Shown in pieces: positions 1 through 36,193 of a stretch of 36,193 nucleotides of DNA (its first letter is position 1; every line of letters starts with the position of its first letter). The stretch comes from an uncultured Neisseriales bacterium (GTDB taxonomy: Bacteria; Pseudomonadota; Gammaproteobacteria; Burkholderiales; Aquaspirillaceae). The stretch lies in the NCBI GenBank assembly GCA_937871815.1, contig CALMOJ010000182.1:1-36193 (forward strand), given 5' to 3'. The notes under the pieces are model-generated. The model had not been told where the DNA came from and ran no database searches. It saw only the letters and a program-made list of their open reading frames with translations. The translations under genes and the position numbers were made by a program.

Positions 1-124
1 TGATTCGGCTGTACTGCTAGACGACAAAGGGATGGTGCAAGATACGCTGTTGGCTAACGGTGCGTCTGGTGATTCGGCTGTACTGCTAGACGACAAAGGG
101 ATGGTGCAAGATACGCTGTTGGCT
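1..124 (+). repeat. 69-bp in-frame tandem repeat in fliK
   Basis: Bases 1-55 recur identically at 70-124, a period of 69 bp, or 23 codons. The unit encodes a peptide containing DSAVLLDDKGMVQDTLLA. The left edge cuts the array, so more copies may lie upstream. The two visible copies are identical at DNA level, which points to recent expansion or continuing homogenisation. Confidence 0.95.
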
Positions 125-1240
125 GACAGTAAGACAGCCGCTGATGTCGCTACTTTGCTGGATAACGCCGCATCGCTGGGGGATAAAGCAAGAGCATCGT
201 TACCTACTGAGGCTCTAGCTGTTTTGGCCTCTCCTCTCTCTGTCCTTGTTCCCGCTGCTATTGAGCCAGTTGTTACCGCCCTCATGCCCAGCACCGAGCA
301 AGCTGCTGTACCTAGCTCAGCGAAAAACCCTGGGCTAGAAGCCATGGCAGGGGTGGTCGCTGCAACTCAGGATGGACTGGGTAAACTCGCAGCAGGGCTT
401 ACACCAGAGGCAGGCAAGACGACCAAGCAGGTCGGCGATTTACCTTCCGCTACTTCGGCCGTTTCTACCTTAGAATCGACCACCCAAAAGCCCCTTGATA
501 TGGGGGCGGGTTTGGCGCAGGGCGGCGCACAGGGTCAAGCCAAGGGTGAGCCCAAAGCCGACTTGACGGCGGTTCCTATGGGTGAGGCCGCACTCGGTGC
601 TGCCCAGAAAAAATTGCCGAGTGCGGCGGATTTTGCCACCCAACTGGCTGCCGCAGACAAGGCTAATATCACCGAAGCCCCCACCGTGGTGGCGGCCAAT
701 GGCAATTCACTGCAAGTCGCTGTGCCTAATCTGGGTGCAAAAGCCGATGCCGCACCGGTACATATTATCAATGTCGCCACCCCTGTTCTTCACCCACGCT
801 GGGTAGAAGATGTTGGGCAGCACGTTAATGTGATGATGAATACCAAGCTGGAGTCTGCTCAGCTGCAAGTGAATCCCCCTAATATGGGGCCGGTAGACAT
901 CACCCTGAAGATGGGACCCGATGGCGCTCAGCTTAGCTTTGTTGCCGCTGTTCCTGAAACACGTCAAGCCCTAGAGGATGGACTCGCGCGGCTCTCTACC
1001 ATGTTGGCGGATAATGGCATTCACCTTGCCGAAGCAAACGTCGCCAGCGGGCAGCCGCAGTCCGGCCAAAATTCACAAGCCCAAGCTAACGACCAGTTGG
1101 CGCGTCAGCAAAATGGCAGCGGCGGACGGCAGGGGCAGGGCTCGGGTAGCGGTGACGTTGAGGTCGATGCCGAGATATTGGGTGAAGTGGCCACACGTTC
1201 CATGCCCCTCCCTGACGGTACGTTGAGCATTCGCGTGTAA
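2..1240 (+). CDS. fliK: Flagellar hook-length control protein FliK (5' end outside window)
   Basis: FliK is the secreted ruler that sets hook length and switches the flagellar export apparatus from hook to filament substrates. The frame is open to the left edge, so the true start is upstream; the first in-window ATG, at 32, lies inside a repeat and is probably not the start. The long N-terminal part is Ala/Pro/Thr-rich and low in complexity, as usual for the FliK ruler. The last 150 or so residues match the Flg_hook C-terminal domain, including the stretch LQVNPPNMGPVDI followed by a variable basic/Gln/Gly-rich tail. A 23-residue tandem repeat opens the visible part. The gene is followed by fliL-fliR in the usual order, which supports the call. 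About 180 bp separate it from fliL. Confidence 0.9.
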   Translation, partial: DSAVLLDDKGMVQDTLLANGASGDSAVLLDDKGMVQDTLLADSKTAADVATLLDNAASLGDKARASLPTEALAVLASPLSVLVPAAIEPVVTALMPSTEQAAVPSSAKNPGLEAMAGVVAATQDGLGKLAAGLTPEAGKTTKQVGDLPSATSAVSTLESTTQKPLDMGAGLAQGGAQGQAKGEPKADLTAVPMGEAALGAAQKKLPSAADFATQLAAADKANITEAPTVVAANGNSLQVAVPNLGAKADAAPVHIINVATPVLHPRWVEDVGQHVNVMMNTKLESAQLQVNPPNMGPVDITLKMGPDGAQLSFVAAVPETRQALEDGLARLSTMLADNGIHLAEANVASGQPQSGQNSQAQANDQLARQQNGSGGRQGQGSGSGDVEVDAEILGEVATRSMPLPDGTLSIRV

Positions 1241-1419
1241 TTGCGCGGTTGCGGCGTATAGCCATTATGATAAGCTTCCGGCAAACGTTGCCTCACTCGT
1301 GGGCGGCAAGTCTAAAAAAGTAGTGCAAGCCCGCCATGCGCCTCATTCAGCAGCGTCCCGTAAGCTCAGGGGGTGTGCTGATCGTCGCGTGGTGGCTGCT
1401 TGTTAATTAGGGTAGAACT

Positions 1420-1935
1420 ATGGCACAAAGCAAAGCAGCAGCCGCAGCCGCGGGACCAGCAGACAAACAAGCGGCGAGCGGCAAAAAGATGCTCATCATC
1501 GTTATTTCTGTTTTGGCTGTTTTGGTGATTGGGTTGGCCGGTGCAGTCGGTTGGTTGTTTATCAGCAAATCTGCTGATCATGGTGCCGAAGGGGATGGTC
1601 CAGTGGGGAGCACGGCCAGCTTGCCCGTTTTTGAAAAGATGGATTCGTTTGTGGTGAACCTCACCGGTGAACAAGGTGGGATGCTGCAAGTCGAAATTGA
1701 GACCGAGTTGGCTAATGATGCCGCCCGTGCCATCGTCAAAGCGTATACCCCCAAAATTCGTAGTGCCATCATCATGTTGTTGTCCTCCAAGAGTGCCCAA
1801 GAACTTGCTAGTCCTGAAGGCAAAGCCAAGCTACGCAATCAGATTCGTAAAATTATCAATGAAACGATTGGCTCTCACGGCGACAGACCTCTGGTCATCG
1901 GTGTCGTGTTTACCTCGTTTATTGTTCAGCAATAA
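1420..1935 (+). CDS. fliL: Flagellar basal-body-associated protein FliL
   Basis: FliL is a single-pass inner-membrane protein that surrounds or supports the stator around the basal body. The 171-residue product has an Ala/Lys-rich cytoplasmic N-terminus, one strongly hydrophobic segment at about residues 24-47 preceded by a Lys pair, and a periplasmic domain of about 120 residues containing FVVNLTGE and ending in FIVQQ, as in the FliL family. The ATG at 1420 follows a purine-rich AGGGTAGA. It lies 8 bp before fliM. The length is normal for the family. Confidence 0.92.
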   Translation: MAQSKAAAAAAGPADKQAASGKKMLIIVISVLAVLVIGLAGAVGWLFISKSADHGAEGDGPVGSTASLPVFEKMDSFVVNLTGEQGGMLQVEIETELANDAARAIVKAYTPKIRSAIIMLLSSKSAQELASPEGKAKLRNQIRKIINETIGSHGDRPLVIGVVFTSFIVQQ

Positions 1936-1943
1936 GGCCTGCC

Positions 1944-2966
1944 ATGGCAGATGACATCCTATCTCAGGAAGAGGTTGACGCGCTGCTGCGCGGCGTATCT
2001 GGCTCCACTGAGGATGACAGCACAGCAAATCCCATTAGAGCCTATGACATTGGCCGACAAGAGCGGATTGTACGTGGTCGGATGCCAACGCTTGAAATTA
2101 TCAATGAGCGTTTTGCCCGTAACCTCCGAATGGGGTTGTTTAACTTCATTCGCCGCAATGCCGAAGTTTCTGTTGGTCCTGTTCGCGTTCAAAAATACAG
2201 CGAATTTATTCGCAATCTGGTTGTGCCAACCAACCTGAACTTGGTTCATGTCAAGCCGCTGCGCGGTACGGCGCTGCTGATTTTTGATCCAGACCTCGTG
2301 TTTTTGGTTGTAGATAACATGTTCGGCAGCGATGGGCGTTACCACGTTCGGGTCGAAGGGCGAGACTTTACCGCGACCGAGCAGCGCATCATTCGTCGGA
2401 TGCTTGAGGTCGTGTTTGTCGAATACCAAAAAGCGTGGGAATCGGTCTACCCCATCGAGTTCGTCTTTATGCGCTCCGAGATGAATACCCAATTTGCTAA
2501 CATCGCCACCCCAACTGAAGTCGTGGTGGCCATGACCTTCCGGATTGAGTTGGGCGCGGGCGGTGGTGATTTCCATGTCTGTATGCCGTACTCCATGGTC
2601 GAACCGCTGCGTGATTTGCTGTCCTCTACCATGGCGGCAGACCGTACCGAGGTGGATAACCGCTGGGTGAATCTGCTCTCCCGTCAGGTGCAAGTTGCCG
2701 AGGTCGATTTGGTGGCTACGCTGGCTTCCACCGATATTACGCTGGGACGCATCCTTAAGCTGAAAGAAGGGGATGTAGTGGGGATTGAAGTGCCCACCAC
2801 AATTGAAGCAACCGTATCCGGTATTCCTGTTGCCGAGTGCCGATATGGAATCGTGAATGAACAATATGCGTTGAAGGTCGAAAAAGTGTTGGCAGGAGCT
2901 CAAGAATTGAGCGACCACCTCGACTTAGACTTCAAGAAACTACGGACGAAGAAACATGACGACTGA
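1944..2966 (+). CDS. fliM: Flagellar motor switch protein FliM
   Basis: FliM forms the middle of the C-ring, binds phospho-CheY, and sets the direction of flagellar rotation. The 340-residue product starts with the CheY-binding motif (ILSQEEVDALL, residues 4-14). The CheC-like middle domain follows, and residues from about 250 on form the SpoA-like domain that contacts FliN. Family stretches such as ERFARNLR and GDVVGIEVP are visible. The gene starts 8 bp after fliL, and its 3' end overlaps fliN by 11 bp, consistent with translational coupling. The presence of an intact CheY-binding motif suggests chemotactic control. Confidence 0.97.
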   Translation: MADDILSQEEVDALLRGVSGSTEDDSTANPIRAYDIGRQERIVRGRMPTLEIINERFARNLRMGLFNFIRRNAEVSVGPVRVQKYSEFIRNLVVPTNLNLVHVKPLRGTALLIFDPDLVFLVVDNMFGSDGRYHVRVEGRDFTATEQRIIRRMLEVVFVEYQKAWESVYPIEFVFMRSEMNTQFANIATPTEVVVAMTFRIELGAGGGDFHVCMPYSMVEPLRDLLSSTMAADRTEVDNRWVNLLSRQVQVAEVDLVATLASTDITLGRILKLKEGDVVGIEVPTTIEATVSGIPVAECRYGIVNEQYALKVEKVLAGAQELSDHLDLDFKKLRTKKHDD

Positions 2967-3363
2967 AAACTCTGTATCGATGGACGACTGGGCTGCTGCG
3001 ATGTCCGAGCAGGCTGCCGCCCCGATTCCTCAGCCTGCCACAGGTTTGTTTCAGCCGCTGACGGCCGACCCCGCGCCAGAAGTCTCCACCGATGGGGGAC
3101 CCGCCAATCTCGATATGATTTTGGACATCCCCGTCAACATGACGGTGGAGCTTGGGCGCACCAAAATTGCAATTCGCAATTTGCTGCAGTTGGCGCAAGG
3201 CTCCGTGGTTGAGCTAGACGGCCTAGCCGGTGAGCCAATGGACGTATTGGTAAATGGCTGCCTGATTGCCCAAGGCGAAGTGGTGGTGGTGAATGACCGC
3301 TTTGGTATTCGGCTGACGGACATTATTACCCCGTCAGAACGCCTACGCCGTTTGCAAAAATAG
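2956..3363 (+). CDS. fliN: Flagellar motor switch protein FliN
   Basis: FliN sits at the base of the C-ring and helps dock export substrates with FliH. The product has 135 residues. A variable Ala/Pro-rich N-terminal part of about 50 residues is followed by one SpoA domain with the typical run VELGRTKIAIRNLL, GSVVELD and VNDRFGIRLTDI near the C-terminus. The length is normal. It begins inside the end of fliM, and its TAG stop shares a G with the GTG start of fliO, so fliM, fliN and fliO are very likely one transcript. Confidence 0.96.
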   Translation: MTTENSVSMDDWAAAMSEQAAAPIPQPATGLFQPLTADPAPEVSTDGGPANLDMILDIPVNMTVELGRTKIAIRNLLQLAQGSVVELDGLAGEPMDVLVNGCLIAQGEVVVVNDRFGIRLTDIITPSERLRRLQK

Positions 3364-3827
3364 TGCGCGTAAAAGCCATTTTTTCGCCCGCAACGGTGCT
3401 GCCCTTGGTAGCACCGTTTTTCGCTTCCTTCGCTTGGGGACAAACCCTTACCCCGCCGCCCTCACCTACCGCGCTAGAGGGGCTGGTTCAAGTTGTCATT
3501 GGCTTGGGCATTGTGTTGCTGGCGATTGTGGGCGTGGCGTGGTTGGCGCGGCGATTGATGCCCTCGGTGGCTGGGGGGGGGCGGTTTTTGCGTGTTGTCT
3601 CCGGCGTGACCGTCGGGCAGCGTGAACGCGTGGTGGTGCTTGAAATTGAAAACCGCTGGTTGGTGATTGGGGTTGCGACGGGCAACGTCACACTGCTGGC
3701 CACGCTGGATAAACCCCCCTCCGCCCCACCCTCAGAAAGTACGCCTCCCCTTGCCCAAGGCGCGTTTGCTGACAAACTCAAATCCTTGCTGACCAGCCAA
3801 GGATTCTCTCTGCCCAAGAAGCCGTAA
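3363..3827 (+). CDS. fliO: Flagellar export apparatus protein FliO
   Basis: FliO helps assemble the FliP ring of the flagellar export gate. The 154-residue product has a hydrophobic, signal-like N-terminus ending near FAWGQ, a transmembrane segment at about residues 40-62 ending in LARRLMP, and a small cytoplasmic domain with [17 protein letters not shown], the most conserved FliO stretch. The GTG start overlaps the last base of the fliN stop; there is no ATG nearby in frame that keeps the signal-like segment. The stop overlaps the ATG of fliP by one base. FliO is poorly conserved, so position adds much to the call. Confidence 0.88.
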
Positions 3828-4630
3828 TGACCCACCTCTCGTTTTCTGCCTTGCCTTCGGTTGCATATCGCCTCAAAGCCCCTCTCTGGGGGGCGTGCCA
3901 GCTCGCTGTGCTGGGAGGCCTCGGCTTAGTGTTACCTGATATCGCCGATGCAGCGGGTCTGCCTCTGATGAACAGTGCCCCTGCGGGGGGTGGCACCAAT
4001 TACTCGCTATCGCTGCAGATGCTGTTGTTCCTCACCTCGCTGACCTTTATCCCCACCGTCCTGCTGATGATGACCTCGTTCACACGCATCGTCATTGTGC
4101 TGTCCCTGTTGCGCCAAGCCTTGGGGACGATGCAGTCTCCACCCAACCAAGTCATTGTCGGGCTGTCCCTCTTTTTGACCCTCTTTATCATGGGGCCGGT
4201 GCTCGACAAAGTGTATGCCGAGGCATGGATGCCGTTCTCCGAGGACAAAATCAACTACATGCAGGCCTTGGATAAAGGGTCGCAGCCCATGAAAGAATTC
4301 ATGATGCAGCAGACCCGTGATAAAGATTTGCAGTTTTTTATTGAAATTTCTCGCAGCGAAAAGCCCAAAGGGCCTGAAGATGTCAGCCTAAAAACCCTAC
4401 TCCCCGCTTATGTGGTGAGCGAACTTAAAACGGCTTTCCAAATTGGCTTTATGGTTTTTATCCCCTTTTTGATTATTGACCTCGTGGTGGCCTCTATCTT
4501 GATGGCCATGGGGATGATGATGGTGTCACCGGTGATTATTTCGCTGCCGTTTAAGCTGATGCTGTTTGTGCTGGTGGATGGGTGGACGCTGCTGATGGGT
4601 TCGCTTGTGCAAAGTTTTTACGTCAGTTAG
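3827..4630 (+). CDS. fliP: Flagellar export gate protein FliP
   Basis: FliP forms the pentameric core of the export gate in the inner membrane. The 267-residue protein carries an N-terminal signal-like segment ending near the DAAG at residues 41-44, a hydrophobic segment, and the family block around [14 protein letters not shown] and [17 protein letters not shown]-terminal pair of membrane helices follows [18 protein letters not shown]. The start overlaps the fliO stop (TAATG). The gene ends 10 bp before the fliQ start, with the fliQ ribosome-binding site in the gap. The length is normal for the family. Confidence 0.97.
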
Positions 4631-4640
4631 GAGGGGGAGC

Positions 4641-4910
4641 ATGACACCAGAACTGGTCATTAATATTGTGCAGAACGCGCTGTTTATGTTGATTGTGATT
4701 TCCGCGCCTATTTTGGGCATTTCACTGGTTGTGGGCTTGCTGGTCAGCATTTTGCAGGCGGCCACTCAGATTAACGAAATGACCCTCACTTTTATTCCCA
4801 AGCTGCTGGCGATGTTTGTCGTCTTGCTGGTTGCTGGTCCTTGGATGCTCAATACCCTGATGGATTACACCATTCGGCTGTTTAATAGCATTCCCGGTGT
4901 GGTGGGTTAA
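4641..4910 (+). CDS. fliQ: Flagellar export gate protein FliQ
   Basis: FliQ packs around the FliP-FliR core of the export gate. The product is 89 residues, the usual FliQ length, with two transmembrane helices at about residues 15-38 and 52-73 separated by the conserved AATQINEMTLTFIPK. The frame is open 36 bp further upstream, but ATG 4641 is chosen because it sits 4-10 bp after GGAGGGGGA, the strongest Shine-Dalgarno sequence in this operon, and because it gives the canonical MTPE start. The gene lies between fliP and fliR. Confidence 0.96.
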   Translation: MTPELVINIVQNALFMLIVISAPILGISLVVGLLVSILQAATQINEMTLTFIPKLLAMFVVLLVAGPWMLNTLMDYTIRLFNSIPGVVG

Positions 4911-4964
4911 GACAGCGGTTGCCGTGCACGCTTCTCCCTTCCCCTTCTGTTCCCGAGCCCCCTT

Positions 4965-5762
4965 GTGATTCCAACCGCTCTCCACCTCTCCGATGCCGAA
5001 ATCAGTGCCTTACTCGGGACCTTCTTGTGGCCGTTGTTTCGTGTGATGGGCTTGTTGATTGCCGACCCCCTGTTTGGCACGCGCAGCATTCCCCGCAAAT
5101 TCAAAGTTGGTATGGCGATTGTGATTACCGTGCTGATTACCCCATCGCTGCCGCCCATGCCTGCCGTCGCGGTGATTTCTGGCGCGGGCTTATTGATGAT
5201 TGCCCAGCAGCTGATTATTGGCATGGCACTCGGCTTTATCATGCGGATGACCATTACCGTGGTCGAAATGGCCGGCTTTCTGATTAGCACCCAGATGGGT
5301 CTAGGCTTTGCCATGTTGTTTGACCCCCAGCACAACAGCCAAGTCCCCACTATCTCGCGCTTATTGTCGTTGATGGTGTTTATGATGCTGCTGGCCATGG
5401 ATGGGCATCATCTGATTCTCTCCACCCTGATTGACAGCTTCCGGCTGTTTCCCATTTCGCCCGAATTTTTGCCACGGATAGGCTTCCGGCAACTGGCGGA
5501 CTGGGGCAGCAAAATGTTCTCGTTGGGCTTGCTGCTGTCTATGCCAGTGGTGGGGGCGTTGCTGATTATTAACTTGGCGATTGGGGTCATGACCCGTGCC
5601 GCGCCGCAGTTTAATATCTTCTCGTTTGGCTTTCCGCTGACCTTGCTGGCCGGTTTTATCGCCCTCTACCTCTCTTTGCCCTCGTTTGCAGATGGCATCA
5701 TCCAGCTTTATCGGGAGGGGACTGCCATGATGTTGACGCTTCTCAAGGCGCGTGCAGGCTGA
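4965..5762 (+). CDS. fliR: Flagellar export gate protein FliR
   Basis: FliR completes the export gate; in the FliPQR complex it takes the place of a further FliP-FliQ unit. The 265-residue protein has about six hydrophobic segments and the family motifs FGTRSIPRKFKVG, GFLISTQMGLGFA and PVVGALLIINLAIGVMTRAAPQ. A GTG start at 4965 gives the normal length. No clear Shine-Dalgarno sequence precedes it, and 54 bp separate it from fliQ, so the exact start is less certain than the identity. A rho-independent terminator just after the stop marks this as the last gene of the flagellar operon in this window. Confidence 0.95.
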   Translation: MIPTALHLSDAEISALLGTFLWPLFRVMGLLIADPLFGTRSIPRKFKVGMAIVITVLITPSLPPMPAVAVISGAGLLMIAQQLIIGMALGFIMRMTITVVEMAGFLISTQMGLGFAMLFDPQHNSQVPTISRLLSLMVFMMLLAMDGHHLILSTLIDSFRLFPISPEFLPRIGFRQLADWGSKMFSLGLLLSMPVVGALLIINLAIGVMTRAAPQFNIFSFGFPLTLLAGFIALYLSLPSFADGIIQLYREGTAMMLTLLKARAG

Positions 5763-5770
5763 ATCCACAG

Positions 5771-5798
5771 AGAGCGTGCTAAAATTCGCGCTCTTTTT
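5771..5798 (+). terminator. Rho-independent terminator after fliR
   Basis: AGAGCGTG (5771-5778) pairs with CGCGCTCT (5787-5794) with one G-T wobble around an AT-rich loop, followed by a T run at 5794-5798. It starts 9 bp after the fliR stop and would end the flagellar transcript. Confidence 0.8.
5777..5785 (+). promoter_or_regulatory. Possible extended -10 promoter for yebC inside the fliR terminator
   Basis: TG-C-TAAAAT reads as an extended -10 element within the loop and stem of the fliR terminator, about 100 bp before yebC. There is no good -35 hexamer at the right distance, so this is a weak call. It would place a yebC start near 5792. Confidence 0.35.
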
Positions 5799-5811
5799 GA
5801 ACATCACAGAG

Positions 5812-5851
5812 CCCGCCCCTTGCTTGGTCTTGCTGCCAAGTGCGGGGCGGG
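5812..5851 (+). other. Strong hairpin in the yebC leader
   Basis: CCCGCCCC (5812-5819) is complementary to GGGGCGGG (5844-5851), and TTGG/CCAA can extend the stem inward. No T run follows, so it is not a classical terminator. It lies 30 bp before the yebC ATG and would be part of any transcript reading into yebC. Confidence 0.6.
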
Positions 5852-5881
5852 TTCTCACCCAATTCAGCACAAGAGGTTGTT

Positions 5882-6610
5882 ATGGCAGGTCATTCCAAGT
5901 GGGCAAACATCAAGCACAAAAAAGCCGCTACCGATGCCAAGCGCGGCAAAATTTTTACCCGTGTGATTAAAGAAATCACCGTCGCTGCCAAAATGGGCGG
6001 GAGCGATATGTCGTGCAATCCGCGCCTTCGTTTGGCGGTGGACAAAGGCTTTGATGCCAATATGCCCAAAGACACCATTCAACGCGCCATTGACCGTGGT
6101 ACTGGCAGCCTAGAAGGGGTGAACTACGAAGAATGCCGCTACGAAGGCTATGGCATTGGCGGCGCGGCGGTCATCGTTGATTGTCTGACCGACAACAAAA
6201 CCCGCACCGTCGCTGATGTGCGCCACGCTTTTTCCAAGTACGGCGGCAATATGGGCACCGATGGCTGTGTGGCTTTCCAGTTTAAGCATTGCGGTCAAAT
6301 GCTGTTTGCCCCTGGCGCCAACGAAGACGCGCTGATGGAAGCCGCACTCGAAGCCGGCGCAGAAGACATCGTCACTCACGACGACGGCTCTATCGAAGTC
6401 CTCACCCCCCCGTACGAATTTGGCGACATCAAGCAAGCCCTCGAAGCCGCTGGCTTTACGCCTGACATGGGCGAAGTGTCGATGAAAGCGTTGAACGAAA
6501 CCGAAATGAACCTCGAAGATTCTATTCGGATGCAAAAGCTGCTCGACGCGCTCGAAGACCTCGATGACGTGCAAGAAGTCCACACCTCCGCTATTTTGAC
6601 TCACGAGTAA
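5882..6610 (+). CDS. yebC: YebC/PmpR (TACO1) family protein
   Basis: YebC-family proteins were first described as DNA-binding regulators. More recent work on relatives ties them to translation of difficult (for example proline-rich) stretches on the ribosome; which role applies here is not visible. The product has 242 residues and starts with the hallmark [15 protein letters not shown], followed by the three-domain fold with [12 protein letters not shown] and a C-terminus rich in acidic residues ([11 protein letters not shown]). The frame is open to 5840, but ATG 5882 gives the canonical N-terminus and follows AAGAGG. It sits between the flagellar operon and pepP and appears to be its own transcription unit. 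Confidence 0.96.
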
Positions 6611-6615
6611 CGGCC

Positions 6616-6660
6616 AAGCCCCCCGTAGCGGCACACGCTGCTGCCTGCGGGGGCGGGCTT
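6616..6660 (+). terminator. Hairpin after yebC, possible terminator
   Basis: AAGCCC (6616-6621) pairs with GGGCTT (6655-6660), and the stem extends inward through CCC/GGG past one bulged C. Only two T residues follow, so termination would be weak. It lies a few bases after the yebC stop. Confidence 0.4.
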
Positions 6661-6682
6661 GCCCCTTCTATTTGGTATCACC

Positions 6683-7981
6683 ATGCCCGCAGCCTCCTGC
6701 TACTCCGACCGCCGTCAGCGGCTTATGCACACCTTGGGCAGCGGCATTGTGCTGATTCCCACCGCCCCAGAACGCCCCCGCAACGGCGATAGCCACTATC
6801 CCTACCGCTTTGACAGCACGTTTTACTATCTCACCGGCTTTGAAGAACCCGAAGCCCTGCTGGTTTTGCTGCCTGCACAGGGCGTTTCCATTCTCTTTTG
6901 CCGCGACAAAAACCCCGAGCGCGAAATTTGGGAAGGCTTTCACTACGGCCCCGAAGCTGCCCGCACCACCTTTGGCTTCGACCAAGCGTATGCCATCACC
7001 AGCCTAGACCAACGCCTGCCCGACCTTCTTGCCGACCACGCCACCCTGCACTACACCCTTGGCAAACAGCCCGCACTGGATAGCCGTGTTCTGGGTTGGC
7101 TGGATGTGGTGCGCAGCCGTGCCCGCATCGGTGTGACCGCCCCCAGCAGTATCAGCGATGTCAGCCTCGTGACCGCCGAAATGCGCCTGATTAAAGATGC
7201 CACCGAAATCGACCTGATGCGTCGTGCAGGCCAAATCTCCGCCCAAGCCCATTGCCGCGCCATGCAGGCTACCCGCCCTGGCCAATACGAATACCAAATC
7301 GAAGCCGATATTCTCCACACCTTTGGCCAGCACGGGGCGCGTAGCCCTGCTTACGAAACCATTGTGGCGGGGGGCAGCAATGCCTGTGTGCTGCACTATG
7401 TCGGCAACCGCGCCGTGCTCAAGGCCGGTGATTTGCTGCTGATTGACGCAGGCTGTGAGCTGGGCGGCTACGCGGGCGACATCACCCGTACCTTCCCCGT
7501 CAACGGCACCTTTAGCGGCGAACAGCGGGCGGTCTACGATATTGTGCTGGCCGCCCACCACGCCGCCATTGCCGCGCTCAAGCCCGACGTGGCGTGGTCT
7601 GTCCCTGCCGATGCCGCGCTGCATTGCCTCGTTCAAGGGCTGATTGATCTTGGGCTGCTCAAAGGCAGCGTGGACGGCAATATCGAATCCGAAGCCTACC
7701 GCCAGTTTTATATGCACCGCATCGGGCATTGGCTGGGTTTAGATGTCCACGATGTGGGCGCGTATAAGCAAGCGGGCGCATGGCGACCCTTTGCCGCCGG
7801 TATGGTGACCACCGTTGAGCCGGGGCTGTATCTGCGCCCTGCTGACAACGTCCCCGCCCGCTTTGCCGGTATCGGTGTTCGGATTGAAGACGACGTGCTG
7901 CTGACCGCGACCGGCTGCGAAGTGCTGACCGCCGACGTGCCGAACGCCGCCGATGAGATTGAAGCCCTGATGCGGGGATAG
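6683..7981 (+). CDS. pepP: Xaa-Pro aminopeptidase PepP
   Basis: PepP removes an N-terminal residue that precedes proline, using a two-metal pita-bread fold in the cytoplasm. From ATG 6683 the product has 432 residues: an N-terminal creatinase-like domain (about 1-165) with the YYLTGFEEPEA stretch, then the catalytic domain. Metal ligands are visible as Asp255 in IDAG, Asp266 in GDITRTF, the His of HRIGHWLG (about 345-352), the Glu of TVEPGLY and the Glu of RIEDDV. A TTG eight codons upstream (6659) is a less likely start. The order pepP-ubiH-ubiI is the same as in E. coli, so this gene probably leads that operon. Confidence 0.95.
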   Translation: MPAASCYSDRRQRLMHTLGSGIVLIPTAPERPRNGDSHYPYRFDSTFYYLTGFEEPEALLVLLPAQGVSILFCRDKNPEREIWEGFHYGPEAARTTFGFDQAYAITSLDQRLPDLLADHATLHYTLGKQPALDSRVLGWLDVVRSRARIGVTAPSSISDVSLVTAEMRLIKDATEIDLMRRAGQISAQAHCRAMQATRPGQYEYQIEADILHTFGQHGARSPAYETIVAGGSNACVLHYVGNRAVLKAGDLLLIDAGCELGGYAGDITRTFPVNGTFSGEQRAVYDIVLAAHHAAIAALKPDVAWSVPADAALHCLVQGLIDLGLLKGSVDGNIESEAYRQFYMHRIGHWLGLDVHDVGAYKQAGAWRPFAAGMVTTVEPGLYLRPADNVPARFAGIGVRIEDDVLLTATGCEVLTADVPNAADEIEALMRG

Positions 7982-8023
7982 CCTCCCCTTTATTTTTAAT
8001 CCCCTGACTGAGTGGCGGACACT

Positions 8024-9205
8024 ATGGCTTGCCGAATCCCTGAACACGTTGACCTTGCTATTGCCGGTGCGGGCCCAGTGGGGGCCACCTTGGCCCTGCT
8101 TGCCGCCCAAGCAGGGCGCAAAGTCGCCCTTATCGAAGCCCGTCCTGCTTTGGCGGGGACGACGGGCAAAGACCCGCGCGTGCTGGCCTTGTCGTGGGGC
8201 AGTCAGCAGATTTTGCAGCGCGTCGGCGCGTGGCCCGCCGATTTACCCGCCACGCCGATAGACAGCGTACACGTCAGCCAGCACAGCGGCTTAGGGCGGG
8301 TGCTGATACAGCGGCAAGACCTCGACCTGCCGCACCTCGGCTTTACCGTGGGTTATGCCGCGCTAAACGATGCCCTTGCCGCCGCACTCGCCGCCTCCTC
8401 GGTTTGTGTGCTGACCGATACCACCGTCACCGCCGTGACCAGTCTAGGCGCGTATGCACGGGTGCGCTGCTGCCAAGCCGGTCAAGCCGGTGAACTGACT
8501 GCCCGTGTCTTGGCCTTGGCCGAAGGCGGTGCCTTGGCCGACACCCTGCCTGATATGACCCGCCGCGAATACGACTACCAGCAACGCGCCCTGATTGCCC
8601 GTATCGACACCGACACCCCACACCAAGGTCGCGCCTTCGAACGCTTTGCCGCCGAAGGTCCTTTGGCTTTGCTACCCAATGGCGACAGCTACACCCTTGT
8701 CTGGACGCGTCCCCATGCCGAAGCTGAAGCCCTGCTGGCCTTAGACGATGCCGCTTTTGCCGCGCGGTTGGCGGCAGTGTGCGGCGAGCGCATCGGCCAG
8801 ATAACCGCCGTGGGCGAACGGGCTGCCGTGCCACTCCGGCTTAAATATGCGACCAAGCTGGTCAGCGGGCGCGTGGTGTTGGTGGGCAATGCCGCCCAAA
8901 CCATGCACCCCGTGGCCGCTCAGGGGCTGAACCTTGGGCTGCGCGATGCTGCCGAGCTGGCCCAGCATCTTGCGCCGTCGGGCGATGCCGGTGAGGCCAG
9001 CCGTTTGGCCGCCTATGCCCGTGCCCGCCAACACGACCGCGCCGCCGTCACCGGCTTTACCCATAGTCTGGTCAGCCTATTTGACCGGCACGACCCCCTT
9101 TCACGCTGTGGACGCGCAGCGGTGATGGCGACCATCGACACCCTCGCCCCATTGCGTCGCCACTTTGCCAGCCATCTTGTCTTTGGTGTAGGAGTCCCCG
9201 CATGA
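8024..9205 (+). CDS. ubiH: Ubiquinone ring hydroxylase UbiH (FAD-dependent)
   Basis: UbiH is a flavoprotein monooxygenase that hydroxylates the ring of the octaprenylated ubiquinone precursor. The 393-residue product has the N-terminal FAD motif GAGPVG (15-20), a DPRVLALS stretch, the UbiH-specific GRAFERFAAEGPLALLP, and the second FAD motif GNAAQTMHPVAAQGLNLGLRD from residue 288. Where E. coli UbiH has ADG between the two FAD motifs, this protein reads AEG; the change may be common in its clade. ATG 8024 is used; a GTG four codons upstream (8012) is an alternative. The 3' end overlaps the next ubi gene by 4 bp (ATGA), so the two are coupled. Confidence 0.9.
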   Translation: MACRIPEHVDLAIAGAGPVGATLALLAAQAGRKVALIEARPALAGTTGKDPRVLALSWGSQQILQRVGAWPADLPATPIDSVHVSQHSGLGRVLIQRQDLDLPHLGFTVGYAALNDALAAALAASSVCVLTDTTVTAVTSLGAYARVRCCQAGQAGELTARVLALAEGGALADTLPDMTRREYDYQQRALIARIDTDTPHQGRAFERFAAEGPLALLPNGDSYTLVWTRPHAEAEALLALDDAAFAARLAAVCGERIGQITAVGERAAVPLRLKYATKLVSGRVVLVGNAAQTMHPVAAQGLNLGLRDAAELAQHLAPSGDAGEASRLAAYARARQHDRAAVTGFTHSLVSLFDRHDPLSRCGRAAVMATIDTLAPLRRHFASHLVFGVGVPA

Positions 9206-10380
9206 GTGCCCAAAACAGCCCCGTTGAAGTGGATATTGCCGTGGTCGGGGGCGGCTTGGTCGGCGCGAGTCTTGCGCTGGCTTTGGCGCGTTCACCCCGC
9301 CGCTGGCGTGTGGCCTTGGTTGAGGGACACGCCCCCAACCTTAATCTGGCTGCCGAGGACAGCGATTGGGATGCGCGGGTCTATGCCATCAGCCCCGCCA
9401 ACCAACAGTTTCTCGCCCAGCTCGACGCGTGGCCTGCCGCTGACCGTATCGGCGTGATTGCCGCGATGGATGTGCGAGGCGACAGAACCGGCAAAATCGC
9501 CTTCTCTGCCCAAGATGCTGGCGAAGCCCGTCTGGCTTATATCGCCGAAAACCGGTGGATGGTCGCCGCACTGTGGGCGCAACTGGCGCACACCGAGGTG
9601 CTGTGCCTGACCGGCGAACGCCCCACGGCTTTGGTCACGTCGCCCAAAGCCGCCCAGCTCACCTTTGCCTCGGGGCGTGCCCTGCAGGCCAAGCTGGTGA
9701 TTGGCGCGGACGGTGCTAACTCTTGGGTGCGCCAAGCGATGGGGGTACGGGTGGAGGTGTCGCCCTACCACCATGCCGGCGTGGTCGCCAACTTTGCCAC
9801 CGAACGCCCCCACGACAACATCGCCCGCCAGTGGTTTTTGGGGGACGGCATTTTGGCGTGGCTACCGCTGCCCGATAAACGCATTTCCATTGTCTGGTCA
9901 CGCCGCGACCCCGAAGCTCTGACCAGCCTCAGCCCCGAAGCCCTGTGCGAAACGGTGGCCGCTGCGGGGGGCCATGCCTTGGGGGCATTCAGCTGCTTGA
10001 CCCCTGCAGTGGCCTTCCCCCTGCGCTTGATGCGCCCCGAAACCGTTATCGCCGAGCGCGTAGCCTTGGCGGGAGATGCCGCCCATACCGTCCATCCTTT
10101 GGCGGGGCAGGGGGTGAATTTAGGTTTTGGCGATGCGATTGCTTTGGCGGACTTGCTGGGCAATATGACCGGCGACCCTGGCGATTACCTTACCCTGCGC
10201 CGCTACCAACGTGCCCGCCGCGAAGCTGTCACCACCATGCAGTTGGGCTGTGACAGCCTGTTTAAGCTGTTCCACACCCACGACCCCATGCTGGGCTGGT
10301 TGCGGAACACCGGTCTCTCGCTGACCAATCAGCTCGCCCCCGTCAAGCGGCTGCTGGCACGGCAGGCGATAGGTTACTAG
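9202..10380 (+). CDS. UbiI/UbiF-type ubiquinone biosynthesis hydroxylase
   Basis: This is a second FAD monooxygenase of the UbiH/UbiF/UbiI family, 392 residues. The FAD motif GGGLVG is at 16-21. The middle motif VIGADGANSWVRQ is intact, unlike in the preceding UbiH. GDAAHTVHPLAGQGVNLGF begins at residue 291. The ERPHDNIARQWFLGDGILAWLP region closely resembles E. coli UbiI, and UbiI is also what follows ubiH in E. coli, so C5 hydroxylation is the best guess; a UbiF-like C6 role cannot be excluded. The start overlaps the ubiH stop and is preceded by TAGGAG. A composite repeat begins right after the stop. Confidence 0.88.
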   Translation: MSAQNSPVEVDIAVVGGGLVGASLALALARSPRRWRVALVEGHAPNLNLAAEDSDWDARVYAISPANQQFLAQLDAWPAADRIGVIAAMDVRGDRTGKIAFSAQDAGEARLAYIAENRWMVAALWAQLAHTEVLCLTGERPTALVTSPKAAQLTFASGRALQAKLVIGADGANSWVRQAMGVRVEVSPYHHAGVVANFATERPHDNIARQWFLGDGILAWLPLPDKRISIVWSRRDPEALTSLSPEALCETVAAAGGHALGAFSCLTPAVAFPLRLMRPETVIAERVALAGDAAHTVHPLAGQGVNLGFGDAIALADLLGNMTGDPGDYLTLRRYQRARREAVTTMQLGCDSLFKLFHTHDPMLGWLRNTGLSLTNQLAPVKRLLARQAIGY

Positions 10381-10383
10381 CCT

Positions 10384-10698
10384 TAGAACCTGTTTGCGGT
10401 CTGCGATACTCGGGTGATTTTGCGTTGAAATTCGGAAAAAACGTGATGCCCCGCCGCTGGTGGCAGATGGGGTTGGGCTGTTATTCCCCTCCTTTCGGAG
10501 GAGGGGTGCCCCGTAGGGGTGGGGTGGTTGCCTTTGGGTTTAGATTTTGACTCTGGCGGCCTCGCCAGCCACCACCCCGTCCAGCTTTGCCGTGGCCCCC
10601 TCCAGCGGAGGGGGATGTAGCCAAGACGGCAGAGATTGTGCTTTATATTGCGAATTTCGCCTTGGCTAACCCGCCGTTCGCTAGACTTTGAACAGCTT
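10384..10698 (+). repeat. Composite intergenic element: repeat A split by repeat B
   Basis: The 387 bp between the ubiI-like gene and dsbC are almost entirely repeat. The left end (10384-10447) matches the left third of repeat A, including the ACTCGGGTG and TGCGTTGAAAT blocks. The right end (about 10627-10698) matches the A right third, including TTTCGCCTTGGCTAACCC and TTCGCTAGACTTTGAACAG. Repeat B fills the middle. The outer ends carry a partly paired inverted repeat (CTGTT at the left, GAACAG at the right). No gene is seen here. Confidence 0.75.
10448..10626 (+). repeat. Repeat B, copy 1
   Basis: This GC-rich stretch of about 180 bp is closely similar to the reverse complement of 14791-14943. 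Shared blocks include GGGGTGGGGTGGTTGCCTTT and GGCGGCCTCGCCAGC. It contains several short G-run/C-run hairpins and no coding frame of note. Confidence 0.8.
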
Positions 10699-10767
10699 CT
10701 TACCGCCGATTGCGCCCTGCCTGCTGCCGTCGCACCCCCTTTTTTTGACTTTGCCCAGAAAGCCGCC

Positions 10768-11496
10768 ATGACTGTTTTTTTTCGCCCCCTGCTTGTTTCC
10801 TTGCTCACCCTGCCGCTGCTGGCGTGCTCGGCCTCTGCGGCTGATGACAGTGCCGCCGTCAAAAAACGCTTCACCGAACGCTTCCCTGAGCGCAACGTGG
10901 TCAGCGTCAACGCCACCCCGCTGAATGGGATTTACGAAGTGGTGATGCAAGGGCGGCAGATTGTGTATACCGACACCCGCACCGACTTTATCTTTGTTGG
11001 CGATATGGTTGATGTCAAAAAACGCCAAAGCTTGACCGAGCAGCGGATGAATGAATTGTCCAAAGTTGATTGGAAAGCCCTGCCGCTCGACCTCGCCGTA
11101 AAAGAAGTGCGCGGCAATGGCAGCCGTTCCTTGGCCGTGTTCTCCGACCCTGATTGCCCCTACTGCAAAAAGCTGGAGCAAGACAGCCTCGCCAAGCTCG
11201 ATAACGTGACGATTTACACCTTTTTGCTGCCGCTGACCGAGCTCCACCCCGATGCCGCCCGCAAATCCGCCCAAATCTGGTGTGCCACCGACCGCACTGC
11301 CGCATGGCTCGACCTGATGCGGCACAACAAAGCCCCCCAAGGCGCGGCCAGCTGCGACACCCCGCTGGCGCGTATCCAAACCTTGGCGAAAACGCTGGGC
11401 ATTTCGGGTACACCTGGGCTGGTCTTCCCCTCGGGCAAGCTCGTGCCTGGAGCCATTAGCCAAGCCGAGATTGAAAAACTGTTAGCGGGTAAATAA
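10768..11496 (+). CDS. dsbC: Periplasmic thiol:disulfide interchange protein DsbC
   Basis: DsbC isomerises wrong disulfide bonds in periplasmic proteins and is kept reduced by DsbD. From ATG 10768 the product has 242 residues: a signal peptide (1 to about 24, ending CSASA), an N-terminal dimerisation domain to about residue 85, and a thioredoxin-like domain with the active site CPYC at 130-133 and a cis-Pro loop in GISGTPGLVF. A second cysteine pair (Cys at IWCATD and at ASCDTP) is also present, as in DsbC. The open frame extends 132 bp upstream, but that part is repeat A sequence, so the longer start is rejected. Confidence 0.92.
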   Translation: MTVFFRPLLVSLLTLPLLACSASAADDSAAVKKRFTERFPERNVVSVNATPLNGIYEVVMQGRQIVYTDTRTDFIFVGDMVDVKKRQSLTEQRMNELSKVDWKALPLDLAVKEVRGNGSRSLAVFSDPDCPYCKKLEQDSLAKLDNVTIYTFLLPLTELHPDAARKSAQIWCATDRTAAWLDLMRHNKAPQGAASCDTPLARIQTLAKTLGISGTPGLVFPSGKLVPGAISQAEIEKLLAGK

Positions 11497-11521
11497 GCCC
11501 GCTGTGCATGGTTTTTGGCTA

Positions 11522-12346
11522 ATGTCGCCCCCCCTCGATTTGCTGCCCGCGACCCTTGTCAGTGCGGTGTTGTTGCCGCCTGGCAGTACCTTGTTGCTAC
11601 TGGGCTTGGCACTGCTGCTGTTTCGCCGTCGGCCAGCATGGGCGCGGGGCTGTGTGGTGTTGGCGTTTGGGATGCTGGCGGTGGCTTCCTTGCCGATATT
11701 GGCCAACGGCAGTATGCGCTTGCTGCAAACCGCCGCGCCGATTACCCCCACCGCGTTGCAACAGGTCGATGCGATTGTGGTGTTGGGCGGCGGACGGCGC
11801 AAAGCCGCACCCGAGGCCGACGGGCAAGACGTGGTCAGCGACACGGCCTTGGCGCGCGTGTTGTACGCCGCCCAGTTGGCCAAGGCGAGTGGCAAGCCGC
11901 TGCTGCTGACCGGTGGCGCACCGGATGGCGGGGTGGCCGAAGCGGTGTTGATGCAGCAGGTCTTGCAGCGTCAGGTTGGGGTGACGGCGCGTTGGCTAGA
12001 AACCGCCTCGCGCACCACGGCAGAAAACGCCAGCCTCTCGGCCTCGATTTTGCATCCGCTGGGGAAGCGTCGGATTGCCTTGGTGACCAATGCGTGGCAT
12101 ATGCAGCGTGCCGAGGTGGTGTTTGCCCACACTGGCTTTGTCGTCACGCCCGCCCCGATGGGGTATTTTTCGGCTAAAGAAGGGCTGATAGCGTGGTTGC
12201 CATCGGCGGCCATGTTGGCCAACAGTGCTCAGCTTTGGCGTGAAGCCATTGGGCAGCAGGCCTACCGCTGGCACCGTTACCGCACCAGCTTAAACACCGA
12301 TATCACCCCGCACCCCCCCACGTCGCAGCCCGTGTCGCGGCCTTGA
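11522..12346 (+). CDS. YdcF/ElyC/SanA-type DUF218 membrane protein
   Basis: The product of about 274 residues has two N-terminal hydrophobic segments (about 10-35 and 42-62) followed by a DUF218 domain with the typical opening VDAIVVLGGG, the LLLTGG strand, ETASRTTAENA and VTNAWHMQRA. In E. coli, ElyC is linked to peptidoglycan and lipid-carrier metabolism and SanA to envelope permeability; a cell-envelope role is likely here but the substrate is unknown. ATG 11522 is used; a GTG at 11504 in the same frame is an equally possible start. Neither has a good ribosome-binding site. It follows dsbC closely on the same strand. Confidence 0.85.
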   Translation: MSPPLDLLPATLVSAVLLPPGSTLLLLGLALLLFRRRPAWARGCVVLAFGMLAVASLPILANGSMRLLQTAAPITPTALQQVDAIVVLGGGRRKAAPEADGQDVVSDTALARVLYAAQLAKASGKPLLLTGGAPDGGVAEAVLMQQVLQRQVGVTARWLETASRTTAENASLSASILHPLGKRRIALVTNAWHMQRAEVVFAHTGFVVTPAPMGYFSAKEGLIAWLPSAAMLANSAQLWREAIGQQAYRWHRYRTSLNTDITPHPPTSQPVSRP

Positions 12347-12425
12347 TTTGTGCCATGACAGCCTGTTTTGATGCAATGCTCAGTCGCTCAATGCGGCCTT
12401 AACCTAATCCTAAAAGGGGGTTTCG

Positions 12426-13190
12426 ATGAAAGTCGGTGCCATCATCATTGGCGATGAATTGCTCTCGGGCAAACGCCAAGACAAACATCTGCCGCAACTG
12501 ATTCAGCTCTTGGTGGCGCGGGGTATCAAGCTGTCGTGGGTGGAATATATCGGCGACGATGCCGCCCGCCTGACCGCCACGTTTTGCCGCAGCCTCAACA
12601 GCCCCGACTTGGTGTTTAGCTTTGGCGGGATAGGTGCAACGCCGGATGACCTGACCCGTGCCTGTGCCGCCCATGCAGCGGGTGTGCCGCTTAAAATCCA
12701 CCCCGATGGCCAAGCCATTGTCGAAGAGCGTTTTGGGGCGGAGGCCTACCCACACCGCATCAATATGGTCAATATTCCGTGTGGCAGCAGCCTGATTCCG
12801 AATCCGGTTAACCAGATGCCGGGCTTTAGTTTTGCCCACCACCACTTTGTGCCTGGCTTTCCGAGCATGGCGTGGCCGATGGTGGAATGGGTGCTGGATA
12901 CCCACTACCGCCACTTGTTCGACAGTACCCCCGATATTGAACTGACCGTACTGGTGCCCCAAGCCCGTGAAGGGAACTTAATCGACATCATGCAGGCTTT
13001 TGTACGGGATAATCCTGCGCTTAAGCTGTCTAGCTTGCCCAGCTTTGGCACGGCATCTTTGCCGCCGCATATTGAGTTTGGTGTGACCGGTGCCCCGCTG
13101 TTAGCCGAGCCCGCCATGCACCACTTGGTCGAAGCCCTGAAAGGCGCGGGCTATACCCCGCAGGCTGTCGTGCACCGCGCGGCAAGCTAA
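12426..13190 (+). CDS. Molybdopterin-binding (MoaB/Mog-like, CinA N-terminal type) domain protein
   Basis: The 254-residue product begins with the fold shared by MoaB, Mog and the CinA N-terminal domain: MKVGAIIIGDELLSGKRQD, then FSFGGIGATPDDLT, and further on NPVNQMPGF and the VPGFPSM stretch. There is no C-terminal CinA deamidase domain, so it is not full CinA. Stand-alone proteins of this kind are widespread and their function is not settled; molybdenum cofactor handling is assumed from the fold only. The ATG follows AAAAGGGGGTTTCG. No other molybdenum genes lie nearby. A repeat A end begins immediately after the stop. Confidence 0.85.
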   Translation: MKVGAIIIGDELLSGKRQDKHLPQLIQLLVARGIKLSWVEYIGDDAARLTATFCRSLNSPDLVFSFGGIGATPDDLTRACAAHAAGVPLKIHPDGQAIVEERFGAEAYPHRINMVNIPCGSSLIPNPVNQMPGFSFAHHHFVPGFPSMAWPMVEWVLDTHYRHLFDSTPDIELTVLVPQAREGNLIDIMQAFVRDNPALKLSSLPSFGTASLPPHIEFGVTGAPLLAEPAMHHLVEALKGAGYTPQAVVHRAAS

Positions 13191-13250
13191 GAACGTGTTC
13201 AAAGCCTCGCGAACGATGGGGTCAGCCAAGGTGAAATACCCCGAAGCCTC
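13191..13250 (-). repeat. Lone right end of repeat A (reverse orientation)
   Basis: The sequence just after the stop at 13190, read on the minus strand, matches the A right end: CCTTGGCTGACCCC, then CGTTCGCGAGG and GAACACG. The match fades out near 13245, where a REP-like hairpin begins, so this copy appears truncated. Confidence 0.6.
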
Positions 13251-13253
13251 TGT

Positions 13254-13302
13254 GTAGGTCGGGATTTATCCCGATACTTTGTCGGGTTAAAACCCGACCT
13301 AC
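13254..13302. repeat. REP-like palindromic hairpin
   Basis: GTAGGTCGGG (13254-13263) is perfectly complementary to CCCGACCTAC (13293-13302). Between them lie two smaller palindromes, TCGGGATTTATCCCGA and GTCGGGTTAAAACCCGAC, so the unit can fold as one long stem or as two hairpins. GTAGGTCGGG is a familiar REP-type head. It lies between two genes transcribed in the same direction. Confidence 0.8.
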
Positions 13303-13417
13303 GTCTGGCGGCGTATTTACAGCAAATAGCGCACCTTATAACTAGGCTCTAAGACCTCCCCCTAACCCCGACCCCCGCGCCCTGTTTAAGGCGTGTTTAA
13401 CAGCAAAGAGAACAACC

Positions 13418-14719
13418 ATGCGGCAAACGTGGAGCGTGACCACCGCGCTGGCTATTACGCTGGCCACCATCGGCATGGGCGAGGCGGCAGAAACCCGCCC
13501 TGCCATCAAAATCACCCCGCTGAAACGGCTAGAGGGCAGTCCTGCCCCTGCGGCAACCGACAAGGCCAGCAAGCCCGCCCCAGCGGACAAGCCCCTTGCT
13601 GCCGAGACGGATAGCCGCACGACGCAGGAGGGCGACACGGCACCCGAAGCGGCGACCAAGGCGGACACGGCCAGCCCCAGTGTGGCAAGCCCGACTGCCC
13701 CCGCCAAACGTGCCAAGCCTGCCCCGCGTGCGGCGGCAGCCGCCCCTGCCGCCCCTGCCACCCCTGAAGCCGCACCGTCCGCCGCGTCCAGTGCTGCTAA
13801 AACAGAGCCAGCGGCTCCCCACCTGACCGAGGCACCGGCTCCCGCCGAGGGATCGCCGCCAGTCCGCGCCGCCAAGCCGACCCCGCAGCCAGCCCAAGCG
13901 GCTGCGCCGTCTCGTCTTGCTGCACCCGTTGCGGCTGCCGTAGCCGTCGGCGCGGCGACCTTGGCGACATCGCCTAGCGAGCCGAGTTCGCCCGCTGCTG
14001 CCGCCAAACCTACGCCCCCCGTGGCCGTGCCGCCGTCCGCGCCGGTAGTCAAACCGGAGCCATCCCCTGTGTCGCCTGTACCCAGTCCGGTCGAGGCGAT
14101 GACTGCCCCTGCCCAGCCCGCCAGCCCCTCGGTGGCCGCCCCTGCGGTCGTGCCCCATAAGCCCAAACCCAAGCCGCTGCCGAGTCGGCTGTTGCCGCCG
14201 CCGGTGACGGTGCGGGCAGAAGCCCCGACTGCCGCACCCGCTGCCCCGCCGCGCCCTGCGGCACCACCTCCGATGCGTGCGGTGTTGCCGCCGTCGGTGG
14301 TGTCCTCAGGGCAGGCCGTGCGGCCTTCGCCTTTGGTGTCGATAGGTACGATGGCGGCTGCCCCTGCTGTGGCTGCGCCACCATCGGCACGCCCTGTTTC
14401 ACCGGCGCGTGCCGAGCCCCGCCTCAGCCCGAGCTTGACCACTCAAGGCGTGCTGTCTGGCAAAAGCGTCCGTGACCATAGCTTTGCCGGCAGTGCCGGT
14501 AATGTGGTGCGGGTGACCTTGTCCGGTGCGAACCCGTTGGCGTATTTTGTGTTGCGCGGCCCTGATAACGGCATCGTCACTTCAGCGGAAACCCGCGACT
14601 GGATGGGGAGTTTGCCCGCTGCCGGTCGCTATACGGTGCAGGTGTTTTTGTACCGCGATGGGGCAGGGGCGGGGGGTGCGGTGGATTACCGCTTGCGGGT
14701 GAACACGGTTAAGCCTTAG
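13418..14719 (+). CDS. Secreted Pro/Ala-rich protein with C-terminal beta-sandwich (PliG/PPC-like) domain
   Basis: The 433-residue product has an N-terminal signal peptide (cleavage likely after GMGEA, about residue 23), then about 310 residues of low-complexity Pro/Ala/Lys/Ser sequence that would be extended, and a C-terminal domain of about 85 residues. That domain reads as a small all-beta fold: SGKSVRDHSF, RVTLSG, YFVLRGP, GSLPAAGRYTVQVFLYR, VDYRLRVN. The GxLPAxGxYTxxVxLxR pattern is like that of lysozyme-inhibitor PliG-like and pre-peptidase C-terminal-like domains. A periplasmic or surface protein with a spacer reaching through peptidoglycan is plausible; no enzymatic motif is seen. It is flanked by repeats on both sides and has no obvious partner gene. 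Confidence 0.75.
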   Translation: MRQTWSVTTALAITLATIGMGEAAETRPAIKITPLKRLEGSPAPAATDKASKPAPADKPLAAETDSRTTQEGDTAPEAATKADTASPSVASPTAPAKRAKPAPRAAAAAPAAPATPEAAPSAASSAAKTEPAAPHLTEAPAPAEGSPPVRAAKPTPQPAQAAAPSRLAAPVAAAVAVGAATLATSPSEPSSPAAAAKPTPPVAVPPSAPVVKPEPSPVSPVPSPVEAMTAPAQPASPSVAAPAVVPHKPKPKPLPSRLLPPPVTVRAEAPTAAPAAPPRPAAPPPMRAVLPPSVVSSGQAVRPSPLVSIGTMAAAPAVAAPPSARPVSPARAEPRLSPSLTTQGVLSGKSVRDHSFAGSAGNVVRVTLSGANPLAYFVLRGPDNGIVTSAETRDWMGSLPAAGRYTVQVFLYRDGAGAGGAVDYRLRVNTVKP

Positions 14720-14790
14720 AGCCTGTTGAGCGGCTCGCGAACGGCGGGTCGGCCAAGGCAAAATGCCCCGAAAAAGCACACACGCTGCGG
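14714..14790 (-). repeat. Repeat A right end, reverse orientation, joined to repeat B
   Basis: Read on the minus strand this matches 10627-10698: GTGTGCTTTTT, then TTTTGCCTTGGCCGACCCGC, CGTTCGCGAGC and CAACAGG. It starts at the stop of the preceding gene and passes directly into repeat B, the same junction as at 10.6 kb. A matching left end of A is not found beyond B. Confidence 0.65.
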
Positions 14791-14943
14791 CCTTGGCTGC
14801 TATTCCCCTCCGCCGGACGGGGTAGTTGCTGGCGAGGCCGCCAGAGCCAAACCCAGACCCAAAGGCAACCACCCCACCCCGATGGGGCACCCCGCCACGG
14901 GAGGGAAATCACAGCCCAAGCCCAGCGACCACCTGTGGCGGGG
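14791..14943 (-). repeat. Repeat B, copy 2
   Basis: This is the reverse complement of repeat B copy 1, with about 150 bp aligned from the CCACAGGTGG side to the GGAATAGCAGCCAAGG side. Conserved blocks include GGGGTGGGGTGGTTGCCTTT and GGCGGCCTCGCCAGC. The remaining 75 bp up to the terminator hold no gene or further match. Confidence 0.8.
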
Positions 14944-15019
14944 AATGGCGGCGTAGGTCACCGGCGGCGGGGAATAAAAACCAAACCCTCTTAGCTGGCT
15001 GAAAGGTCGCGCCAAAAGC

Positions 15020-15065
15020 AAAGGGGACACCCCGCCGTGCTGGGCGGCGTGTCCCCTTTTTTGCG
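15020..15065. terminator. Bidirectional terminator between the Pro/Ala-rich gene and tex
   Basis: AAAGGGGACAC (15020-15030) pairs with GTGTCCCCTTT (15049-15059), and a GC-rich inner stem extends it. A T run at 15057-15062 serves the plus strand; the minus strand (tex) has a weaker T-rich tail. It separates two convergent genes. Confidence 0.85.
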
Positions 15066-15087
15066 GGTTTTTTACGGGCGGTGCGTG

Positions 15088-17427
15088 CTATCGCCGCAGC
15101 TTGGCCAGTGCCTCGGCCATGGCGTTGTTGGCAGGGGCGGTGTCTTTGCTGCTGGCTTTGCCACCCTCGCGCCGTGCGGCAGGCCGACCCCCGGTGGGCG
15201 GGGCTTCGCGGGGGGGAGCTGAACGCACCGCCGCGGTGCCGGGCTCATCATCAAGCCGCAAGCTCAGGGCAATGCGCTTCCGTTTGACATCCACTTCCAT
15301 CACCTTGGCTTTGACCAAATCCCCTGCTTTCACCACTTTGCGCGGGTCATCGACAAAGGTCTTGCTGAGGGCAGAAATATGCACCAGCCCATCTTGATGC
15401 ACGCCGACATCGACAAACGCCCCAAAGTTAGTGACGTTGGTCACCACGCCTTCTAGCACCATCCCCACCCGCAGGTCAGAAAGCTGCTCCACCCCCTCGG
15501 CAAAGGTGGCGGTCTTGAATTCGGGGCGTGGGTCGCGGCCTGGCTTATCCAGCTCCCGCAGAATATCCATCACGGTGGGCAAGCCAAAGCGGTCGTCGGT
15601 GTAATCGGCAGGGCGCAGGCTTTTCAGAAAGGCGGCATCCCCCAGTAGTTGGGCGACTTTGCGCCCTGTGTGCGCCGCCATGCGTTCCACCACGGGATAG
15701 GCTTCGGGGTGAACGGTGGAGCGATCCAGCGGCTGCGTGCCGTTCATCACCCGCAAAAAGCCAGCCGCCTGCTCAAATGTTTTGTCGCCTAAGCGGGGGA
15801 CTTTTTTCAGGGCGGTGCGGCTGGTAAAGGCCCCGTAGGTGTCGCGGTAGCTGACGATATTGTGCGCCAAGGTGCTGTTGAGGCCGGAGACCCGCGTCAG
15901 CAAGGGCACGGAGGCGGTGTTGACATCCACCCCCACGGCATTGACGCAATCCTCCACCGTGGCATCCAAAGAACGCGCCAACTGGCTCTGGTTGACATCG
16001 TGCTGATACTGTCCCACGCCGATGGATTTGGGGTCGATTTTAACCAGCTCGGCGAGGGGGTCTTGCAGGCGGCGGGCAATCGACACCGCCCCGCGCAAGG
16101 AGACATCCAATTCGGGGAATTCCTGCGCCGCCAGTGCCGAAGCCGAATACACCGAAGCCCCGGCCTCGGACACCACCAGCTTGGTCAATTTAAGCTGCGG
16201 ATACAGCCGTATCAGGTCGGCGGCCAGCTTGTCGGTTTCGCGGCTGGCGGTGCCGTTGCCAATGGCAATCAGCTCGACCTGATGCCGTCCACACAGGGCG
16301 GCCAAAATAGCCAGTGATTTGTCCCACTCGTTGCGGGGGACATGGGGGTAAATGGTGGTGGTTTCGACCAGCTTGCCGGTCGCATCCACAATGGCGACTT
16401 TGGTGCCGGTGCGTAAGCCAGGGTCGAGGCCCAGCGTGGGGCGCGGTCCTGCGGGGGCGGCCAGCAGCAAGTCATGCAGGTTATCGGCAAAGACCTTAAT
16501 CGCTTCGGCTTCTGCGCTGTCCCGTACGCGGTTCATCAGCTCCAGTTCTAGCGACAACACCAGCCGCGCCCGCCATGCCAGCCGCACCGTGTCGAGTAGC
16601 CAGCGGTCGGCGGGTCGCCCTGCATCGGCGATGCCAAAGTGGGCGGCGATGCTGTCTTCGTAGGGGCTGCGTTGGGCGCTGGGCACGTCGTCTGGCTGCC
16701 AAGTGAGTTGCAGCGTCAGTACGCCTTCGTTCCGTCCCCGCAGCAAGGCCAAGGCGCGGTGGGAAGGAATCGCCCGAATCCGTTCACGGTAGGCAAAATA
16801 ATCGGCAAATTTTTCGCCCGCCTCGGCTTTGCCTTCGACCAGCGTGGAGCGGACTTCGCCTTCTCGCCACAGGGTTTCGCGCAGGGTGCCGAGTAGGGTG
16901 GCGGATTCGCCCATTTGCTCAATCAAAATGGCGCGTGCCCCGTCGAGGGCGGCTTTGGGGTCGGCAATGCCTTTTGCAGCATCGACATAGGCGGCGGCTG
17001 CTTGCAGCGGGTCTTGCTGGGGGTCGGTCAGCAGCAGGGCGGCCAAGGGTGCCAGACCGGCTTCGCGGGCAATTTGGGCTTTGGTGCGGCGTTTGGGCTT
17101 ATAGGGCAGGTAGAGGTCTTCCAGCGTGGTTTTGTCGCTGGCGGCGTAGAGCGTGGCTTCGAGTTCGGGGGTGAGTTTGTCTTGCTCGCGGATGCTGCTG
17201 AGGATGGTGTCGCGGCGGTCGTCTAGCTCGCGCAGATAGCGCAACCGCTCATCCAGCAGCCGAAGCTGGGTATCGTCCAGCCCGCCGGTGACTTCTTTGC
17301 GGTAGCGGGCAATAAAGGGGACGGTGGCCCCTTCGTCAATCAGGGCGATGGTGGCGGAGATTTGGCTTTCGCGCACCGCGAGTTCGGTGGCAAGACGGGC
17401 AGCAACAGAAGGCAACATGGCAGGCAT
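15088..17427 (-). CDS. tex: Tex-family RNA-binding transcription accessory protein
   Basis: Tex is a highly conserved cytoplasmic nucleic-acid-binding protein, related to eukaryotic Spt6, that influences transcription. The 779-residue product shows the full domain order: an N-terminal HTH-like region with [10 protein letters not shown] and [13 protein letters not shown], a YqgF/RNase H-like core with [14 protein letters not shown], a helix-hairpin-helix part with [12 protein letters not shown], and an S1 domain at about 650-722 ([26 protein letters not shown]). The tail of about 55 residues is Pro/Ala/Arg-rich. Two ATGs, at 17427 and 17418, are possible starts; the first is given. It is transcribed alone and ends at a bidirectional terminator. 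Confidence 0.96.
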
Positions 17428-17527
17428 TCGGGCAAAAACAAAGAGGCAGGCACTTTACCGGATTTGCTGCGGGCTGTGCGGCTGACCCCGTGGGTGGCAG
17501 GCTTTTTGGTCGGGCTGGAGCCCTGCC

Positions 17528-17602
17528 GCGCGTGGCAGCGAGGGCGGCTTGGTTTTTATGCCCCTCCCGTGGCGGGGTGGGGTGGGCGGTATCTGCCACC
17601 CC
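17528..17602 (+). repeat. Fragment related to repeat B
   Basis: The run TTGGTTTTTATGCCCCTCCC followed by GTGGCGGGGTGGGG resembles the first part of repeat B and the sequence next to B copy 2 near 14960-14995. It lies between tex and the cytochrome terminator. The match is short and GC-rich, so it could be chance plus composition. Confidence 0.4.
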
Positions 17603-17604
17603 AC

Positions 17605-17641
17605 AAAAAAGCCCTCGATGCCAGTTGAGGCAATCGAGGGC
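17605..17641 (-). terminator. Rho-independent terminator of the cytochrome c' gene
   Basis: On the minus strand GCCCTCGAT pairs with ATCGAGGGC (plus 17611-17619 and 17633-17641), followed by a run of six T (plus 17605-17610). It lies about 47 bp after the cytochrome stop. Confidence 0.85.
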
Positions 17642-17687
17642 GGGACTTCAGGCACGCTTCCTGTACTGCGACAGGGCAATGACCTGA

Positions 17688-18134
17688 TTAGTCTGCTTTA
17701 AAGGTGTCGTGGCACGCTTTGCAGGTTTTTTGTGCTGCGCCAAAGGCAGGCTTGATTTGTGCCATGTCGCCGGTTTGGGCGGCAGTGGCCAGCTTAGCGA
17801 TAGCGGCTTGATGCGAGTCGATTTCTTTCTTGAACTCGGCTGGCTTGCTCCAGATTTCTGGCTTGGCTTCGGTCTTGCCCTTGTTGCTGCCCTCTGGGAA
17901 GTGGTCCCAAGGCTGCTTGGATAAATCGACCATCTTGGTAGCCATCGCGGCGAACTCATCTTTGTTGTAAGGGGTTTCGCCCTTCATCATCTTGCCCATG
18001 CCGGCTCCAAAGGTTTTTTTGTATTCTTTGAATATTGCACGGCGGGCTTTAACGTGGTCTTCCGCAGCAACAGCAGAGGACATCACACCGGCACAGACCA
18101 GACCAGCAACCAACAGCGACAAGGTTTTACGCAT
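17688..18134 (-). CDS. Cytochrome c' (periplasmic c-type haem protein)
   Basis: Cytochromes c' are four-helix-bundle haem proteins that bind NO and protect against it or act in electron transfer. The 148-residue product has a signal peptide (1 to about 23, ending SSAVAA), a helical body with the KMMKGE and WDHFPEGSN stretches, and the single haem-binding motif CKACH at 138-142, seven residues from the C-terminus, as usual for class II cytochromes c. The minus-strand start is preceded by AAAGGAG at good spacing. It has its own terminator and is bordered upstream by a full repeat A, so it is probably monocistronic. Confidence 0.9.
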   Translation of the reverse strand: MRKTLSLLVAGLVCAGVMSSAVAAEDHVKARRAIFKEYKKTFGAGMGKMMKGETPYNKDEFAAMATKMVDLSKQPWDHFPEGSNKGKTEAKPEIWSKPAEFKKEIDSHQAAIAKLATAAQTGDMAQIKPAFGAAQKTCKACHDTFKAD

Positions 18135-18190
18135 GAGAAAACTCCTTTTGAATGAGGGGGAACAACGAGGGCAGTTTAGCGAATTTTTCT

Positions 18191-18327
18191 GAGAACCAGC
18201 TTACGATTTGCGATGCTCGGGTGCGCCCTGCGTTGAAATGCACAAAAAATCCGTGTGGATTGCAGTCCAACGCTGTTTTTTCGGTTCATTCCGCCTTGGC
18301 TGACCCTTCGCTCGCTAAATCGTAAGC
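18191..18327 (+). repeat. Repeat A, full copy 1
   Basis: Terminal arms GCTTACGATTT (18199-18209) and AAATCGTAAGC (18317-18327) are a perfect 11-bp inverted repeat. Shared internal blocks are GCGATGCTCGGGTG, CTGCGTTGAAATGC, GTGTGGATT, CGCCTTGGCTGACCC and TTCGCTCGCTA. The element fills the gap between the cytochrome c' promoter region and the mnmC-like gene. Confidence 0.8.
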
Positions 18328-18383
18328 GCGGTGCTCACGCTGTGCGGAACCTCCCGCTGGCTTTAGAATGCCCAGCACTTTCT

Positions 18384-19748
18384 ATGCCGAGTTTAGCCAT
18401 GTCTGCTACTGCCCCTGTTTCTGCCGCTACCTCTCCGCTGGTGTCGCCTTGGCAAGCCCCTTGGTATGCCACGCCTGCCCACGCCACGCCGCAACACGCC
18501 ATGGTGCTGGGTGCGGGGATTGCCGGTGCGGCCGTAGCGTTTAGCTTGGCGCGGCGGGGGATACGGGTGACGGTGTTTGAGCGCGGGGCGACCGTGGCGG
18601 GCGGGGCATCGGGCAATGCCCAAGGCGTGCTGCACACCAAGCTTTCCCCCCATGCCACCCCGCTGACCCAGCTCTTGGTGCAGGGCTACGCTTACAGCCG
18701 CGCCCTGTTGCCGCAAACCTTGGGTGCGCCAGGGCAGGACTGGGACGATTGCGGTATTTTGCAGCTAAGTGTGGATGCCGAAGAGGCGCGTCGCCATGCC
18801 GGTTTGGCGGCATGTGACTGGACGGCGGGCTGGCTGCGTTCGGTGTCTGCCGCCGAGGGCAGCGCATTAAGCGGCATCCCGCAAGTCCACGCGGGACTGT
18901 GGTTTGAGGGCGGGGGCTGGGTGCATCCGCCTGCTTGGGTACGGGCTTTGTTGGCGCATCCTCTGATTACGGTGTGCTGCGAGGCTGAAGCCGTCAGTCT
19001 GACCCATTTGGCGGCGGGCGATTGGCAACTGACCTTTGCCGATGGCCGCCACGCGACCGCGCCGGTGGTGGTGGTGGCGACGGCACACGAGGCTGCCCAT
19101 TTGCCTGTGCTGGCGCATTTGCCGCTGTCGGGGATTCGGGGGCAGACGGCAGTGGTGGCGGCGACGGCGGGGAGTCGTGCCCTCAAAAGCGTGGTGTGCG
19201 GCGGGTCGTATGTGTCGCCTGCGCGGCAGGATGGCAGCCACTGTTTTGGGGCGACTTTTCGTTTTCAGCAAACAACGTGTACGGTGACCGACGAGGAGCA
19301 CGAAGAGAACTTGGCCAAGCTTGCGGTGCTCGCGCCGCCGCTGTATCAGGCTTTGGGTGGCGCGGCGTTGCGCCCTGCACAATTGCTGGGGCGGTCGGCG
19401 TTTCGCGCCACGACACCAGATTATTTGCCGCTGGTAGGCGGGGTGGCCGAGGCCGCCCTGTTTGCGCCGACTTATCCTGCCCCTGAACAGGTCGAACGCC
19501 AGCAGTTGACGACCCCTGCTCCGTGGCTGTCGGGGCTGTATGTGTCTTTGGGGCATGGCTCTCGCGGCTTGGTGACCGCCCCGTTGGCGGGGGAGGTGCT
19601 GGGCGCGGCGATTGCCGGTGAGCCATCACCGCTGTCGGCGGCTTTGTTGGCGGCGGTGCATCCCAACCGCTTTTTGCTCCGTGGCCAAAAGCGTCGCCAT
19701 GCACCGGCTAAGGGGGCGGCGGGCGGGGCGCATAGCGGCAAGCCTTGA
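18384..19748 (+). CDS. Stand-alone FAD-dependent MnmC C-terminal-type oxidoreductase
   Basis: In E. coli the C-terminal half of MnmC is a FAD enzyme that converts cmnm5(s2)U34 to nm5(s2)U34 in tRNA. Here only that half is present: about 454 residues with the FAD motif GAGIAG (43-48), FERGATVAGGASGN, the GILQL strand, RATTPDYLPLVGG and the MnmC-typical end GHGSRGLVTAPLAGEVLG and AAVHPNRFLLRG. The N-terminal methyltransferase domain is absent; it may be encoded elsewhere. The frame is open from 18255 but its first 25 codons are repeat A, so ATG 18384 (or 18399) is preferred. The 3' end overlaps an integrase remnant on the other strand by about 40 bp. Confidence 0.82.
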   Translation: MPSLAMSATAPVSAATSPLVSPWQAPWYATPAHATPQHAMVLGAGIAGAAVAFSLARRGIRVTVFERGATVAGGASGNAQGVLHTKLSPHATPLTQLLVQGYAYSRALLPQTLGAPGQDWDDCGILQLSVDAEEARRHAGLAACDWTAGWLRSVSAAEGSALSGIPQVHAGLWFEGGGWVHPPAWVRALLAHPLITVCCEAEAVSLTHLAAGDWQLTFADGRHATAPVVVVATAHEAAHLPVLAHLPLSGIRGQTAVVAATAGSRALKSVVCGGSYVSPARQDGSHCFGATFRFQQTTCTVTDEEHEENLAKLAVLAPPLYQALGGAALRPAQLLGRSAFRATTPDYLPLVGGVAEAALFAPTYPAPEQVERQQLTTPAPWLSGLYVSLGHGSRGLVTAPLAGEVLGAAIAGEPSPLSAALLAAVHPNRFLLRGQKRRHAPAKGAAGGAHSGKP

Positions 19749-20160
19749 GCTTCCGCTTGGCGTGATTTTGGCGTGTAGCCGCCTTGCTGTGCCACTCAAG
19801 GGCAAGGGTGCGGAATTGCTGGGCGATGTCCACGGCGGCTTGTTGCTTGTCTGCCCTCTTGCTGCTGGATGGGTCGATACCCTTGGCAATCAGCTCACGG
19901 GCAGCATCGGCAGCGGCACGGGCTTCGGCTAGGGTCATGATGATGGTGGCGGGTAGGGGCTGGCCTTTGGCATCAAACTTGGTGGGGCGGCAATACACGC
20001 CCACGCTCAACTTCTTCTCGGTGCCATCAAAGCGGTATTTGAGCCGCCAATACTTTGAGCCGTTTGGATTGACCAAGAGAAACAGCCCGCCTTCGTCAGC
20101 CTTTTTGTAGGCCTTGGCTTGGGGCTGGAAGTTTTTTGCAGCAAGGGCGGAAAGTGACAT
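19708..20160 (-). pseudogene. Truncated P4-type tyrosine integrase (N-terminal part only)
   Basis: From ATG 20160 the frame gives about 150 residues matching the N-terminal arm-binding domain of P4/CP4-type integrases: MSLSALAAKNFQPQ, KKADEGGLFLLVNPNGSKYW, MTLAEARAAADAARELIAKG and DPSSSKRADK. Similarity ends near KRKLKA, and the frame stops inside the mnmC-like gene on the other strand. The whole catalytic domain (Arg, His-x-x-Arg, Tyr) is missing, so it cannot recombine DNA. It lies just downstream of tRNA-Leu, in the same orientation, which is where such integrases sit. The best reading is a remnant of an excised or decayed genomic island. Confidence 0.85.
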
Positions 20161-20163
20161 TTT

Positions 20164-20208
20164 GGGGTACTTTTCTTGTCGAACTGAATGTACCCCCAAA
20201 TGTACCCC
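20164..20208. repeat. Three GTACCCC motifs upstream of the integrase remnant
   Basis: GGGGTAC (20164-20170, inverted) and GTACCCC twice (20190-20196 and 20202-20208) lie within 45 bp just before the integrase start. Such short repeats in this position could be integrase arm-type binding sites; that role is inferred from position only. Confidence 0.45.
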
Positions 20209-20255
20209 TTGGTTGCGCTGGATACAATCGGAACGCATCCGACCCCACAGGCAAC

Positions 20256-20290
20256 AAAAAACCCCACGAACCTAGGTTCTATGGGGCTTT
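20256..20290 (-). terminator. Terminator after tRNA-Leu
   Basis: On the minus strand GCCCCA pairs with TGGGG around the perfect 12-bp palindrome GAACCTAGGTTC, followed by six T (plus 20256-20261). It lies about 45 bp after the tRNA-Leu 3' end. Confidence 0.8.
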
Positions 20291-20334
20291 GCGTGAAGCT
20301 TTCGGTACGGGCTGAAGGGCTTCGGAATGGGGGG

Positions 20335-20420
20335 TGGTGCCCGAGACCGGAATTGAACCGGTACGCCTTAACGGCGACGGATTTTAAGTCCGTTGTGTCT
20401 ACCAATTTCACCACTCGGGC
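20335..20420 (-). tRNA. tRNA-Leu (UAA)
   Basis: This is an 86-nt cloverleaf with the encoded CCA. The acceptor GCCCGAG pairs with CTCGGGC, the anticodon loop is CTTAAAA (anticodon TAA), the T-loop is GGTTCAATTCC, and the long class II variable arm is present. It is the last of a four-tRNA cluster and the probable integration target of the adjacent integrase remnant. Confidence 0.95.
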
Positions 20421-20438
20421 GGTGCGGCTTGCTGCTGC

Positions 20439-20469
20439 AAAAAAGCCCCGACGGGTTAGGTCCGGGCTT
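20439..20469 (-). terminator. Terminator between tRNA-Cys and tRNA-Leu
   Basis: On the minus strand AAGCCCGGAC pairs with GTCGGGGCTT (one mismatch), followed by a T run (plus 20439-20444). It could end the Gly-Gly-Cys transcript, leaving tRNA-Leu to read-through or its own promoter. Confidence 0.65.
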
Positions 20470-20491
20470 TTACATTAAAGCTGCTGCAATC

Positions 20492-20565
20492 TGGAGGCGG
20501 GGGTCGGGATCGAACCGGCGTAAACGGCTTTGCAGGCCGCTGCATAACCACTTTGCTACCCCGCC
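20492..20565 (-). tRNA. tRNA-Cys (GCA)
   Basis: This is a 74-nt cloverleaf with the encoded CCA. The acceptor GGCGGGG pairs with CCCCGCC, the discriminator base is U as expected for Cys, and the anticodon loop is CTGCAAA. It lies between tRNA-Gly and tRNA-Leu, the same order as E. coli glyW-cysT-leuZ. Confidence 0.96.
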
Positions 20566-20602
20566 GTAAGGGGAGGCTAAAAGCAAGGCTTTTAGCGAAA
20601 AC

Positions 20603-20678
20603 TGGAGCGGGAAACGAGATTCGAACTCGCGACCTCAACCTTGGCAAGGTTGCGCTCTACCAACTGAGCTATTCCCGC
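20603..20678 (-). tRNA. tRNA-Gly (GCC), copy 2
   Basis: This is a 76-nt cloverleaf with the encoded CCA. The acceptor GCGGGAA pairs with TTCCCGC and the anticodon loop is TTGCCAA. It is identical over its whole length to the tRNA-Gly at 20715-20790, and 36 bp separate the two copies. Confidence 0.97.
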
Positions 20679-20714
20679 ACTGACGACACAAACAACCATG
20701 CGATTCATAAAAAC

Positions 20715-20790
20715 TGGAGCGGGAAACGAGATTCGAACTCGCGACCTCAACCTTGGCAAGGTTGCGCTCTACCAACTGAGCTATTCCCGC
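20715..20790 (-). tRNA. tRNA-Gly (GCC), copy 1
   Basis: This is the first tRNA of the cluster, identical to the copy at 20603-20678. A near-consensus promoter overlapping the end of pgsA starts transcription about 30 nt upstream of it. Confidence 0.97.
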
Positions 20791-20828
20791 TTTGTTTCTA
20801 TGCCCTTGCATCGCTGCAAGAGAGGCGC

Positions 20829-20856
20829 ATTATAAACATGCTCAATTATCTGTCAA
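20829..20856 (-). promoter_or_regulatory. Near-perfect sigma-70 promoter of the tRNA cluster
   Basis: On the minus strand TTGACA (20856-20851), a 16-bp spacer and TATAAT (20834-20829) precede the first tRNA-Gly. The -35 hexamer lies within the last codons of pgsA, whose stop is at 20846-20848. The -10 is followed by GCGCC, as at the guaB -10. This lets the tRNAs be made independently of uvrC-pgsA. Confidence 0.85.
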
Positions 20857-21442
20857 GCACCTCGTCTTGGTTTTTTTGGGTGCGCATTTGGATCGCCGCC
20901 ATTTTTAGGTAATAACCCATTGACCACAAAGTTAAAACGGCGGCCAGCACCATAAAGATATTGCCGAGCAAGCGTGTATTGACCCCCGCAACCAAGGGGG
21001 CATCAAACAGCAGCAGCAGGACGGCAATCATCTGGGCGGCGGTTTTGAGTTTGCCCACATAGGCCACGGCGACGCTTTTATGCTCGCCGAGCTGAGCCAT
21101 CCATTCACGCAATGCAGAAATGGTGATTTCACGGCCAATAATGACCATGGCCAGCCATGCCCAAGTGCGCTCAAGGTCTACGAGCAAAATCAAGGCGGCC
21201 GCCACGATTAGCTTATCGGCTACAGGGTCAAGAAACGCGCCAAACGCCGAGGTCTGCCCCCATTTGCGGGCTAAAAAGCCATCTAGCCAATCGGTTATCG
21301 CCGCGAGGGCAAAAATCAGCGTGCCAATTTGGTTGCGTGCGGCATCGGCCAGCATCGAGGAAGGCAGGTAAAACAAACCAATAAAGACCGGAATCAGTGC
21401 GACGCGCAGCCAAGTGAGAAAAATGGGGAAATTAAACGGCAT
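20846..21442 (-). CDS. pgsA: CDP-diacylglycerol-glycerol-3-phosphate 3-phosphatidyltransferase PgsA
   Basis: PgsA makes phosphatidylglycerol phosphate from CDP-diacylglycerol and glycerol-3-phosphate, the committed step to phosphatidylglycerol and cardiolipin. The 198-residue inner-membrane protein has about five or six hydrophobic segments and the CDP-alcohol phosphotransferase signature DG-x2-AR-x8-G-x3-D-x3-D (within DWLDGFLARKWGQT and FGAFLDPVADK). The N-terminus PIFLTWLRVALIP is typical. It lies 40 bp after uvrC on the same strand, the order seen in E. coli, and the tRNA cluster follows. Confidence 0.96.
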   Translation of the reverse strand: MPFNFPIFLTWLRVALIPVFIGLFYLPSSMLADAARNQIGTLIFALAAITDWLDGFLARKWGQTSAFGAFLDPVADKLIVAAALILLVDLERTWAWLAMVIIGREITISALREWMAQLGEHKSVAVAYVGKLKTAAQMIAVLLLLFDAPLVAGVNTRLLGNIFMVLAAVLTLWSMGYYLKMAAIQMRTQKNQDEVLDR

Positions 21443-21482
21443 GGGCGGTGTGCCTGCTTTGTTTGGGTTAGGCCAGAGGTGC

Positions 21483-23282
21483 TTAATGAAGGGCTTGGTA
21501 GATTTTTTCAGCCAACGCCGCGCTAATGCCGGTGACTTGCATCAGTTCGTCAGGGCTGGCGGCTCGTACCCCCTTGAGCCCCCCAAATCGGGTGAGCAAG
21601 GCTTGGCGACGTTTCGCGCCGATGCCAGGAATCGCTTCTAGCTGCGAGGTTAAGCGGGTCTTGGCACGACGGGCGCGATGCCCCGTAATGGCAAAGCGGT
21701 GAGCCTCGTCCCGAATGATTTGAATCAAGTGTAAGCCAGGACGGTCTGGCGGCAATTGTAGCGTTTTTTGCTGTCTCGGGAGGATTAGCGTTTCCAAGCC
21801 TGGTTTCCGTCCCTCGCCTTTGGCGACCCCCACAATCAACAGGTCAGACAGCCCGAGCGCATCCAGTACCGACACGGCCACCGCGACTTGCCCTTTGCCA
21901 CCATCAATTAGCACCACGTCAGGGCGTTTGCCTTCCCCCTCGGCCAGTTTGGTGTAACGGCGTGTCAGTACATCGCGCATGGCGGCGTAGTCATCGCCTG
22001 GAGTGATGCCGCTGATGTTGTAGTGCCGATAATCGGAAGGCTGCATTTTTTCGGCGGCATAGACCACGCACGAAGCCACGGTGGCCTCGCCCTGCGTGTG
22101 GCTAATGTCGAAGCACTCAATACGCTGGAGTGGGCTTTCTACCCCCAGTGCTTCGGCGAGGTCTTGCAGTCGTGCTTGCTGGGTGAGCTTGGCTTGGGCT
22201 TTTTGGGCGATGGCCAAGTGCGCGTTTTTTTCTGACATTGCCAGCCAGACACGCTGCTCGCCGGTGGGATGGGTGATGAGGGTCCGCCGTTTTTCGGACT
22301 GCGCGGTCAGCAAGGCTGCTAACGCGGGGGCGATGTCGTGGTTCAGTATCAGCAAGGGCGGTAAGGCACCGCCCAAATAGTGTTGCGCCAAAAATGCCTC
22401 CAAAACATGGGCGGGCTCTTCGGTAGTGGCATGGTCGGGGAAGTGGCTTTTGTCCCCCAAATGCTGACCACCCCGCACCATCACCACGTTGACACAGGCC
22501 AAGCCTTGCGCCGTCACCGCCGTGATGATGTCGCCGTCTAGCTGATGGTTGGTGCTGACCACCCATTGCTGTGCCTGAATCCGCGCCAAGGCTTGGATTC
22601 TGTCGCGCAGCTTGGCAGCTTTTTCAAAGGCAAGGTCGGTGGCAGCGGCGTGCATCTCTGCGGAGAGGGTGTCTATCAGCGTTGCTTGCTTGCCCTGTAG
22701 AAAGGCGACGGCTTGGGCAAGGTCGCTTTGATAGGCCGAGGGCGAAATCAGCCCGACACAGGGGGCAGAGCAGCGTTGGATTTGGTGCAGCAGACAGGGT
22801 CTGGCACGGTGGGCGAATACACTGTCTTCGCAGGTTCTGAGCAAAAAAACCCGTTGCAGGGTCTGAATGGCCTCGCGCACGGCATAGCCATTGGGGTAAG
22901 GGCCAAAATAATGGTCGTCTTGGGTGGGCGTGCCTCGGTAGCTGGCTAATTGCGGGTAGGGATGCTGGGAAAGTCGCAGGTAAGGATAGCTTTTATCGTC
23001 TCTAAACAAGATGTTATAGCGCGGCGCAAGGGCTTTGATTAGGTTGTTTTCAAGGATAAGGGCTTCGGTTTCGCTGCGTACGACAGTGGTTTCTATCGTG
23101 GCGATTTGGCGCACCATGAGCTGAATCCGTGGGCTCAATCCCTGTTTTTGAAAGTAAGAACTCACCCGTTTTTTCAGGTCAATCGCTTTGCCGACATACA
23201 ACACCCCTCCCTCGGCATCCAGCATCCGATACACCCCAGGCAAATGGGGCAAGCTCTCTAGCACGGCTTGCGCGTCAAACAT
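21483..23282 (-). CDS. uvrC: Excinuclease ABC subunit C (UvrC)
   Basis: UvrC makes both incisions around UvrB-bound DNA damage in nucleotide excision repair. The 599-residue product has the GIY-YIG nuclease domain (about 14-95; [19 protein letters not shown]), a UVR domain for UvrB binding (about 205-235; [11 protein letters not shown]), the RNase H-like nuclease domain with CFDISHTQG, and a C-terminal double helix-hairpin-helix ([26 protein letters not shown]). GGGAGAG precedes the ATG. It is divergent from guaB, with a 172-bp shared regulatory gap, and is probably co-transcribed with pgsA. Confidence 0.97.
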
Positions 23283-23341
23283 CTGCTTACTCTCCCAATG
23301 CTATTTTTGGTCACGCACCTAAACGTGCACCTTAAACGAAA

Positions 23342-23365
23342 GCGGTTTTAACGCGAAAAAACCGC
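23342..23365. promoter_or_regulatory. 8-8-8 inverted repeat between uvrC and guaB
   Basis: GCGGTTTT (23342-23349) and AAAACCGC (23358-23365) are perfectly complementary around an 8-bp spacer, about 60 bp upstream of the uvrC start and 56 bp upstream of the guaB -10. It could be an operator for either gene. No T run follows that would make it a terminator. Confidence 0.45.
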
Positions 23366-23420
23366 ATGGTACCCCCGCGTTTCCCCCGCAACACCCTAGC
23401 CCGAAAGGGGTGCTTGTCGA

Positions 23421-23426
23421 TATAAT
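23421..23426 (+). promoter_or_regulatory. -10 element of the guaB promoter
   Basis: TATAAT followed by GCGCC lies 29 bp upstream of the guaB ATG. No recognisable -35 hexamer lies 16-18 bp upstream, so the promoter may depend on an activator or on the upstream region. Confidence 0.6.
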
Positions 23427-23454
23427 GCGCCTTTGCCGCGAAGGACTCCTGCCG

Positions 23455-24915
23455 ATGCGAATCGTCCAAAAAGCCTACACGTTCGATGACGTTTTACTCG
23501 TTCCTGCCCACTCCAATATGTTGCCGCGTGATGTCAGCCTTGATACCCAATTCACCCGCAATATCAGGCTTCATCTTCCCTTAGTTTCTGCCGCCATGGA
23601 TACCGTGACCGAAGGTCGCCTTGCCATTGCCTTGGCACAAGAGGGGGGCATCGGCATCATTCACAAGAATATGTCGCCAGCCAAGCAAGCCGCCGAAGTG
23701 GCCAAAGTTAAACGCCACGAATCCGGTATCGTGAAAGACCCGATTACGGTCAAGCCCGATATGTTGGTAGGCGATGTGATTCGCTTGGTGCGCGAAAAGC
23801 GCGTGTCTGGTTTGCCGGTGATTGAAGACGGCAAAGTGGTGGGGATTATCACCAACCGCGATTTGCGGTTTGAGTCCCGTCTCGATGTGCCGGTTCGCCA
23901 CATTATGACCCCCCGTGAACGGCTGATTACCGTCAAAGAGGGCGCATCCCTCGACGAAGCCCGCGAACTAATGCACGCCAACCGCCTTGAGCGCGTGTTG
24001 GTAGTGAACGATGCCTTTGAGCTCAAAGGCTTGATGACCGTAAAAGACATTATCAAAACCAGCGAAAAGCCTTTTGCCAATAAAGACGACCAAGGTCGGC
24101 TGCGGGCAGGCGCGGCAGTTGGGGTGGGTGAAGGCACCGAAGAGCGCGTCGAACGCCTTGTGGCTGCTGGGGTTGATGTACTGGTGGTGGATACCGCCCA
24201 TGGTCACAGCCAAGGTGTGCTAGACCGTGTGCGCTGGGTAAAACAAAATTACCCGCAAGTGGAAGTCATTGGTGGCAATATCGCCACGGCAGCGGCGGCG
24301 TTGGCGTTGGTAGAAGCCGGTGCGGATGGGGTCAAAGTGGGCATTGGCCCTGGCTCGATTTGCACCACCCGTATCGTGGCAGGGGTGGGTGTACCGCAAC
24401 TGACCGCCGTGTATAACGTCACCCAAGCCCTCAAAGGTACGGGTGTCCCGATGATTGCCGATGGCGGGATTCGCTTCTCCGGTGACATCGCCAAGGCGAT
24501 TGCCGCTGGGGCAAACTGCGTCATGCTGGGCGGCTTGCTGGCAGGCACCGAAGAAGCCCCTGGCGAAATTGAACTCTACCAAGGTCGCTCGTTTAAGAGC
24601 TATCGCGGCATGGGCTCGTTGGGTGCGATGCAGCAGGGGTCGAGCGACCGCTACTTCCAAGACAACGAAGCCAACGCCGACAAGCTTGTGCCTGAAGGCA
24701 TCGAAGGGCGTGTGCCGTATAAAGGTTCCGTCGTGGCGGTGATTCACCAGTTGATGGGCGGCTTGCGCTCCTCGATGGGCTACTGCGGTTGCCCCACCAT
24801 TGATGACATGCGTGAACGGGCTGAGTTTGTCGAGATTACCTCGGCAGGGATGCGTGAATCCCACGTCCACGATGTGCAAATCACCAAAGAAGCCCCTAAT
24901 TACCACGTCGAGTGA
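23455..24915 (+). CDS. guaB: IMP dehydrogenase GuaB
   Basis: GuaB oxidises IMP to XMP with NAD+, the rate-limiting step of GMP synthesis. From ATG 23455 the product has 486 residues, the usual bacterial length, and the canonical start [24 protein letters not shown]-domain pair lies at about 95-205. The catalytic loop GPGSICTTR places the active-site Cys at residue 303, and the mobile flap [15 protein letters not shown] and the Arg-Tyr region follow. The frame is open to 23410, but the shorter start fits the family, the AAGGA site and the -10 element. guaA does not follow; a terminator does. Confidence 0.97.
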
Positions 24916-24980
24916 TAAGAAGCTTTGCAATGATGAACTGACCCCCAAAAGCTGGATGGTCAAAAGCTAGGTGGCCAAGA

Positions 24981-25013
24981 CCTGAGTCCGGCACTGTGGG
25001 CTCAGGCCTTTTG
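24981..25013 (+). terminator. Rho-independent terminator of guaB
   Basis: CCTGAGTCC (24981-24989) pairs with GGGCTCAGG (24998-25006) with one T-G wobble, then CCTTTT. It lies 65 bp after the guaB stop. The bases between carry two imperfect copies of a 16-bp CAAAAGCT-containing unit. Confidence 0.75.
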
Positions 25014-25185
25014 TAGATACGCCTTTTCCGCACAGAGGACACCTTCTCCTTGCTAAGTGCTTCGGCAGTGCCGGTGTCGCTGCCCTGTGGCGATGCGGGC
25101 TGGGGATGTCGGTTTAGTCATCGTCTTGTGGCAGTCTGCTTTGGGCTGCAATGTGCCCAATCCCCCATGCTACCGCCGCTAAGTG

Positions 25186-25319
25186 CTGTTTACGCGCCGT
25201 GATACTTGGATCAACCTGCGTTGAAGTGCGCCAAAAGGTGCGTGTGGATTCAGTCCCAGTGCCGCTTTTTTGGCGCATTTCGCCTTGAGTAACTCCTTTG
25301 CTCGCTAGCGCGTTAACCG
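25186..25319 (+). repeat. Repeat A, full copy 2
   Basis: Outer arms GTTTACGCGC (25188-25197) and GCGCGTTAAC (25308-25317) pair with one mismatch. An inner inverted repeat, 25223-25236 with 25268-25281, pairs at 13 of 14 positions. Shared blocks are CTGCGTTGAA, GTGTGGATTCAGTCCC, TTTCGCCTTG and TTTGCTCGCTAGCGCG. It lies in the 523-bp gap between guaB and the aminotransferase gene, which otherwise shows only the guaB terminator and one hairpin. Confidence 0.8.
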
Positions 25320-25396
25320 CTTCTAACCCCTCTCCGCTGTTCACCACACACCCCAATGCAGATTCATCACAGACGACCGGTGTTTGGGTGTGAATG

Positions 25397-25431
25397 GCCG
25401 CGCCACGCCGTGACACTGGGCGTGACGCGGC
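25397..25431. terminator. Long GC-rich hairpin after the aminotransferase gene
   Basis: GCCGCGCCACGCC (25397-25409) pairs with GGCGTGACGCGGC (25419-25431) at 12 of 13 positions. It sits 8 bp beyond the aminotransferase stop (minus strand). There is no T run, so it may be a processing or transcript-end stabilising structure rather than a terminator. Confidence 0.45.
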
Positions 25432-25438
25432 AGCAGTC

Positions 25439-26593
25439 CTACCCCAGCCATGCCTTAATACGCGCCACGGCCTCGGCCAAGCGCGGAATATCGGTGGTGT
25501 AAGCCAGCCGAATATGCCGTGAAGCCGCGTGCTGACCAAAGTCGCAGCCTGGGGCGACGGCGACATGGGCTTCGTCTAGCAGCCGCCGCGCAAAGCCAAA
25601 GCTGTCGTCGGTGTGGCGAGAGACATCCACATACAGGTAAAAGGCCCCTTCTGGCGCACCGGAGAGGGCAAAGCCCAATTCTGGCAAGGCGGCTTGCAAA
25701 AAGTCGCGCCGCTGGGCAAACACCTGCCGCCGCTGTGCCAGCTCGGCTTGGGTTTCCGGCAAAAAAGCCGCGAGGGCGGCATATTGCGCCACGGTCGAGG
25801 GGGCTAAAAATAGGTTTTGGGCAAGGCGGGTGACGGCATCTACATAGGCCTCGGGCACAACCAACCAACCCAGCCGCCAGCCGGTCATCTGGAAATATTT
25901 AGAAAAGCTGTTCACCACAAACATATCCTCCCCAGCAGCAAGGGCGGTTTCTGCTTCGCAGCCATAGGTGAGGCCGTGGTAAATCTCATCCACAATCAAA
26001 ATGCCTTGGCGGGCACGCACTGCCGCCAACAGGCTACGCAAGTCTTCGGGGCGAATGAGCGTGCCGGTGGGGTTGGCGGGGCTGGCGATCATGGCGGCCA
26101 CGGTGCGGGCATCCCAGTGAGTGGCGATGTCTTCGGCGCGGAGCTGAAAGCCGCTGTCCGCCGCGACCGGCAAGCACACCGGTTCGCCGTTGACCAGCCG
26201 CACCAAATGGCGGTTGCACGGATAGGTGGGGTCGGGCAGCAGCACTTTGTCGTCAGGGTTGATGCAGGCCGCCAAGGCCAATTGCAACGCCCCCGATGCC
26301 CCAGGTGTCACCACCACCCGCCGTGCAGGCACGGTGATGCTGTAGCGAGATTGGTAAAAGTCGGCAATCGCTTGGCGCAGCGGCGGAATGCCCAGCGCGG
26401 GGGTGTAGAACGTCTGGCCGGCTTGCAAGGCGGCAATGCCCGCTTGGGTAATGGCAGCAGGGGTGGGAAAGTCAGGCTCACCAATTTCAAGGTGAATGAC
26501 ATCGTGCCCCGCCGCTTCTAACGCCTTGGCGTGCGCCAAAATCTCCATGACGTAAAACGGGGCGATATGCGCCAAACGCTGGGCAACCGGCAT
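25439..26593 (-). CDS. Class I/II pyridoxal-phosphate aminotransferase
   Basis: The 384-residue product is a fold-type I PLP aminotransferase of the aspartate/aromatic family. It shows EIGEPDFPTP near the N-terminus, YTPALGIPPLR, the TPGASGALQLA cofactor loop, ASPANPTG, DEIYHGLTYG and the Schiff-base lysine in NSFSKYFQMTGWRLGW; a C-terminal substrate arginine lies in SRHIRLAYT. The substrate cannot be told from sequence. ATG 26593 is chosen because it follows the upstream stop by one base and gives the family start MPVAQRLAHI; an ATG nine codons further up (26620) would overlap that gene. It is the last gene of the paiB / M14 peptidase / aminotransferase group. Confidence 0.88.
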   Translation of the reverse strand: MPVAQRLAHIAPFYVMEILAHAKALEAAGHDVIHLEIGEPDFPTPAAITQAGIAALQAGQTFYTPALGIPPLRQAIADFYQSRYSITVPARRVVVTPGASGALQLALAACINPDDKVLLPDPTYPCNRHLVRLVNGEPVCLPVAADSGFQLRAEDIATHWDARTVAAMIASPANPTGTLIRPEDLRSLLAAVRARQGILIVDEIYHGLTYGCEAETALAAGEDMFVVNSFSKYFQMTGWRLGWLVVPEAYVDAVTRLAQNLFLAPSTVAQYAALAAFLPETQAELAQRRQVFAQRRDFLQAALPELGFALSGAPEGAFYLYVDVSRHTDDSFGFARRLLDEAHVAVAPGCDFGQHAASRHIRLAYTTDIPRLAEAVARIKAWLG

Positions 26594-26594
26594 C

Positions 26595-27743
26595 TTAGGC
26601 CTCGTCTTCGGGCTGGGCACGCAAGTGGTTCAGCACGGCGTAAATCGGCTGCAAAATCGCCTCGCCTAAACGCAAGCTGCGCTGTCCGTTCCAGCCATAG
26701 TCATCGTCGGGCAAGTTGGCGTTGTCTTTAAACGGCATTTCCAGCGTAAACGCGAGGCAGTCAAACGTGTTACCGACCCAGCTGGTGGCCAAGGTGGGAT
26801 TGGCTTCGCCAAAGGTGTCTTTGTCGTAGCCGTGCTTGTCTTGAAAGTCGGGGCTGGCCAGCAAGAAATGCTGCTTAAACCGCGCTTCGAGGGCAGCCAA
26901 GCGTGGCGAGTAACTTGGCACGCCTTCGGTGCCGGCCACAAAGACGTAGGGCAGCGATTCGTCGCCATGAATATCAAGGAACAAATCGACCCCAGTTTCG
27001 AGCATTTTTTGGCGCACACACCACACTTCGGGGCTGTGGTTTTCGCTGGGAGTCAGCCATTCGCGGTTCAGATTTGCACCGACGGCATTGGTGCGCAGGT
27101 TGCCGCGTACCGAGCCATCGGGGTTCATGTTGGGGACAAGGTAAAACGTGGCTTTGTCGAACAAAGCCCGCGCCAAAGGGTCTTGGGTATCGAGCAGCCG
27201 CCCGAGCAGCCCTTCCATAAACCACTCGGCCATGGTTTCGCCTGGATGCTGCCGTGCAATCACCCACACTTTGAGGTCGGACGAGACTTCGTGGCCAATG
27301 GTCAGCAGGTTAAGGTCGCGCCCTTCGACGGTAGAGCCCAAGTCGGACAACTGCACCAGCCCAGAGCCTTGGGCATCGCCAATCAGACGCAAATGCTGTT
27401 CAAACGAATACGGCTCAAAGTAGGCGTAGTAAATACTGTTGGCGAGGGGGGTGTGCTCAATCACCAATTGCCCGTCTTCGTAACGGGTGGGGACGCGGAA
27501 CCAATTTTGCCGGTCGTAAGAGGCGCAGGCTTGGTAGTCCACCCAGCCTTGGGGATAGGCGGCCTCGGCGGCGTTCACAAAGCGCATGGTGCAGGGCTGA
27601 TACGCCGCCCCTTGCAGCCGGAAATAAAACCACTGGGCAAAATCGGCGGCATTGTCTGGCCGAAGTGCCAAGGTAATGGTGTCAAAGCTTTCAAGTGAAA
27701 GCACTTCAATACTGCCTGCGTCAAACGTGCTGCTGATTTTCAT
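26595..27743 (-). CDS. M14-family cytosolic-type zinc carboxypeptidase
   Basis: The 382-residue product resembles bacterial members of the cytosolic carboxypeptidase (CCP/AGBL) branch of M14. It has an N-terminal beta-rich domain (about 1-130, with WFYFRLQG) and a catalytic domain with the zinc motif RQHPGETMAEW, NMNPDGS, the downstream zinc His in DIHGDE and the catalytic Glu in TLEMPF. Eukaryotic relatives remove C-terminal glutamates from tubulin; bacterial substrates are largely unknown. There is no signal peptide, so it is cytoplasmic. AAAGGTG precedes the ATG. It is 45 bp after paiB and 1 bp before the aminotransferase. Confidence 0.88.
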   Translation of the reverse strand: MKISSTFDAGSIEVLSLESFDTITLALRPDNAADFAQWFYFRLQGAAYQPCTMRFVNAAEAAYPQGWVDYQACASYDRQNWFRVPTRYEDGQLVIEHTPLANSIYYAYFEPYSFEQHLRLIGDAQGSGLVQLSDLGSTVEGRDLNLLTIGHEVSSDLKVWVIARQHPGETMAEWFMEGLLGRLLDTQDPLARALFDKATFYLVPNMNPDGSVRGNLRTNAVGANLNREWLTPSENHSPEVWCVRQKMLETGVDLFLDIHGDESLPYVFVAGTEGVPSYSPRLAALEARFKQHFLLASPDFQDKHGYDKDTFGEANPTLATSWVGNTFDCLAFTLEMPFKDNANLPDDDYGWNGQRSLRLGEAILQPIYAVLNHLRAQPEDEA

Positions 27744-27788
27744 CTAAACACCTTTCGGGTTTGGGGTCACCCCGTTGAGGGGCTTGTT

Positions 27789-28457
27789 TTAGTGTGGGGT
27801 TGGGATACTGAGGGGGCTGTCTGCCGAGCGCTGCGCCTCAATCAAAGCGGCCATGGCAAGGGCTTCTGGGTGTGTGCCGGTACGCAGACCACACACCACA
27901 CCGGCTTGATTCTGGGCAGATTGGTTTTGGCTGGTTTTCCATTTGCCGATCAGTCGGGTAATCACTATTTCGACCCCCACAATAGCCCCCATCATTTTTT
28001 CGATAAAGTCAGGGGGGGCATCGTCAAGCTGCCACGGCTCAGGAAACGCCGCCTCATTGTGTGCGGTAAGCGCATCAAGATGGGCACGCAACCAAGCCGA
28101 ATCCTCCACAACACGGAGCGTGCCGTAAGCATGGGCAACGGCGTAATTCCATGTGGGGACGGCTTTTCCGGTTTCGGCTTTGGTGGGATACCAAGATGGC
28201 GTGATGTAAGCATCAGGGCCATGAAAAATAGCCAAGACCTCAGTATTGCCCATCGTATCTTTCCAGAGGGGATTGGCACGGGCAACATGGCCACGGAGGG
28301 TGCCGAAAGGACTGGGCTCTGGCGAGAGATGCAACGGAATAGCATCGGCATTAAGACCACTCGGCGAAAGGGTGACGAGGGTCGAGAGCGGATAAGCACG
28401 CATCAGTTGATGCAAAACGGCTATTTCTGGCTCGGCAAAGTGCTTGGGGATATACAT
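27789..28457 (-). CDS. paiB: PaiB-type FMN-binding protein (putative transcriptional regulator)
   Basis: PaiB in Bacillus subtilis was described as a negative regulator of sporulation and protease genes; relatives have a split-barrel FMN-binding fold. The 222-residue product has the family start MYIPKHF, the WYPTK and VPTWNY blocks in the middle, and the C-terminal IGKWKTSQNQ. No DNA-binding motif is obvious, and an enzymatic role is equally possible. It lies upstream of the M14 peptidase on the same strand. A terminator for azlD sits between it and the azl genes, so it starts a separate transcript. Confidence 0.88.
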   Translation of the reverse strand: MYIPKHFAEPEIAVLHQLMRAYPLSTLVTLSPSGLNADAIPLHLSPEPSPFGTLRGHVARANPLWKDTMGNTEVLAIFHGPDAYITPSWYPTKAETGKAVPTWNYAVAHAYGTLRVVEDSAWLRAHLDALTAHNEAAFPEPWQLDDAPPDFIEKMMGAIVGVEIVITRLIGKWKTSQNQSAQNQAGVVCGLRTGTHPEALAMAALIEAQRSADSPLSIPTPH

Positions 28458-28476
28458 AGCAATGCGTTCTCACATT

Positions 28477-28501
28477 AAAAAAAGGGCAGCGTAAACCTGC
28501 C
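28477..28501 (-). terminator. Terminator downstream of azlD
   Basis: On the minus strand GGCAG and CTGCC (plus 28497-28501 and 28485-28489) close a 7-nt loop, followed by C and a run of seven T (plus 28477-28483). It separates the GST-azlCD group from paiB. Confidence 0.65.
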
Positions 28502-28584
28502 TAAAAACAGCTAACCACACCTTAAACGGAACAACAACCGCGCCGCGCACCACACCGCAACCCGACCAAACCAACCAGTAAAAC

Positions 28585-28905
28585 CTACCCCCCCACCGCC
28601 GCCTGCACCAGCCACAAAGTCAGCATCCCCAGCAGCAGGGTCAGCCCCACTTTGCCGGTCAGCCATGCCACACTGATAGCCACCCCCGCCGCCAATACCC
28701 TCGGCAAAACTGTCGCGGTATCCCAGCCCCAGCCCGCAGGCAACAGCACCTCGGGGACAGTAATGGCGGTCAGCACTGCCAGCGGTACAAAGGGTAGCAG
28801 CCGCGCCAGTCCTGCGGGCAAGGGACGCTGACCTAGCAGCCCCATAAACGAGAAGCGCAGCAAAAACGTCACCAGCCCTAGACCGATAAAAGTGAGCCAA
28901 ATCAT
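28585..28905 (-). CDS. azlD: AzlD-type branched-chain amino acid export subunit
   Basis: AzlD is the small membrane partner of AzlC; in B. subtilis and in the related C. glutamicum BrnFE the pair exports branched-chain amino acids. The 106-residue product has four hydrophobic segments and the family features TFLLRFSFM near the N-terminus and LPFVPLAVLTAITVPE in the middle. The start overlaps the azlC stop by 4 bp (ATGA), showing coupling. The 127 bp up to paiB hold the terminator and nothing else recognisable. Confidence 0.9.
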   Translation of the reverse strand: MIWLTFIGLGLVTFLLRFSFMGLLGQRPLPAGLARLLPFVPLAVLTAITVPEVLLPAGWGWDTATVLPRVLAAGVAISVAWLTGKVGLTLLLGMLTLWLVQAAVGG

Positions 28906-29600
28906 GTGGTTTTCTCTGGTTTTGGGGAGAGCAGCACACCCATGCCCACCCCCGCCAAGGTCGCTACAATCAGCCCCAGCTTATACGGCAGGGCAAAGGC
29001 CGCCACCGACACCAGCCCTGCGACCCACACCGCACCGTGGTCGGCGCGGCTGCGGATGGCCGGCACAATCAGGGCGATAAACGTTAGGGGGAGGGCGAAA
29101 TCCAAACCCCAGCGGGCAGGGATATTCGCGCCCAGCCACAAGCCTACCGCCGTGGACGCTTGCCAGTTGAGCCACAAGGTCAGCCCCGCCCCCAGCACAA
29201 ACCACTGGCGATGTGAGCCGAGTGTCGCCAACCGCTGAATCACCACCGCGTAGGCCTCATCGGTCAGCAAATAGGCCAGCAGGCTTTTCCAGCCCAGCGA
29301 CACCTTCCCAAGGTGCGGTGCCATAGACGCGCTATACAGCATGTGACGGAGGTTAATCACCGCAATCGCTGCAAACAGCACCACCAGTGGGGTGTGCGAG
29401 GCCAGCATCTGGCAAATCACAATTTGCGCCGAGCCCGCAAATACCAAGGTACTCATCGCTTGGGCTTGCCACACCGTCAGCCCGCTTTTAAGTGCCAGCA
29501 CCCCGTACAGTACGCCAAACGGAATCACCCCCAACAACAAGGGGGCGAGAGCCCGCACGCCCGCCCAAAAAGCCTGCCGAGGCTGGGCAAAATCGGTCAA
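28902..29600 (-). CDS. azlC: AzlC-type branched-chain amino acid exporter
   Basis: The 232-residue inner-membrane protein is the large subunit of the AzlCD exporter. Typical features are PFGVLYGVLALKSGL, MSTLVFAGSAQ near residue 55, INLRHMLYSAS and a TDEAYA segment, with about six or seven hydrophobic stretches. It starts at TTG 29600, because the next in-frame ATG is about 48 codons in and would remove conserved segments. The gene begins 3 bp after the GST stop and overlaps azlD, so GST, azlC and azlD form one operon. The TTG start may keep its level low. Confidence 0.9.
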   Translation of the reverse strand: MTDFAQPRQAFWAGVRALAPLLLGVIPFGVLYGVLALKSGLTVWQAQAMSTLVFAGSAQIVICQMLASHTPLVVLFAAIAVINLRHMLYSASMAPHLGKVSLGWKSLLAYLLTDEAYAVVIQRLATLGSHRQWFVLGAGLTLWLNWQASTAVGLWLGANIPARWGLDFALPLTFIALIVPAIRSRADHGAVWVAGLVSVAAFALPYKLGLIVATLAGVGMGVLLSPKPEKTT

Positions 29601-29603
29601 CGC

Positions 29604-30221
29604 CTAGCCCTCAACTACTTTGGTATCGGCAAACGAAGTACGTGTCGCCAGTTTGTCTGCCAGCTTGGCGAGGGCAGGATATTGGCCGCGCCACGGAATA
29701 GCCGGAAAGCGCAAATCCAAATAGCCCAAACAGCAGCCCACAGCCACATCTGCGATGCTGTAGCTGTCGCCGTTGCACCATGGTTTGTCGCCGAGGTCGT
29801 GCGCCATTGCTTCGAGGCCGTGCCGAATTTTGCCGAACTGGCGTTCAATCCAGCCAGGGTTTTGCTGAATCGCCTCGCGCTTTTTCTCTAGGAAAATCGC
29901 CACAGCAGCTTCAGTCACGCCATCGGCCAGCACTTCCCAGCGTTTGGTCAGCAGCAACCCGCGCTTATCGGTGGGGAACAGGCGGGTGACGGGGGAAAGC
30001 GTGTCGAGGTATTCCACAATCAGGCGGGAGTCATACAAAGCCGTACCATCGTCGAGCACCAAAACCGGCACTTTGCCCAAGGGGTTGTAGTCCGGGACAT
30101 GGCTGGTTTCTTCCCATGGAATATCGACTTCTAGCGGGCAGTCGATGCGTTTTTCTTGCAAGACAACCCGCACTTTGCGCCCAAAGGGGCTGGTCAGGGA
30201 GGTAACGATTTTCATGGCCAT
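29604..30221 (-). CDS. Glutathione S-transferase family protein
   Basis: The 205-residue product has a thioredoxin-like N-terminal domain (about 1-80: KIVTSLTSPFGRKVRVVLQEK, NPLGKVPVLVLDDG, LYDSRLIVEYLD) and an all-helical C-terminal domain (about 90-200, with YSIADVAVGC, the N-capping box). The N-terminal Ser-Pro-Phe suggests a serine-type or YibF-like GST. Its substrate is unknown. Two ATGs (30221 and 30215) two codons apart are possible starts. It leads the azlCD operon, though nothing in its sequence links it to amino acid export. A repeat A copy begins about 30 bp upstream. Confidence 0.9.
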   Translation of the reverse strand: MAMKIVTSLTSPFGRKVRVVLQEKRIDCPLEVDIPWEETSHVPDYNPLGKVPVLVLDDGTALYDSRLIVEYLDTLSPVTRLFPTDKRGLLLTKRWEVLADGVTEAAVAIFLEKKREAIQQNPGWIERQFGKIRHGLEAMAHDLGDKPWCNGDSYSIADVAVGCCLGYLDLRFPAIPWRGQYPALAKLADKLATRTSFADTKVVEG

Positions 30222-30250
30222 AGTAGGGGGCTTTCGTAAGCGAATTTAAG

Positions 30251-30387
30251 AACCTGTTCACAATCAGCGATGCTCGGGTGAGTCTCTGTTGAAATGAACC
30301 TCAAAATACGTATAGACTCAGCCCCAATGCCGCTTTTTAGGCGTATTTCGCCTTGGCAATCCCTTCGCTCGCTAGCGCGTGAACAGC
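30251..30387 (+). repeat. Repeat A, full copy 3
   Basis: Outer arms CTGTTCAC (30254-30261) and GTGAACAG (30379-30386) are a perfect 8-bp inverted repeat, extendable with one mismatch. An inner pair AAATACG (30304-30310) / CGTATTT (30342-30348) is also perfect. Shared blocks are AGCGATGCTCGGGTGA, CTGTTGAAATG, ATGCCGCTTTTT, TTTCGCCTTGGC and CCCTTCGCTCGCTAGCGCG. Confidence 0.8.
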
Positions 30388-30686
30388 TTCGTAAGAGGTG
30401 GGCTGCTGAGGGGGGGGCGACAGAGTAACGATCGTGGTCTAATCTTGTCATGGTCCAATCTCGCTGCATAGCCTGATGAGTGGAAGATGTGCCTCTCCCA
30501 AGGACACGGTAATGATGTGCCACCTACCGAATTTTAGCGCACGCGAACAGCGTCAAAATTACGGGGAGCCGCGATAGCCGTACCTTGATAAGACCCAATT
30601 GCCGGTTGAGTATCTGAGCGGATGCTTGACTATGGTGCGAATACGGGTAAAGGCCGAGATTAGCGAAGACGATTCACGCAATCCGC
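30388..30686. other. Unassigned 300-bp intergenic stretch
   Basis: No convincing gene is seen. It holds a G run near 30411-30418, an imperfect direct repeat TGGTCTAATCT / TGGTCCAATCT within 30430-30470, and a hairpin of AATTTTAGCGC (30530-30540) with GCGTCAAAATT (30550-30560), 9 of 11 paired. No tRNA or known small RNA was recognised. Confidence 0.4.
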
Positions 30687-30715
30687 TTGCCAAGCAAGGG
30701 GAAATCGGCTAAATT
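30687..30715 (+). promoter_or_regulatory. Promoter of tRNA-Gly(CCC)
   Basis: TTGCCA (30687-30692), a 17-bp spacer and TAAATT (30710-30715) lie 16 bp before the tRNA 5' end, the expected layout for a sigma-70 stable-RNA promoter. Confidence 0.65.
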
Positions 30716-30731
30716 CGCCGTCTCTTATCGG

Positions 30732-30805
30732 GCGGGTGTAGCTCAATGGCAGAGCAGAAGCTTCCCAAGCTTACGACGAGGGTTCGATTCCCTTCACCCG
30801 CTCCA
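30732..30805 (+). tRNA. tRNA-Gly (CCC)
   Basis: This is a 74-nt cloverleaf with the encoded CCA. The acceptor GCGGGTG pairs with CACCCGC, the anticodon loop is TTCCCAA and the T-loop is GGTTCGATTCC. The top anticodon-stem pair is a G-A mismatch (GAAGC against GCTTA), unlike the E. coli homologue. The asmA-like gene follows 120 bp downstream. Confidence 0.94.
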
Positions 30806-30925
30806 TCCCCGCTTTTTCTGGCTGTCCACGCAAGCGGATAAGACAGCACGCACACTCCATCGCCAGCGCGATGCGCTTCCTCCCCCTCTCCTATTTTGCA
30901 TCTCCTCTTGCCGAGGAAAGCTTCC

Positions 30926-33100
30926 ATGATTCGACATCCTAGTCTGTCTTGGCTGAAGAAAATCGCAGGGTATGCCTTCTTTGCCGCTTTTGCCTTATTT
31001 GCCCTCTTGTCTGCCTTGGTGTACTGGCGTTTTGACGAAGGCTTAGCCCGTCAACAGATCGAAACTGCGCTACAGGCACAGGGTCGCCAAATTCGCATTC
31101 AGGGCAGCGTGCACCCTATTTTGTGGCCGCAACCTGGCGTGCAATTTAATCAGGTCAGCATTTCCACCCCCCAGCCCCCCAGCCCCTTTGCCGATATTGG
31201 TCGTATCGAAGCCCGCTTAGCGTGGATTCCGTTGTTGCGGGGTCGCCAAGTTATCCACGCGCTGTCCCTAGAGAACGTCACGGCCAGCATCGCGCGGAAC
31301 AAAGCCGGCGAATGGAACATTGCTGACCTGCTGAGTCTGCGTGCCGCGCCAGACCTGCGTATCAAACTGGATGCTTTGTCGATCAAAGGCCTCGCGCTGG
31401 ATTACCACGATGCCCAGCTTGATACCTCGGCGCGGCTATCCGAAGTGGCGATTGAAATTGATGGGCTATTGGCCAGCGCCACCCTAACCGCATCTGGCAT
31501 GGCCGAAAAAGGGGGGGCACCGGTGCGTTTCGCCCTTATCAGCCCGCTGACCATTGCCGACGACCAAATCACCATCGACCCCTTTGATTTGTCCCTCGCG
31601 GGGACGCTGGTTAACTTGCCAGAAAGCCGTGCCACGCTGAGCGGTATTGTCCGCATTAACCAAGTGTCGCAACGGGTCACCACCAGCAAACTGGCGTTGT
31701 CGCTCGAAAGCCGCCAGCCGGTGGTTAGTCTAAGCGCACGCTCACCTTCTGCCGATTTTGATTTAAGCAAAAGCGGCTTCAACATTCCCCAGTTAGATGT
31801 CACCGCCAAGGTGGGCTCAACAGCAGGCGAATACCGCTTTGAAGGCCATATTAATGGGCTGGCAGGGCAAGGGGCGCAGCTCGACGCCAAAGAGGTGAAG
31901 GGGGCACTGGGCTGGAAAGTCGATGGCGGCCATGCGCTGACTGTGCAACTTGCTGCGCCGGTTGAAGTCACCGGCTGGAGTCAGGTTAAGCTTGCGCCGG
32001 TTAAACTTTCTACCACCTTGGCTACCCCCTTGTTGCCACGTGGCGAGCTTAAAACGACGGCGACCGGTGAGATGTCGGCTGACTTTGCGCGTCAACGGGT
32101 TGATGCCACGCTAAACGGCATGATTGATGGCCAGCATTTCACTCTAGAGGGTCGGCAAACCGGCTTTATTACCCCTCACCATACGGTCAAGCTGGCACTG
32201 GATAAGCTCAACCTGAACCGCTACTTGGCCGAGCCAGAAGGCAATCGGGTGGGCTTGTTTTATGGCAACCGTCCCTTTGAACTCGGCTGGATGAAAGCCA
32301 CCAACGTCGATGGCGAGCTCAAAATTGGCGAGCTGGTGGCTGGGCGTTTTGCCATGCAGGCCGTCGGCACCCGCTTTACGGTGAACCACAAAAAATTGGC
32401 GTTTAACCACATTGTGGCTTCGATTTATCAGGGTAAGTTGGCAGGCAGTGTACTGCTGGAAAAAGAAGACACGCCTAAGCTCACGGTTAAAGAAACGCTA
32501 ACCGGTATGAGTATCCGCCCTCTGCTGGAAGACCTGCTGGACTTTGGGCGGGTAGAAGGCAAGGGGCGGCTAGAAGCCACGCTGACCGCAGAGGGCAACA
32601 CCTTTGCCGCATGGCGTAAAACCCTGAGCGGCGATGTGCGGGTGGGGCTAACGCAAGGGGCATTGCAGGGCATTGATTTGGTCGAAGCGATTAAACGCCT
32701 CCCCACCGAGCTTTCGACCCTCAGTAGCACCCCTGTGCAAGGCGACCAAAAGAAGAAAACGCCGTTCCAAAGTCTGGCGGCGCATTTTGTGTTCGAGAAG
32801 GGCGTGGGGCGCAATCAAGATTTGCGGCTGAACTCTAGCCTGCTGACGCTCAATGGCGGCGGCAAAATCGACCTCGTGGACAATATTGTGGACTACGCCT
32901 TTGCGGTCAAACCCAATGCCAAGGCTTTCCCTACGCTGCAAGAGGTGTCGGTGCCGCTGAAAATCACTGGCGCACTGGCCGCCCCCATCTACGCACTGGA
33001 CTTTAATACCCTGATTAAAGACAAGAAGACAGAGGGCGAAAAGCAGCAGGTTCTGAAAGAGCAACTGACCAACCAAATTAAGCTATTCAAAACACCTTAA
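30926..33100 (+). CDS. AsmA-family envelope protein
   Basis: AsmA-like proteins are anchored in the inner membrane and span the periplasm; they are linked to outer-membrane assembly and phospholipid transport. The 724-residue product has one N-terminal membrane helix (about 16-36) followed by a long beta-rich periplasmic part. It carries the AsmA N-terminal pattern (VHPILWPQPGVQFNQVSIS, RGRQVIHALSLENV, EWNIADLL) and the C-terminal AsmA_2-like region with LEDLLDFGRVEGKGRL, GDVRVGLTQGALQGIDL and LNGGGKIDLVDNIVDYAF. ATG 30926 follows GAGGAAAG; the frame extends 10 codons upstream without support. The AEC-type gene follows after 29 bp and may be co-transcribed. Confidence 0.9.
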   Translation: MIRHPSLSWLKKIAGYAFFAAFALFALLSALVYWRFDEGLARQQIETALQAQGRQIRIQGSVHPILWPQPGVQFNQVSISTPQPPSPFADIGRIEARLAWIPLLRGRQVIHALSLENVTASIARNKAGEWNIADLLSLRAAPDLRIKLDALSIKGLALDYHDAQLDTSARLSEVAIEIDGLLASATLTASGMAEKGGAPVRFALISPLTIADDQITIDPFDLSLAGTLVNLPESRATLSGIVRINQVSQRVTTSKLALSLESRQPVVSLSARSPSADFDLSKSGFNIPQLDVTAKVGSTAGEYRFEGHINGLAGQGAQLDAKEVKGALGWKVDGGHALTVQLAAPVEVTGWSQVKLAPVKLSTTLATPLLPRGELKTTATGEMSADFARQRVDATLNGMIDGQHFTLEGRQTGFITPHHTVKLALDKLNLNRYLAEPEGNRVGLFYGNRPFELGWMKATNVDGELKIGELVAGRFAMQAVGTRFTVNHKKLAFNHIVASIYQGKLAGSVLLEKEDTPKLTVKETLTGMSIRPLLEDLLDFGRVEGKGRLEATLTAEGNTFAAWRKTLSGDVRVGLTQGALQGIDLVEAIKRLPTELSTLSSTPVQGDQKKKTPFQSLAAHFVFEKGVGRNQDLRLNSSLLTLNGGGKIDLVDNIVDYAFAVKPNAKAFPTLQEVSVPLKITGALAAPIYALDFNTLIKDKKTEGEKQQVLKEQLTNQIKLFKTP

Positions 33101-33129
33101 TCACCTTCTTTAACTGTTGAGTGGGTTCT

Positions 33130-34026
33130 ATGCTGTCGATTGCCTTGGTATTGCTACCCGATTTTTTGCTGATTTTTTTGGGGCTGGGGCTACGCACACA
33201 CGGTGGTTATCCACCGGTTTTTTGGCAGCATATTGAGCGGCTGGTCTATTACGTCATGTTTCCGGCACTGTTGTTTCGGGCTGTTTCGCACACCCCCTTG
33301 GCTTTTGCCCCCGCGTTCAACATGCTGCTGGTTGGCGTGGGCTTTACCTTAGCGGGTCTGCTGTTTGGGCTGGCGGCCAACTGGCTGTTTCGGCTTACCC
33401 CGCTGACCTTTGCTTCGAGCATCCAAACCGCTTTTCGGTTTAACACCTATGTCGGGCTGGCAGTGATTGACCGGCTGGCAGGACAGGCTGGGGTGGCGAC
33501 TTTTGCCATGTTGCTCGGGGTGATTGTGCCGCTGGTGAATGGGCTGGCCGTGTGGTTTTTGGCGCGGCAAGGTGATGCGTCGCTGTGGCGAGAGCTGCTG
33601 CGCAATCCGATGATTCTGTCCACCCTCTCTGGCTTTGCCTTCAACCTGACCGGCCTGCCCATGCCCGAGGTTATCGACCATGTCGTGGGGTTATTGGCGG
33701 CGGCGGCCTTGCCGCTGGGCTTGATTTCGGTGGGGGCGGGGCTGCGGGCGCAGGGTTTACGGGCTTCGTTGCCGCTGGTCAATTACTTTACGGCGGTCAA
33801 GCTGGTAGCCGTGCCGGCGGTGGCGTGGGGACTGAGTGCGTGGCTGGGGGTGACGGGGCTGTATTTTCAGGCAGCATTGGTGCTGGCTGCGCTGCCTACA
33901 GCGTCTTCGGCCTATATTTTGGCGATGCGCATGGGCGGGGATGGCAAAACCGTGGCCACGATTATCACCATGAATATTTTCGTTGCCATGCTGACCCTTC
34001 CAATGTGGCTAGGCTGGGGGCGATAG
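33130..34026 (+). CDS. AEC-family (auxin efflux carrier-like) transporter
   Basis: The 298-residue inner-membrane protein has about ten hydrophobic segments in two halves of five, as in the AEC/BASS-type fold. Family features include the start LLPDFLLIFLGLGLR, the YVMFPALLFRAV segment, RFNTYVGLAVIDRLAG in the middle and the C-terminal LAALPTASSAYILAMRMGGD. AEC members move small carboxylates or other organic anions; the substrate here is not visible. ATG 33130 is chosen over a GTG three codons upstream. It follows the asmA-like gene closely. The 290 bp after it carry the phaC control region. Confidence 0.88.
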   Translation: MLSIALVLLPDFLLIFLGLGLRTHGGYPPVFWQHIERLVYYVMFPALLFRAVSHTPLAFAPAFNMLLVGVGFTLAGLLFGLAANWLFRLTPLTFASSIQTAFRFNTYVGLAVIDRLAGQAGVATFAMLLGVIVPLVNGLAVWFLARQGDASLWRELLRNPMILSTLSGFAFNLTGLPMPEVIDHVVGLLAAAALPLGLISVGAGLRAQGLRASLPLVNYFTAVKLVAVPAVAWGLSAWLGVTGLYFQAALVLAALPTASSAYILAMRMGGDGKTVATIITMNIFVAMLTLPMWLGWGR

Positions 34027-34268
34027 TGATGGGGTTTTCCTGCACCGCGTCGCAACAAATTGCAATGAAATCATGATAACGTATGCCGTGACTTCGCGAT
34101 GGCATTCAGGTAACGCAAGAGAAATGCTACGCAAGCAGGCATGATTATTCGTCAGTCCGTTAGGTTGTGTGTATCAATACGCAGCAAGGTTGTACCCCCG
34201 ATTACCCGTTTTTTTGCAAAGGCACGTTTCCTTTTCTGCAGCCTTGCGGTGTGGGGGGGTGCCCGCGC

Positions 34269-34298
34269 AGCTTTATCCCTATTAGCTTTATCCCTATT
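34269..34298 (+). repeat. 15-bp tandem duplication before phaC
   Basis: AGCTTTATCCCTATT occurs twice head to tail (34269-34283 and 34284-34298), ending 18 bp before the phaC ATG and abutting its purine-rich ribosome-binding region. The rest of the 290-bp gap shows no clear promoter. Confidence 0.9.
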
Positions 34299-34316
34299 GA
34301 GGAAGAAAGAAGCCCT

Positions 34317-36104
34317 ATGAGCCAAGACAAGCAAAACCCTATGCTTGAATCGTTTTTTGCCAATATCACCGATTCTAATCGTCAGGTGATGGAACAATTT
34401 GTAAACGGGCTTTCCCAAGTCAAGTTGCCCAATGGCGAGCTTAATCCGTTTATGAATATGTGGACCAGCGCAGCACAGGGCGCGGCCAAAATGGTAGAAA
34501 TGCAAACCAATCTCTATCAGCAGCAGATGGGGATGTGGATGAATTTCATGGGTCAGGGCACGCCTAATTTGATGGGCATGGCTGCCGCACCTGCACCAGC
34601 TTCTTCCGACAAGCGTTTTGCCGCCCCTGAGTGGGACAACCACCCCTTCTTTAGCTTCCTCAAGCAAAACTACCTGCTGACCTCCAAGTGGCTGACCGAC
34701 ATGGTCGAAGGTGTCCCTGGTGCTGACGAGCATCAAAAAGAGCGCATGGGTTTCTTTACCAAGCAATATCTGGATGCCCTCAGCCCAACCAACTTTGCCA
34801 TGACCAACCCCGAAGTGCTGAAACGCGCCATCGAAACCAAAGGCGAGAGCTTGGTTGACGGGATGAAGGCCATGATGGCGGATATGGACAAGGGCTACAT
34901 CTCCATGTCCGACGAGTCCAAGTTTGAAATCGGCAAAAACATCGCGGCCACCCCAGGCACCGTCGTGTTCCGCAACGAGCTATTTGAACTGCTGCAATAC
35001 ACACCAACAACCGAACAAGTCTTCGAACGCCCCTTGCTGTTTGTGCCACCGTGCGTGAACAAGTACTACCTGATGGACTTGGGCCCTGACAATTCCATGG
35101 TCAAACACTTTGTAGCGCAGGGCTACACCGTGTATCTGGTGTCGTGGAAATCTGCCGACAGCAGCATGAAGCACTTTACTTGGGATACTTACGTCGAGAA
35201 AGGCGTGATTACCGCCACTGAAGTTATCCGTAAAATTTCCAAGCAAGAAAAAATCAACATTCTTGGCTTCTGCATTGGTGGTGTGATTGTTACCACCGCG
35301 CTGTGCGTGATGAAGGCGAAGGGTCTGGACTGGATTGAATCCGCCACCTTTATGACCTCCTTGATCGACCACAGCGAGCCAGGCGAAATCAGCATGTACC
35401 TTGATGCGAAAGCCATTACCGCTCGCGAGAAAAAAGCCGCAGCCGGTGGCATTGTCTCGGGTAAAGAGATTGGCCGTATCTTCGCTAGCCTCCGCGCCAA
35501 CGACTTGGTGTGGAACTACGTCGTGAACAACTACCTGCTGGGCAAAACCCCCCCACCATTTGACCTGCTGTACTGGAACAATGACTCGGTAGACTTGCCT
35601 TTGCCGATGCACGCTTTCTTCCTGCATCAGTTCTACATCCGCAATGCGCTGGTTAAGAAGGGTGCGATTACCCTGTGTGATGTACCGATTGATGTCAGTA
35701 CCATTGACGTGCCGGTGTATGTTTTTGCCGCGCGTGAAGACCACATTGTGCCTTGGGCATCAGCTTATTCCGGCCTCAAGTACATGACTGGTGCCGCAGA
35801 ACGCCGCTACATCTTGGGCGCATCGGGTCACATTGCTGGCTCTATCAATCCCGTTACCAAAAATAAGCGTAATTACTGGGCAAACGACGACGTTTCTCTG
35901 TCGGCCGCAGAATGGTTCAACACCGCTGAATCGCGCCCAGGCAGCTGGTGGCAAGATTGGGACAACTGGCTTGCTACCCGTTCTGGCGACAAAATCGCCG
36001 CGCCTAAAACCCCAGGCAACAAAGACTTTAAAGCCGTATGCGCCGCGCCTGGCACATTTGTCCTCGCACGCTCCATGCCTGCACCGGTGATTAACATCGG
36101 CTAA
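34317..36104 (+). CDS. phaC: Class I poly(3-hydroxyalkanoate) synthase PhaC
   Basis: PhaC polymerises short-chain 3-hydroxyacyl-CoA into granules of polyhydroxyalkanoate. The 595-residue product has a helical N-terminal domain of about 200 residues and an alpha/beta-hydrolase catalytic domain. The lipase-like box GFCIGG puts the nucleophile at Cys319, the same number as in the Cupriavidus necator enzyme; Asp475 (in EDHIVPW) and His505 (in SGHIAG) complete the triad. SWKSAD and [19 protein letters not shown] are class I hallmarks. The frame is open to 34167, but ATG 34317 follows GAGGAAGAAAGAAG and gives the normal length. No phaA, phaB or phasin gene is in view; a hairpin follows the stop. 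Confidence 0.96.
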
Positions 36105-36119
36105 GCCTTGTTGTGCTTT

Positions 36120-36155
36120 GGTGCAGCGGCCACCTCCCGTGGCGGCGGCTGCACC
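36120..36155 (+). terminator. Hairpin after phaC
   Basis: GGTGCAGC (36120-36127) pairs with GCTGCACC (36148-36155), with an inner GCCAC/GTGGC stem. Only a short T-containing tail follows, so it may be a weak terminator or a 3'-end stabiliser. Confidence 0.55.
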
Positions 36156-36170
36156 GCCTTACTTAACCTA

Positions 36171-36190
36171 GGGAGGTTATGCGGCCTCCC
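36171..36190 (+). terminator. Second small hairpin at the right edge
   Basis: GGGAGG (36171-36176) pairs with CCTCCC (36185-36190) around an 8-nt loop. The window ends three bases later, so a T run cannot be judged. Confidence 0.35.
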
Positions 36191-36193
36191 TTA

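Follow-up and report, generated by a model that had tools for sequence, protein, structure and literature searches.

Composite repeats with a second palindromic repeat between the ends of a MITE in an uncultured Neisseriales bacterium

The window analysed here, a 36,193-nucleotide stretch, is contig C182 of a draft genome of 2.34 Mb in 260 contigs and carries two copies of a composite repeat in which a palindromic repeat, B, is joined to the arms of another repeat, A. We show that A is a MITE with a 3-bp TNA target-site duplication and that B is a palindromic repeat in its own right, probably captured by A. The composites form a subfamily of A, and it is well supported that a composite was copied. 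The likely scenario is that A was moved in trans, that the central ~45 bp of one copy were replaced by a B-bearing block and that the resulting composite then spread as a unit. This would be a clear example of a mini-transposon that exchanged its interior for a second repeat before spreading, with the breakpoints and target duplications still readable, and it bears on the origin of mosaic repeats in bacteria, BOX and BIMEs among them.

The A element

The genome sequence was sampled as stretches around matches to the repeats, and 30 aligned copies yielded an A consensus of ~142 bp that starts with GAACCTGTTTACGATCTGCGAGACTCGGGTGATCCTGCGTTGAAAT and ends with ATTTCGCCTTGGCTGACCCTTCGTTCGCTAGATCGTAAACAGSTTC. 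Its outer ~20 bp are terminal inverted repeats (GAACCTGTTTACGATCT / AGATCGTAAACAGGTTC), within the ~15–30 bp range used to define MITEs, and the arms pair imperfectly further in. With up to three mismatches allowed, the left-end pattern matches at 177 sites across the 2.34 Mb of the genome, versus one site for the reversed-pattern control. Both ends are present in 92 distinct elements, 72 of which measure 140–149 bp. TNA triplets flank both sides of 71 elements and are equal in 57 of these, compared with ~30 expected by shuffling, a value of 57 being reached in none of 20,000 shuffles; the target duplications that the first-pass annotation had proposed to look for are therefore present in the A family. 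The terminal inverted repeats, the end-match counts, the narrow length range and the equal triplets together identify A as a MITE, as does its short sequence with no transposase gene (plain elements mostly 140–149 bp, complete A-B-A units about 250–316 bp). Two variants of the A end, TTTACGATC and TTCAAAGTC, match within an element more often than expected by chance (46 and 22 elements matched, 19 mixed; Fisher P 1e-6). Four loci (L120, L137, L143 and L169) hold ~63-bp elements that are hardly more than both A ends.

Three plain copies lie in the window, and folding of the copy at 30250 gave a z value of -3.6:

30250–30391, plus strand: plain A element, 142 bp, between TAA (30247–30249) and TAA (30392–30394)
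25183–25323, plus strand: degraded plain A element, 141 bp, TAA on either side
18193–18333, plus strand: degraded plain A element with flanks TGA and TCA (repeat search)

A search of plasmid and phage collections gave no match, and neither did a search of assembled genome contigs with the exact A pattern, in a collection that possibly leaves out the bacterium's own genome. An Rfam scan of the window reported tRNAs only. Two tandem tRNA-Gly(gcc) genes at 20603–20790 share an identical 81-bp repeat and stand beside tRNA-Cys and tRNA-Leu genes.

The B palindrome

B is a palindrome of ~110–150 bp with the layout ATTCCCCTCC..GGAGGGG..GGGGTGGTT--..--CCACCCCGTCCGGC..GCCGTC..CCCCTCC..GGAGGGGAAT. Its right arm has 50 matches in the genome versus none in the control, and looser matching together with the shortened window copy brought the collection to ~57 copies. 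More than half of them (>30) have no A end scoring above shuffled scores in this genome. B was also found in Gallionella sp. STC_7 (same order), in betaproteobacterium MS502-89 and in a Geobacter MAG; around these copies, the sequence that was read out contains no A. Both the copies with no detectable A end and the occurrence of B without A in other genera establish B as a repeat independent of A. The first-pass annotation had regarded a B found mostly alone with many different flanks as evidence against copying of the composite, an objection that is half borne out by these findings. The other observation that it would have counted against copying, a failure of the A-like flanks to align with full A copies, is not seen, as the flanks do align. 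No target duplication of B's own was identified. In Gallionella STC_7 (L200/L206), several B palindromes are scattered along one stretch inside ~2 kb. A B-bearing genome of the same order (G119) shares this stretch with the Gallionella record L206, which places the bacterium studied here among the betaproteobacteria.

Structure of the A-B composites

The complete composite of the window is a 314-bp A-B-A unit with TTA on either side, and its folding gave a z value of -4.9. The second copy, on the minus strand, is one-ended. The features of both are as follows:

10383–10385, no strand: left target-site triplet TTA of the complete composite (read from the sequence; genome-wide element set)
10386–10441, plus strand: A left arm with terminal inverted repeat, beginning GAACCTGTTTGCGGTCTGCGATACTCGGGTGA (sequence, copy alignment, element set)
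10442–10479, plus strand: segment often present left of B, GTGATGCCCCGCCGCTGGTGGC..GGGGTTGGGCTG
10480–10617 (about), plus strand: B palindromic repeat, ATTCCCCTCC..GGAGGGG[G/A]AT
10618–10640, plus strand: linker TAGCCAAGACGGCAGAGATTGTG, ending at the breakpoint common to 18 copies (copy alignment)
10641–10699, plus strand: A right arm with terminal inverted repeat (sequence, element set, copy alignment)
10700–10702, no strand: right target-site triplet TTA of the complete composite (sequence, element set)
14716–14718, no strand: target-site triplet TTA adjoining the A right end of the second copy
14719–14778 (end about), minus strand: A right arm of the one-ended composite (sequence, repeat search, copy alignment)
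14779–14925 (about), minus strand: linker plus B palindrome of the one-ended composite, in which the right arm of B is shortened
14926–14975, minus strand: GC-rich segments associated with B, beyond the palindrome; an A left end is absent

The first-pass annotation had described B as joined to A at the same point in these two places and had concluded that the composite itself was copied. The junction between B and the right arm of A, where GCCAAGACCGCAGCGATTGCGC meets TTTTTT..ATTTCGCCTTGG, indeed falls at an identical place in 18 aligned copies, both window copies included. The sharing of this breakpoint by 18 of the ~57 B copies and the existence of eight complete A-B-A units (window 10386–10699, C26, C123, C224, C201:3455, two in C207, and C200) uphold the conclusion that the composite itself was copied. 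The left junctions, on the other hand, differ. The commonest, CTGCATTTGCTAGC followed by ATTCCCC, was seen in 6–8 copies and is used by most complete composites, whereas the window copy retains a longer A left arm, up to GAAATTCGGAAAAAA, followed by an extra GTGATGCCCCGCCGCTGG.. segment before B; the A-left junction of this segment is otherwise seen only in C201:5672-5897. About half of the copies with the shared junction have no A left end, and the second window copy, where only the A right end can be read, was correctly assigned to this type and to the minus strand, the two window copies being recovered as inverted repeats with 74–83% complementarity. The coordinates given earlier are off by 1–2 bp.

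Relative to plain A, the aligned composites have lost ~45 bp of the centre, a piece that starts at the loop side of the A left arm and extends to about GTCCCAACG. B has thus replaced the centre of A rather than split it, and simple insertion of B into an intact A does not hold as the general case. The triplets outside the A ends are equal in five of the eight complete composites (window TTA/TTA, C26 TCA/TCA, C224 TTA/TTA, C123 TAA/TAA, C200 TAA/TAA), a proportion that is not significant alone (chance ~43%) and agrees with the family-wide TNA result; the TCA of the C26 composite is a rare triplet.

Composites and neighbouring genes

The complete composite (10386) follows an FAD-monooxygenase gene, a few bases past its stop, and precedes a DsbC-like gene. 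Two other elements provide the ORF upstream of them with its stop codon: at the one-ended composite, the TTA triplet and the first G of the element make up the TAG (14717–14719) of ORF 13418–14719, and the REP-bearing element at 13191, described below, does so at 13188–13190. In a sample of element boundaries, 34 of 144 end an ORF of at least 100 codons, compared with 4.5% of random TNA sites, an excess that is an upper bound as the control takes in sites within genes. At the window start (1–130), a 61-bp direct repeat (97%) with a 69-bp period overlaps ORF 32–1240.

A second type of interior

B is not the only interior found between A ends, as seen from a further element of the window:

13191–13349, plus strand: element with A ends around a GTAG-REP-like head-to-head dimer, TAA on either side

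Its interior reads GTAGGTCGGGATTTATCCCGA..TCGGGTTAAAACCCGACCTAC and shows the tag and stem-loop, arranged as a head-to-head dimer, by which GTAG REPs are defined (PMC3733652). The join between A end and REP dimer recurs in C222, C221 and C68. The A ends therefore carry more than one kind of interior. A possible, though tentative, generalization is that A ends act as a general carrier whose loop tolerates replacement, at least two unrelated palindromic repeats (B and the GTAG-REP-like dimer) having been independently captured and spread. If so, one transposase would spread several repeat families in the lineage.

The congener and a candidate mobiliser

A congener contains four plain A copies, three of which were read out and two of these have TAA on either side. 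A search of the congener with the composite sequence found no composite, only A-end pieces being matched. With its few plain A copies, this genome makes the order of events testable.

The mobiliser of A is inferred: a search of the DDE_Tnp_1 genes in this draft genome and in the congener turned up none with A-type ends. DDE_Tnp_1 is represented in the present genome by decayed fragments only, no DUF4096 genes were found in it, and a comparison of end sequences revealed A-type ends in none of the congener's multi-copy IS. A duplicates a 3-bp TNA target, as do IS5-family elements of the IS1031 group and as expected of elements derived from them. Decayed IS5-type IS were detected at C80:1-262 (L069), C100:16-175 and C167:46-468, the C80 copy lying inside an A-B composite. 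The IS5-type fragment starts with TAA followed by GAAGCTG and continues with TCTTGAAAATC versus TTTACGATC in A, a weak similarity to the A ends. Because these next bases differ from those of A, the fragment hints at an IS5-type partner of A but does not prove one.

Origin of the composites

In the scenario that we consider likely, a transposase, probably of the DDE kind, would act in trans on the ~20-bp terminal inverted repeats of A and duplicate the 3-bp TNA target. One ancestral copy of A would have had its central ~45 bp exchanged for a ~170–200 bp block holding B, presumably by capture of B into A. As the A ends were left intact, the composite would still be mobile and could have spread to many sites as a unit, and later recombination between B and A sequences combined with decay may account for the variety of left junctions and for one-ended copies like that at 14719. 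The plain A copies of the congener, where no composite was found, and the B copies seen without A in other genera are among the findings in favour. Counting against capture followed by spread are the failure to find a transposase gene with A-type ends in the two genomes, the equal triplets of the complete composites, which alone fall short of significance, and the proportion, about half, of shared-junction copies that lack the A left end and would not result from the mere transposition of a whole element. These right-ended copies would suit a palindromic B element that was itself the mover and took the A right arm along, A-B-A arising by recombination with A copies, and the majority of B copies without any A end and the presence of B without A in other genera point in the same direction. 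However, the eight complete composites with both A ends, the equal TNA triplets outside these ends in some of them (TCA/TCA included) and the lack of an identified target duplication of B's own make mobility driven by B improbable.

The breakpoint lies in the palindromic centre of A, a plausible hot spot, and one could imagine independent insertions of B at this preferred spot with no copying of the composite. The composite in C167, with B reversed and the A core kept, agrees with this, and it indicates that B entered A more than once, in a separate event. Repeated insertion could hardly have produced the common ~23-bp B-A linker in 18 copies along with the same loss of the centre, and we regard it as very improbable. 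Equally hard to credit is a spread of the B-A junction by homologous recombination or gene conversion among repeats, with no transposition. It is compatible with the mixed end variants, the several left junctions and mosaic copies (C116:5435-5623, for instance, has an inverted A-right on its left side), but it requires a prior A or B copy at every site, and the TNA duplications mark the A family as insertions. Capture of B by A followed by spread of the composite thus remains the reading that we favour.

Comparison with known repeats

Bacterial MITEs include NEMIS/Correia, RUP, ERIC, Nezha and MITEAba12 (review PMC10969869). Like them, A is short and non-coding, has terminal inverted repeats, a target duplication and many copies, lies near genes and forms strong hairpins; unlike them, its ends enclose three interiors (its own core, B and the REP-like dimer), and the partner IS was not found. 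The streptococcal BOX elements consist of terminal modules and exchangeable internal ones, and in S. suis boxB occurs between two different end pairs (PMC3049150). The A/B repeats are similarly modular in layout, with an exchangeable interior, whereas a tandem array of the internal module was not seen in the A/B composites. REP dimers within longer palindromes have been described for A. variabilis GTAG-15 and H. neapolitanus CGTC-1 (PMC3733652), where, as here, a palindromic repeat lies regularly inside a longer one; the outer palindrome A differs in showing the TNA duplications of an inserted element, and one of its cargoes, B, is not a GTAG REP. A mobile palindrome with swappable inner modules is therefore of a known general kind, with precedents in BOX (PMC3049150) and in nested REP dimers (PMC3733652).
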